NCBI GenBank assembly: GCA_033439255.1
Contig: CM065878.1
Location: 4,712,001-4,776,000, forward strand
Reading direction: 5' to 3'
DNA: 64,000 nt
Source of the DNA: Hericium rajendrae
Lineage: Eukaryota; Basidiomycota; Agaricomycetes; Russulales; Hericiaceae
Each line of letters opens with the position of its first letter. The first letter of the stretch is position 1. A program made the position numbers and the translations under genes. Positions 1 through 64,000 of the stretch are shown piece by piece. A model generated the notes under the pieces. It was given only the letters and a program-made list of their open reading frames with translations, searched no databases and was not told the DNA's origin.

Positions 1-359
1 AGTTCGTTCAAGTGGTCGTTTAGTCACATATTGCTGGGTAGTTCTCGTTGCGGGGCAGATGGCCAGCGAAACGGTACCAGAAGATCGTAGAGATTCAATT
101 GTAAGCAATAGTTGCTCATTTGCGTGAAGTTGGGCTCATCACTGTACCGCAGGCAACTCGGCTACCTTCTCTCGCATCTAACGTCTGTCGTGGAACGCCT
201 CGAACCCGCATGGTCAAGAGCCTTCCTCCGGCGGACGCGCTTTCTCGACTCGGATTTCCAGGGCGATGTCCTCGCCGTCATCAGTACGCTGTCTCCGCGT
301 CTCTTCGTAATCACATCTCTGACGCACCAGGCCGACAGGTCTGGTTTCAATCTCTCTCC

Positions 360-755
360 GCACTGGACATCCACTGCCGCAGATCACGCCCTGCCCCTTA
401 TTCGACCGGTTCACGGTGCACCACCATGGTCTGAACGTGGTCAGACAGGAAGCGGACGACGATTACGGCCTCCCGCGGACAATGACCGTCGATACGCTCG
501 AAGACGAGCAGTACATGTACGTCATGCCCTATTCTCCCTCCGCGCCGTAAGCCCATGTCTTGCCTTAGGTGCTTCTGCGTCGGCGTGGCTACGGCGTTCG
601 GCATCGTGACGAGGTTAGATAGGCTCATGGTTGCGACCAAGGAGCTGGTCGGCGAGCAGTATCATATACACGGCGTCGGGTACGTGTCGAGGGTGGGCGG
701 CGTGGAGATGGGCACGCGGACTAGCTCGTTGCGGCCTGGCATGGACGCTTGACAA
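360..755 (+). other. possible 3' fragment of a gene, unrecognised
   Basis: A stretch with coding-like composition follows a good acceptor (ccgcag, ending near 382). The reading FDRFTVHHHGLNVV continues through TMTVDTLEDEQYMYVMPYSP to about 549. A further open segment (558-752) reads into GIVTRLDRLMVATKELVGEQ and ends at a stop near 752. The two parts are in different phases and the only visible spacer is about 22 bases, shorter than a normal intron. This could be the tail of a gene entering from the left, or a decayed one. No family recognised. Confidence 0.25.
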
Positions 756-1129
756 TTGCATATCTGGTTATGACGGTATGATCCCTCAATGACTTTTTTC
801 TGTTGTGCGACTGCTGGTGCCGTCGTGCTGTTTGTTAAGGACTCTACCTGGAACAACATGTAATTGATTCATATACCAACCAGTAGATCTTGTGATGGTT
901 TCAAGCATGAACAAATTGTTGGTGCATTGAGGCCATTTGCTCCAATGGACTCGCCATCCGACTAACACCGTCCTTCAAACATCTGAGTCGTGGACTCAAA
1001 TGACGGTATTGCCCTCAAACCTCTGGGAAGGCACTTCATAAATTATTTTCACCACAATATTCTTTCAGATATTCTCATAATTTCAGAAACACGGATGCTA
1101 ATAGCTACGTTGCTTTCAGAGATAATTCG

Positions 1130-1665
1130 TCAATACATACGCCTTGGCGCGCCCGCGAATTGCGAATTGTGATGAAGGTCCTGAATCTGCGCTTCCAGCT
1201 CTTGAATGCGTGCCTCCTGAGCCGTGATCTTGTCTCTCAGTTGTTCAATGAATTTCTGCTGAGACCTGGTCTCGTCCAGGAGTCTTTGATGCGCCTCCCT
1301 CAAGACAAGATTACCTTCCTTGTACCGGTTCAGGGAATTCTCGATGTCACCAGCTGTATCCCCCACTGATTCAATCTCCAATAGTAGTTGGCGAATGTAA
1401 TCGGTGGCTAGGCCCTGGTAAGTGCCTGTCCTTGCTCAGCCGTAGACGACTCACCCTTAGGTACCACGCGCTGGTCTGCTATGTCCCGCTGAAACCCCTC
1501 GGGAAGCAGGTCGTTGAGCTCCTCAAGGGCTTCCCTCTGTCTGCCACGTCGCTCGACGAATTCATGACGACGTGACTTTGTTTTCTGCTCGGGAGGATTT
1601 CCTGGATGTACGCTGGATGACATGTTTGCAGTACCAGCAACTTGCTGCTGTGTCTTTGGAGCCAT
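1130..1665 (-). CDS. bHLH-like coiled-coil protein (dispersed family member A)
   Basis: Two exons, 1665-1455 and 1407-1130, joined across a 47-nt intron (gtgagt...cctag), give 162 aa. Residues about 30-55 are basic and then helical (KSRRHEFVERRGRQREALEE), followed by LNDLLP, a short loop, and a second helix VVPKATDYIRQLLLEIE that starts at the exon junction. The rest is one long coiled coil with heptad Leu/Ile (for example FIEQLRDKITAQEARIQELE). This is the order of a bHLH-leucine-zipper transcription factor, so nuclear DNA binding as a dimer is inferred. The start MAPKTQQQ was chosen because the basic region lies just downstream and longer in-frame options look non-coding. The intron splits the first Ala of helix 2 in phase 1, exactly as in the copies at 28, 58 and 60 kb. 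The basic region lacks the textbook H-E-R triad spacing, so E-box specificity is uncertain. Confidence 0.7.
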
Positions 1666-1867
1666 GAGATATGGGTACGATGACGAGGATAGGTGGACGA
1701 AGGGATTCACGTTGGTGCTGAGAGACTTGCACCCTGCATCCCGTCCTTTTATCGCGTCGTGTCGTCGTCCACGCAGACTGCCGAGACGCGCGGAATGCAA
1801 AGCGATCGGAGCGTGTGTATGTACAGCTTGGGCTTTGACAATAGATCTGGTTGGAGATGAAGAGCCA

Positions 1868-2820
1868 TCAGTACTGTGGCGGCCGTCCGTACAGCACAAG
1901 GAGCGCATTGACCACGGCTGTCATCTCAAAATGCGAGCGTCGAGGGAAGGCAGCGGACGTGAGTTGAATGGGGAAAGTTGAACAGGACATACCTCGACAA
2001 GGACTACCGAAACCTTTCATAAACAGTGCACCGATGCCCGCCCTGCGGGCGGCATCGAGCACAAGAGAAACGCAGACTTCGGCAAGGAACAATGCTCGCC
2101 CACAAGTGCCATCAGCACTGTGCACTGAGGGGTCCAAGCACGGCATGTCATCTTGTGATCCTTGCCACACGAGTATGTGATGGAAGGTGATGGATCATTG
2201 CAGAGGCTTTGGCATCGAACCGTACCCTGAGCTTTGGCCTTGCTGCGTATATGCAAGAGCAACTGATATGTGTCAGTGCAGCTACATATAAGCACATGGC
2301 GAGCCCAGCCATTGGAAAGGTTTACCAAGTCATGAACAAACCACTCGTCCAAGCATCAGGATGTTAGCATTGTCCCATCTCACCGCATTGACCTCATGAA
2401 GGGACGCCCTGCTGCTGTCGCAATTGCCTGCCCAGAGCTGCAGAGACGCTAAAGCAGAGAATGTAGCAGAGAATTGGCGTGACGGCGACACCTTCCGAGT
2501 GATCACCATGAGACCAAACAGAAGGAAAAAGAGAACGGTGATAGGCGCTTGGTCTACTCTGTTCACAGAGCAGGCGGCAATGCTTGAGCCGGTGACGATA
2601 CCGAAAAAATGAGTGTATGGATAGATTGTACCACTGGATGTAGCTTGTGTTACGCACCCATGGCAAATCAGAAGCGTCCTCAGCGTTCTCAGCCACGAAG
2701 CGGACCAGGCATGAAATCCTAGATAGGTACATTGATGAGCATCCTATTCGTACCGCTTTTCGAGAGGGATCGGGATCTAGAAACCCTGCAGCTGTTTGAT
2801 GCGGGCACACGCTGTCGATG
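1868..2820 (-). pseudogene. multi-pass membrane protein, probably decayed
   Basis: Several hydrophobic blocks lie in sequence on the minus strand: a segment reading CTYLGFHAWSASWLRTLRT (near 2730-2660), then FGIVTGSSIAACSVNRVDQ followed by APITVLFFLLFGLMVI (2610-2500), then RRAGIGALFMKGF (near 2030) and MTAVVNALLVLYG (near 1920). Their order and spacing resemble the seven-helix DUF6533-type proteins common in Agaricomycetes, where a conserved R-D-G-x motif precedes the sixth helix; here it reads RRAG. I could not join the blocks into one clean frame with normal introns, so I call it a pseudogene or a badly degraded copy. A multi-exon functional gene is not excluded. Confidence 0.35.
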
Positions 2821-3113
2821 TTTGAAAGTAGGGATGAGCAGAGAAAAACAGTGAGCGCAAAGAGATAAACAGTGAGCGCATATCTTGGGACGACGCGACC
2901 TGCGTCGAGGGTCAGTAAGCCAGACTTAAAAGAGATCCCTGTAGTGAGCGACCGGCAAGCCTCAAACCATTTCTATGGGATATCAAATTTTCACTATGAC
3001 TACAAAATTAAAATAGAAACCAACTGGCATCGACAAAACAATAAATCAACAGTAGCGTCCCTTACGTCCCACTCTGGCGGAAGGCGCGCGGTAGCCCCAG
3101 GTATATAGAAACA

Positions 3114-4038
3114 TCAGTGAAGCTTCTCCCAAAGGATGACGGCTATGAGCAGAACGAGGACGACGATAATGCCTGCAGTGACGACGCGCTGTTGATACAT
3201 CCTGGAAGTTACAGATGTATGCAATTAGATCCAGCTATCAGAATCGTTGGCTGCGAATGGTCAAGTGGGTAGGGAAACTGACCGTCGTATCATCTTCTTG
3301 AGGGTGCCAGAAGCACGGCCAATAGAAGTGTCTGCTGTGCGAAGCTAAGGGAAACAATAATCAGCCATCTATTTCCTCATTCATATCGATTAAATCCAAC
3401 CGTGTCTCTCGCATTCTCGATCTGCTCTCTTTGCCCTCGAAGACTCCGCAGAATGTCCGCACCCTGCTCTTCTGTCTCCAACGCTATACGCTGACTCTCC
3501 TGCAGCCTTCGAGACCCATCCTCCAAAATTGACGCTCCCGCAAGGAGTCGCGTACGGTCGCCGGATCCGTACGGCTCGTCGGACGTCGGGGAGGCCGCGC
3601 CACGAGACGAGGCAAACAAGTCCGCGCGCGAGACCTGAGAATGCATGTCCTTCGACACTTTCTTGTACCGCGTTAGATCCGCCTTTGCAAGCTTGATGCG
3701 GGACTGGTATTGCGACCTGATCGACTGGGGTATCCCTTGGATCTCAATCTCCATTTGTGAGACCTGTCCGGGCGAGATTCAGTTATACACCACATCAACT
3801 GAATGCGAAGCACGCACCATTTCGTCCGCTTCATCCAACTCCATCTCTACCCTACGCAGCGCCGCCTTCTTCTTCTCTGCGCGAGTCTTCAGCATGCCAA
3901 ATGTGCCATCGTGTACCGTGTCAACGCACCTCCACGCTCATCCTTCGCCTCGCCATCCAATTTCTCGCGGATGCTCTGCAGTATCTGCTGGAAATCTTGC
4001 TCATAGGAGTCAAACAGAGCCGTCGGTGAGCTGTCCAT
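3114..4038 (-). CDS. VTI1: Vti1 family Qb-SNARE
   Basis: Five exons (4038-3930, 3876-3818, 3763-3401, 3344-3283, 3201-3114) keep frame and give 226 aa, close to the 217-232 aa usual for Vti1. The N-terminal three-helix part begins MDSSPTALFDSYEQDFQQIL. The SNARE motif runs through LEDGSRRLQESQRIALETEE and QGADILRSLRGQREQIENAR into the RASGTLKKMIRRMYQQR linker, and the protein ends in a single membrane anchor (VVTAGIIVVLVLLIAVILW). Vti1 is the Qb SNARE for fusion at the late Golgi, endosome and vacuole. The central layer glutamine expected of a Q-SNARE fits the LETEEQGADIL segment. The gene is divergent from prefoldin subunit 6 with only 176 bp between start codons. Identification is firm; the first intron acceptor (cgcag) was chosen because an upstream AG would give a stop. 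Confidence 0.93.
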
Positions 4039-4214
4039 GGCGTTCTAGGTCCAGTAACGGGGGTAACAGTGAGGTCGACTGAGCGAACTGAAAGCAGGTT
4101 GCGCAGCAGCCACGGCAGAGGTTACTGATTACGTCAGCTACAGTACCGCCATCCTTGTTCGCCTTTCTGGGAATTCGTTTAGGCGCCCTTCTCCCTTCAT
4201 CCGCGGTCATTGTG
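4039..4214. promoter_or_regulatory. shared divergent promoter, VTI1 / prefoldin 6
   Basis: These 176 bases separate the two opposing start codons and must hold both core promoters and 5' leaders. There is no clear TATA box, as is common for housekeeping genes in fungi. A CT-rich stretch (ggcgcccttctcccttcatcc) precedes the plus-strand start. Confidence 0.6.
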
Positions 4215-4759
4215 ATGTCTCTCGAAGCGCGTCTTCAGTCTGGATCTGCAGAGTTTCAGAAGCTTCAAGCAGAGTATTCGAGCGCGGTAGAGGCGCGACA
4301 GCGCCTGGATGCGCAGTTGTCCGAGAATGAGCTGGTCAGGAAGGTACGCGCTGCTTAACGTGCTACTGATATTCGTCCCGGAAACGATATGAACGAATAA
4401 TGTAGGAGTTCACGCAACTCACGCCGGATAACACGGTGTACAAGATGATTGGGCCTGTTCTTGTCAAGCAAGAGCAGGGCGAGGCCAAGGGAAATGTGGA
4501 AAAGCGTCTGGATTTCATCCGAGGAGAAATGTAGGAGCCGCCGTTGCATGGGGAAATTATGCTGATCTTCGTGCATAGAAAACGAATAGAAACGCAGCTG
4601 AAAGAAATCGGAGAGAAGTCAGAAAAGAAGAAGAGCGAGGTATGGTTGGATCATCGTTTTCTGCCTTTCGCATTCTGAGGACTTTCCTAGCTTGTGGAGA
4701 TTCAGACGCAGATCCAGCAACGACAGCAGGGTCCTGCCGGAGCACCTGTCGCCCCTTAG
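4215..4759 (+). CDS. PFD6: prefoldin subunit 6 (beta-type)
   Basis: Four exons (4215-4343, 4406-4530, 4579-4639, 4691-4759) give 127 aa, the normal size for this subunit. Two coiled-coil arms flank the beta-hairpin core: LQAEYSSAVEARQRLDAQLS, then the family signature VYKMIGPVLVKQE, then KRIETQLKEIGEKSEKKKSE and a Gln-rich end. Prefoldin is the hexameric cytosolic cochaperone that passes nascent actin and tubulin to the CCT/TRiC chaperonin; this is one of its four beta-type subunits (Yke2/Gim1 in yeast). The start MSLEARL fits the family; an in-frame upstream Met would add 20 residues that do not resemble it. Confidence 0.93.
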
Positions 4760-7319
4760 AATCCAACTGTATTATATCCTTCTATCATCCACTCTGAGAC
4801 GTCTGCCCATCGTGCATTATTGACAAACAACATGGTGCGTAGTATCAGTCAATGTCTGGTCGATATGATATTTTGAACGCCATTTCTTGAAAAGCCGTCG
4901 TCAATCCTTTGTGGCCGTATCATGCTCGAAGTGACAGATGAGAAATTCATGCGCAAACCGCAATCCCTGCTTTTGTCCACTGCTTCTGTTTATTGGGCAG
5001 TGAGAGACCAACTCTAGCTTCACGACATGGAGTTCTTAATGCACAATTCAAAAAGGATTCAAATACATTGGATACGCTGAGTGGATTCTTGATCATTGGG
5101 GTAGTCTGACATGAGAGCAAACATAGTCAATACTGTCAAATGAAGTCTTTAGAATCGACACCAAGATCACTTTTCTGCAATTTTGTGAACTGAAGCATGT
5201 CAGAGAACGGATAATCATGACCAAATACCTCCGACGTACGCCAACTCGTCTTCTCGGCGAAATTGGCTCACTGCAGTGCCAGCGCGGTTGAGGCTTGGCC
5301 CTACGTTGCTCGCTGTTCTGGTCCAGAAAAACCAAGGTGAACTAAAACATCTCGCGAGATTTACGGAGGCGTTCTACAGTGTTCTCGTGCTGTGTACTCT
5401 GCAGAAAGGCATATTATACTCGTCGTGTGTTAGCTAGACATTCACGTGCATGTGATTCCACGTTTCCCAACTTCCGAACGGCGAAAAACACGCTTTCTTC
5501 CTTCTTTTCCACGAAGACAAGGCAGACACGCGGCAGCAGTAAGTATCCAAGGCACAAAGGCCACGCGCAAACGCTGCAGCGGACTCAACTTGCTAACACC
5601 TTAGTCGTCCTGCTTTCCAATTTTATCTATCTCAGTTACCCCTTTTGCTCGGGCGCAGGCGAGGCTTCGAAAACCGAGGTAGATGCGCGAACAATTCCAC
5701 TCGTTCTTTCCCTCGTAAGTCCGCCCTCATATCCGACTCGCGGTGATCGTTTCCGTGCTGACGGCCAGATTGTGCGTGTCCTACAGGCAGAATCGGTGTT
5801 TTCTCGGGCGCGGACGCGTGCAGAGCGCGTCTGCGCTGCCCGTCGCGCAGAAATGGTGATGATTTGCCAACGTCGTCAGCGTCACGTCCGAGTATCGGTG
5901 ACATGCGAGATTGAAGCGCTCTGATTTTGACAGGATTTTCCACCCGGGGAGGTCGAGTATTTCTCGGCTGCCCGATGTTTCTCCTGCTACCGATTGTTCC
6001 AGGCAGGGATGGCAGACACTTCGTGTCGGCCATCTAAAAAATAAGCTAGGTCGTCTAGCTTTTTATGCACGTACGACTGCATCGGGTAACATCGAGAGAT
6101 GGGGTAAAGAACGCAGCGCACCAATTTTGAAGCATTGCATGCGCATTGCTCTTCTTCCGATCCATCGCGCGTTGCTTTCCCCACTCAGCCGTCACCCCGT
6201 CCTTTCACCACGTATCTATGGTTCTCACCGCGCGAGGAGATTAACTACCAGCTTTTCGGACAGCCCCAACCGCAAGTTTCTACGTAGAAGACGCCGCGCC
6301 ACCGACCGTCTGCCTACCACATCTGGTGATCCTCGGCGTTTTGCGAGCACCCAAACCAGACCAATTCCTGGACGGTCGGTGCTCCAAAACCGAGAGGGTC
6401 CAGACGACCGTGCCGATGTGTTTTGGACCCAGCCGTCTTCGCAGAATCCGCCTGCTTCTCCTCGGGACGCATGCGAACCGCGCCTTCTAGCTATACGCCC
6501 CGCGCTCACTTGACCACCCGGCCTTTCCTCCTGCGCCGCTGGGCCTATCGTGTCTGGTCTCTTCTGTGCCCCGGCTCGACGCAGCCGCCGCGGTCCGCCG
6601 CGGTGCATGCACCGTCTTTGTCAAATTTCCGACGTCGACGCTATCGCAGCAGCTGCCCACGTCGGCGCGATTCCTATCAGCCGCACGCACCTGCCCCTGG
6701 CACCGGACGCAACCCGGCGGTTCTCAGCTCTGCGCCCCGCAGGTACTGCTCGCGCCCCGCACCCGCATCCCACACGCACGCACCCAAAGCAGGATCCAAT
6801 CGCTGCGCCCGCGCGTTCTTTCTCTCGCGCGACGCATCGAGCACCGGCCGTTCTCACCGCGCAGGTTGCAAGGCTGCTGCTCCGCCCGACGGTTCGTAGA
6901 GCGGTTTTGTGGCGCCCTTCGTGATTGGAAGGCCGAAGCTGCGTGCTCCTGTGCAGTGGGTAGCGGATATCCAGGCATGGAGGCCATGAGAGCGGGGGTA
7001 CCCGCGCTGTCGCACACCTGGGATCGCTGCTATTTGCGCTCGTCCGAGGTTGTGGTATATGTGGTGCTTTTCTGGTGCAGAGGCTTGGGGCCCCGCAGAT
7101 CGATTGAGCACGGGTGACGGCAGCGGGGGTGAACGTAGTATGCCGTAAGTCCATTCAATCCCCGTGATCTTCGTCTGCGGCTACCCATTAGCCTTCGACG
7201 ACTGGCCCATATGCTTCCCGCACGAACAGCACGTTTGAACATAGGTATTGGAGGGGTACCGCAGATCACAGTTATGTACAACTACGCCAACGTTATATAC
7301 ATCAGCCTCCCTTCCGCAT
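4760..7319. other. GC-rich intergenic region, no gene supported
   Basis: About 2.5 kb between prefoldin 6 and the dienoyl-CoA reductase. The left part (4760-5350) is AT-rich; from about 5600 to 7150 it is GC-rich with many overlapping open frames on both strands, none with recognisable domains or consistent splice structure. An isolated ATG followed directly by a splice donor (atg|gtgcgt near 4831) looked like a start-codon exon, but no matching downstream exon was found. Confidence 0.5.
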
Positions 7320-8436
7320 CTAAAGCTTCGCCCCCAATCGCTTCTTGAACGCCTCCGGATCGAGCACGGCCTCAGGGTACGGCACCATCTGCCCGCGCAC
7401 ATTCTCAAACGCGCCGTCGACCACATGGATCCCGCCGGACACGTAGCTCGCGGCACCGCTGAACAGAAACACCGCGTAGTTACCACAGTCCTCGACGGTG
7501 CCGTCGCGCCCCGCCGGCGCGTGCTCGCGCGGCGCGAGCGGCGTGCCGTCCGCGTTCTTCGCGGTGAGGCGGTCGATGCCCTCCGTGCTCGCGATCGGGC
7601 CCGGCGCGAGCACGTTCGCGCGCACGCCGTGCGGGCCCTCCTCGAGGGCGAGCACGCGGTTCAGCGCGTCGATGGCGGCCTTTGCGGCGGAGACGTGTAC
7701 CTGGTAGGCCGTGCCGCGGTAGTGCAGCGTCGCGCTGACCTGGATGTACGAGCCCTTGGACGCGCGCACGTAGGGGAGCGTCGCCTTGATCGTGTTGTAA
7801 CATCCGAGCTGCGATTTGCCGCATTGTGAGCGCGCACCGCAGCGCAGAGAGATGACGTACCACATCGATTTCCATCACCGTTTTAAAGCCATTTTCTGAG
7901 AGACCAGAGATGGGGGCTAGGAAGTTGCCAGCGGCGCCTGCAGGGGCGGTGAGGCTTCACGGCACGACAGCTGGCACATGGAATGCATACCGTTGATGAC
8001 GAAGTCAATGCGGCCGAATCGTTCGATGGTCTTGCGGACGGCTTCCTTGAGCGTCTCGGGCTTCCTGACATCTGCCTGAACTGGGAGACACGGCTGTCCA
8101 GTCAGGTCTGACAGCTCCTTCGCGGCCTGCGTCAGGCGCTCGAGGCTGGAACATTCTTCAACGTCAGCGTCCGTGCGGCACATAGACGCGTCGCGACTCA
8201 CTTCCTTCCGACGATGACTGCGCTGGCACCGTGCCGCATCTGCACCGGACATGACTTCATATCGACGACTCACGAAACAAGTTCTGGAACCCGACGCCAC
8301 GTACCACTGACTCCGTCATGCCCTTGCATATCCCCGATCCACCGCCGGTGCAGAACAGCACCTTGCCCTTGAAGATGTCCGCTTTGAAGATGTCTGTCGA
8401 CTTCACGACCGGTTGAACATACGGTACAGGTGCCAT
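7320..8436 (-). CDS. SPS19: peroxisomal 2,4-dienoyl-CoA reductase (SDR family)
   Basis: Five exons (8436-8305, 8239-8202, 8145-7991, 7937-7861, 7808-7320) give 296 aa, the usual length. The Rossmann fold shows the NADP motif TGGGSGICKGM, then MRHGASAVIVGR, then the NGAAGNFLAPISGLS strand. The catalytic region keeps the subfamily pattern QVSATLHYRGTAYQVHVSAA followed by the active Lys (AAKAAIDAL), without the usual SDR Tyr, as expected for DECR2/Sps19. The protein ends in A-K-L, a type 1 peroxisomal targeting signal. It reduces 2,4-dienoyl-CoA esters so that unsaturated fatty acids can enter peroxisomal beta-oxidation. An in-frame Met nine codons upstream is an alternative start. Confidence 0.92.
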
Positions 8437-8532
8437 GTTTATGGGTAGGGGAATCAAAGGCAAACAATGTGGGGTAGCCCGACGGAAGGTACGTGTATGA
8501 TGGTGGTCAACGTAGAGTCCTTATTATAAGCA

Positions 8533-9025
8533 TCAGATGCCCCAGTCACCGAGCACGATCGGACTGGTGCCTGTTGGTGTCAGTGACCTCCTGCCGTTGG
8601 GCACAACAGGTGCACTGAGTTCTATATTCACGTTCTCGGGTATCTGCCGCCACCGAGCCCCGTCGCAGCGCAGCGGCAGTTCCGACGCGCGTAGCTTGTC
8701 TCCAGAATTTTCGACATACAGTATATGATGTCTTTCTGTTATTCCTAGGTATCCTACTCCTCTCACAGCTTCAGTTCTGTTGAATTCGTTTTCTGCATGG
8801 CTCTCCTGGTCGGCTGCCTCGGCCAGAAGCTCTCCGCATATTAATGGGCAAACAAGGCCGAGCCCGTAACCGATATACCGGAGGTCACATCGTGCTTATG
8901 TCATCGACTTTGACCCTTCTCAGTCCCCAGTCGTTCTTGAACTTGTACTTACTGGTAAGTAACGTTGTCGAGGGTTGACCCACAGCAAATGCGAAGGCCA
9001 TCGGACTCAATGAGATGCAGTTCAT
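8533..9025 (-). CDS. small hypothetical protein
   Basis: Two exons, 9025-8953 and 8894-8533, meet at a strong donor (gtaagt) and a cataag acceptor and keep one frame of 144 aa. The N-terminus is hydrophobic (MNCISLSPMAFAFAVG and later YIGYGLGLVCPLICGELL), so one or two membrane segments are possible. The rest is polar and ends TSPIVLGDWGI. No family recognised. It lies about 100 bp upstream of the dienoyl-CoA reductase start on the same strand, and could instead be long 5' leader sequence of that gene. Confidence 0.35.
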
Positions 9026-10445
9026 GTCGTCGGTGAGCCTATCTCGTACAAGGTTAGCGTTCTATGGAACACGCCGAAGCCGCCTTCTGCATTCAGTCAC
9101 CCCCTACCGTCTTCGCACGTCGCGTTCCTCGACGAGCAAGAACGGGATCGCCCATATCCTCCCATCTGAACCACGAAGCCAGGCCCGCGAAGGCAAGCCC
9201 ACCTATCCGCAGCGCGCGCGCACCCGCGAAGCGCAGTCACGCCCCCGGATGTGTGAACCGCGCGCGGTGGTTGGCCGCGCGCCGCTATAAACAGCCCGCG
9301 CGCGCGCACGCCCACGTCGACGTCGATGTCGCGCAGGAGATCCCCGCCCGATCCCCTGGGCTTCTCAGTTGTCGTTCCACGTCCCGCGGCTTCGCGATTC
9401 GCCGCCGCGTCGCGAGGCTAACTTCCCCTCGCGGCCACGCGATCTCACCCACCCGCGCTGGTGAGATCCACGCGCCCTTTCTGCGCCAGCGCGGCCACGC
9501 TCCCGCGGCGCTGCTTCGCTTCTGCGCATCCACGTAAATACCCTTGACAGCAAGCAACAACCCTGCCGCCCTGACTCGCTCGCGTGCTGTCAAATCAGCG
9601 CCAGCACATGCCGTCTGACGCGCGCGCCTGCGTACGTCCATATATTTACACAAGTACGCGAGGCGGCTGGAAAAGGGACGGCACACCAAGGACCATAGGC
9701 CCCACTTCGACGTCGGCAGTGCAGCTGACCTGGCGGCCCAGGCCCCCACGTGGGTCGCGCGCTCCCACCGTCGAGAAGCTTACCGCCACATGGCGCCGTG
9801 ACGGGCCGCCATCCCACGCTCGCTTCGCGTTCGAATCCCGCGGCGTGCGCGCTGCTTCTTTCGCTTGGCGCGCCGTCGCGGAGGTGTGCATGCGCGCGCA
9901 GAATACAAGGAATGCAGCAATTTTGGACAGTGTGTCAACGGTGAGACACGCGGCGCGGGGGGCGGGTCGCAGTGTGCGCTTGCATCGTATTGGTTGGCAA
10001 GTCCCGATGGGATAGTTGGCGAAGGCTTCGATGTTCGTTGCGCGGTACTTATGTAGAAGATGGTCGTTCCTTACTCGTTCTTCCTCGGGCGCCGTATCTT
10101 CGCGCGTCACGTCGGCGTCGCGACCCGGGGCGCACAGTCAGGATGTCATGGGGCAGGTGAGCAGGTCAGGTTGGTGTCTACATAATACCAAGCAAGTGTG
10201 AGATATGGGTACGGATGGGAGTCCGGCGGGGGCAGTGGAAGGCTACAGATGTTACATATGGACAGAATACAATTTAGCGGCAGACGACGGCGAAAGCAAG
10301 ACATGTGAGATTAGCAGCACCCACGCAGGCGCACTTGTAATTTATAACAAGCCCCACAGAGCCCAGACCAAGAAAGACGTCTGACGACAATATAAAACCA
10401 GCGGAATAGATAGATAGACGGGATGTGGGACGACGGGGGTAGGCG
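9026..10445. other. GC-rich intergenic region, no gene supported
   Basis: Between the small gene above and the 3' end of the HMG-box gene. The segment 9150-9900 is very GC-rich with CpG-dense runs and overlapping open frames on both strands but no domain. The last 250 bases are the likely 3' untranslated region of the HMG-box gene. Confidence 0.5.
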
Positions 10446-12046
10446 CTAGTGCCCTTCCATTTTGATGCGGTCCCAGTAGCTGAGCGGCGGCGCGCCGGGC
10501 GGCTCGGGCGCGAGCGTCCCCAGCATGCCGTGCGCGCCCAGCGGCGGCAGACAGCGCGCGGGAAGAAGCGAGGGCGGCGTGCGGCGGTCCTCATGCGCGT
10601 GCGCGTACGGCGAGGCGAGAGCCCCGCGCCCGAGGAAGCCCCCGCCCGCGCCCGCGGAATCGTACTTCGGCGCGCGCCCGCCGCCGAAGCCCATATCGCG
10701 GTAGGAATCGTGTGCAGAGGCGGGCGCGGGCGCGCGATATGTGTCCGCGGAATTGTCCGGGAAGAAGCTCGACGTGAGCGGGTGGTAGCGTGCGCCGCCG
10801 GAGCCTGCGCCTGCGCCTGCGCCCGAGGTGGAGAGCTGCGGCGATGTGCTGCTGTTGCTGCTGCTCGTGTGGCTCGTCGTGCTCGACCAGGGCCGGTGCG
10901 GCGGCGGCGAGTGCTGAGCGCCCGAGAGCGAGCGCTCGCGCGCACCGCTGAGCGCAAGGCCAGGATACATGTTCGTGCTGTGGGGCCGCTGACGCACGCC
11001 CCCGCCCCCGGTGCCCGCAGTGCCAGTGCGGTCGCCGCTCCAGTTGAAATTGTACTCGCCAAGGCTGTCGGACGGTGCGTAGGTATTCGGCCGGGGGAGG
11101 TGGTTGTCCGCAAGGTGCGTGTGTGTTTGCGTGCGGTAGGGGTCATGTGTGTCGTGAGGGGCAAGCGGGGCGAGGGAGGGTACGTCGACTCCGCGTGGCT
11201 GCATCGACGGGAGGCCGGCTATGTGTCCATGTGGGCTGCCGAAGTGGCTTGGGGCGAGATCCGCGAGGGGGAAGCCGTATGACGCGGCGGGGCCATGCGC
11301 GTTCTCGTAGGGCAGGCCCGCGTGGCCGCGATGCGAAGGGTAGGGCGACGGGTCGTCGCGCTCGGTGGGATACTCGAAGTCCTGGAAGCCGGCAGCGGCG
11401 TCGTCAGTGGGGTCAGCTGACGGGCTGGGGTTGAGCGGCGTGCTGAGGCTCGCGTCGGACCTGCGCTTCTTGCGGGAATTGTTCGGGCGTCGTCTGTACA
11501 CGTAGTCCGGATACTTGGCATTGAAATTCTCCTTCAAGCGCTTTGCCTGATTGAGATAGAACTGCTTCTCGGACTGCGGGGACGGGGTGGTCAGCAGGCG
11601 TCGTCGCGGGGAAGCAGCGTGGGGGGCTACCATGTCCATCGAATTCCACTCCTTGCTCAGGATCTTGCTGATTTCCCCTGTGCGCATCATCTGGTTCTCG
11701 GCGGACACCTGCGGGCGCCGCCGCCGAGCAAAGATCATGAACGCATTCATGGGCCGCTTGGGCGTGCCATCCGTGTTGAGCGTCTGCGCTGTCAACTGCG
11801 TATCTTCTACGGGGGCGGGGGGTGACGACCGGCACGGCTGCGGAAAAATAGAACGGACGTACCTGGGCCATCCGGATCTGTCTTGGAGCTCTGGCCATAC
11901 ACCGCGAAGCTAAGACTGTCCTCTGAGGACGGCGAGCTGTCGCGCTCGCGGGTGTGTCGCTCGTTGAGCATGGGCGGGTGATTGAGCGCGGCATCTTCCG
12001 AGCTGCCTTGGCTGTGCACCGCAGAAGCAGCATCAAAGCGGCTCAT
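10446..12046 (-). CDS. HMG-box transcription factor
   Basis: Three exons (12046-11863, 11806-11631, 11573-10446) give 495 aa. After a Ser-rich acidic N-terminus the HMG box spans about residues 70-150: PKRPMNAFMIFARRRRPQV, then GEISKILSKEWNSMDM, then SEKQFYLNQAKRLKENFN and AKYPDYVYRRR, followed by a basic NSRKKRR stretch. This is the sequence-specific MATA/SOX-type box, which bends DNA at A/T-rich cores. The remaining 340 residues are low-complexity (Ser, Pro, Gly, His, Tyr) and may be a trans-activation region. An intron lies inside the HMG box after WNSMDM. In fungi such proteins control mating, fruiting or filamentation, but which role applies here cannot be told. Very long gene-free flanks, especially upstream, fit a heavily regulated gene. 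A Met nine codons upstream is an alternative start. Confidence 0.88.
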
Positions 12047-13723
12047 GATAGATGGGGCCTGGGACGAGCGCACAAAGGGAGTGGGCGGTCAGAAGGGGGA
12101 GCGGAGGCGAGAAAGTGGTGGTTGGTCGGAAAAGAGAACGGAGGGAGTGGGGCTTGCGGTGTGATCGAGACGGGGCGGGTCTCAGAGAATGAGATCCCAA
12201 ACGAGATTCGGACGGAACGGGCCTATATAGAGGCAGGCGTGAGGGTGAGATACTGATAGAGGAGGGTAGAAGCGGGGTAGACGGGTTCTGATCACAGCCG
12301 CAGGGGGGCGGTCGGGAAACGAGCTGGGAGAAGAAGGAGGCGAGGGGGCAATGCTGGAGGGGAATATGATACCGTTGATGCCATGTAGCGTTGACTGACA
12401 CCGGCTGGAATTGGTGGAAGAGCGGGTCGACTCGAAGAGCAGTTGACCACAGGCACCGACTATACGGGGCCAAATATGGTGGGGAACGCCGCCCGCGCAC
12501 CTTGTTTCTTTTATTTTCCGTAATTCCCATAGCGAGCACCACCGAGTCCTGACCCGACCGTCAGGACCGCCAGAGTCAATCTCTCAGCAGCATGGGGGCC
12601 CGCCGGTCGGCGCACAACCCCCGGTACTTCCCTTGCCCAATCCAGTCTAGCCTCGATACCACTCAGGCCCTGCTTTCCTGATCATCATCTTCCCTCTCTC
12701 TCCAATCCCACCGACTCCAGATCTTGGCTCCGGCCGATCCCTGTCTCCTGGCGGAGATCGCGGAATTCACCTTCCGCTCCTCGAGACAGGAGCCCCTCCT
12801 CTCCACGAGTCCCGTGCTCACTGCTCCAGCCCGGCCCCGTGCTATCCTACCTACTCTCCCACCCATTCAATGCACGTTCCGTCATCTCCGTGTCTCTATG
12901 TCTCGACGTCAGTCATCCTGCTACCACGTCGCCCCGCCGCAGGCAATGGCACGGCGCAAGCGCCGTTCGCGCGTTCTGACAAGTTCGTCGGGCACACTGC
13001 ACCGCCCCGCTGCGCAGAGGCCGGGCGCCAGATCCCCCGCCCGTGCCTAGATCCCGCCAACCCCGCTGCCGCGCAGCGTGCTGCCGCGGACGCCGTGCAC
13101 GCGCACATCGGGAAACGAGGAGTGCGCTACAAAGCACCTACCCACCGGGACCAACCACTCCCCGTTACGTAAGGCCCCGCGATCGCGATCGGTGGATGGA
13201 AAGAACGAAGGACGTTCTTTTGCTGCAGCCTCAGGCCGCCTTCCAGCCCTTTCCTTCCACCCCCGCCGCTCTCCGTCCCCGAGTCGCCACCGACCACCGT
13301 CGCGGCATGCTCTCGTTTCTGGGGACGCAGCCGTGGCACAGCCCGCATGCCCAGTAGATCTGCCGCCCGATTCCATTCATTCACCGAATCTGCGATCTCG
13401 CATTGATTCGAATTTGACATGCTGATTCGATCCCGTTGGTTCTTCCATCGCTGACCCGACCCGGCATCAGAAAGCGTTCAACCAACCCGCTCCATCTTGT
13501 TTGCCCGGATGAACATCAACAGTGATGCCTGTGCCTCGTGCTCGCACTGATGCGCCTGTCGTACAGTTGTCGGCGGAAAATGTGGGCACGTCATTGGCTC
13601 GTGATTGCGGAGCGGCCCAGGCTGTTCGTATCGCCGCCCGCCAGTCTGCGTCCGCGCGCAGCCCCTATGCCGCCAAGTGATCGGTAGGGTCCGTGCGCGG
13701 TGGACATGGGTCGGCAGCAGTGG

Positions 13724-14176
13724 AGGCGAGCGCTGTAACTGTCGCCGGTGCTGTTCAGGCGACAGCAGCGAAGGGCGAGGCATCACTGTAAGGATGATGA
13801 TCGCGGGTAATTTGCGTAGCGTGATTTATGATGTTTACTGGATTTTTTTTCTTGACAGTTCTCGGTAAGATGTCTTCGACTTCTTCGGTTTGTTCGCGCA
13901 CGATAATTGGTACCCTCTTACTTTCCCGGCGTAGATTAATTTCTGCCGATGGCGCTCGCGTGAGACGTCCTGCATTTTAGCAGCGGAGGCGAGCGCTATA
14001 ACTGCTGTCAGTGCTGTTCAGGCGACACCTGCGAGGGCCGAGACATTATTGTATTGCTTGCTCGAAGGGGGATGACGATCGCGAGTGGTTTGCGTAGCGT
14101 ACGTAATTTATGGTGTTTACTGGATTTTTTTTTCTTGACAGCTCTCGGTAAGACGTCTTTGACCTCTTGGGTTTAG
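13724..14176 (+). repeat. two diverged direct repeats, about 190-260 bp
   Basis: The segment starting at 13724 (gaggcgagcgctgtaactg) is repeated from about 13987 (gaggcgagcgctataactg) and the match continues through gtttactggattttttt and cttgacagttctcggtaaga. A third partial copy of its right half (ctttcccggcg, then ctgccgatggcgctcgcgtg, near 13920-13978) recurs near 14519-14595. Copies differ by substitutions and small indels. No terminal inverted repeats or target-site duplications were seen. Confidence 0.75.
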
Positions 14177-14828
14177 CAGTCAGCTCAGACCAGCGGGTGA
14201 GCCATCTTGTTCGCGAACAATAGCCCTGATAAATTACTGCTTTTCGCCCTGCTTTGTGCCGGTAAGCGAGCCTCAATGACGGCAAGCAGCCAAGACAGCA
14301 CCAAAAAGCAGCACCAAAAAGCTAGAATTAAGTAGGACAAATAATTGATACCGGGTGACTTTCCCCAGCAATTCTTTTGAGTTATGATATGTTTCTGAGC
14401 ACATCAAACTCAAATCAGGCTCAATCGGGTGATGTCATTGGTCGATGAAACCTTACGGGAGCACTGTCAAGCAGAAAAGAGCCTGCATAACATTGACAGA
14501 TGCTGAGGAAAATCATCCACTTTCCCGGCGCAGATTGATATCTGGATTTGTGGCTGAATTTCTGCCGATAGCGCTCGCGTAAGACATCCTGCATTTAAGA
14601 CACCATCACCTGTCAAGCTGCAAAAGCTGCATCAGCGGATGCAGAAGAGGCAATCCTTATGACTTGCTCGCGAACAACACAGTGGTTGGTTCATTTTTCA
14701 CGCACATTTGTATCTATGTCCGGTTTAAGGACGGCGTCTCGTAAGACGATCTCGCCTGCTGGAGCATTGTCCTGACGTTATGCTGTCGAGGAACCCATCA
14801 AATCATAAAGAAGCTCGCCACTGACCAA

Positions 14829-15003
14829 GGGGCTTTCGCAGCGTGCTTATTTAATTAAACTTTGTCGAGCCCATTGTCGCCGCAAGTCGCGCGGTGGAGC
14901 GGGATTGGAGAGCAAAAGGGCTTTCGCAACGTGCTATATTAAACTTTGTCGGATCCATTGTCGCCGCGCGTCGTGCTGTGGGGCGGGATTGGAGAGCATC
15001 GTA
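14829..15003 (+). repeat. tandem direct repeat, two units of about 88 bp
   Basis: Unit 1 (14829-14917) and unit 2 (14918 to about 15003) share gggctttcgca, cgtgct, taaactttgtcg, cattgtcgccgc and gcgggattggagagca in the same order, with scattered substitutions. The units abut directly. There is no coding sense in either strand. Confidence 0.75.
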
Positions 15004-17603
15004 TCTCGAAGAAAGCCCCGTGCGGACGCCGTGGTGCTCTCCTCGGGCGACTCGGATATGGATTGCGGTGGCGGCATGCTGTGCGGACGTCGTACTCGGT
15101 CCACGCACGCGGCGGGTGATTCGCGCCCGCGGGCCTGGGCACCTGGCTTCGCGTCCGCGCGGCAGAGCAGATGACATCACGTACGGCACATGCTTCGAGA
15201 CTGTCAAAGATTGGCGTTGGCGTTGGCGTTGCACGGAAGCGCAGAAGCAGGCGGCGCTGCGAGAGCGGGCTGACGCGATAGGCTGGTAAGACAGCCGCTC
15301 CGCGGGCCCGGCAGGTATGGGTATATGGGGCGCGATGGAGATGCGTGCTATGATGGATGCGCGAGGATCAGAAGGGCCGCTGCTGTCTCCAAAAGCCTAT
15401 GCGCGCGGACGCGAATAATGCGATAGGTTCATTAAGTGCGCACCTACGCGAGATACGCGCGGGAGATCTCCCGCGCCGCACGTTTGTCTGGCCGTTGCGT
15501 GCGCAGGGGAGTTGTTTGGATGCCGCTTGACGTTGAACGTTGACGGGTGACAACTCGGTGGGGAGGATTGATGGATCATGACGGGAGAGGCAGAATCAGG
15601 TGATGCATATGCCGCGCGCTGATTTGGCTTGACGCGTTGGAGTGATAGGTGTGCGCACCACTGGCAAGGATCAGAAGAGCGCATGTTTTGGTGCTTTTTG
15701 CGTAGGAGCCTAGCATCAGAAGACGTGCCGTTCGGGGACGACGGCAAGTGCTCAAAGCGCTGGACCAAACGCAGAAAGCTAATTTGATCAACGGGGCGCC
15801 TGCAGTCCGAACGAGGCTAGCCTCGTGTGCAGTGCGGCCCTGTATACTTAGCAGACGCGCCGCTGTCGCCATAGGGACAGACGATCATCGCGGATGGCGG
15901 CGGACGCGGCCCTCTGCACGGCCACGCCCAACGAACGAACAAACTTGCGCCGCCTGAGATGGCAAGTTAGAAGGAATGTTCATACATATCAAGCTTCGCT
16001 CCGAAGCCCGGAAGCAGTTGCGGCAGACAAATGTGATGAGGTTCGCACTCCAGAGCTAATTTCATCGGCCGCAGTTACGTGAGGAGCGGAGGGCAGGTGT
16101 GGGCCGGCGACCTGGAGTGCGAAGTTGGGGCGTCTGCATCTGCGGCTGCATCAGGGGGGTCTCGGCTATGCGACGTAGGTGACTGTTTCAGCGCGGGGCG
16201 GAGGCGAGACGTGGGCGAGGACCTACTTGCCGTGCGCGCTGTTTCGTAACGCGCAAGGAGTACCGCGACGGTTTCGGCGAGGGGGATACGAAACGCGACG
16301 AGCTTATTTGTTGTGCGGTTGACGTGCGCCTGGATGGGCGAGATGCCGCATTTGCGCGTCTGTTCACAGAAAGATGCGACTAGCGGCCCTGTAGCTGGGG
16401 ATGGCGTGGAGCGTGGGACGATGCAGGGGAACAAACGGACAAATGCGCCGACGAAGAAGAACGCGTGTGCCGATCGCACTCTTCTGCGTCGCGGCGTGGT
16501 TATTGCGTCGATATCCCCAGAGCTTCGTCGCAGGACTCAAGTGACTAGCTGAGAAAGAAGGTGCTGAACGGCGTAGCGGCCAACCGCGCGGGCTATTCTG
16601 TTTGATAATTTCGTTGCAATCAGCTGACGTCGGATGTGTACGAATTAGGCTTTCGTGTTGTCGTGTCTGGATAGTTGACTGTTAATCAGGGGCTGTAAAA
16701 TGTTAGATGGATTAAAGTGTTCAGGCACCAAGATCAGGATCAATACATCGCCTTCAAGAAAGTGGCCAGGTGAAAGATGCGGCTGCAATCTTTCGTGCGG
16801 GAGATTGTCCGTTGAGCCAGCACTTCCAGCGTGCACTTGTCGTTGTGGAAAAATACATAGCAACAACAAAAACTCGTCGGGCTGCACGGGTCGGAAATTA
16901 GCATATGCTTGAGGCTCAGAAGAACCACAGAGGTTGCCCACAGCTGCGCCGGACATTGTGGACGATGAAACACCGACGGGGGAGGCAGATCGACAGCACT
17001 TTCCATCCCGCATTCAGTCAGAAAGCCGCAGGGGGCCACGCAGAAATACAAATCCGGATGCGAAAAAATGTTGGTCACCGGATCCGAGCATAGCAGTGCT
17101 GCTGCTCCGCAGGCCTCGCGGCGTCAGATCCCAGAGGAGGGTCGTCCGAGTCGGCTGTGTGGGGAGAGCCTGCGCGTGAGGAGGTGGCAATGACCTGGTC
17201 TGCGGCCCGCACCGATCGACGATGCCGTCGGAGTCGCCAGTTCAGTTTTTGTGTGCACTCCACGATACACTTAGATCGCGAGCGCACTTGGATCTAAAAC
17301 AAATGAAGGAAGTAAAGCATTTACAACGGAAACTTATCTGAATACAGTTCATGGGCGGGTTGCGCGCGAAAGAATGGCGGCAGCTTGAGCTTAAGCTTGT
17401 CACGGCGGGAGCGGGAGCGGGAGAGGTGTGACCTGACGCGTGACATCACACAACGCGTCGGTCACACCCGCCACCATCGAGCGCGCGAGGTTCGTTGAAC
17501 GTCTTCCCTCAACGTCCTCGTCAACGTCGTCAACGTCTACGTTTCCATATTACCCGTAAAGTACTGAATTGTTGTTTAAATCTAGGAAACCAGGTCATAT
17601 TGT

Positions 17604-20600
17604 ATGCCATTATTCGAGAACGTCAGGTATTTCTTCGCGCCTTCCTGTCCGGCCGAGCTTCGACTCCCCCAATCTGCAATTCTGAACGCGAATGGAGCAA
17701 CTGCAACGGACCTCGCCAGCGCGACTCATATCATTACAAATACCATCGATTTTGAGGGGAAACAGAATGTGAAAGAAGAGGACACTGCAATCGTGACGGT
17801 GCGCGCTTGCTTCGTAAACTGGCTACGTTTGACAGTTGATCTCATCCGGATGCTATATGCAGGGTGTCTGGGTAGACCGCTCGGTGCTCTTTGGAAAGCT
17901 GCAACCGTAAGTCGCGTCAGTATGAGTTAGAAAATGAAGCTGCATCTTTGCACAGGACCCAATTTTACTCGCCCGACCCTTCGATGCTCTTCTCCGGTAT
18001 CGTAGCATGTGCGACTGACGTGCGTATCCTTGCGAAATCGCCATTCTCCACATGCCCGCTGATGTGATCTATCATGACGCCTCGTAGCTGTCCCCGTCGG
18101 ATCTGGAAGTCCTGTCCGCTGGTATCACCGCTCTCGGAGGGCAATGGAGGCCAGGGCTCACCCGCGAGGTGACACATCTGTTCGCCGTCGTGCCCGGCTC
18201 TGAGAAATACAACACCGCCATGCACTACCAGGCCGACACCAAAGTGAAGGTCCTCGTCCCACACTGGTTCGACGACTCGGTTCGCCTCGGCGTGCGCGGC
18301 CTGCCCACCGCCACTTACGAGTGGCCTGATCCGCAGATTCTAAAAGCGGGGAAGGGCCCAGATGGGCCGAACGAGAGCGGCGAAGGCCGCGCGCAGAATA
18401 AGATTCCGGGCGACAAGAAGGCCATGTACAGGACGGCGCTGATGTCAGTGGCGCAGGAAGGCCAGATGGGCCGCGCGGTGCAAAGAGACGTGTGGCGAGG
18501 GCGCCGAATAGTGCTCAGCTCTGACCTCGAGCTCTCGGAAGGGAGAAAGCAAGCGGTCGCCGCGGGAATCGCGCGTGCGGGGGGCGTCATGCTGGATTCG
18601 AGCGCTGAAGACGAGGAGACCATGATCGACGAGGCCGACGTGCTCATATCAAGGTACAGATGGGGCGCGCTGTACATTAAGGTATATCTCCTTATGCGAC
18701 CTCATTTCGGACGCTCATTTTCGCATCAAGGCCGTCAAGGCGGATAAGCTGGTGGGCACTCTCGCCTGGCTATTCCACGTCGAGTCCACCGGGACCGTGT
18801 CCTCTCCGACGTCGCAGCTGCTACACTATCCCATTCCGAAGAAGCCGATCGAGAAATTTGCCCAACACGTTTGTCCGCCTTCCTTTCTGCGATAAGCCCC
18901 ATCTGATCGCGCGCGCCCTCCTTGCTGATCACCTAGGAAATTACCGTCACCAACTACACAGGCGAATCACGCGAGTACCTGAAGAAATTAATCACACTTA
19001 TGGGTGCCACATTCACACCAAGTATGTCCGGAAAGAACACGGTCGTGATTGCAGCATAGTGCGTCTGTCGATATGCTCATGCCGCCACCATTATGCCGTT
19101 AACGCGCTTCTACCATCATCAGCATGTCAGGAACGAAGACTAGCAAGGCGCGCAATTGGTCTATACCCGTTGTGAACCATACGTGGCTCGAGGACTGTTT
19201 CGTGCAGTGGAAGGATGTGAGCGTCGGGCTCGACAAGTACATATCGTTCCCGCCGAGCGTCGACTTTGCTGAGATCCTCGGCGAGCGCGGGATCGGCCCT
19301 GCCATAATCCAGGATACACTTTGGGAATGGGAAACGGCGCAAGAGGCGGCGCTCAAGGGCACCGACCAGGATACAAGTCCATCGAAATATCGGACAGCTG
19401 TCGAGGCTGCCGCTTCCGTTGGCACCGGTGTCAGTGCCGTGGAGGCCAGGGAGGTGGAAGATGCCGTGACCATCGAGGAAGATCTTGCGCCTATGGACAT
19501 CGACAACGAAGCTGCTGCTGCACCTGACGAGGACATGGCCGTAGACGCGGAACCTCAAGGCGCCAAGCAGACCGACGACGCGGCCGACGATGAAGATGAC
19601 GACGACGACGCGCCGGTAGGCGTAGACAGCCCGACGGTCTCACGACTTGACCGCAAGGGCAAAGGCAGAGCAACCGTCTACCGCAGCCTCACGAAGCGTT
19701 CGGCGCGTGTCATCTCAGTGGACAAATCGGGCGTCGAGGCTGCTCGGAAGGCTCTCGCCGATATGGACGTCGACGCGGACGAGCCGGGGCCGTCCAAGCC
19801 ACCCAGCAGGGCGAGCAAGCGACAGCGGCGGGCAGCCACGCCGGAGCACGCAGCGGACACCGAGGAGCCCGAAACCCCGAAGCGCACGCGCGTCAACGGC
19901 AGAGCATCCCCGCCCGTCCAGGGCTCGCCCTCGAAAGGCACGGGCTTGACGCCGCGGCGCACGGTATCCGTCGTCCTGCCGCCCCTCGGGACTGCTCAGG
20001 CTATCATCACACCCCACAAGAAGAGCAGCAAGCGCGATGCCAAGAAAGTGACCGACGTCGGCGCCGACGAGGGTGCGGGGGCGTCCTCGCGCAGGCCTGG
20101 ACGGCCACGGCAGGCGCTTGTCGAGGACGTCAGCATGGACCTGCCGACCGAGACCCCCTCGACGGGTGGGCGGCTGAGGCGCTCGGCGGCTAGCAAGGCG
20201 GAGCAGAAATTGAGGGACGTGGTCATGCCTGATCTCGTCAACTTCCAGAAGGAGATGCGCAGAGGCGCGGTGCGGGGTGCAGGGGAAGATGAGGCGTCAA
20301 GATCCAAAGGGAAAGGCAAGGAAAAGGAGCAGGAGAAGGAGGCATCAGCTTCTCGAGGGAAGGAGCGCGAGGCGTCAAACTCGACCGGCAAGGAGGCGTC
20401 GACGGCTCGGGGCTCCATGTCTAAAAGCAGGAAGAGGCCGTCAGATGATACGGACGAGGATAACGCGGGCTCGTCGCAAGAGGATAAGTTGCACAAGAAG
20501 CGCAAGACCGGTGCCTCCAAGGGGAAGGGCGCAGCGGAGACAGATGAGGAAGCAGTTCCGCAGAAGGATAGTCGCAAGACAGGTCGTCCTGTGGCTGGTC

Positions 20601-21515
20601 ATAAGCGGCAGGATAGCAAGCGGAGAATTAGTGATGTCCGTGGCCAGAAGGATCCGGAAGACGACGAGTCCCGGTCAAGCGCTGCGTGCGTATTCCGAAA
20701 CTACGAAAGGCTTTATACTAACCAAATCCTCTTCGCAGCCCGTCTCTCAGTCGACCCATCAGGTTCATGACGACAGGTGTCCAGCTGTCTGATGATGTTT
20801 TGAAGGTTTGTCCGCTTGTTTCAGATCTGTCGTTTACCTCTAAGACTTGTTGCAGGCGCTCACAAAGCTCGGTGCCAAAACGGCGTCCAAACCGAGCGAA
20901 TGCACACATCTCATCGTGAAGAGATTAGGACGGACAGAGAAGCTCCTTAGCGCAATTGCGGTCGCGCCCTACGTCGTAACGGAAAAGTGGGCGACCGCAT
21001 CCGCTGCGGCGAAACAATTCTTACGTGTGTGATTTATCATTGTTGTCTACGCTTTCGTCTGATCGATATGCAGCTCCGGAGAAATACCAACTTGTTGACC
21101 CGGAAAATGAGAAGAGATACGGTTTTAAGCTACAGGAGTCGCTCGATCGTGCCAAAGAGAATCAAGGCCAGTTATACGCGGACATGGTCTTCTATGTTAC
21201 CCCCAAAGTGCCTATCGACAAAAAGCTCTTGAAGAACGTCGTGGCAGCCCATGGCGGCCAGGTGAGTGCAAAGAACGTTGACTGCATAGAAACATGCATC
21301 TGACACTACCCCAGGTCCGCACACAGACGCCGACTGTCCGCGCGCTGGGGGGCAAGGAAAATCACTATGTCATCTCTTGCGAAGACGATGCTTCCATCTG
21401 GCGCCCGCTCGCTCAGGCGGGCTATCCTATCTACACGCAGGAGCTTCTCTTAACCGGAGCTCTCACCCAAGAGTTGGATCTAGACAACCCTGTTCATCGA
21501 GTGCCTGCCACGTAG
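17604..21515 (+). CDS. RTT107: Rtt107/Brc1-like multi-BRCT DNA repair scaffold
   Basis: Eleven exons (17604-17798, 17863-17906, 17956-18019, 18088-18681, 18731-18868, 18937-19058, 19123-20685, 20739-20805, 20856-21024, 21074-21261, 21315-21515) keep frame and give 1114 aa, close to budding yeast Rtt107 (1070 aa). BRCT-like units are visible: MPLFENVRYFFAPS to GVWVDRSVLFGK; FSGIVACATDLSPSDLEVLS to VKVLVPHWFDDSV; a third with VGTLAWLFHVES; a fourth from EITVTNYTGESREYLKKLI to WSIPVVNHTWLEDCFVQW; and a C-terminal pair from FMTTGVQLSDDVLKALTKLG to YVVTEKWATA and from DMVFYVTPKVP to the end. A long, charged, Lys/Ser-rich linker (about residues 430-890) separates the two groups. The family binds phosphorylated histone H2A and scaffolds nucleases and Smc5/6 at stalled forks. 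Most introns fall between BRCT units. Confidence 0.85.
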
Positions 21516-21865
21516 CGCAGATATGTTGTGATATGCATACCCGTTGTTTTGATTCTTGATTCTTAGGTCATGGATAATATTTAATGGACCGGTATCTCTC
21601 GTCGAATAACATGATCAGCTGGATTTTTGGAAATGGCATCTGTTATTCTGTTTAGTAAGGTATCGTGAGACCGGAGGGATAAGGCTCTCCGCGGATTATA
21701 TCAAACTCCGAACATGGGCGTAAATACATTGGATGAAAAGGCGCAGGCGCGAAGGCGCGGAAAGGAGGGTCCAGGAGGCAAAGCGAGGTAACATCATACA
21801 TAGTGAAAACGAGAGTGCATACATCATGAACAGATAACGTTACGAGGCGCAGTGTGCAGGGTGTC

Positions 21866-24800
21866 TTAACTCCGGGGCAGGGAGATGGACGGCCCGCGTC
21901 CATTTCCAGGCGCAGTCAGCATTTTTCCTTGGGTGCTCGCGATCGCGCGTTTCTTCTGCGCCTCCAGCTTGATCCTTTGCTTGCGCACCTCGTCATCTTT
22001 GAGCTTACTTGCGTTGGCCAATTCGACGAGGGTATCGGGATTTGAAGAAAGGAGTATGGAGGGAGGGCGGAGAAGAATCTCGAGGGCCTGAGTGTCGCTT
22101 GTGCATTCCAGCACGGGACGTCGACAGCAGGTGATCAAAGCGAGCCCTACTCGGAACAGGAAAACAATGCCTGGACAGACGGACATCAGTACAATGCAGC
22201 ATCTTCACAGGAACCGTTTACCTTCGCTCAAAAAGATGTCCCAGACTCGTTGGAAGTACTCATTGGGAAGGGCCTCGACAAACATGCTAGCAAACCTAGG
22301 AGACTATACGTCAGAGCCTAGCATGCATGACAGAACAGACACCTACCAAGGTCTACATAGTCGAATAGGGGATACGTTCAGGGTAACAAATAATTTATGA
22401 GCAACAGAAGGATCATTTGCTTCCACGGCCTTTGCAAATAACGAGGCATCAACCTCCAGCTGGAGAGCATGGAATGCAAAATAAGGTCGTAGATGCGTAT
22501 CCATCAAGGAGATGAATATCCAGAACGCATCTTCCTCTGGTGATTGTAACAAAAGCTGACCAGCGATCAACGTCAGTTCTACAACATGCCATATATCAGC
22601 CAGATGCATCATGGATTATGAAGGATGGGAATGAGCCATACCTCGGTGATACTGGATGTCTGGAACCATCGTCAAGTAAGCAGACAGCAGAGATACAAGG
22701 GGACCGTCCGCCTCTATCAGCTGCGGCTGATCTGTGAAACACAAGCGCGCATCGCGCGCAATATCATCGAACGCCGATGGCTTGCCCCGCTTCGCCAGTT
22801 GCTGGTACAGCCCATCAATCCGCTTCGCCTTGCTGTCTGTCAGATGCGCCCAGACCTGATAGCGCACAGACGCCGGCACGCCATCCTGCAAGAGCTTTCT
22901 GACCTTCTTGCTCTTGCGTGCCTGCGAGGGCGGCGTTGATGCCATCGTCGAGATCCACTTTAACTCGCGGTTCCGGTGCGCCTCCACATCACCTGGCTTT
23001 CCTGCCGGAAACGCCGTGTCTAATACGCTCGCCGGCGAGCGGAGCATGGACGCTGCGCCAGAACGCATGGACGCGGCCGGGCTGTCTGCGCGCAGCGAGT
23101 TGCCAATGTCCAATCTGCCCTCCATGGCGACGGGCGAGGGCATCGACGAATCCTCACTCCCGCGTGATGACTGGGGAAAGTTGGGCTTGACGAGCTCAAA
23201 GTCCATGTCCTCCACCTGTACAGTTTCATGTTCACGTTGTTCATCTGTAACACTCGATGAGTCTTCGCGAGTGCTTGATCTCGCCCGGAGCGCCGAGAAA
23301 GACATCTTGGACCTCAGCGAGGTGTTCCTCGCCAAGGACGGTACGTTCATAGACGGCGACGTTGGACTTAGCGGTTGAGGTGACATCACGAGAGACCGCC
23401 CGTCACTGTGATACGATGAAGCTGTCTCTGCCGAGTCTTTTCGTCTCACAGAGGCGCGTACTTGTGTAGATTGGACAGGAGCGCTATCGCCCGAAGGGGC
23501 TTGGAAGTTCGAGGACATGGATGGAAGCTCCTCATATATGGACTCTGGTGAAGCCACCGAAGCTGCTGTATCCGCGAGAAAATTTGATTGCTGCTCCTGG
23601 GACGACTTCGCTGGCGAATTAGACTGATTTTGGGTCTGCTCCTGTGCCGGAGGGGAGGTTGGAGCAATAACCGGGGGATTGGTCAGTTGAACCGCAGTCC
23701 GCGTGTTAATTTGCAATGGTGGCGGGGAGAGCGGTGCAGGTTGAGGCTCAAGGGGCAGGCTTGCCGGCGTTCCAGGTGCAGGTGAAAATGGATTGGGCAA
23801 CGTGAGAGACGTGGCCAGTGGCGAGGGGGCATATTGCTTCTGGGTCAAGGATGGACGACCACGACCTGGACCAGCACGCGGCTCAGGCTCATCGGAACTC
23901 TCGACAGGTTCTTCATGACTATAGGCATAAATATGAGTATGTTTAGATCGAGGGCCACTGGACAAGTCCACTACAATTCTCCCACTCACCTCCGCTCTTT
24001 GCCCACCGCCGCCAAAGGACCCGTATCAAACCCCGAGAACGACCTCGAGCGCGGGCGCGGCTTCGATACCTTCGGATAGAAATTCGCCCGCGGGATAGAA
24101 GCCACCCTCGGGCTCTGCGGGACCTGCTCCTCGATCGCCGCGATCTCCCTCTCCGCCACCTGCGCCGGGCCCGCGCCCATAGTCGCCATCCGCTTCGGCA
24201 TCCTGGACGGCACGTTGTTCGGCGGCTCGAGCGAGAACACGATCGGCACAGGCCCGAGCGCATTCAACAAGTCGACCGTCGTCATCCCATAGATCGTCGT
24301 GAGCCGCGGGCGCCCGCCCGGCCCAATGCGCGCAGCGTGGGCCATCTGCAGCGTGCGCACGAGCCCGCTCGGTGCTGGCGTCGGCGCTGCGCGGCCGTAC
24401 ATCGGGCCGACGGGCGTCGGCGTCGGTTTGGGCGCGTTTGGATGCGGCGCGAAAAGGCTTGTGCGCGGCTGCGGGGGCGCGCCGGTGGATGCAGGTGGTG
24501 GGCGGCGGATGGCGAGGGGAAGGACAGGCTCCGGCATCGGAGCGAAGGAAGAGACATGGGTGGTGACGGGGGGCGAGGCCAGTGGTGCTGCGGCGGGTGG
24601 TGAAACGGGGGTATATGGAGGCGGAGGCGCGGGATTGACGACGACCAATGGGGGGCGCTTCTTCTCCGAGGACGAATGGGAAGTTGAGGAGGCCCTAGCC
24701 TCCGTCGGACGGTGAGTGGATGCTGAGAAGGTGGGTGCGTCGTCGCGCTCAGCGGCAGTATCGTGCCTGCCTTCATCGCTGTCCTCGTCTTCGACGACGA

Positions 24801-26542
24801 TGCCCGCACCGCGCGTATAATCTGAGGTAGAGCTCTCTTCTGACGGTCTTGAAGGCACGGCGGGCACATCCTCGCGCTCGGATTCGAAACGTTGCCGCAG
24901 AGCCGACGCTGCTCTGTTCAGTCCACCTTCATGCGATTGCTGCGATCCCGAGAATTGCGAATGGGTCGATGCGGTATTGAGCGCGGGCGAAGACTGTGAT
25001 GAGCCGAATGACATGTGCAACAGGGGAGATGCCGTCGAGCCGAACGCCGAGTGCAGAAGAGGAGATGCTGTCGACACTGCAGGGGCGGACGCAGACGCAG
25101 TAAGCTCGAGCGGAGTGGGCCGACGTTTCGAGGGATTTGCGTCCGGGGGCGAGGCCGACGCGGGCGGCACCGCGTTCGGAGAATCAGCAATGACAGGCGA
25201 CGCGGGGTGCGCGGAATAGCGCGACTCTTCGGACCGCCGACTGTTCGCATCGGACGAGTACGTCCTGTCGAATGACGGCCGGAAATCGCCCGGTATTGGT
25301 GGGGGCACGAACGCAGACGACTTGGACATGCGCGACATCTTGGATGACGCGAGCGACATGCGCGAGTATCGCGAATAACGATAGTTATCATAGATGTCCG
25401 ACGCGCCCTCCCATTCCTCGCCAAACTCGGATTCGGACTGGCGCAGGGATGATTGTGGCGACGCGCTCCTATGCACAGACGCTGCAGCCATGAGCACAGA
25501 TGGCGCGACTCCTTCGACGGTATCATCGAGAGAGCTGCGCGGTTGTTCGTCCTGAGGCTGAGGTGCGGGATGCGAGGCGCTGGACGACGCGTCGTCATCG
25601 TCATCATTACCTGAAATGAAGTCTTGCAGCAACGACAATCCGATACCAACCACCCCGTCCGACATGGCTACAGAGAAGCGAGCGCTTGCCGAATCGTCAA
25701 GCTGCCTGTCGGACGAGAGCATGGGAGAATCCGCCACAGAAAGCCTCTCCGAATACTGCGACATTGACTTGGTATCAAGGGCATCCGTCTCCTTGGCCAA
25801 CGCGCCAGCATCTGACATCCCGCCGCGCGGCGTAATTTCAGACGGATACTCTCCAGGCGTCCGTGGCGACGTGGAATCCTGCACGGATGATGAAGACGAG
25901 TAGCTCGTTGAAGACGCCATTGAGTGATCCTGACTGGGCGGCGACATCATCTGCGCGGCTTCGCCGAGGGATGGTGTCTGATGCTGCTCTTCCGGGGCAA
26001 CAAAGGAGAGACGCTTCGGGACAGCGGGTGTGGGGGAGTTAACGAGAGCGCGAAGCTGGGTTGCGCTCCCGTCCTGTGATGACGAAGTCGGAGGGGTTGG
26101 GAGTGCAGGACTATGAAGAGGAGTAGAAACGCGGCGTAATGATGCAGAAGATGAACGAGGAGACTTGGAAGAGGAAGAGCTGCGTTTGGTCATTACCGGA
26201 GTCTTCAGTTTGGAGTGAAACTGGACATCGGCACCCTCGAAGCGTCCGATGACGCCTTCACAGTATCCCTGAACAAGAGATAAGACTATGAGTATAGTTC
26301 ATAAGAGATATAACGCACGAGATAGACATCTTTCTGGTCTCCAAATTGCATGAGGACTGTGATCTCATCACCCTGCCCAAGCCAAGTCACGAACACCGTC
26401 CAATGATGCACAATAAAGGACGTACCTTCAGAAACATTAGATCATCTGGATTCTTCGCAACGCAGTCCTGCGTCGCCGTACACTTCCCGATCCCCCCTTT
26501 GGCCGCAAACCGCGTCCACCGCGAAAGGTCCGATGCGTCCAT
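21866..26542 (-). CDS. SH3-TBC domain protein, catalytic motifs altered
   Basis: Seven exons (26542-26426, 26372-26319, 26268-23990, 23918-22642, 22578-22347, 22295-22222, 22170-21866) give 1445 aa. Residues about 15-75 are an SH3 domain: CTATQDCVAKNPDDLMFLKG, then DEITVL, then YLGYCEGVIGRFEG and a phospholipid-linker-like FHSKLKTPV end. A disordered Ser/Pro/Ala-rich region of about 1000 residues follows. The TBC domain then starts at LLQDGVPASVRYQVWAHL and continues to FASMFVEALPNEYFQRVWDI. TBC proteins normally stimulate GTP hydrolysis by Rab proteins with an IxxDxxR arginine finger and a YxQ glutamine finger. Here the first reads IARDARL (Arg one residue early) and the second YHRE, with Arg in place of Gln. 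A normal dual-finger mechanism is therefore unlikely; a Rab-binding scaffold is possible. The C-terminus is a short coiled coil (KDDEVRKQRIKLEAQKKR). Convergent with the RTT107-like gene. Confidence 0.85.
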
Positions 26543-27765
26543 TTGCCGTAACTCGAAGGGTTCGTCCCCACTCGTTCACCGCGAAAAGACGTGAGAAAGG
26601 CAAACTTGACGACAAGTAGCGTTAAACACCTAGAACGAGTGACTATAGGAACAGAAACAGAAGATGAATGAGAGTATATGGTGGTCAGTCACAAAGTCAG
26701 TATTTGCGGAGTTGGCGCGTAACATGCCTGGGCGCTTATTTCACGCGTATGCAAACAAACGTAAAAACAAAAATCGTCTGACAGTCTTCAAACATTCACC
26801 GTCAAGTCCCTCTGAACTCGGTCTTTGACTGCGGCGAAATTGTTTGCCAAACCATGGTAGCTGTTCCCGTGATTGCACGATTTGCTCACCCGGAAGGCTT
26901 TCCAGCTTTATTTTCAGTACAAGATATGTTTCCAGAGACTCAGAGACTGCCATAAAGTAATTGACACGGGTGACGGCTCCGTTGGATGAGGACTCGTATT
27001 TTGGACATCTGAGATGGTCTTTGAAGTATTGCCTCAAGGTCCATGAATGTTATCCTCTATTCTCTGGAACATTTTAAGACGTTTTGAGGACGTTGGCCCG
27101 ATGTCTATACACGCCGAAGCACATCCGGTGCAAGAGGGCCATAGCCAGAATCAAGTAGGTGTCATCTATGCTTCGCTGGATACGGCCGTCATCCAACGAC
27201 GATGTGGACGACTTTCTCAGGGTGCAGACATCACTGAACCCTGCTCGTTACATGATGTGAAAACAGTTTGACTTGCTTTATTGTGCAGTGGCCCAGTCGG
27301 TCGCAAGATCAAACGGACAGAAGCATCGCTTTTACGCCCACCAATTCGCTTGCGCACATCCGTACTAATTCTGGCATGATTCAACCGAGTCGGCGGAGCA
27401 TGTTGAAAAATCGACAATTGTAAATGTCTTAAAGAGGGCGTACCGCCGCCAGTCCCGGCTTATTATGTTGCAAGGGACCTCTCCAGTGCCCGTATTTTTC
27501 CCAGTTCTCTTCAGTGACAGCGGGCCACAGGAGCTTATGTGTTTTGCCATTATACAAGTTCTACAGGATTGAATCGAGCTTTGAGGGCAAAATGATGTGG
27601 CACACCCATTTGAATACCGCTTCATCACCCTGAGCTTTGATATGTCTCCGATCAACCGACATAGCGACGCGATATCCTGCTGATGATGGCCAAAGCGACA
27701 TCGTTCGTATAAGTACTTAAATGCTGACTGGCCAAGGTAAGTACCCTTCGTGAAATACTTTGATC
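26543..27765. other. intergenic, mostly non-coding
   Basis: Upstream of the SH3-TBC gene. A decayed minus-strand coding segment lies at 27217-27690 (listed separately). Elsewhere no supported gene. Confidence 0.45.
27450..27690 (-). pseudogene. decayed coding fragment, unknown family
   Basis: One minus-strand frame reads SVDRRHIKAQGDEAVFKWVC, then HIILPSKLDSIL, then an in-frame TAG, then NLYNGKTHKLLWPAVTEENW and GHWRGPLQHNKPGLAAVRPL before a second stop. The composition is protein-like on both sides of the stop, which suggests a nonsense mutation in a former exon. No family recognised, and no start region was found. It could also be chance. Confidence 0.3.
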
Positions 27766-28196
27766 ATGTCCTCGAACACCACCCATCACGCCGCCGCCGC
27801 CGCCGCCGCTTCAGATCAACTAATGAGCTATTTTTCGCATCGTGCGTCTATTCAATAAGCTTTGTCGAGATTAATATCGCACTCACCATGATTTCCCTAG
27901 TCTCTCTTGCTTCCACGAGCGCCAGATGCCCTGGTACAGAGATTCCTGTCAAGCGAGGGCCTCTCATCGAAGAATATCGCATCGGAAACATAGCAGAGCA
28001 CATAGTGAAAGGAGCCTACACTTTCGGTGACCTGCTGAGAGATATTTCCGACACGGACGAGCAGCTGGCGATCGCTAGGCGGCGCTACCCAAAGCACGTG
28101 CTGAGAGAAGAATATACGCTCGACGACCTGCAGAGAGACACTGGTTATACGGACGAGCAGATGGAAGGGATAGTGAATTCTGCGTTACGATTCTGA
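27766..28196 (+). CDS. small protein with two tandem helical repeats
   Basis: Two exons, 27766-27841 and 27901-28196, joined across a 59-nt intron (gtgcgt...ccctag) in phase 1, give 123 aa. It starts MSSNTTHH followed by seven Ala from a GCC run. The second half carries two copies of a motif: AYTFGDLLRDISDTDEQLA and EYTLDDLQRDTGYTDEQME, consensus Y-T-[FL]-x-D-L-x-R-D-x-x-x-T-D-E-Q, each followed by a predicted helix (IARRRYPK, IVNSALRF). No family recognised and no signal peptide or membrane segment. The repeat pattern and phase-consistent intron argue for a real gene. Direction and spacing suggest no link to its neighbours. Confidence 0.55.
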
Positions 28197-28357
28197 CCGT
28201 ATACATCATGCTTCGGGAGGCGTGGTTGCCTATGCATGATGAGCATACCAGTGATTCCATGGAAATATGGAATGAATAATAATTGGACCTGCGTTATCTC
28301 TCAAGCAGATCAAGCCTACTGGTCTTCTGCGAGCATTTCGTCAAGACTGTCTGGGCA

Positions 28358-29190
28358 TCAGTCGAGCCTACCATCGAACCTATGTGACATTCTCTTTCTC
28401 TCGTGAGCTGCCTCTAGCATGGTTTCAAGTTCCGGAATCCGCTTCTGCGCATCCTGAACATACACGATCGCTGCTCATAGCCAGGATCAATCTGAGCTGC
28501 ACCATTCTTAAGACGAGTTTAAGCAAGATCCACGCACCCTGCTCGACTACCCTCATCGTCGGCTTGTCATCGTGAAGCTGCAGAGATTCTGGAAGCAGAG
28601 AATTCAGCTTTGCTAGATTGTCGCTATTCCGAACTCTGCGTTCTATTTGCTTCACAGCGGCTCTGCTTCGTTTCGGCGGAGAACGATGGCTTTCAAGGGC
28701 ATTCCTAGAGCATTTGCGCCTTTTGTCGATAGAATGGAACTCGTTTTCCCAAATACGATCTTCGGTTTGCCGGTCATGAGGGCTGGAAGGTACGGCATGA
28801 GTCTCATTGTTCCAGTGAGGACGGCACATAGCCGATGGCAAATCACTGCGGGGGTGTCCGCTTGGTCCTGAAATTGCGCAGCGTCGAGCTGGGATACTTG
28901 TCCTAGAATCCAAGAGACAGCATGGCATATCCGTGCACAACGGTTCTAGGAAGCCAGGATGCTGGAAGCTGTGACATCCAAATGAGCCATGCTACTTAGC
29001 AGTAAAAATGGGTCAACTTACCTCTCGCTCGTTCGATAGACATCAGAGTGCGTCGCGGCGATCTGTGAAATGCCATCGAGTTCAGAGAAAGTCCTCTTGG
29101 CATAGATACTTGACTCTTGAGTGGTAGAACTTGGGCCTCGGGGCCGATTGAGCGTCCTGGCCTCGGGCCAGAGGCAAGAATGCGATGCAT
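28358..29190 (-). CDS. bHLH-like protein (dispersed family member B)
   Basis: Three exons (29190-29022, 28945-28538, 28470-28358) keep frame and give 229 aa. The N-terminal 160 residues are polar and unrecognised. The bHLH-like part reads PPKRSRAAVKQIERRVRNSD (basic and helix 1), then NLAKLNSLLPESLQLHDDKP (helix end and loop), then TMRVVEQAIVYVQDAQKRIP (helix 2) and a short zipper ELETMLEAAHERKRM. The last intron (67 nt, gtgcgt...gagcag) splits the Ala codon of AIVYV in phase 1, the same place as in members A, C1 and D. Nuclear DNA-binding or dimerising role inferred from fold only. The start Met at 29190 is the first that leaves the splice frame intact; an upstream exon is possible. Confidence 0.6.
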
Positions 29191-30095
29191 CCCTGGAATA
29201 TGGCTGGGGGTCGTACATCTCTATCATATATGGAGCTGGAATCGTCAGAAATGTCTTATACCAAGATGGAGGCGCGGTGATCACCTTCATTGACGGATAT
29301 GGAATAAGGACGCACCGTATGGGATACAAGAACCTCGTAATGATCGCGGATTTGGTCAGAACTGCAGACGTTGCCGGAGGCTCATGCAGCGCAAAAATTG
29401 CAGTACAAATCATCAGAGACATCTTGCAGGAGCTGTGAAATCGCTGTTTGAGCTTCAAGGCTGATGGGTTCGAGACTTAAATGCAACACGTCTCAACTAC
29501 GTTCAATACGCACCTTCATACGGATTCAGCGACCAAGACCCCTTATAAGGTCAGAGGTACCATATGCAGATTCAATTCGTACTTGACAATAATGGCCAAA
29601 ACGGCAGACTACAAGCAAGCCGTACCGCGACCGAAAATTGCAAACTCGGGATGATGCATCCCTGGTCGGTCGGAAATGTGCGACAAAGCCTTGATGAAAA
29701 CTGCAAGGACACAGAGAATTTCTATTTTAGTTGCCCAAGAAGTGATGGGAACCAAAATGGGGGAGCTTGAAGCATGATTCTAAGCACGATAGATACCGTC
29801 GTGGTCGTAAAGAGCTCGAGGATGAGTGGCCCAATAAGGCAATCGCTCAGAAGAGAGGCCATCTCAGCAGATCTCGGTGTTCTCGGCCTCGTATTTGTAC
29901 TCGCTGCCTCTACACAAACTTCACTTCACTTCGCATCCGTACGAGCTTTGGTTTTATCATCTTATTGTGGAACAATAAAAAATCGATCCCCGCTGATTGA
30001 TCGAGGAACTCGTGAATCCCAAATTTTGTGCCCGCTCGTCGGACGGCTCTCGATTTTCTTCATCTGACCACACAACTCTGTTGCAGATATTGCCG
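29191..30095. other. intergenic, no gene supported
   Basis: Between bHLH member B and the F-box gene. Open frames on both strands around 29020-29460 are antisense overlap or chance. A possible upstream exon of the F-box gene lies near 29997-30084, before a ttgcag acceptor. Confidence 0.4.
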
Positions 30096-31862
30096 ATGAC
30101 AATGCAGAGCTTCTGGGATGCATTGAAAGCTGTCTCGAACTCCGAGATACCATGCAGTCTTAGTTGTCGTGAAGATATCTATGACTCCATACGCCAGCTC
30201 GAACAGCTGATTGGCAATCTGAAGAGCCATCTAAATACACATTCACCCATCTCTCGATTGCCCCCAGAAATCCTCGCCAAGGTCTTTAAGTCGTCGCAAC
30301 CGGTGGTTACAGAACATGATCTAGACCGTGAGGATATCAACTCTTATGTTACACTGCTCGAGATCACTCGAGTATGTCGGCGCTGGCGGAACATCGCTGT
30401 TGACGATCCACGACTTTGGTGTCAGATCCCCACAGGCAGCCGAGACGAACACTGGACACGCATATTTGTGAACAGGAGCAGAGACCTTCCCATCGCGTTC
30501 TGCGGTTTGGTTGTTCCTCGTTCCCGGCGAACTAAGCCTTTCAAGCTCTTCGAAAGGCACGACTCGGTGCCCGTAGACCGCTTGCAGACCCTGGTGGTAT
30601 CAGTAATGGGGTACACCTTTTCTACTCCTGATGACGAAAATCGGGACGACACGCCCTTGATCATCCTCCCATCACAGCCAGCCCCGCAACCGCAGACATT
30701 ATCCCTGACCTCATCGTCGACGCGCAGACGACTCGAATCGATCCCATTCAGCGGAGATACACCTGCGCTCACCATTTTATCCCTGAAGGATCTCGACTTC
30801 TCCTGGAGTTGGGTGATGACACTGCATCACCTTACCTCCCTCTCGATTAGCACAGTCCCACGACCAACTTCTATGAGACAGATTCTAGAGGTCTTGACGA
30901 ACCTACCAAATCTCGTGCGGCTCAAACTGGAGAGGGCCATCCCTGACCCAGATGGAACGTACTCGCCCGACATTGTGGCGCTTCCACGAATGAAACGGCT
31001 TATCTTGCGTGCCCCAGCCATCCCGTTGTCGTATCTCATGGACCGTCTCTGCCTTCCTAAGCGCACGACTCTCGAACTTGACATGACCATAAGGACAGAG
31101 CCTTCCATCCCAGTTTTCCAACATGCGCTTGCTCAGCATTACATGTCGACAAGCCCACCTGGAGAAGCTCCCGAGGATCCTTTTCGATGCCTTGTCATCG
31201 TCCAAAGCGCAATGCTTATGTACATGCTCGCTTCGCCCGACGGCATGCCATCGTATATCACGCCTCCCCTCGAATACCAGGCATCACGCACCGCGTATCC
31301 TTTGTCTATCTTCGTCGAATCAAAATTTATCCCCATATTCCCCTGGTTCTACCAGCACTTCATCGATGCATTTTCCCACTCGACACAACTCGCGATAGAC
31401 ACACTCGTCCTCCGAATCCAAGGCAAGGACCTGCTTGAAGCTGCCGACTGCACGTGGCTCTCGTACCCACAAATGTCGCTCAAGCGGATCGTGCTCGTCG
31501 GCCCGGTGTTTGAGAAGTTTGCGGCCACGTTCCAGCGGCACAATGTGACAGCGGACAGCGCGGAGCCGAGGGCGCAGCCCGAGCGCGTCTGCATGCCCTT
31601 CCTGGAACGCCTCAAAGTCCACAGCTTCGACTTCCTTCTTCTGTCTGGTCGGGCTGCCTTGACTCAGCTTATCGCTGGTCTGAAGCGACGGGCGCAGGCG
31701 TTGCCCGGATGCGATGACGGCATACCGAAGATTCATTTGAAGCTGTGCTGCTGTGATATCGAGGATGCACAGGTCGAAGAATTACGAGAGGTCAGTTCCG
31801 TTCAACTGGAGTGGGACGGCAAGACGGACGGGCTGGAGGTCCCCCGCGCCACGAAGATCTGA
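30096..31862 (+). CDS. F-box protein with leucine-rich C-terminal region
   Basis: A long open frame from MTMQSFWDALKAVSN gives 588 aa. Residues about 50-110 form the F-box-like segment of Agaricomycete proteins: HSPISRLPPEILAKVFKSS, then VTLLEITRVCRRWRNIAVDD and PRLWCQI. The rest has irregular leucine-rich units (for example LTILSLKDLDFSW and LTNLPNLVRLKLERAIPD), as in F-box/LRR proteins where the repeats choose the substrate. By family the protein would be an adaptor of an SCF ubiquitin ligase. This family is greatly expanded in mushroom-forming fungi, so a specific substrate cannot be named. The frame extends upstream to a Met at 29997; I preferred 30096 because the intervening sequence contains an acceptor-like ttgcag. 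Confidence 0.8.
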   Translation: MTMQSFWDALKAVSNSEIPCSLSCREDIYDSIRQLEQLIGNLKSHLNTHSPISRLPPEILAKVFKSSQPVVTEHDLDREDINSYVTLLEITRVCRRWRNIAVDDPRLWCQIPTGSRDEHWTRIFVNRSRDLPIAFCGLVVPRSRRTKPFKLFERHDSVPVDRLQTLVVSVMGYTFSTPDDENRDDTPLIILPSQPAPQPQTLSLTSSSTRRRLESIPFSGDTPALTILSLKDLDFSWSWVMTLHHLTSLSISTVPRPTSMRQILEVLTNLPNLVRLKLERAIPDPDGTYSPDIVALPRMKRLILRAPAIPLSYLMDRLCLPKRTTLELDMTIRTEPSIPVFQHALAQHYMSTSPPGEAPEDPFRCLVIVQSAMLMYMLASPDGMPSYITPPLEYQASRTAYPLSIFVESKFIPIFPWFYQHFIDAFSHSTQLAIDTLVLRIQGKDLLEAADCTWLSYPQMSLKRIVLVGPVFEKFAATFQRHNVTADSAEPRAQPERVCMPFLERLKVHSFDFLLLSGRAALTQLIAGLKRRAQALPGCDDGIPKIHLKLCCCDIEDAQVEELREVSSVQLEWDGKTDGLEVPRATKI

Positions 31863-33520
31863 CGGGCACCATGGACTGCTCATCAACCGACGCGACAGAG
31901 ACGATGAGGTGCATAGATGCCGAGAAATGCTTGCGATTGGATACGCCAGGCACCCGAGGTAGGTCCGACGTCGGTTCTCTCGGTAGTGCACGACATGCTG
32001 ACCAGAATAATTTCAGTGAAGGGAAGAAGCGTGTGAGCATCCGCCCGATTTCAGACCTGCTGAGCATGGGATCGCGGACAACATCTTTACATGACCTGTA
32101 CAACTTCATGAACACAAGATGGATCGACACACCATCGGAGTTATCCGACCGCGAAGACGAAGTTGCAAAAGAAGCTTGATTGAAGCGTACGACATGGGAA
32201 ACAGTTCATTAAGAAGACCAATCTTTCAACAGAGGCCGGGGAATTGGAAGGCGATTGGTATCTGGAAAGGTGATTTTTTATCGATCGATTTGAGCCGAGG
32301 AAGACGAAGGCTTCACGATCCGTTTCTAGCAGTTGACAGGAGATCGAATACGTACACAAACATCCGGCATCTTAAACCGGATAGACTAGCGTGGTTGCGT
32401 AAAACACCGGGGAAGCTTAAGAAGCTGGCGATGAGCTCATTAATGTTCCTGTGAGTTAAGTCCCCGTTCCCAGTGAATATGGTAAATTACAACCTGTGGG
32501 AGAGGGTGACAGGAGCACAAGCGACAACCCTGCGTCGCGGGCTTCAGGTTGAACGTTGAACGTTGAACGTCAAGCTCAGGGGACTCTAGTCCAAACGTCT
32601 CGACAAAGTAATTGTTTGGAAATAAAGCCGTTGCCAAACACTTGCGGCGTTCTCGGCTTACTACGGCCATGACTGGCAGCGGCTCGCAGCCTGATCCTCA
32701 TGCAACAAGGTCGAAAAGATGTCTTCCATTTAATTCTTGACTGTCATATTGAGGTACACATCGCTGTCCGTATCACTTGGCCTTACAAAGAACCGATTTT
32801 TGTGGCGACTAATTTTTCTCACAGCAGGCGGTATCTATAGGCGATAACAACTATTCGAAGTCGTTCCGACTTTAAGAACCACGATGGACCCGGACATGAT
32901 TTTTTCTTGAACGGTTGGACCTCTGTTTCTGTTTTGAGAATCATATTCTGTATGATCACGAGCAGTTCACCATCATGGACTCGGCCGATTGACACGATCG
33001 ACGGTGTTAAGCCACATCCGCATCGGTCCATAGCATCGTCTGCTGCCAATTTCCGGCGACGATCAGGACAGGTTCGCGGACTCTGTGGATCTGTACGTGC
33101 CAAATCACCATGTTTTCACCAGCCATATTTCTGAAGTCGCCTCTGACTCGCCAGCTACAACATCTAGGTGCGTCACCCGCCTTTGCATTAATCTGATCAT
33201 CTCCGTGAAATTGAACGGAATTGGATTTAAGTTCTCCGGGTATTTTATGGTCCGATGAGTACGTTTCAAGGGCACAAACATCGAAAGGCTTCGTGTGTCC
33301 ATCGGACTTGACCACCCGTCAGCTCACCTGACTGTTCACTTTCTCTTCTCTCTCTCTTCTCCGTCACAGAACGAGAGAGGGCTGGGCCTGGTTATCAATC
33401 TCAAATCCTGGTCCATAAAAGGCGGGCTGGAATTGCTCGAGATGCGACTACAGCGCCCTGCTGCACTCGTTCTTTTCTATTCTCTTGGCTGCTCAGTCTT
33501 GACCAAAGTCGCTCTTGGCA
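31863..33520. other. intergenic, no gene supported
   Basis: Downstream of the F-box gene and upstream of the P450. Short open frames only; the last 250 bases before the P450 hold CT-rich runs (cttctctctctcttctcc near 33342) typical of fungal promoters. A short tandem tttgaacgttgaacgttgaacgt-like motif occurs near 32550-32570. Confidence 0.4.
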
Positions 33521-35682
33521 ATGGATGGAATATTGTTGCTCGTTCTCTCTCTAAGCCTTGTGGCTGTCGTCCATATCAGACGGCGTCGTACGCCTTTACT
33601 TCCTCCTGGTCCACCAACCATTCCATTGATCGGCAATTTCTTGTCAATTCCATCACAAAAGCCTTGGGTCACCTATGCCCAATGGTCTCGTCAATACAAT
33701 AGTAAGTCATCTGATTCTGGAGTGTGTTCGTTTGCATCTGATTAGCCTTCGTCACGAAGGCGACTTGATCTCTATCTGGGTCTTCGGTAGACTGACTATC
33801 CTAGTAAACTCTCAAAAGGCGGCCAAAGAACTGTTCGAGCGCCGCTCAGCAATCTATTCCGATCGCCCTCACATGACGATGATTGACCTGTCAGTACTGT
33901 CTACTTCATTTAATATGTACCTTCCAACACAGCTCATCTGCATCTTGCATTATAGCATGGGTTGGGACTGGAATACGGCGATGATCCCATACTCTGAGAG
34001 ATGGCGTACGCACCGCCGCATGCTGAATCAGAACTTCCGCGCGAAGGCAGCGCTCGAACACCGCCCGCGCCAGGCCTCCAATGCGGCAGACCTCGTGCGG
34101 CGCCTTTCCGAGGATCCCAAGGATTTTGTCCAGCATATCCGGACGTATGTCGCTTCCACTCTATCACTTTTGTCCTGATCGGTCCAACTGACTGGCGCCA
34201 GTTTTGCGGCATCCGTGTCGATGGCCATCGCATACGGCCACGAGGTGACGTCCACCAGCGACCACCTTGTCGATATCGCGGACAGAGCATTCGCGATGCT
34301 CTCAGGCGCCGTATTTCCAGGCGTTATGGCCGTGAACACGCTTCCATTCCGTGCGTGTGCATTCCTGCCCTTGCGTCTGTGACCCCAACAGACCCGCATC
34401 CCGCAGTGCGCCATCTCCCCAGCTGGCTCCCCGGGATGACCTTCAAGACGTACGCGCGCAAATGCCGCACACTCACGTCCCAAATGCTTGACGGCCCGTG
34501 GGCGGCCGTCAAATGCGGCATGGTTGGCAGCTCCATCACGCTTCGCTGTCCATCATTAGACTGAGAGTTGGTTCCAGGAAGCTGGCTGCGCGCCGCCATC
34601 ACTCGCTGCGACGCTCATGCAGACGAATGAGGCGAACTCTACTGGAATGGCGCACGATGAGGCTGCCAAGGAGGTCAGCGCCATTGCATACGCAGGTAAT
34701 GCATTTCGCCACATATTATTGCACTTTTTTTTCAGTTGACCACGACTCACCTTCCCGCTTTCAGCCGGAGCAGACACAGTAAGCTTCGTACCTTTCTCCA
34801 GCTTACCACCAAGTCACACATCCTCACCCGGGATCAGACTGTCTCCGCCCTCTCAACCGCCGTACTCGCTCTCCTCCTGCACCCTGAAGTCCAGCAGCGG
34901 GCCCAGCGCGAGATAGACAGCACCGTCGGCCGCGAGCGGCTGCCCAGCTTCGATGACCGCGCGGAATTGCCATATGTCAGCGCGGTCTGCAAGGAAGTCC
35001 TGCGCTGGCAAGTTGTCGCGAACCTGGGCGTGCCACGCGCCTCGCTGGCGGACGACGTGTATGAGGGAATGTTCATACCTAAAGGTCAGTGTTCTACGTC
35101 CTGCCCCTATTGAACTCACCTCTGAGGGTATGTCACAGGGACGCAGATATTCCCAAATGTCTGGTATGACTAATACCACTGTCTGATATCGGTTTTGAGA
35201 CTGATGAGGCGGTAGGGCAATGCTGCACGACTCGGAGAAATACCCCGAACCGGAGGCGTTCAAGCCTGAGCGGTTTCTGACTCCTGAGGGAAAACTGAAC
35301 AACGACGACGTGGATGCGGCATTTGGCTTTGGCAGACGGTAAGAAGAATCTGCCACGTTGATTCCTTTCTGACGGTTTGCATTTGGCGCTTTCATCAGGA
35401 TGTGCTCCGGCCAGCATCTGGCCCGATCGTCTGTCTGGATCTGCATCGCGTCTATCCTTGCTGTGCTCGACATCAATAGGGAAAAAGATGAGCAGGGAAA
35501 CGACGTACCTGTAGACGTAGTTTATTCGAGTGGCATGGTCAGGTATGTTGTTTTGGCGTTGAATGGCAAAAGCTGTCTCACGCGACGCCATCAGCCATCC
35601 TCTCCCATTCAAATGCTCGATCAGCTTGAGAGACGAGAAGGCGAAGGCGCTTGTTGACGGGATGTCATCACATAGGCGGTAG
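33521..35682 (+). CDS. cytochrome P450 monooxygenase
   Basis: A gene of about ten exons encoding roughly 500 aa. The N-terminus is a membrane anchor (MDGILLLVLSLSLVAVVHIR) followed by a Pro-rich hinge (LLPPGPPTIPLIGN). Then come YSERWRTHRRMLNQNF (helix C), the I-helix oxygen-binding motif AGADT split between exons, TVSALSTAVLALLLHPEVQQ, the ExxR motif in VCKEVLRWQ, PEAFKPERFL, and the haem-binding loop FGFGRRMCSGQHLA with the cysteine ligand. The last exon gives HPLPFKCSISLR and the stop. It matches the large basidiomycete group annotated as O-methylsterigmatocystin oxidoreductase-like P450s, which act on varied secondary metabolites or xenobiotics at the ER. The 3' end faces a flavin monooxygenase 105 bp away, so joint function is possible but unproven. 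Some internal acceptors are inferred from frame. Confidence 0.88.
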
Positions 35683-35787
35683 AGAGTACGACAACATATA
35701 GTGCCCTTTCTGCTTCTAGCTAGCCATGTTGAATGGATACTCTACACTGTTCGATACAGATTTGGCTGTCTCTGCGAGCCAGCTGCT

Positions 35788-38248
35788 CTAAGGTTTGAGG
35801 CTATATCTTTCTCCTAGGAGGCCCTCCTCTACAGCTTTAATTTCTAGAGGAACCGTGACGTTCACCTTCATGACGAAGCTGAACAAGTGACTTACGAAGA
35901 GCAACGTGCTTCGAATGGAATCTCGACATCGCAAGATTACCTGCGTGACGTCGCATGAGAATATCAGCAAGGCGAGATAGGGACAACGGGCGCACCCATC
36001 AGGTAGTACATGTTCGGGATGCCTATGTCCCTCCACACGCCATTGACCTCTCCCTCCTCGTCAAGCCCCCAGATTGGCTTCAGCCGCCTTCCCAGCTCCT
36101 CGCCGATGACCTTCTTGATCGGATCCCTCGGATCGCCATATCTTCAGTATTCATTCCCGCCATTCTCATGTCAGCAGTGAGAGCGCCGCGCACAGAAGGA
36201 CAGACGCACCCGGTCGCGAAGATGACGGCATCCGCATCCAACGTGCTCCCGTTCTCGAACTCGAGGCCGCGCTTCGTGAAGCGCTTGATCTGCGCATCGT
36301 TCTTGAGCTTGATCTTGCCATCGATGATCAGCTGGCTCGCGCCGACGTCTGCCCGGCAGGCCCATTCAGCGCACGCACTGGCATCTCGTGAAGCACACGC
36401 ACCGAGGTAGTACCCGCCGCCTTTCTGAAATATGAGCATCATGAAGCCGGAGTCGTCGGGCCCCATATTTGTCCGGAAGCCGACGCGCTTCAGCCCGTCG
36501 AGCGTTTCTCTATGTCCGTGAGCAATGCGCTCATGCTCCAGGGCGGCGATCAACTTACTTGTCCATGGCTGCGATGTCCTTCGCCACGCGCTTCTGCATG
36601 GGGTGGTTCTGCCAGACCGGGAACGACGCGCTGATCCGGTCTGCGATGTCCGGGTCACCACCCTCATGATAGAGCGCTGCGCGATCAGGGTTATGGAGTG
36701 CGCCGGCGCATGCGTGAAGGTGTAACTTACGGCTCAGCATCAACTTTGCGCCGTTATTAACTGACATGACGTAGGTAGAGCTTCGTTGAAAAAGGGTCAC
36801 ATCTGCAATCATCCGAAATGAAACGGGGGCCGGCGATGTGGAGGTCGAAGAACTCACCGACGCCGTGATCGTACATATCTTTGGCGATGTCGTGGCCTGT
36901 GACAAGGTGGCAGGGTTACAGGGTGTCATAGTGCCATCACCCAAATCAAACTTACCGGACGTGCAAGCGCCTACGACGATGACCTTCTTGCCCAAGTAGT
37001 CTTTGCCAGAAGTGAACTGCCCGGAATGCAACATCTTGCCTTGAAACTCTTCCTGCGTGGGGCTGTCAGCGCTAGAGACTCTGCCCGAGATAAACACATA
37101 CAGCGCCAGGGATGGATGGCATTCGCAGCGTTCCTCCGCCGAAGCCGATCGCGAATACGAGATGATTGGCGACGACCGTCCGCTCCGTGCCATCTGCACG
37201 GCGGACGACGACCGTCCACTTGTGTGTCGAAGGATCTTGCTTGGTGTCGATGATGTTAGTGGACAACCAGATATCCAGCTCCATGACGTGCGCATAATTC
37301 TCGAGCCAATCCGCTAACTGAGGTGTCGCATCAGCTTCCATCATCGCCGAGGTGGGACGAATCTCACCTTCGGTGCTGGGGGGAACACTGGCCAAGTCGG
37401 CGGGAAGCTGAACGGACCTTGTCAGCATACCTTAGGGCAGGCTATATCAATACCTACGGAAGGTATGGCATATGATCGTAGTCTAGTATACTAGCATTAG
37501 CAACTGTCGGAGGGAACAGTCGTAGAATAGACTTACAAACTGTGTCATGGAGGCAGAGCGCCTCGTAGCGCTTTCTCCACAAATTGCCCACCCTGGGCTC
37601 CCGCTCGATGATGAGCGACTTGACACCCAAGTACTTCAGCCGCGCAGCGGTCTCCAGCCCGCTTTGGCCGGCCCCAATGATGATGACCTTTGGATCCTCA
37701 TCCTCACACTCGATCTCCCGGCGCCGCTTCTCTTGCCACTTGCCGTGGTTTGGCTGTTGCTCACGCAGGGAGCCGATGAGCTCCGGGTGGCCCTTCAAAC
37801 CCTCCAGATTCGTCAGGATGGTGTGGGCTTTCCACTCCCCAGATGACGTGGGCACGAGCCGCACGATTCCCAACGCATGGCCCGCGGCGGTGTCGAACGT
37901 GAAGAACGCCTGGATCCAAGCGAGGTCTGGGTACAGGCGCTGCAGCGCTTCAGACCCGACGACAAGCTTCAGTGAGGAAATCTGCGCTTGGCCGAGCCTA
38001 TCAGCGAGGAACTTCCGGACCTTCTCCTTCGAGTAGAACGTGCGGAAGTCCCAGGTGAGTGCGAGGATGTCGCGCCACCATCCGTCGTCGAGCAGGAGAT
38101 CGAGCACGCCCGCCACGTTGATTTTCTGCATATGCTCGACGAAGGTGTTGAACCAGCCTTGGGCTACTTTCTGCACGTCGAGGTCGTCTGGAACGCTGGC
38201 TTTCAGCCGGTCGAGGGTAGGGAGGGAGGCTTGCCTGATGGACGCCAT
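35788..38248 (-). CDS. flavin-containing monooxygenase with NTF2-like N-terminus
   Basis: About eight exons encode roughly 600 aa. Residues 1-170 (MASIRQASLPTLDRLKASV to WKAHTILTNLEGLKGHPE) look like the NTF2/SnoaL-like lead domain seen in fungal relatives. Then follow the FAD motif VIIIGAGQSGLETAARLKYL, the FMO identifying motif EFQGKMLHSGQF, the NADP motif VIVVGACTSGHDIAKDM, the ATGYGDPRDPIKKVIG segment, and the C-terminal GNLAMSRFHSKHVALQIKA ending ERYSLKP. Such enzymes use NADPH, FAD and oxygen to hydroxylate amines, sulfides or ketones. The substrate is unknown. Convergent with the P450; together they could form a small oxidation module. Start chosen at MASIRQ; a longer in-frame start exists 30 codons upstream but is not conserved-looking. 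Confidence 0.88.
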
Positions 38249-38969
38249 TATGTGGTGAAGACTGTTGCTAGGAAGAAGCAATGCGCCAGTAGGTCTTAAA
38301 TGCGGCGGTGAGACCGCAGGCCTGCGTCCGCAGATCAATTAAGTTAGCTGATATTGGAGCATCGCCAAGCCACGCGACTAGTGGTAGATGAGTGGTGCAA
38401 AGAACTTCCGGTCCGTGAAAAGCGTACACTCAGCACTGCTCGAAAAACACAGAACTCACATATGATGTAACATGGCGGGAAAAGGTTGGAGTACGATACA
38501 CAATGGAGAGTTTTCGCAGCCCTCCGACTCGACCCCAGCCAGTCGAACCCTACGCTCCATTGGTCGCTCCACCCTGCCATCCACAGCCGCTTACGGTTGC
38601 ATCCCAGTTGGACTCGGCGCTCCACCAGTCGAGTCCGAGTCCGAGTCGGTCAATTGCGAAACCCCTCTATTAGTATTAAGTTGGCAAGTCGACGCAGCAG
38701 TCCGAGGTCTCGTCAGCGTCGGCGGACGATCGACTCGACATCCGCTCCGTGCTGCGCTGCACGATGTTGCGGCGGTGATCAACCTTGGTACTTACTTCTT
38801 GACAACAATCATGTCCGTGGTTACATTCCTGTTCATGAGATGCCGGGGTGTGGTTTGGTGCGATGCTGCCAGACTCAGGTCGATGTCCAGGACAGAACTA
38901 CGAATTGGGACAGGAGATAACAATTGATCATAATGTAGTTATATTCAACTCTCGATCCTTTTAACCATA
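38249..38969. other. intergenic, no gene supported
   Basis: Promoter side of the monooxygenase and the flank of the first tRNA-Met. Contains short repeated tcgagtccgagtccgagtcgg near 38628-38650. No supported gene. Confidence 0.4.
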
Positions 38970-39072
38970 GCTTGGGTGGCTCAGCTGGTTAGAGCGCAGG
39001 TCTCATACGAATGTATGAGTAATCACAGATTACGTAATCCTGAGGTCATGAGTTCGATCCTCATCCCGAGCA
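38970..39072 (+). tRNA. tRNA-Met (CAT), intron-containing
   Basis: The acceptor stem GCTTGGG pairs with CCCGAGC at the end, followed by discriminator A. The D-arm (GCTCAGCTGGTTAGAGC), anticodon loop CTCATAA and T-arm (CATGAGTTCGATCCTCATC region) are all present. A 29-nt intron (about 39008-39036) lies one base 3' of the anticodon, the canonical place. The U-U pair at the base of the anticodon loop matches elongator tRNA-Met of fungi. Confidence 0.93.
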
Positions 39073-39373
39073 TTTTTGCCTCCCTACACTGTGCATTGAT
39101 TGTGGACTCAAATCGTTTACGGTGCCGCTAGGCATACGATAATTCCAGTTTGCTTTACTTCTCACTGATCCATCTCTGCCAACGTATGAAAGATGGTAGG
39201 CTCGTTCCCAGCCGGTTCCACGTGATCTCATAAATGAGGTGACACTTCTCCTCACATAAGCGAGTTTACGTGCTGGACTGGGTACGAGTCTAGAAAGATG
39301 GAACAAGAACTGGCCAGTTGCAATTAGGTCCCTGAATTCAGGTTTTATAATTTTCTGGACGTAAATTGATCAA

Positions 39374-39447
39374 GGTCCGATGGCGTAGTTGGTTATCGCA
39401 TCTGTCTAACACACAGAGGGTCCTCTGTTCGAGCCAGGGTCGGATCA
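39374..39447 (+). tRNA. tRNA-Val (AAC), no intron
   Basis: Acceptor stem GGTCCGA pairs with TCGGATC (one G-U), discriminator A. The anticodon arm CTGT CTAACAC ACAG gives anticodon AAC. The T-loop reads GTTCGAGCC. A T-rich tract follows (tatttttaaattc), consistent with RNA polymerase III termination. Confidence 0.93.
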
Positions 39448-40981
39448 TTAGGCAATTCCAATGTAATATTTTTAAATTCTATTTGTTTTTATTTGTTTCC
39501 CTTCAACCGATGACTAGTGCTGATAGTAACGGTCAAATAGCCAGGTAAGAAGCCAGCATCGTCTCCATAGACACTTTGTCAATGCCCGCGCGCATGTCAA
39601 ATAGGAACACGACGGTCATCGCAGTTGCTCCTTTGCCCCGTATGCTAGAGACTTCCGCAAGCCGGCATGACCGACCATGTCCATTTATTCGTTTGTCCAT
39701 ATATTTAGATTATTCCTCTGACCTCCGACGGCATACTGGCCGTTGAAAACCTGCTTTGCTCGCTTTGGACTCGGCTCTCGTGCCTTGCCCAATTTCCGCG
39801 AGTTATGCCGATGAGTTGACTTGTTCGAGTAGTCAAATGGTCCTCCGTGTATATACATCCCATCGGAATCGGCGTTCGACAGAAAGACCGCGTTCACGGG
39901 CTCTGATAAGAGGCGATCAGCAACTAGGAAAATACGTGAACAACGTACCTGAAGCGGGGGCGACACATTTAAATGTACGCTCGAATAACCTGCAGGCACG
40001 GCGTGCACAGATCCCATGTATTAAATATGCTGAACATGAGCAGAAATGATATAGAATTCTATACTCACCGTCCTGCACGATTGCGATTTATAGGCACCGC
40101 AGCGATGCAAAATCACCAGCCGTCGCACCCGTCTTTCGAAGGAGTATTGGGTAGTCGCAACATAACACGGCCGTGCTACAGCAGTCGCGAACGACCGCTG
40201 CGTCTCTTCTGCTTCGGATATGATACCTCTGCACGAGCTGCGACGAGTTGGGAATGGCGCCCACAACACGATAAACTGAGACTGGCAGCGATGCACTCGC
40301 ATGGCCTGAGAACCTCCTGGACCGTCGACGAATATAGAGCGGGACGTAGACTGGCCACTGCAAAGCGCATATAAGATGATATTCTCGCTTTGGGTGGCAA
40401 CGGTGCGGCCAGATAGGTCGAGTGACCGCATGCGCCGCGGAAGACCAATCTTAGACGCCCGCGACTGTGTATCCTGTCAGATCTTCCGACGTCAGTGTAA
40501 GGCAGATTCTCGCAGGACGACGAAGTACATACATGTAGCATGTAGACATCAATTCGGCCTAACGCTACATGAAGCACCGCGTTGTACGAACCGCTACAAT
40601 TTTCACTATAGCCATACACATCAGCCAACTTCTGACCACCCATTATTATAAAGGACAAAACCGCACGGAGCGCGAACGCAGAAACAAAAATGCGCCCATA
40701 GGGAGCGAAAAGGTACTGTACAGCCTAGCAACGGCAAGCAGGAACGGGCACATTGAATTACGGGTGAACAACCAACACGAGCGTACGTATGCGGACAGAC
40801 AATGGTGTAACCTAAGAAAACCGGGCGATGCAATGTATTCTGATCGGATTCGGGAATGATGGAGCATACACACTACAACAACACAGAGAAGGAAAGAGAG
40901 TCATGGGTGTGTTCTGGCCCCGAACGATGGGGTGCGCCGGGACATTAGCAGATTTTGTGGAGTGGAGGCGGTGGGCGGGGA
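39448..40981. other. intergenic, no gene supported
   Basis: About 1.5 kb between tRNA-Val and the 3' end of NAP1. On the minus strand a segment near 39690-39900 reads GGPFDYSNKSTHRHNSRKLG and could be joined in phase to a short upstream exon, but no start or domain was found. The last 100-200 bases are likely NAP1 3' untranslated region. Confidence 0.4.
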
Positions 40982-42494
40982 TCACTGCTGCTTGCACTCC
41001 TCGGGGTTGACGTTGGCCGAGCCTGCGCCTGCACCTGCACCGCGGCCTTTGGGGCCGCGCCGTCTTGCGGGCAGGTCGGCTTCGCTCTCGGAGTCCTACT
41101 TCGCGCATTAGTAAATGTCACTGTCGAAGAAAAGAGAGATCGGGACATACATCTTCGTAGTGTTCGTCATCGTCTTCATCGAGATCCTCGTAGTCCTCCT
41201 CGTCCTCGTCGAGCATATCGTATTCCAGAGCCTTACCGGTGAAGTAGTCGATCGCGCGGGGAATGATCTGGTATAGGGCATGTCAGTGCCTGAAGTGCAC
41301 GAATGCGATGTCGGAAGCGGACGCACCTTCTCCTTGATGTCCTCGCCAATCTGGTAGTCCATCTCGAGCTTCTCCTCAATCTCATCGAGCTCATCCTCCT
41401 CAATCTCGCCGTTCTCGATGGCATCTTCTGCAGGGGGGACCGGAGGCGAGAAGAAGTTGAAGAACGACTCCGTCGGATGCGCCTTGCGGACAAGACGAGT
41501 CCGATTGGTGTCTACATCGACCATAAAACGTCAGATGAGCAGGCTAAGATCGAAAAAAGCCACCCACTCTTATTCCGCTGCTTCTTGATCTCAAACTCCT
41601 TTGTCAGGTCCTTGTCCTCTTTCCACTTGATCTCAGTGCCGATCGCGCGATCGTACACAAAGTCGCCAGAGTATCCCACCTCCTCCTGGTACACATACGT
41701 CTTCTCCAGCACATCGTTGTCGAAGAACTCGTTTGGCGAGAAGAAGAAGTTAAGCTTGAAGCCGGGCTTGGGCTCGCTCGAGGGGAGATACTCGATCGTG
41801 ATGTTCGTCAGGTGCTTGAGCGCCGCCGCATCGCGCTCCGTGATCAGCTCTGAGATGCCAACGTGGTTTCGGAGCGCGGTCAGCCAGAACTCGGGGATCG
41901 GCGCCGCGTCTTTGTCCGTCTCGACAGGCTTGAAGTCCGGGTCGTCCTTGAGCGACTGCGCGTTGCCCGCCTCGACTTCTTCGGGCGTCGGCTGCGCTGT
42001 GCCAGTGATAATGTTGTGACGACGCTCGTACAGGGGCTTCTGCAGCTCGAGATACTGTGGGCGCGATGAGATCAGACACACCGATCGACAGGAAAACGAG
42101 TGGCATGGGACGCGGAAACCGCACTGAATATCCCATTGCCTCCGAAAAAACGTACCTTCTTCTCAAGCTCCAGACATTCGCGCTTATACTGGTTCTGCAG
42201 CTCGTTCTGCTTCACCTGCACGCCCTTAAGCGCCTCGACAGTCTTCTTCACCTCCTCAGGCAAACTCTCAACATATCCCGAGCTCTTGCCGACAAGACCT
42301 GCCAGGCGACCCTGCACAAGGCCCATCATGGCGGCCTGCGCGCCGCTGACATCCTCTGCAGGCTCGGCATCTTCAGAGATATCGGGCACGGTGGGGCGCG
42401 AGAGGCCCGCTGCGATGGGCGCGTGCGTCAGCGGCGTGTTCTGCGGTGTCGGCGCAGTGAGATCCTGGCCAGAAATGGGCACGTTTGACGACAT
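40982..42494 (-). CDS. NAP1: nucleosome assembly protein 1
   Basis: Five exons (42494-42156, 42054-41568, 41511-41327, 41267-41151, 41095-40982) give 413 aa, the normal size (417 in budding yeast). It has the long dimerisation helix ([20 protein letters not shown]), then the NAP core: [58 protein letters not shown], and [13 protein letters not shown]. An acidic tail follows ([20 protein letters not shown]). It is the H2A-H2B chaperone that shuttles histones and assists nucleosome assembly. The protein ends in C-K-Q-Q, a CaaX-type prenylation motif like that of animal NAP1L1 as I recall it. Gene-internal introns are all about 40-100 nt. Confidence 0.95.
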
Positions 42495-43779
42495 GACGAG
42501 CGCGACGACGACGAGCAGGTAGAAAAGTGGAAGAAAGTCGGGTCAAGGGCTTGGTCAGGCTAGAAAAAAGCGATATCCCAGCTGCATGCGGTAACATGGC
42601 GGAGCTTCGGCCATCGCCGAGCCTCCGACGCTTATACGGTTCTCCAGCTCAAGTTCTGCGAATGGACACGATCTCTTGCACGAATTCTACCGCCGGCATA
42701 TGTTTGAGTCGATTGGACAATGAAGAATTTTGGGGTGTGTACAGAAGTACAATAGAGATTATCGTTCCAGAATCGGAAGAGGGGCTCAGCTCGACTTGAA
42801 GGCGACTTCGACATACAGGCTGCAAAACTGAGATGATATGGAAATGGCAAATTCTGTCTCTGAATCCTTTATTTAAAAGGGTGAACGTGAACACCTTTCC
42901 ACGGCCTTAAATCTACGGCATGATATTCCAGAGACCATGTCGAATGCCTCGCTGAGGTCCAAGACGACCTCCTCATCCAATCAGGTCGCACAAATCAGCG
43001 GACTCTGAATCTAAACAAGCTCCAAAACATATCATAGAATAAAATCAAGACCGCGGAAAGCAAGCGGAATAAAGCCGTTCAATGAAAGGAGTTGTGAGCA
43101 CTGAGTACTGATCATTGTCCAAAGGACCTTGACATCTCTCTACCTTTGATGTCATTCGCATCATTTATGGGGTACCTGCATCACGAACTGATCGGATTAT
43201 GAACCCCTTTCAACTTTGATTTGAAACCATTTACGCCACGGCAACGAGATCCACTGTTTGCTGCGTTCATTCCTGCCTATCATACGCGCTCGACGTCAAC
43301 TACGCCCGCTCGAAGATGGACAGATACGCGAGCTCTTTCAAGTCTCTCACACTCTCCGCGTCCGCCTTGATCATCTTTACAGGTTACAGAAGTAAAGCTG
43401 ATCAAAATGACATGGAAAAATGGCTTCTGTCTGATTTGCTAATGGCATAAAAGATCCTTCAAATCGCCCATGAAAGAATCTTTGACTGTTGACTGTGAAA
43501 TGGTCTTTGACAACATTCTATACTCTCTGACCTTTGATATCGATTCGCATTTATGGGGCAGGACCAGCACAACGAATCGATCAGATTGGAGCCGACTTCG
43601 AACTACCTCATTCATATCACGCTCACTTCGATACGTAGAAGGCGCCAATCCCGCGTGAATTCCATGAGCTTGGATGGAACCTCCTCGCTGTAGTATCTAG
43701 ATCGAAATGAATCCCGTTCAGCTAACGCTTATCACTAGGCCTCGGTTCATTTCCGTCTATCGTACACACTCGACGTAAC
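42495..43779. other. intergenic with duplicated UBP14 3' sequence
   Basis: Between the NAP1 start and the UBP14 stop. The first 350 bases are the NAP1 upstream region. From about 43100 to 43395 the sequence is a diverged copy of 43500-43870 (listed separately). No independent gene recognised. Confidence 0.5.
43110..43395 (-). repeat. partial tandem duplicate of the UBP14 3' end
   Basis: The segment 43300-43383, read on the minus strand, encodes IKADAESVRDLKELAYLSIF plus ERA and a stop, against VKADAESVRDLKKLAYLYVF plus ERA for the true UBP14 end at 43780-43863. The flanking downstream part also matches: ctttgatgtcattcgcat near 43144 and ctttgatatcgattcgcat near 43533, with tttatgggg in both. 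Offset is about 480 bp. An acceptor-like aacctgtaaag precedes the duplicated codons, so it could serve as an alternative last exon; otherwise it is a pseudo-exon. Confidence 0.8.
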
Positions 43780-46682
43780 CTACGCCCGCTCGAAGACGTA
43801 CAGATACGCAAGCTTCTTCAAATCTCGCACACTCTCCGCGTCCGCCTTGACCACCTTCTCGTCATTGAACAGCACCCACTGCGCCCCCACGCGCACATGC
43901 GCGACGTAATGCCCCGAGTGCACCGACGGGCCCTTATGCGAAATGAACGCCTTCAGGCGGAAGCGCGCAGGCAGCGCCGCGGAGCCCTCAGGCCCGGCGT
44001 CCGCCACTGACGTATCCTCGCCCGCATCGTCGGGGTGCGAGAAGAGCCATTCCACCGCGCGCTCCGCGTCGCCGCTCTGATTCTCGACGTCAGCGCACGT
44101 CCATGCGAATCAATCCATCGTGCTCACCGTCTCGCGCAATGCCTTCCTCGCCTGCGCAGCCGTGAACCCCATGTCCGCGAGCATGCCCACCTGCTCCGCG
44201 CTCGGCTCCGCGCCGCCCGCGCCTGCACCGGTCACGCCTAGACTAATCGGCGCATCGATATCTGCCATCGTCCATTAACGCGCGGTCGTCATTATCGATG
44301 AACGCGGTCCGTACCTGGATCCTCCATGTGCGCAAAGAGCCATTCCATCGCGGCCTCGGCGTCATTGTTCCCTGTCGCGAGGAGCGCCTTGTGGCACCGC
44401 ACTGTGGGGAAGCCCATCGCTTCCAGCTGCGCCATTGCGGCCTCGTTGAATTGGGGCAGGCCCGGGGCAGCTGACTCGTCTTCTGGCAGCGCGGTCTCGT
44501 GGGGCTGGATGCCTTTGCCGAGGTACGCGTCCAGTTGCAAAACGTCATCGGACGGCAAGATCAATGGAATGTCTGGAGAGGAACATTCAGCAACGGGCAG
44601 AGATCCGACGCGATCTGCTCACCGAGTTTCGTTGGCACCCAGTTCACCAGCTGGAACTTCTTCGTGTGCACCACGAGCGTCTGCGGGAACGTCGCAAACC
44701 TCGTTTGCCTGTCACAAATCAGCTGCGGTATCGCGAAAGCATTAAGCCCTATACTCACTTCGTCGCCGTAACGTTCTTCTGGCACCGCGGGCACTTGTAC
44801 TCGAGGTCCTCCGGCGCCATCGCCAGATCCACGCACTCCACCAGCTTGACCTCCTCATATAGTGTCCTGCCCTCCGCATCCTTGCCCTTCTCCCGCGCCG
44901 GCACCGGCACACTCAGCGTGTCCGCCCCGTCGACGCGGTACCGCACGCCGCCGCACACCGTGCACTGTAGCCGCTGCTCGAGCCCGAACGCGAAGATCTC
45001 CGTCGGATCTTGAACCGCGCCCATCTTCTTCGCGTGCCGCCGCAGCACCGTCAGCAGGTACGTGAAGAACTCCTCCGAGTCCTGCTGCCGCATCGTCGCA
45101 AACTCCTCGTGCCCCTTGCCGATCAGCGCCTTGAACATCGCGGGCTTGAGCCCGTCCTGGAACACGGGCGTCGGCGACGCGTGCGCGAGCGGGTCGATCG
45201 GCTGCGAGGGGTGCGCGCGCGGGTGCGAGTAGCGGCCGGAGAGGAGGCCGTCGGCGAGCTTGTGCATCTGGCAGTCGATGCACGTCGCCGGGAGGGTCTC
45301 GGTGCATGTTGCCCAGTGCTGCTTGGCGCTGGGAAGATAACGCTCCTGGAATGCAGGGAGAGAGAACACGCTTTGAAGGACAGATGCCATGTAACAACTT
45401 CAAGACACGATGAGAATCTTGTGTGTGATCAGAATGTGAAATCTACGGACCTGTTGCCCAGGTTGCCCAGACCAGTGAGTCCTGGCCCGAAGACGGGCTC
45501 TAACGCTTTCCCTGACTCGTCCGTCAGAGAAAAGTCGAACTTCAGATTATGTTCAATTTGCTACGCGGACGCAGTATTTAGAAGATGCAAAAGGAAGGAT
45601 GCTGAATGCACCTACCAGCTCGGTCATGGACTTCTCCGTTTTCGTCTGCGTCTGTACGTTAATGCCAAAGTTCGCGAGATGAGCAGACAGCTCTGGATCC
45701 AACTTCGCGTCATTGCACGTGTAACAGTAGATGTCTATCGGCAACGATTCAGACGCATATATGGATGGAGTATACGCGAAGACAAACCTGCATTGCCTTC
45801 TGGCGTGATTGTTCCAAGCTTGACGCTCACTGGGTGACTTGTCTCTTCATAGTGCTCGAGTCCGTGTCCGTGTCCGCCGGTACCGCCATATTGCGCGCGA
45901 CCGCATCCAAGCAAACCGCAGGTCAGGCATAGCCAAAGGTTTTCTTTCAAGTCGCATTTATTGCACTGCGCAAGACCTGCACCCATCGTCAGACACAAAG
46001 CATAACCCTCAGATATGCTGCACGCACCAGAAGCTTTTATGGGCCCAGTTACTATCTGTTCCAGCGTCAGGGTATGCTCACAGGGAAGGATCTCTTCCTC
46101 CCAGGCTTTGACTTCAGATTGTCGCGCAGACGACATGGAGGTCGTAACGCCGTTAACAAGAGATTTTACCAGAGGATCAGAGCTGGCCTCCGGGAGCTCC
46201 TTCCCATTCTGTGGATCTAACTTCCAGTCCTTCAGCGTAGTCACGAATTCGTACTTGTCCTCCTCGCGATCTTCAACGATCGCCAGTTTCGTCATCTTTG
46301 CAGGCGGCTCCTCCTCGTCGGACTGAGCATGGCCAGGGTCGTCAGTGAACCATTACGCGCTTGTGGACGAAGACACCACTGACTCTTTGAGCCGAAGGCT
46401 GCAGCCTGCGCTTCACATTCAGCGCGAACCGGTGTCCCGTCTTTTCAAAGTGCGTGCGCGCATGGTGTCTATCGGCGCTCAAACACCCTCCATTGAAACA
46501 GGTCAAGCAGACATCGATGCCCAGCGGGTTGTCCTGCTCAGCGCACGTCAAGATCCCAATCGCAGACAGGGAGCGGTGAAAGAAACCTGATTGTCGAAGC
46601 ACTGCGTGCACTCCTCACGGTGGACCGCCTGCGATAGCTTCGGGGGCTGCAGACGCGCCAGTTCACTCAGATCGGTCGCCAT
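43780..46682 (-). CDS. UBP14: ubiquitin C-terminal hydrolase, Ubp14/USP5 type
   Basis: A multi-exon gene encoding roughly 800 aa, the family size. In order: an N-terminal variant zinc finger (CTQCFDN to CLTCFNGGCLSADRHH and HFEKTGHRFALNV), the zf-UBP domain (LAQCNKCDLKENLWLCLTCG, CGRAQYGGTGGHGHGLEHY), the catalytic Cys box GLGNLGNSCYMASVLQSVF, QQDSEEFFTYLL, a zinc-ribbon (CTVCGG, CPRCQK), two UBA domains (AAMAQLEAMGFPTVRCHKAL and EQVGMLADMGFTAAQARKAL), and the His box HKGPSVHSGHYVAHVR. It disassembles free polyubiquitin chains so that they do not clog the proteasome; the zf-UBP pocket reads the free ubiquitin tail. Divergent from SSZ1 with 201 bp between start codons. Start MATDLSELARL is the only good choice. 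Confidence 0.95.
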
Positions 46683-46883
46683 TGTGCTGACGCCAGTGGT
46701 TGCAGAAAGAAAGAGGTCGAGCGCGCGCTGCGCCACCCCTTCTTAAAGTGCAGTCACGTGGCGGTCCCGACGTCGGACACGTGGTGTGCTTTTTTTCCGG
46801 CGTCAGGATTTTTGTGAGCGCGGCAGCAGCACTTGTCTTCCTTATCGACTGTATCATCTTCCATATACCCTCCTGTAGACTCA
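46683..46883. promoter_or_regulatory. bidirectional promoter UBP14 / SSZ1 with two CACGTG boxes
   Basis: Two palindromic CACGTG sites lie at 46755-46760 and 46778-46783, 23 bp apart, roughly two helical turns. CACGTG is the classic E-box bound by bHLH factors (in yeast Cbf1 and Pho4). The placement between two proteostasis genes suggests shared control. A T-run (gcttttttt) follows the second box on the SSZ1 side. Confidence 0.6.
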
Positions 46884-48965
46884 ATGGCTATCAAAAACTC
46901 TGTGCCAAATGGCACCGCTGATGCACCTATAGAGGTTTCTGCAACGCCCACGGTTATCGGCATCAACTTCGGAAACTCATATGCTTCAATTGCTATATTG
47001 AACAAGGTACATTACTTTGCTAGTTTCTGAGAATGGTACTGACGATCATGAATGACAGGAAGGCCAAGCTGAATGTATTGCTAACGAGGATGGAGAGCGC
47101 CAGATTGCTTGCGCGATCTCGTTCAACGGGGAGGAGATGGTGAGTTTTGCTTCACCTCCGAATCTGTGCCCTTTACTAATCCGACTGTTCTAAGTACATT
47201 GGTAGCCAAGCGAAGCACCAGCTAGTAAAAAATGCTGAGAATACCATCACAAACTTCCGGAATAGTCTGGGCAAAAAGTGAGAAATGCTGACATATCCAA
47301 TTCTGCCCGTTTGTCTGACCGTATACATGCAGATTCTCTGAGCTCCCAAAAGACAAGGCGACTGTGTCGACCCCTGTCATCCAGCACCCTGATAAGCAGG
47401 ATGAGCCTGCGTACAAGGTCAAGGTTCTGCAGGCATCCCCCTCGCCTCTGCCGTCTGCCGCAGCCACCAAGGCAAACACCCCCGCAGCTTCCCAGACCGC
47501 GACGCCGCGTTCCGAGCCCGTCCCCGCAGAGAGGGTGCTGACGGCTTCGGAAGTCACAACTATCTTCCTCAAATCCCTACTCCAGTCTGCAGAGGACTTC
47601 CTTGGCAAGAAGGTCTCCGGCGCCGTCATCACCGTTCCCGGCTGGTTTGAGCCCAAGCAGCTCGACGCGCTGCGCCAGGCCGCCAAGGACGCCGGCATCA
47701 ATGTTCTCCAGCTGCTCGACGATGCGGCTGCGGCTGCGGTCGCATCTACTTCTGGCCCCCAGGCAGACGGCCTCTACCCGGACCGGACGCAGCTCATCGT
47801 CGACCTCGGCGCGTCCTCCCTCGCGCTCACCCTCCTCTCCGTGCGCCAGGGCCTCTTCTACCCCCTCGCGACGTCCTACGACTTCTCCGTCGGCGGCGAC
47901 CAGATCGACGACAAGCTGGTCAAGTTCTTCGCCAAGGAGTTCACAAAGAAGACAAAAACCCCCCTCACAGTCGTCCCCTCGACGGACAAAAGCGACGTGC
48001 GCGCCGAGGCGCGCCTGCGCCTCGCGCTCGAGCACACAAAGCGCACCATCTCCGCATCGCCCGGCGCCGCGACGTGCTCCGTCGAGTCGCTCAAGGACGG
48101 GCTCGACTTCACGGGCACGATCAACCGCCTGCGCTTCGACATGGAGGCGCGCCCCGTCTACAGCACCGTCTACGACCGCGCGGAGGCGCTCCTCGCGCGC
48201 GCGGGGCTCGACTTCCTCCACGTCGACGAGGTCGTGTACGTCGGCGGCTCCGCGAGCCTGCCCGGGCTCGACGAGGCGCTCGCGCACGCGTACCCCGAGT
48301 CGGCGGTCACCGCGTTCGCGACGGGCACGATCGTCGGCGGCGGCGTCGGCGACCCCACGACGCTGCTTGCGCGCGGCGCGGCGCTGCAGGCGAAGCTGCT
48401 TGCGCAGATCGGGCATTCCGGCGAGGACGAGGAGGTGCGCAGGGCGTTTGAGCAGGGCAGCAAGTGGGCGGATGTCAAGGCGACGTCGCGGTCGGTTGGC
48501 GTGCTGTTCCCTGAGGAGGGCGAAGAGGTGCTCGGCGGACAGTGGATCTCGGTGGTGCAGCGCGAGACGGTGGTCCCTGCCAGAAGGACCATCTCTCTCA
48601 ATGTCGATCTGGGTGAGGCTGAAGGCGAGAAGAAGGTCGGCTTTGAAGTCTGGGAGGTCAAGGAGGGCATCAAGGTGGAGAAGGTGAAGCCGCCGAAGGA
48701 AGAGGAGGAGGAACCCGTGGAGGAGGAAGAGGAGGAGGAAGAGGAAGAAATCGAGGTCAAAGAGAAGACGATCGAAAAAGACTCATTCTTGACTTCCGTC
48801 GGGTTCTCAGCGCAACATGCGACAAAAGTAAAAGGCCGGTGGCAGACGAAGGTAGACATACAGTTCGTAATTGGGTCAGACGGTGCCATCGAGGTGTCGG
48901 CATGGGAAGTGGGCAAAGCCGGAAGAGGCGAGAAGGCATCTAGCTCTGTACCACCCCTCCAGTAA
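46884..48965 (+). CDS. SSZ1: Ssz1-like ribosome-associated Hsp70
   Basis: Four exons (46884-47006, 47059-47139, 47195-47277, 47333-48965) give 639 aa, about 100 more than yeast Ssz1. The ATPase fold shows VIGINFGNSYASIAI (phosphate 1), IANEDGERQIACAISF, VSGAVITVPGWFEPKQLDAL, LLDDAAAAAVAS and VVYVGGSASLPGLDEAL. The phosphate-2 loop reads LIVDLGASSLALTLLSV, lacking the Thr/Gly pattern of active Hsp70s, which fits Ssz1. There is no full substrate-binding domain. Ssz1 pairs with the J-protein zuotin as the ribosome-associated complex that drives Ssb on nascent chains. Two extras stand out: a Pro/Ala/Ser-rich insert of about 40 residues (47425-47540), and a Glu-rich tract (about 48695-48760) followed by a conserved-looking tail (KGRWQTKVDIQFVIGSDGAI). 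Confidence 0.88.
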
Positions 48966-49462
48966 TCTGTCCTGTATCTCTCATTACTATAGCCCATCTT
49001 GTTTGCCATCATGTTGGTATTATATTAGTGTTATGAGCCTTTTACCAGCTTTGATGTGAACCAGGTGCCGTAACGGTTCTTTAAAGCTGACCTTTGCTCC
49101 ACGAAGCATGTAGAAAACTCAGCAATGAACGTAGCACCGTGCACGCGACTACAGGATCGAGGTCGCATCCATACCAAAATTCTGACTGACAACAATCTTA
49201 CTTCAAAGTTTTCAGAGATCAAGCGAGTATGCCAAAGACTGCTGAACTCATGCTTGTTAGCATAAGGCGCGGACAAACAGAGACGATTATTACTAGCATG
49301 GTGTGGACCGCAGGGCAGTCTTTGAGACTCGCTCAGACAGATACAACATACTTTGTATCATTTGCACTCGAGAGCCGAAGCTCACAAGTACGGGTATACC
49401 AACGATGATACAGCCAGATTTGTACCAAAAGGAGACAGAACGAGGAATGCGGTGGGAAGAGG
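48966..49462. other. convergent 3' intergenic region
   Basis: About 500 bases between the stop codons of SSZ1 and dynactin p25; AT-richer than the genes and expected to hold both 3' untranslated regions. Nothing else seen. Confidence 0.5.
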
Positions 49463-50250
49463 CTAGCGCTCCAGTGGTTGGAATCGTGTGTAGTGCTGCT
49501 TCGTTGCTGCTTCCACGATTTCCTGCGTCGACTCCGGGAGGTCTTGGATAAATCGGCCTATCGAGAGAATTCATGAGCAGGGTTCTCCTCGTCAGCGTAC
49601 GGGGGCACCAACCTGGAGATCCTTCAAAAAGCGCGAGAGCTGGAATAACCGTGTTTGGAGGGATGATGGTGTTGTCTGCTATCTTGGCACAGTCCTTAAT
49701 GATGGTGAACTTTCCCTGGCAAACGTGTATCGTGAAAATGGGCCAAACGGCAGAACCACCTCGACTGACAATTACGCAGTTCTTTCCAATCTGGACGTGA
49801 TTCCCAATGGTAGCAGCTTCGACCACTGAGCCCGCGCCGATGTGTACGTGATCACCAATCTTCATAGGATAATAATTGAAGTTCCCCCGATATGTCTTGT
49901 AAGGCGGTCTACAAAGTGCTTACATTTCAATGGACGGTTCTAAGAAGATGCCTACAACGTACCGCATAACGCACCCCTCTCCGACGAGACAGTAGCGCCC
50001 CAGAGATATGACGACAGCATGGCCAGGTCCCGTACGCTTCAAGTCTCCCCGAATAATCGCGCCGTTGGATATGATCGTCTTGCCGCCCAGAATGATGTTC
50101 TGGGGACCGGCGATGGTGGCACGGCGCGACACCTTGTTCCCTGTGTCCTTCGTTCAATATGTCGAATGGGTACAACGCCAAGAAGACTTTCAGATAATTA
50201 CGCACAGTCTCTATGAACTCTGCCTTGGGGTAATAGATGGGTGGTTCCAT
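49463..50250 (-). CDS. DCTN5: dynactin subunit p25
   Basis: Four or more exons, beginning 50250-50206 (MEPPIYYPKAEFIET) and resuming at 50147 (DTGNKVSRRATIAG). The protein is a left-handed beta-helix built from hexapeptides: GGKTIISNGAIIRGDL, GRYCLVGEGCVMRPPY, then MKIGDHVHIGAGSVVEAA, HVQIGKNCVIG, FTIIKDCAKIADNTIIPPNT and a VIPALALFEGSPG turn, ending LPESTQEIVEAATKQHY. This matches dynactin p25, part of the pointed-end complex that links dynein to endosomes and supports hyphal transport. Convergent with SSZ1. An in-frame Met four codons upstream is an equally possible start. Confidence 0.92.
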
Positions 50251-50364
50251 GAGCTGTTGCACGATGGCGTAGGAACAAATGTGAGCACCGTGCTAACTGC
50301 TGCAATGCACCACGATTGGACAGGCTAAAATTATCAAGTACTTTCATTGCTCTTTAACTATAAT

Positions 50365-50468
50365 GCTTGGATGGCTCAGTTGGTTAGAGCGCAGGTCTCA
50401 TACTCTGATATGAGTCGCTTCAGAAGCGATTAATCCTGAGGTCGGGAGTTCGACCCTCCCTCCGAGCA
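50365..50468 (+). tRNA. tRNA-Met (CAT), intron-containing, second copy
   Basis: Acceptor stem GCTTGGA pairs with TCCGAGC, discriminator A. D-arm GCTCAGTTGGTTAGAGC, anticodon loop CTCATAA after removal of a 30-nt intron (about 50403-50432), T-arm GGGAGTTCGACCCTCCC. The exons differ from the 38970 copy at only a few paired positions, while the introns differ strongly except for a shared atgagt segment. Confidence 0.93.
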
Positions 50469-50547
50469 TTGGAGTTTGATTTCAGCTTTTTTGCCGACTT
50501 GAATTTAACTCAGTAAATGTACAAGATGTCTTCGCCGAATTAGGATC

Positions 50548-50903
50548 TCAATCCGCATCTCCCCGCTCGAGTCTTTGCAGATAAACTGGGACGGCCAAGA
50601 CTACCAACGCGATGGAAGTGCGCGCGAAGTCGAAATGTTCAGCCGGGACAGTGGGATTCCGATTCCGATCTTGCAGACCGAGATCGTATTCAGACGTCGG
50701 AAGACCTGCAGATCTGTCAAATGCATGGCGTGGAATGGTCATTGATGGACCTACATGCGTCAGATCGTCAATGATGAAATGGATGTTGCGTTCAACAGCT
50801 TGAGCTCTGGGTGTTGCAACTGCAGCGTTCCGCCACCGTGAAGTCCAGAATCCAGGCAGCTTGGCCTCTGTTCCAGTTCGCCTGGTAGCTATAATGCGGA
50901 CTC
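50548..50903 (-). other. open frame with protein-like composition, unassigned
   Basis: One minus-strand frame stays open for about 118 codons without a clear start: ATRRTGTEAKLPGFWTSRW, then AVERNIHFIIDDLTHVGPSM, then HFDFARTSIALVVLAVPVYL and the end RLERGDAD. A hydrophobic stretch lies near the C-terminus. An upstream exon could not be joined in phase. It may be the last exon of an unrecognised gene or a relic. Confidence 0.25.
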
Positions 50904-51132
50904 AGAAAGGGTTGCTATATGCCCACCTACTCTCAATTTTATCAGGATTTTACTGATCAGATCCTCATAAGGCAGCCAGAACTCTCAGAAGCAAGAACTA
51001 TGCAGTTCATTACGACCCCGCTGCAAAATAGAAATGTATATACTACGCAGACGACAAGCAAGAAAGTAACTTAGCATACAGAAATAAACTAAGTGCGTGG
51101 GCACACACCACGAAATAACAAACAGCCACACG

Positions 51133-54100
51133 TCACGCGACCTGCCCGTCTCCCGACTGCCTCAGCCTCTCCAGCGCAGCGATAATCATCGACTCCGGGA
51201 GCCCCGCCTCCTGCGCCTTCGCACCGACTCCGCTCGGGTCCCCATCCATCGCGAACGACGCGCTCTCACCCCCACCCAACTGCTCGAGCGTATACTCCCC
51301 CGGCCACACGCCCGGATCCCCCTCCTCGTGCTCCTCCGACATCGGCGACTCCCCGCGCGCCAGGCGCACGAGCTCCGCCTTCCACTTCGCAATATCGAGC
51401 AGCGGCTCGATGCTCCCGACGTACAGCCGCCCCTTGGGCACCACATGCGTCTTAATCGCAAGACGGCCCCACCACTTGCGCGGCTCGCCAACGAACGTAC
51501 GCTTGAGCGGGAGCGGCTTCGCCTGCTGCACGCTTACCGGCGGGTCCGTAGCAGCAGCAACCTGCGCCGCCTCCATCTCGACCTTCTTCGGCCGTCCCCT
51601 GCGCGTCTTCAGCTTGATATGCCGCCGGTCCGCCGTAACATACGCCTCGCCCACGCGCTCCCCATGCAGACTGAACAGCGCGCCCCAGCGCTCGCCCGGG
51701 GCCGCCGCGAGCGGCGCCGTCTGCTCGGGGCGGTGCACGACGGGCGGGGGGCGCGGGACCGCGCTGGGCTTGCCGCGCGGGCCGACGGGCGGGAGCACGC
51801 CGAGCTCGGTGTACCCGCGCCAGCCCCCGCCGCGCTCGGGCACGTATTCCTCGCCGCGCTTGCGCGCGCAGACGGTGCAGTTGCAGATGCCCGCGCAATA
51901 TGGGCACTCAAAGTCCGCCGCGTCCACGTCAAACTCGATGTGCGGGTATCTGGGTGACGCCGTCAGTCCGGCACGGGAAATGCAGGCCGGTGAGTGGCGT
52001 ACCTCTTCGTGATGCAGCTGACGCAGTACAGCTTCTGGCAGGGCGCGCCGTGCGAGTTGAGTGCCGAGCAGAGCATCTTCGGCAGTTGCGTGCTGCGCCG
52101 GCAGTGGTGACAGAACGACACGGTGGCGAGCAGCTCGCCAGCATACGCGCGCCGCCTGCGTTGCGTCTTCGTGAACTCCGGCGCATCCTCGTCTGTCGCA
52201 GTCGTCGACGGCGTGTAGAACCGAGACCGAGAAGGCGCCTTCGCCTTACCCTTGCCTTTGCCCTTGCCCTTGCTGTAGTTGGTTTGACCCGGGACAAAGT
52301 CGTCATCGTCGTCATCGTACACGTCGAAGTCGAAGGATGAGTGGCGGGAGGGTAGACGCATGATGGCACGCTTCGACGGGCCTGCGATCTTCTGCGCGGA
52401 GGGAGACGTGCGCACGAGACTAAGTAAGGGATGGTCTGGCGAACTGGGCGGTGAAGGTTCCGCTATGTCAGGCTGGCCGCCAAAGACACCGCCGAGGAGC
52501 GACGGGTCGATCGTGCCATTCCCATCATACTGGTTCTCCGCCTCTGCGGGCTGCGGCATGTAGTAGTCTGAGAGGCCATTCTGAAAATTTATGTCGATGT
52601 CCATGGGCACGCTGTCGTCAGATGAGGTGTCCTGACCGCCCATGTGAAGTGAAAGCGAGGTATCGCTCAGGCCTACCGCATTAAATGCAGCGAAGCCATC
52701 TGCTGCCGCCGACGGCGGTGGGGTAAACTGCATGCTGGCCGTGTATTGTATTTGATGGTGTGGAGGTGGAGGTGGTAGTGGAGGTTGCGATAGTGACGGC
52801 GGGGGCGGGGGCGGCTGCGATACAACATTGCTCGGCTGCGAACTTCCACTCGCGAGCTCCGAAAGCATGCTGTCCTGCTTTCCTCTCCCTGTCTGTGACG
52901 GACTATTAAATTGCACCTCCTTCTGTTCCTCTCTTCTCGCCCGCGACGGACTTTGAGACTCCAGCGCCTTCTCTTCTTCTCCTCCCCCCGCCGGACTCAG
53001 CGCATCATCCTCCACCCAAACATCGCGCCCCACCTCCGGATCAACCTCCCCCTCCGCATCCTCGTCCCCACCCAACATCGGCATCTCCTCCCCCTCCGCA
53101 TCCGCCTCCCCGCCCAGCAGCGCCCGCTCCCCCTCCACACTCCCCTCCACCCGCTCTTCCCGCGCCCTCTCCCGCGCCCCCATCCCCGACACCCCCCTCC
53201 ACGAAGCACGAGCGGCATGAACACGGGCGGACTCGGCTCTCCCCTTCCCCTCGACATCGCCTACCGCCGCCTCGGCGAAATCAAAAAAATGCGCGCTCGA
53301 CGCCGACGGGCCCAGCGACAGCTCTTCCCCTCCCCCCTCTCCCTCCCTCTCCCTCTCCCCCGCATCGGCATCGGCAGGACGCACGTAGGCCTCGACGCGC
53401 GCGCGCACGGCGGGCGGCGGCGCGGGGAGCGGCGGGAGCGCGGCGCGCAGGTGGCGCGTCGCGGCGAGGAAGGACGCGTACCCGACGTGCGGGAGGTCCG
53501 CGTGCGCGAGCGAGATCGCGAGCGGCGTGTCCATTTCCGCGTCCTGCGTCCGTTTCGGGCGCGCCTCTGACGTGGACAGGCGCGAGGGGCCGGCGATGGG
53601 CGCGGGCGCGAGGCGCCGCTTCTTCGGCGGCGCGGAGAGGATCTCGATGTCCGAATCATCCTCGTCGATGTCTTCTGAGACGCGCGGGCGGGTGCGCAGG
53701 CTGCGCTTGCGCTTCGGCTGCATGTGCGCGCGCGAGGGTCCAGCTTTGCCGCTGTGGTCCTGGTAGTTGTTCGCGAACGCGCGGGAGAGCGCCGCGGCGA
53801 GCGAGCCGCTGGCCGGCTTCGAGTCGAGCTTGAAGCGCCGCGGCACGGGTCTGTAGTCTGATTTCATGAAGCCGCGCGGGAAGGGCGGCACGGCGACGTA
53901 GTCTAGGATTTGCCGGCGGCGGGGTGGCGAGGTCGAGGCGCGGCGCTGTAGTTCTGCGAGCGGGCTTGGGGGCTCGTCGGTCAAGGGTGACGGGCTCGGG
54001 AGGAAGAGAGGCGTTTTTGCGCGTCCGGTTCCGATGGGGGAGGCTATGTGCGAGAGGTCGGGCAGCTCCGGTATGTCGATGTCCTTCGTGCTGGTCAGCC

Positions 54101-55479
54101 AGGCATTCGTGGAGCTGCATTGGATGGCACATACTGAGATTCCGTCCGAAATTTCGAGTGCTCCGTCGATTTCGCCTTCGCTGCTCGGCGCCCGGCTGGG
54201 GACAGATGCGGGCACTTGGCTATCAGATTCATCCGGAGGACTGCTTAGCCTACGGAAACCGTTGAAGGAGGGATGCGGAGTGAGATCTGCACTTTCAGTG
54301 CTCCGTTGGGCCGATGTCGCTGTCGAACCTTGCACATCGGTTGTGGCTGCTCCCGTTACCTGGTCGGATCGTGGACTCAGGACCGAGTCTTGATTGTGAG
54401 GCGTGGAGACAAGAACCGTGGTTTCTGTCGTAATTTCTGGCGTGGACGGGTTGGAGACGGCAGCGGGAACGGGCTCTGGGAGTGACTGCGGGAGCACATT
54501 CGAAGCTTCGTCGATAGATTCGTCAAACGAGATGGTAATCTCAGCCATCATCTGGTGCTCCTGCTGCGATAGAGCTGTATCGTGCGATGGAGCTTGCAAA
54601 GCATCATAACCGCCCTGATAGGAAGATCCCTCGAGCATAGTACTGTTGCGAGGAAGCTGAAACCGCGAATAAGGTGCTGGTTCTAATCACTCAAGACGAG
54701 ATAACGTACCTCGTCAGCAGAGTAGCTGATAAAACGATCTGCTATTGGTGATTTAGTGGGAGAGAAGGGGAGCGAAGGGCCTGCTTGTGCATCCTCCGCG
54801 TCAAGCATTGCAAAATCGTGTTTTCCATTGGTTTCTGGAACTGCGTCATGGGTGATTGCCGCGTGTGCAGAAGCGGCCGAGGGCGCTGATGAGCTAGCCG
54901 CGTCGACACGATGGGGCGCCGATGAGGGCGATTTGGCAGGCGAAAATGGAAGCGAGGCCTCTGCGGCAGTTATTGAGGTCGTGTATTGCTATAAGAGGGA
55001 TTAGATAACGTCGTGACATGCGTGCAAACATGAAGACGGCGAAAAAAGAGGGGTGACCGGGTCCGTGAGACGCGTCTTTACGCGTCGGCGCGTTCCTGCA
55101 TGGCCAACACCACAGAAGCAAAATCCAAGGACGCAAGGTAATATGCATCTTTCTCGAACAGTAACTCCTGATAGCAAAATCAAGAGGTTGGTTGCTCCCG
55201 CACCCGCAAAGCCTGTAACGTACGATTTATAGAGTAAATGATTACAGTACGCACCTCTTCTACTTCAGCAGCAAACATCACAAAATCTTCCTGGGAAACG
55301 ACTTCCGGCGCTCCTTGTTCCGCCGCATCAGGGAATCGGTCGCGATTCGCGTCCGCGGAAGACTCTGGTATTGTTGACGGGGATGCGGGGTCATATGCTG
55401 TACTCGGATGACTCTGCTTGTTTCCTTGAAGGCTTGAGAGAGAACCATCCCAGTTTGCGAGCTCGCTATAGGGGTGCAT
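51133..55479 (-). CDS. CDCA7-type zinc-finger protein (zf-4CXXC_R1)
   Basis: A large multi-exon gene, roughly 1250 aa, starting MHPYSELANWDGSL. Most of it is disordered and rich in Ser, Pro, Asp and Glu, with basic patches (KRKRSLRTRPRVS) and a (GK)n stretch (SKGKGKGKGKAKAPSRSRF) just before the zinc finger. The finger spans an intron: FCHHCRRSTQLPKMLCS, then CQKLYCVSCITKRY, then FECPYCAGICNCTVCARKRG. The Cys spacing fits the zf-4CXXC_R1 domain of CDCA7, the activator and DNA-targeting partner of the HELLS/LSH nucleosome remodeller that is linked to maintenance of DNA methylation. The 230 residues after it contain an AT-hook-like TRRGRPKKVEM. A chromatin role in the nucleus is inferred. Exons 2-3 (55200-54900) are uncertain. 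Confidence 0.75.
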
Positions 55480-56020
55480 CGCGTCGCGTCGAGGCGCGCG
55501 CGGAGGAGGGGAAGGATAAGATGCGCTGTTGAAGAAAAGACAAGTCACCGCCGTCGCCTCGCAGCCACAGGCGTGCTCGCATTACATCAGCATCACCCGC
55601 GATCATTTAGATTCGTTTGTGGGCGCTCACTTGCTCTCCGCAAACAGCCACGATCCTGCTCAAACACTTTACAGTACTAGATATGCAGTGTGACGTTGAA
55701 GAAAGATCTCATGGTAGAATGTGGAGGATGGGGCTGCAGAACGCTGCATAATTTTATCACCTTTCTTTAGGGGGCGGTTTATTGTACAATTATCCGATAG
55801 AGACTCGATTTCCCCTTCTGCTTGACTATGAAGATCGACCTGAACCTTTCAGGGTATTTGTATTCTAAGGGCCCATGTGCCGTTTAATTTTAAGAAAGGC
55901 CCTCAAAGAGTCCGCGACTGTCCGCGACTCGCCCGACAAGTCTTTCCCACGCCTCCCCGCCTCGCGTATGGCAGGCGCAGCGGTGATCCCGCCGCCGCGT
56001 ACCTCGTCACCGTCGTCGAG

Positions 56021-57215
56021 ATGGCCCTGCCGGCCCCCATTGCCCTGTCCATATTTGCGTCTTACTTTGGAATCATTGTAGCTCTCTTCTGGCTTATAAT
56101 TAGTTCTCTGCCAAGGCGCATCCCTCAAAATGTCTCCAGGACACGCGTTTACATGTTCATCGAGCTCACCCTCGCGTCGTTCGCTCATACCTGGTATTGT
56201 GCGTGCCACAGCGATGGCAGTGTACCTGAGCCTTCACTCACATGCATGACGCCCCAGATATGTTTGCGTTCATGAAAGTGGGTGAGGCTTCTGCCCAGCT
56301 AGTCTCGGCTTCTGACGACGTGGTTAGCGAAGCTTTGTAGACTACGAATTATCCACGCGTGCTGCAAATCGCGCTCTGCCTCTTTCGACCCGCATCACGA
56401 TTTGGCTTTCCAATACCGCTCTGTTTGAGCAAGCCTGGGCAGCCGTGTGCCGCACCCCGGCGAACTGGTGGTGGAGCGAGCAGCTATGTCTCTTCACCGT
56501 GGGGGCCTGGACGGTCATGCTCTACACCTACGGCACGTTCCCCCTTCCGCACGACGGACTGACGTTAACAACGCTCCCAGGCCGCTCCCACCGCATCAAG
56601 TACGTATGGGCCTACATGCTCCTCGGCCAACTCGTCGCCATCTCCGTCGCCTCCAACCTCTTCTACCTCGCCCTCCTCCTGCACCCGCCCCCGCGCCCCA
56701 CCAAACCGCAGCCCCTCCCCTGGACAGTGCACCTCCCCGTCTTCCTCTCCCTCTGGACCGTCTCCCGCGTCCCCGCGTCCCTCGCACACGCGCCGCCCTA
56801 CTTCCTCGAAAACCTCCTCACGATGCACGCGCTGCTCTTCCTCCCCTTCCTCCCGAACCGCACCCTACACCGCCTCCTCCCGCCCACGTCCTTCCTCGCG
56901 CTCCCCCCGCGCACAGTCTACATCCTCATCCACCTCACGTCGCTCGTCCTCCGCGCGCGCACCGTGTTCGTCTTCGCGGGCACCATTCCGGCACCGCGCA
57001 CGTTCGCGAGTGTGGCGGGCGTGCTGTGGGGCGCGCTGTATTCGCATCCGGCGCAGGCGAGCATCGGGTGGGACGTCGTGTGGACGACGCTGTCGTTCGT
57101 CGCGTGGAGCGGGCGCGCGCCGCGCGCGAGGGGCGTGTTTATCCCGTTTGCGGCGGGCACGGCGGTTGCGTCGGTGGGCGTCGTTGCGCCGGCTGTGCTT
57201 GCGCTGTATGCGTGA
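56021..57215 (+). CDS. fungal multi-pass membrane protein, unknown function
   Basis: Three exons (56021-56198, 56258-56277, 56328-57215) give 361 aa; the middle exon is only 20 nt and keeps phase on both sides. About seven hydrophobic segments are visible, beginning ALSIFASYFGIIVALFWLII, then CLFTVGAWTVMLYTYG, YVWAYMLLGQLVAISVAS, LLFLPFLP, TVYILIHLTSLVL, FVFAGTIPAP and AAGTAVASVGVVAPAVLALY. A conserved-looking NWWWSEQLCLF motif precedes helix 3. I know similar uncharacterised proteins from Agaricomycetes but no function. Divergent from the CDCA7-like gene. Start MALPAPIAL chosen because it directly precedes the first helix. Confidence 0.7.
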
Positions 57216-58080
57216 GGTGTTCTTGGCGATGATGCAGGGGCGCGATCTATGTTGTGGGATTTTGTATAGAATGATTATGGGTGCTTGGATATTCGTTGTC
57301 GCAGATTCCGCTGAGTAGCCATCGATTGTTCCAGACGTGTTTACTCAAGGATGTAGGGCTGCGTTTCGGTTTCCGATACCAGGCGGGCGGGACATGCGGC
57401 GTTCTCATTTCATAACTCAAGTTGCGCTTGACGAGCAACCATGCCATATTCCGCATCGTGGTACGCTCCGTACATGTCGTCCAAATTACGCAAACTATCA
57501 GTGCGGTGAGCTACACGTGAACATCAGGCCGGTTCGATGGTATCCATGCAGATCAGCCAGCTTAATTGTCGATGCTGGCTGCTTGTGCGGCCGCGGCTCA
57601 TCCTGTCACCTCAACTACCATATCAACAAACCGGCAATGATCATGGTTCCCGTGGTTGTGCCCATCGGGATGAGCGCCAGCGTTGTTCTCGGAGCAGGGC
57701 TGATGTCCTGCCCTTATTCTCGCTCTCCGTTGCTCACAGGAATGCTGACAAGCTCAGTTGTAGATTTACTCTTCAGGTCAACTCGGAGTGCCACATTTGG
57801 AAGTCGGGAAGCAGTGTGCGTTGGCGATAAGTAGGGATTAAGAGATTCTAGTCCTTGATTTGAAGCTTATCACTTAATTCTTAGGCTGTCTTTAATAGTT
57901 TCATAGCTGCTCGGGCCATTGTAATGACCTAGCGTTGCTGGTAACCTTGTTCCCAAGGCCCACTTGTGCCATCCACGCATGGATGCGTCGAAGACGATAG
58001 CAACAGCATATAAAGCAGCCACAACCTACAATAGTTTTCGTATTTTTTCTCCTCGCGCCTTCTCTCTATAACTGACTGAC
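57216..58080. promoter_or_regulatory. intergenic region ending in a family promoter (TATA at 58009)
   Basis: No gene in 57216-57880. From about 57900 the sequence (tagctgctcgggcca, then cgaagacgatagcaacagca) matches the upstream regions at 60.1 and 63.4 kb. TATAAA lies at 58009-58014, 72 bp before the start codon at 58081. Confidence 0.6.
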
Positions 58081-58673
58081 ATGCAGCACCCCTTCGCTCC
58101 TGAAGCATCCCCAATATGGCCTCCCGCCTTGCTCAACCCTGCTATGTTCCCTCCCGCATCGAGCATGAAGCTTTCACCATTTGAATGGGCATGTCGCAGT
58201 CCATTGATCGACGATGCGCGTCTCCAAAAAGCGAAGATGCGCAACATGATGGGGAGGTTCAAGCTCCCCATCGGAGACAACGCGTCAGTTGAGTCCTCGC
58301 CCTCGCCTTCCGGAGTCGGCGGCAAACGCAAGAGCTGCCCGTCACCTCCACCCGACACAGTCAGCACTGCCGACGCGCCGCCGAGCAAGAAGACGAAGCT
58401 TGCCAAAGCGGAATCAGAAGAAGAGGTGAAGGCGACAAGAGCCGAGGGCAGGAAGAGGGCCCAGGGGTACAGGAATAAGAATCCAGCGACGTCGCCAAGC
58501 TCATCGAAAAGCTCCTCAGTCATCTGCAGCTTGACGGGGAGAAGCCACGGCACAGAATATTAGACATAGTGCGTACGCGCGCGTCTTTGATCGAGATGAT
58601 GCCGGAACTGATTGCGGGTGCAGCAGTCGTTTACATTGACGAGCTGCTCCTGGTGAGGAACAGCAGCACGTAG
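58081..58673 (+). pseudogene. bHLH-like array copy C1, one frameshift
   Basis: Begins MQHPFAPEASPIWPPALL. Residues about 55-130 align with member D: NMMGRFKL against SKMGRWRL, and a GGKRKSCPSPPPDT against ELKRKDRASSPPETT stretch, then a KKTKLAKAESEEEV basic-acidic segment. The bHLH basic part KATRAEGRKRAQGYRN is in the start frame, but helix 1 (ESSDVAKLIEKLLSHLQLDG then EKPRHRILDI) continues only in the next frame, so about one base is missing near 58475. The helix-2 intron (gtgcgt...gggtgcag) is intact and splits the Ala codon in phase 1, leading to AVVYIDELLLVRNSST and a stop at 58671. The zipper is truncated relative to D. Without the frameshift repaired the product ends at 58563. A sequencing error is an alternative. 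Confidence 0.7.
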
Positions 58674-59006
58674 CCAAGCTCGTTGAAGGTTACCCAGCCA
58701 TTTGCGGCTTGATAGAGACAAGCTGTTGATGCAGAATGGTACGTGTGACCACGGTTGAGACAACGTCAGTGCTGATTGTGTATACAGCGATCACCTACAT
58801 CGATGAGCTCGAGGGCGAAATTAATCGGAATCGTTTGGTGCTGAACAATTGAAATCTGCGCAGCCCATTCCTTGTCGCTCTTCACGGCAGAATATACGCG
58901 CTGCAGGCGGAGAACATGTCCTCTCGACAAAGTCTCGCTCAGCAAGGTCACAGGATCAGAGAATTGGAAGCCGCCAGCACGTTGTGCGCGGGCGTGCATC
59001 AGTAGG
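58652..59006 (+). pseudogene. bHLH-like array copy C2, truncated
   Basis: Only the helix-1 to zipper part remains. EEQQHVAKLVEGYPAICGLI resembles SDVAKLIEKLLSHLQL of C1. The helix-2 acceptor (gtatacag) is kept and leads to AITYIDELEGEINRNRLVL before a stop. A later segment in another frame reads LHGRIYALQAENMSSRQSLA and QQGHRIRELEAAS, the equivalent of the zipper. Internal stops and frame changes mark it as non-functional. It overlaps the end of C1 by about 20 bases in a different frame, which suggests a fused tandem break point. Confidence 0.65.
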
Positions 59007-59045
59007 AGACGATTTTGTGACGTGCTGAAAGTCGTTGGCTGATAT

Positions 59046-59505
59046 AGTTCCAGTCATGCATCTACTCAAACGGGAGCTTCGCCAGTCGTTCCTCCAGAGC
59101 CGTCGCCGAGTACGGTCGCCACGTCCTTTCCGGAGGCACACACGCGACTGCCCACAAACCGCGCGGGCAGCATCGAGACGGGCGGCGCCGAGGACAAGAG
59201 CAAAGGCGCGCGCAAGCAGGACGATATGCGTGATATGCGACGGAGCCTGCGCGCCGAGCCGAACGCGCTACTACCGCCATCGTACCGTCAGCATAGTCTC
59301 CGAGCAGACCTCACCCAGAAGATAGTCATTCTGTGTTACCGTCAGCACTCGCAGCAGCCGGACGCGCGGGCCATTGGCAGAGATGAGCTCGTCCTCATAG
59401 CTCCGCGGACGCATGCTGGTCGTGCATGCAGCTATGGACTACCTCCACATGCTGCATGCGATGATAAAAGATTTGCGGAGGGAGCTGGATGCGCAGTACC
59501 GATGA
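59046..59505 (+). pseudogene. bHLH-like array copy C3, degenerate
   Basis: An open frame reads SPVVPPEPSPSTVATSFPE, then GAEDKSKGARKQDDMRDMRR (basic, helix 1) and NALLPPSYRQHSLRADLTQK (loop, start of helix 2). The expected donor has been lost. After a good acceptor (cgtgcatgcag) the sequence resumes AMDYLHMLHAMIKDLRREL and stops at 59505, giving a recognisable second helix and short zipper. No start codon in a family promoter context was found. Confidence 0.6.
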
Positions 59506-59701
59506 TCAGACTACCGGGGACGATAGCGCGGAGACAGTGTCGCGAGAGGGATATTCGGAGGGTAGGAGGATGGTTAATGCATGATTAAAGGTTCGATCTT
59601 TTGTCGTCGAGTATAGAGTGCTAGAAATTACTGCAGCACTGCAGCACTAGTAAAGCTTCTAGAAGGCTCGTAGAGTTAGATGAGAAATCGAGGTGAATAT
59701 G

Positions 59702-60347
59702 TCCGGAAATTGCCGACTTCTCTTGACCAACCTGCAGGCGCCTGCCTTCGTCACTCCTGACCTCCACGGTTCGAACTGCAGCTCGGTGAAGCAAGAGCCA
59801 TGGGTTGCAGATCTGCACAGTCAGAATAAAGGTGCAGTGCACAGCGTATCCTATGACAAGGTGCGGCTATCACGTACGGGGCTTGTGCTCGAATTGGGGT
59901 TGCGACAATGGCGTTGGCCCTTGTTCTCGTTTTCAGTTGATGACAGGAATGAACAACCAAGGCAGACCAGCCATCCAGCATGGCTCCATCCAAATCTCAT
60001 CTAGAAGACGGGACAATATATTCTGGTAGCATGCTACTCATTCGAATGGTATCGGTGTGTCTTCGCTGTGATCATGAGCAGCGTCTATAGCTAATATGTA
60101 GAGATTTTCTCATGATTTGACTTTCTAGGAAACCCTTATAATGTCCGTAGCTGCTCAGCCCGTCGTTAAGTTATGTTGTTCATTGTATTTGCTGACAATC
60201 TTGTCTCCACGAACTTGCTTGTACCATCTATGGAGAACGACTTGTCGAGGATGATGGTGCTATCATATAAAGTCGCCAAAATTCAGGACGTACAATTAAC
60301 CATTCATCTCGCCGTCTCACAGCTCACTGTTACAACTAACGACCGAC
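59702..60347 (+). repeat. tandem duplication unit, left copy (with promoter)
   Basis: Segments here recur in order near 62891-63594: ggaaattgccgact, ggcgcctg, tgctcgaattggg (tactcgaattggg), gctcagcccgtcgt, acttgcttgtacc, and ctatcatataaagtcgc. The offset is about 3.19-3.25 kb. The right half is the promoter of member D with TATAAA at 60266-60271, 82 bp before its start codon. Confidence 0.8.
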
Positions 60348-61551
60348 ATGCAGCACTCATATCCCTCAGCTCACGGACCATCCCGACCTTCGTCCCGGAG
60401 ACGGTCTCCTACCAACCTTGACTATGCAGAATTCAGCGCTGGCGCTACTCAGCCGCAGAGTTGGCCGTATGACCCACGCATTTCTACGACAATGACAGCG
60501 ACTAACCAACTCTATCAATCGTAAGTTGAACGTTGTGCTTGCTCGTAGACGCAGCTTACCCCGCGGCGCTGTAAAGAGCAACCCAGGATGGATATCCATA
60601 TTATACACAGCCCGCTGAATCCTCTTACCATACCCAAACGGCTACATCCTCACCGAGCTATCAGAACTATAATATATACCCTACTAATACTCAGTAAGTT
60701 CAAAATAACATATTTTCCTCGTGAAATAGTTGACACCCTCGCTAGGTCATACCAGCAGACCGGCGCCTCGTATCAGAGCGCTCCGACGTTCGCTGGGACT
60801 TCACCTTCGTACTATGATTCCTCGGCGCAACCCTCCATCAGCTACACCTCGGACTCGATACACCAACATGTTGCTGCTGCTGCCGTCTCTTTAATCACCA
60901 GCCAACCTGCGCCCAGCGTGAATCCTACATCATCGGAGACGCGAATCAAAACTTCTAAGCTCACAACTCGCCGTCCAAAAGATAGCAACCCGGACATGAA
61001 CAGCAAGATGGGTAGGTGGCGGCTCGGAAAGGACCTACCGGCCCAGCCCCCATCTCAGCCTTTCGCGATCGGTGAGCTGAAGCGCAAGGATCGCGCGTCG
61101 TCCCCACCAGAGACAACTAGAAAAGCCGAAACTGTGACGAAGAAGGCTAAATCAGCAGAGAGGTCTAGGACCGTCAGAGCCGAGTTGAGCGAGGACATCG
61201 CCAAGCTCACTGAGAGGCTCCCCCCTCGTTTGCGGCACGAGGGGGATAAGCCGTCGAGGAAGAACGTTGGATATGGTGCGCTCGTCCGTGATAGAGATGA
61301 TTACAATGCTGATTTTATGTGCAGCGGTCGTCTACATTGATGAGCAAAACGCCCGCATCGGGACACTCGAGACGGAGACTGCTCAACTCAGGACTGCCCA
61401 GGTGCATCTTGAGTCTGAAAATTTTGCTCTCCTAAAGCAACATCAAGTCCTGGTGCGTGAGAATGCGGATCAACAACGCCGTCTCAATGAAAAGGATGTG
61501 ATAATTGGAGAATATCAGAGGGAACGGCAGACATGGCAGCACTTGTATTGA
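60348..61551 (+). CDS. bHLH-zipper-like protein, intact array member D
   Basis: Four exons (60348-60520, 60577-60693, 60746-61275, 61325-61551) keep frame throughout and give 348 aa. The N-terminus (MQHSYPSAHGPSRPSSRRRS) and Tyr/Gln/Ser-rich segments (TQDGYPYYTQPAESSYHTQ and YQNYNIYPTNTQ) look like a low-complexity activation or phase-separation region. A Lys-rich stretch (TRKAETVTKKAKSAERS) may be a nuclear signal. The bHLH-like part reads RTVRAELSEDIAKLTERLPP, loop RLRHEGDKPSRKNVGY, then helix 2 AVVYIDEQNARIGTLETETA running into a long leucine zipper (LRTAQVHLESENFALLKQHQ ... QRRLNEKDVIIGEYQRE). The third intron splits the Ala codon at the start of helix 2 in phase 1. Its sequence also resembles that of C1 (gagatgat and tgtgcag shared), showing recent common origin. 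A nuclear dimeric regulator is inferred from fold only. Confidence 0.75.
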
Positions 61552-61653
61552 ACGTGTATAGTTTGTATAGTTACGAGTCATGACTTATCTTATTGCATCG
61601 ATGACACTAGAGACTCTGTTGGAAGAGGATGAGAAACCCAGCGTAGCTAAGTT

Positions 61654-62082
61654 TCAATGACCCTGTCCGTATCTGCTCTTTTGCAGAATACGAGATCTGT
61701 TGCGTGCCTCGTTGGCATCCCGCGTGTCCGCCAGATTGGCGTCACAACGAACATGATCCTCCGCCTCCTCATCCGTGCACCCATAGAATTCCTTGAAAAA
61801 GTCGCTGGGTTGCGTCTGCCCAGCTTGCGTTCGTGCGTGGAAGTCTTTGAGGTGGTTACTGTGGGCACGACGGAAATCCCTAGCACGTTTTGACGCGGCA
61901 TCGAACTCAGCTCCACTGATCTGCCCACTGAAATATGCAGCTACCGCAGCTTCGTACTCGACCTGCGCAAGCGCAAGCTTGTCGCCGCGAGCAACCTTAT
62001 CTGAAGCTTGAATAAACAAAATGCAACGCCGAACGAGAACAACCGTACCAATCTGAGCGGATTTATATTCTATCGAAGACAT
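61654..62082 (-). CDS. small hypothetical helical protein
   Basis: Two exons, 62082-62049 and 62006-61654, joined across a 42-nt intron (gtacgg...attcaag) in phase 1, give 128 aa. It is highly charged and helical (KLALAQVEYEAAVAAYFSGQ, then SGAEFDAASKRARDFRRAHS, then SDFFKEFYGCTDEEAEDHV), ending KSRYGQGH. No signal peptide, membrane helix or known domain. It sits on the opposite strand inside the duplicated unit of the bHLH array, between members D and E, and might be duplicated with it. Confidence 0.55.
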   Translation of the reverse strand: MSSIEYKSAQIGTVVLVRRCILFIQASDKVARGDKLALAQVEYEAAVAAYFSGQISGAEFDAASKRARDFRRAHSNHLKDFHARTQAGQTQPSDFFKEFYGCTDEEAEDHVRCDANLADTRDANEARNRSRILQKSRYGQGH

Positions 62083-62890
62083 CAGTTTCGAACCTATGCA
62101 ACGTATGCTGTTGGCTCACGATGGGCCGAGATGGCAGACTGCATGGCCTTAGGTTGGATTATATAACGGCCTGATTGACCCGAGGCAGCGCCATACGACA
62201 TCGAGGAGCTCGAGGGATAAGACATAGTTATAGCCTATGATTCAAATCAACTTGCGGATCGCTAAATGTGTGTCTGTCAACAGAACCTACAATGAGGAAG
62301 ACGGCGATCTTGTGTGGTCAAAACTTACAGACGGTGGATATGGTAATGAAAAGTCACTGGAAACGGAACTTGGGACTCGTCCGTCGGCTTATATACATGC
62401 AGACAGGACCGCGGAGTGCATTCAAATCTCAGGAAATATCAGAGTCGATTGTTGACTACCTTTTGTCTCTGCGTCGCTCCCTAACGAATACGTGCATGCC
62501 ATGGCGATGTGGTATGCATCAATTTGATCAAACTGCAGAGGTGGCCGCTATGCCACATAGAGGTAGCTGCACTCAAACCTCACCTACATGACAATAGGCC
62601 TCAATTTGCGACGACCAAACAAAAGAAATGAATCGCCGTCGTTGTGGCGACTGCTGGGGATGAACAACACAATTGGCCAATGAAAGCATGGCAGGACGCG
62701 TACGTACGATCAATGAGGCCACAAAAAGCGCCGCCAGCCATTTTTTGTTGCACACGGCACAGTAAAACATCGCAGATCACATCGATGACTGGCAAGAACG
62801 AGATACCAGAAAGGTGTATGAGGGATTGTACCGTTGAGATTTGGAGTCGGTGCGTCTTTTGTGTTCAAGCTGCTGGCTGAGCTGGCAATT
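62083..62890. other. intergenic within the array, no gene supported
   Basis: Short open frames only. An ataacggcc-type start region for the minus-strand gene lies near 62160. No similarity to the 59.0-59.7 kb interval was seen by eye. Confidence 0.4.
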
Positions 62891-63594
62891 AGCCGGAAAT
62901 TGCCGACTGTTCAGAATACGGGCGCCTGGCCAACCGAGTTTCTTCGAAAATCTTCCTGTGCCAGTGCAGACATCCTCCCACTTCAGCGACAGCTCTCGAT
63001 TGACTATCGCTCGCCATGGGTAATGCAAGGGTATTCTAGAAGACTAGCCGAAAAGTATCTCTCAATACAAGGTACGCTCTTGATGTGCTTATCAGTAGGA
63101 GTGTTTTGTACTCGAATTGGGCCTGTGACGATGGCCTTGTTCTTGTTCTCCATGGCTCACAGGGTCACGGACGAGATAGACGGCTCTACTCAAGCCAGTA
63201 ACATAGTTCATTACAGTTACAGTAAGTACTCAGTACTCAGGTTGAAGATGGCAAGTATATTTTCTGTGGCTGGACGTGCGGTATGAGATTACTTCGTTGT
63301 AAGTATTGAACGTCTGGAACCGCGAATGTGAGTAAATACTCGTATTAGCGTCTGCTACTTACCCTCTGATGCTCTAGGTAATCCTTGTTAGGTCCGTACA
63401 TGCTCAGCCCGTCGTCAAGACTTGTTGTCCATTGTACTTCCTACGACCTTGTTTCATGACCTTGCTTGTACCTCTATAGATGGATGACCTGTCGAGGACG
63501 ACGATGCTATCATATAAAGTCGCTCAAATCCAGGACGTACCGCAAACCACTCATCGTAACGTCTTACGTCTCATTCTTACGTTTCACGACTGAC
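62891..63594 (+). repeat. tandem duplication unit, right copy (with promoter)
   Basis: The counterpart of 59702-60347. TATAAA lies at 63513-63518, again exactly 82 bp before the start codon of member E, inside the conserved ctatcatataaagtcgc block. Differences from the left copy are scattered substitutions and indels. Confidence 0.8.
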
Positions 63595-64000
63595 ATGGAG
63601 CACTCGAATTCCTCTAATCATGGACCATCCGGACTGTCGTCTCGGAGAAGGTCTCCTGTCATTCTCGATCCTGCTCGCTTCAGCGCTGGTGCTGCTCAAA
63701 CACAGGGTTGGCCATATGATGCCACACGCAATTATACAACGATAGCAACAACACCAAATGGACAATACCAATCGTGAGTTGAAGTTTATCCTTGGTCGCG
63801 GATGTAGGTTGACCCACGGTGTCCCCCAGTACAACGCAGGTTGGATACTCGTATCCTCCCCAAGCGACAGAATTTTCTCATACCGAAACAGCTCAATATG
63901 CATATACCCAACCAGTCGCACCCTCGTCGAGGCACCAGAACTATAACGTATACCCTAACAATACGCAGTAAGTTTATTGTAACCGACTTTACTGATAAAA
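63595..64000 (+). CDS. bHLH-zipper-like array member E, cut by window end
   Basis: Exons 63595-63773 and 63830-63967 have the same phases (both phase 2) as exons 1 and 2 of member D. The protein starts MEHSNSSNHGPSGLSSRRRS against MQHSYPSAHGPSRPSSRRRS of D. It continues GWPYDATRN against SWPYDPRIS, and exon 2 reads TTQVGYSYPPQATEFSHTE to YQ/HQNYNV-type ends (RHQNYNVYPNNTQ against SYQNYNIYPTNTQ). The DNA-binding part lies outside the window. No frameshift is visible, so this copy may be intact. Confidence 0.75.

Follow-up and report, generated by a model that had tools for sequence, protein, structure and literature searches.

What kind of gene cluster lies at the right-hand end of the 64,000-nucleotide stretch of Hericium rajendrae DNA analysed here (the window), and what might its repeated genes recognise? 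A preliminary description had proposed five loci of one architecture, forming a tandem, actively duplicating array of bHLH-zipper-like genes. The array of related genes proved real and reaches far past the window, with at least 15 two-gene modules (genes A and B) over 430 kb of one contig. Whole-genome searches (46.8 Mb, one haplotype) found the A family almost confined to 4.77-5.20 Mb of contig C1, beyond chance. We modelled 15 A genes, 12 of them intact and three with stop codons (F, H and r5018). These copies, together with relics and mosaic modules, bear out tandem duplication with birth and death; "actively duplicating" is not supported, the closest pair being dS 0.12 apart in A exons 1-3.

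A genes and their relatives in the window are as follows.

60348..61551, + strand: gene A of module D, 348 aa in 4 exons (homology-guided splice model, GT-AG introns, stop-free)
60348-60520, 60577-60693, 60746-61275 and 61325-61551, + strand: exons of gene A of module D
63595..64000, + strand: 5' part of gene A of module E, exons 63595-63773 and 63830-63967 (model from the contig past the window)
58081..58670, + strand: relic C1, a diverged relic A gene (family HMM E=2.7e-14 in one frame, HLH profile E=1.7e-6 in a different one)
58730..59002, + strand: relic C2, a weak relic covering helix 2 and possibly the zipper (E=0.0011 with the HLH profile, E=0.032 for the zipper part)
28361..29240, - strand: A', a diverged single A-like gene (hhalign against the family E=1.1e-10; HLH profile E=9.2e-6; 5' end approximate)

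Module D is intact, as had been proposed, and exons related to its own recur in the 14 further modelled A copies; its HLH-like unit is split by the last intron (phase 1). Module E, described before as probably intact, encodes 361 aa once the contig past the window is included, and its HLH-like unit, zipper and gene B all lie past the window end. The proposed architecture (a Tyr/Ser/Pro-rich N-terminus, a Lys-rich stretch, an HLH-like unit and a zipper) can be aligned across the 12 intact members. Relic C1 is indeed frameshifted, the frame being lost after the Lys-rich part and before the HLH-like one. The supposed truncated member C2 survives as a faint relic (58.73-58.85 kb, E=0.0011), but the match is weak. 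The fifth proposed locus, C3 at 59.3 kb, was rejected as a family member, with no family HMM match up to E=5; 59294-59338 is instead a sequence of ~45 bp dispersed in the genome. A' has an intron in its HLH-like unit at the family's position and a short zipper, and its Pfam match to PF23174 (bHLH_ILI) reached 15 bits, below the cut-off of 27. A small frame convergent with A', B' (27888-28193, + strand), was not detected by the B HMM and aligned with B over just 11 residues, a score equalled by 1 of 200 shuffles. No RNA elements were found in 57000-64000 at Rfam gathering scores.

How far does A resemble a bHLH-zipper protein? The zipper half of that label held: the best heptad register is identical in all 12 intact members, is continuous with helix 2, and beats its shuffles (P<0.05) in all but one of them (r5022, P=0.19). 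The HLH half is remote, and the signature of a basic region is not conserved. A Pfam search with full-length D, one of the checks that the preliminary description had suggested, called no family, and none of the 12 intact HLH cores reached the PF00010 cut-off; only r5034 matched that family at all, scoring 15.9 bits where 20.7 are required (E=0.012). HLH was also absent from the 25 of 93 Pfam families listed for longer pieces of the members. Against six bHLH pieces from the same genome, the family profile aligned over 69 columns (score 20.0, E 0.0045, probability 8%), a score that none of 300 column shuffles matched. No bHLH protein stood among the 28 sequences listed in a PDB comparison of the profile, and the candidate relatives of the C-terminal part of A, which were coiled coils, designs and chance matches (best E 0.042), were set aside. 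Classical bHLH basic regions make conserved Glu-Arg contacts. Inspected by eye, the A family has one invariant Arg preceding helix 1, and the E-R-x-R of D is not conserved in other members.

Each of the 15 modelled A genes is followed, tail-to-tail and 95-172 bp away, by a convergent small helical gene, B (~157 aa). Neither B nor the promoter element given below appeared in the preliminary description.

61654..62225, - strand: gene B of module D, 157 aa, 3-exon model (tblastn and genome search)
62225-62120, 62069-62049 (a microexon) and 62000-61654, - strand: exons of gene B of module D
60152..60170, + strand: promoter element of module D, TGCTCAGCCCGTCGTTAAG, one mismatch away from the family element and 196 bp upstream of the start codon
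63401..63419, + strand: promoter element of module E, identical to the family element and 194 bp upstream of the start codon

Of 17 modelled B copies, 16 fit the 3-exon model cleanly, and the product measures 151-158 aa in 16 of 17. Pfam searches with A and B of module D returned no match and no known incompatibility domain, and the best match of B exon 3 to solved structures was no better than E 0.94. At least three B copies have no detected A (4806, 5013 and 5132 kb), and in modules F and H a broken A stands beside an intact B. These copies speak against a genetic-conflict pair, in which one gene would be harmful and the other protective and the two would have been multiplied by unequal exchange. 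Tandem multiplication, pseudogenes, tight convergent linkage and the lack of known relatives would all suit such a pair, yet A resembles a nuclear regulator, and we consider this origin very improbable.

The promoter element (19 bp) has 15 genomic sites at two or fewer mismatches, each 177-220 bp upstream of a modelled A gene; every one of the 15 A genes has one and they occur nowhere else in the genome, while the backwards pattern, used as a control, has one genomic site.

Divergence is not spread evenly along the modules. When closely related modules are compared, the zipper exon (A exon 4) and the facing exon 3 of B are far more diverged than the rest, synonymous sites included. In three such pairs, r5010/r5026, r5006/r5022 and r5015/r5034, identity is 82.1%, 58.2% and 74.5% in A exon 4 and 78.7%, 61.1% and 71.5% in B exon 3, against 81-95% in A exons 1-3 and 86-91% in B exon 1. 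Synonymous differences are commoner in this island than in the flanking exons in all six pairs compared (Fisher P 1.3e-3 to 5e-13; the G/H count excludes exons 1-2 of H), and dS of exon 4 exceeds that of exon 3 in nine of nine pairs. No positive selection was found in the zipper: dN/dS is below 1 in the listed pairs, with no nonsynonymous excess. The diverged module at 5083 kb was excluded from all divergence analyses. Across all 78 pairs of 13 modules the island contrast is nearly gone, with median dS of 1.08 for A exons 1-3, 1.24 for the zipper (11 pairs saturated), 1.05 for B exon 1 (2 pairs saturated) and 1.44 for B exon 3. The right edge of the island is visible in three pairs only; in r5126/r5201, B exon 1 is diverged as much as B exon 3, and in r5015/r5034 the 250 bp upstream of A are just 72% identical. 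By its position, with divergence measured elsewhere in the array, we assign the corresponding stretch of module D:

61325..62000, strand not assigned: proposed specificity island of module D, covering the zipper exon of A (exon 4) and exon 3 of B

No part of a module lies farther from both promoters than the island, as would be the case if exchange started near promoters and faded 3', leaving convergent 3' ends old with no role in specificity. Such neutral conversion polarity is improbable in light of the shape of the divergence: the three closest pairs show a plateau and a step, not a slope (r5006/r5022 goes from 98% identity at 740-820 bp to 55% at 1020 bp past the ATG), and the drop falls within ~200 bp of the exon 4 start in six of six close pairs; D/r5010, which are more distant from each other, show it less clearly. 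The island also weighs against an ordinary lineage-specific expansion of regulators with no pairing code. Tandem expansions of regulators are common, and dN/dS below 1 would fit one; this reading leaves the constant partner, the unique promoter element and the island unexplained, and we give it very little weight.

Do the two halves of the island vary together? Distances and Mantel tests used 13 of the 15 modules, omitting H (degenerate A exons 1-2) and r5018 (unclean B model) and retaining F despite its stop codon; trees used 14 of 15, omitting r5018. Zipper and B exon 3 distances are correlated (Mantel 0.47, P=0.0004), and remain so given A exons 1-3 (partial 0.44, P=0.0005), while B exon 3 does not track A exons 1-3 when the zipper is controlled for (0.04, P=0.35). 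Zipper distance also tracks A exons 1-3 (partial 0.27, P=0.023). With the B exon 3 data, the tree of A exon 3 is rejected (AU P=2e-5) and that of the zipper is not (0.059), whereas with the zipper data it is the tree of B exon 3 that is rejected (AU P=0.019) and that of A exon 3 that is not (0.105). Because the zipper and B exons are adjacent, linkage alone could yield their correlation.

The zipper might be all that matters, with duplicated regulators avoiding cross-dimerisation (paralogue insulation) and B exon 3, ~100 bp off, merely escaping homogenisation alongside. The clear zippers with their kept register, the adjoining position of B and the rejection of the B tree by the zipper data fit this account, which we hold to be rather unlikely: B exon 3 is equally diverged, yet B keeps 151-158 aa with dN/dS below 1, which argues that it is itself a maintained domain, and in three pairs the island stops only at the N-terminal part of B.

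We favour a different reading, to which we give a probability of roughly one half (0.48): the array consists of co-regulated two-gene modules in which the zipper and B exon 3 form a linked specificity cassette. It builds on the module structure, the common promoter element, the heptad register, the island and the zipper-B correlation. Each module would produce a regulator-like A, in which a low-complexity N-terminus and a Lys-rich stretch precede the HLH-like unit and zipper and which may act on DNA, and a small helical B that A may contact. The zipper and the C-terminal helical domain of B, adjoining at the tail-to-tail junction, would be one cassette that sets pairing specificity by deciding which A proteins pair with which B, or with one another. 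The common parts (promoter, N-terminal part of A, N-terminal exon of B) would be kept alike across modules, presumably by gene conversion. Strong divergence of the adjoining ends between otherwise similar modules is what one would see if a code for matching or recognition were written there, and the diverged island lends sequence-level support to the earlier proposal of dimerisation or recognition. If the zipper and the B domain pair specifically, the array would offer a natural set of ~12 orthogonal protein pairs under one promoter type.

A bolder extension, which we regard as doubtful, is that the modules serve self/nonself recognition: the array would be a hitherto undescribed system, spread over many loci, for self/nonself or nuclear identity, made up of orthogonal zipper-partner pairs with a shared promoter type, its cassettes diversified by balancing selection and the rest homogenised, apart from known mating-type loci. 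Among the literature matches listed, as excerpted, none described such a zipper-partner module system. Matched pairs would supply a candidate molecular basis for basidiomycete nonself recognition, whose mechanisms an excerpt of a 2021 paper calls completely unknown (PMC8229728).

Placement of the array within a mating-type locus is unsupported: STE3 genes cluster at C2:4.21-4.25 Mb, away from it, and Homeobox_KN matches lie at C3:1.19 Mb and C1:2.09 Mb, the latter 2.7 Mb from the array. het genes carry a narrow high-divergence stretch, going by the title of PMC11138114, and to that extent the modules resemble het allorecognition loci; a difference from het and somatic incompatibility loci is that Pfam finds no known incompatibility domain in A and B of D. 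As in bHLH-leucine-zipper regulators, the HLH-like unit of A runs directly into the zipper and its profile is remotely similar to bHLH domains of the same genome, but none of the 12 intact members passes the Pfam cut-off, the basic signature is not conserved, and a convergent partner is constant. A further parallel is with the homeodomain mating-type genes HD1/HD2 of mushroom fungi, which are divergently transcribed pairs with an N-terminal specificity domain for heterodimerisation, according to an excerpt of PMC8305134; their specificity parts should therefore lie side by side, where exchange does not separate them. In both systems two neighbouring genes form a unit that recurs as paralogous pairs, and the parts for dimerisation (candidate ones in the modules) are variable. 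The modules differ in number (15), in their convergent genes and C-terminal variable parts, and in having a zipper and a helical domain in place of a homeodomain (no Pfam match for A and B of D). By analogy, they may be read as a mirror image of homeodomain mating-type pairs, and matched A-B pairs would repeat the HD1/HD2 principle in another protein family.

Relatives of D, a gene encoding a Tyr/Ser/Pro-rich N-terminus, a Lys-rich stretch, an HLH-like unit and a leucine zipper (hereafter an A gene), were sought by translated whole-genome searches with pieces of D and a sister gene; the match counts are lower bounds. They were confined almost wholly to 4.77-5.20 Mb of contig C1, the 5.31-Mb contig that holds the window at 4712001-4776000 (genome of 46.8 Mb, 19 contigs). 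In this one genome and one haplotype, 15 A genes on contig C1 could be modelled by homology:

4.772-4.817 Mb, plus strand: D, E, F, G, H and I (homology models)
5.006-5.203 Mb, minus strand: r5006, r5010, r5015, r5018, r5022, r5026, r5034, r5126 and r5201 (homology models)

Five bHLH-zipper-like loci had been proposed at window 57900-64000 in the preliminary description. D and E, both among the 15, are genuine A genes; the locus at 58.1 kb is a family relic whose frame is broken, and the one at 58.7 kb retains a family trace as a weak relic. The locus at 59.3 kb found no support as a member: window 59294-59338 is instead a ~45-bp dispersed sequence with copies 87-98% identical on many contigs and both strands (no Rfam match within window 57000-64000, this sequence included).

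Of the 15 A genes, 12 are open over 329-391 aa; the exceptions are F (a stop at codon 4), r5018 (two stops) and H (stops as well as a last 3′ splice site without AG). The four-exon structure fits 14/15, two of them (r5010 and r5026) with a short exon 2, and exons 1-2 of H gave no clean fit. The HLH-like unit is interrupted by the last intron at one common position. A further, diverged member sits at 5083 kb of contig C1.

The earlier bHLH-zipper-like label held for the zipper, encoded by exon 4: a single best heptad register was common to 12/12 zippers despite exons of 62 to 99 codons, and hydrophobic contrast exceeded that of shuffles (P < 0.05 in 11/12; r5022 0.19). Several alignment gaps equal 7 residues; total lengths do not all agree modulo 7, because the tails differ. 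The HLH part lacked a Pfam match over the cut-off (0/12 cores), the r5034 core reaching 15.9 vs 20.7 bits for PF00010 across nearly the whole profile. Against a profile of six same-genome bHLH pieces, the A family scored 20.0 across 69 columns (E 0.0045, probability 8%), exceeding 300/300 column shuffles. Given the Pfam result and this remote profile score, we chose the term HLH-like.

Alignment of the regions preceding the 15 A genes revealed a TATA box and a block that hardly varies. The 19-mer TGCTCAGCCCGTCGTCAAG has 15 genome sites at ≤2 mismatches, 177-220 bases upstream of the 15 A start codons, while the pattern read backwards as a control has one. At ≤4 mismatches, two extra sites appeared in the array stretches and window, one of them close to the diverged gene at 5083 kb and the other, at 4720419, lacking any modelled gene.

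Downstream of D, on the opposite strand, lies a small gene, B, whose exons of 35 and ~115 codons are separated by a microexon usually of 21 bases. A tail-to-tail B accompanies 15/15 modelled A genes (stop codons 95-172 bases apart), each such pair forming a module. Clean B models of 151-158 aa, selected by a score penalising stops, were obtained in 16/17 cases (exception r5018). B of D had no Pfam match; an AlphaFold2 model of the window's B exon 3, made without an alignment, is all-helical (mean pLDDT 80, pTM 0.52), and the best of its 107 Foldseek matches reached only E 0.94.

B copies at 4806, 5013 and 5132 kb (the last partial) lack an A detectable by the family HMM, and additional B matches fall at 5086, 5101 and 5104 kb of contig C1. 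Far from the array, contig C10:1282803-1283015 carries a clear B match (55% identity, E 3.8e-17), where the A searches reported none. Weak B matches on contigs C12 and C19 (E 3e-6 to 3e-4) adjoin very weak zipper matches (E 0.06 and 0.27) in convergent arrangement, which we read as a dispersed diverged module; the correspondence between the two contigs perhaps reflects a duplicated contig end. Outlying candidates are as follows:

contig C12, about 62.7-65.0 kb, and contig C19, about 22.8-25.0 kb: weak zipper and B matches that correspond between the two contigs
contig C1:5037121-5037570 (+) and 5038509-5037829 (-): diverged B (E 3.7e-5), with a frame of very weak A similarity (E 2.2) placed convergently as expected
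window 28361-29240 (about 28.4-29.2 kb), minus strand: A′, a diverged, solitary A-like gene, one intron of which is positioned as in the A family

A small frame at window 27888-28193 (+) is convergent with A′, and its GYTDEQ motif resembles B's (11 residues align); the two are possibly an old solitary module. The window also holds an HMG box in a reading frame at 10446-11909 (-) (PF00505, E 1.9e-12) and a partial HSP70 domain in a frame at 47319-48965 (+) (E 9.2e-44), with an open frame of 401 codons overlapping it on the opposite strand.

Divergence between closely related modules was concentrated in an island made up of A exon 4 and the facing B exon 3.

Identity and dS in three pairs of closely related modules
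r5010/r5026: identity, A exons 1/2/3 94/92/95%, A exon 4 82%, B exon 1 89%, B exon 3 79%; dS, A exons 1-3 0.12, A exon 4 0.55, B exon 1 0.17, B exon 3 0.70
r5006/r5022: identity, A exons 1/2/3 92/88/86%, A exon 4 58%, B exon 1 86%, B exon 3 61%; dS, A exons 1-3 0.33, A exon 4 2.1, B exon 1 0.29, B exon 3 1.3
r5015/r5034: identity, A exons 1/2/3 86/81/90%, A exon 4 75%, B exon 1 91%, B exon 3 72%; dS, A exons 1-3 0.23, A exon 4 0.91, B exon 1 0.28, B exon 3 1.1

Pooled synonymous counts were higher in the island than in its flanks in 6/6 pairs (Fisher P 1.3e-3 to 5e-13), and in A the dS of exon 4 exceeded that of exon 3 in 9/9; dN/dS was below 1 in both flank and island. Among nine pairs examined, identity drops near the exon 4 start in six close pairs and D/r5018, less clearly in the distant D/r5010. 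To the right, similarity returns in B exon 1 and past it in the three tabulated pairs, extending only ~400 bp in r5015/r5034 (left upstream stretch 72% identical); in r5126/r5201, B exon 1 itself is highly diverged. When all 78 pairwise comparisons among 13 modules are considered, some saturated, the contrast is nearly gone (median dS: A exons 1-3 1.08, zipper 1.24, B exon 1 1.05, B exon 3 1.44). The island is thus a feature of close relatives, as one would predict had the flanks, but not the island, been homogenised recently. Nearest-neighbour relations were mosaic: for the promoter, exons 1 and 3 of A, exon 1 of B and the stretch upstream of B, r5006 and r5022 are closest to each other, which holds for neither island exon, and r5034 is nearest to r5018 in promoter and to r5015 in its genes.

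Across 13 modules, zipper and B exon 3 dN distances were correlated (Mantel r 0.47, P 0.0004; partial given A exons 1-3 0.44, P 0.0005), more strongly than zipper and A exons 1-3 (0.32, P 0.007; partial 0.27, P 0.023), and B exon 3 showed no correlation with A exons 1-3 given the zipper (0.04, P 0.35). Adjacency alone could explain the zipper-B correlation. Topology tests among the trees of A exon 3, zipper and B exon 3 (14 modules) were mixed. The A exon 3 data, whose tree is well supported, reject each of the other two topologies (AU 1e-5 and 1e-4). With the B exon 3 data, the A exon 3 topology is rejected (2e-5) but the zipper topology is not (0.059); with the zipper data, the B exon 3 topology is rejected (0.019) but that of A exon 3 is not (0.105). 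Many weak branches and long ends mark the trees of exon 4 and B exon 3.

The simplest account covering partner, promoter and island, to which we give a probability of about 0.48, is that every module would combine common parts with its own private specificity cassette, the island; the all-pairs dS medians slightly lowered our confidence in it. The array may serve self/nonself recognition, paralogue insulation or something else. Introns of ~50 bases and a STE3 receptor gene cluster suggest a mushroom-type fungus (searching for 5.8S rRNA gave no match); several STE3-type pheromone receptor genes cluster at contig C2:4205734-4253418, likely the P/R mating-type locus. We rejected the array as a homeodomain mating-type family member, since no homeodomain turned up and the array lies away from both the receptor cluster and the Homeobox_KN hits. 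The HD1/HD2 homeodomain mating-type pair, as described in passages of PMC8305134, consists of divergent genes with N-terminal specificity domains, whereas the array genes are convergent and their variable parts C-terminal.
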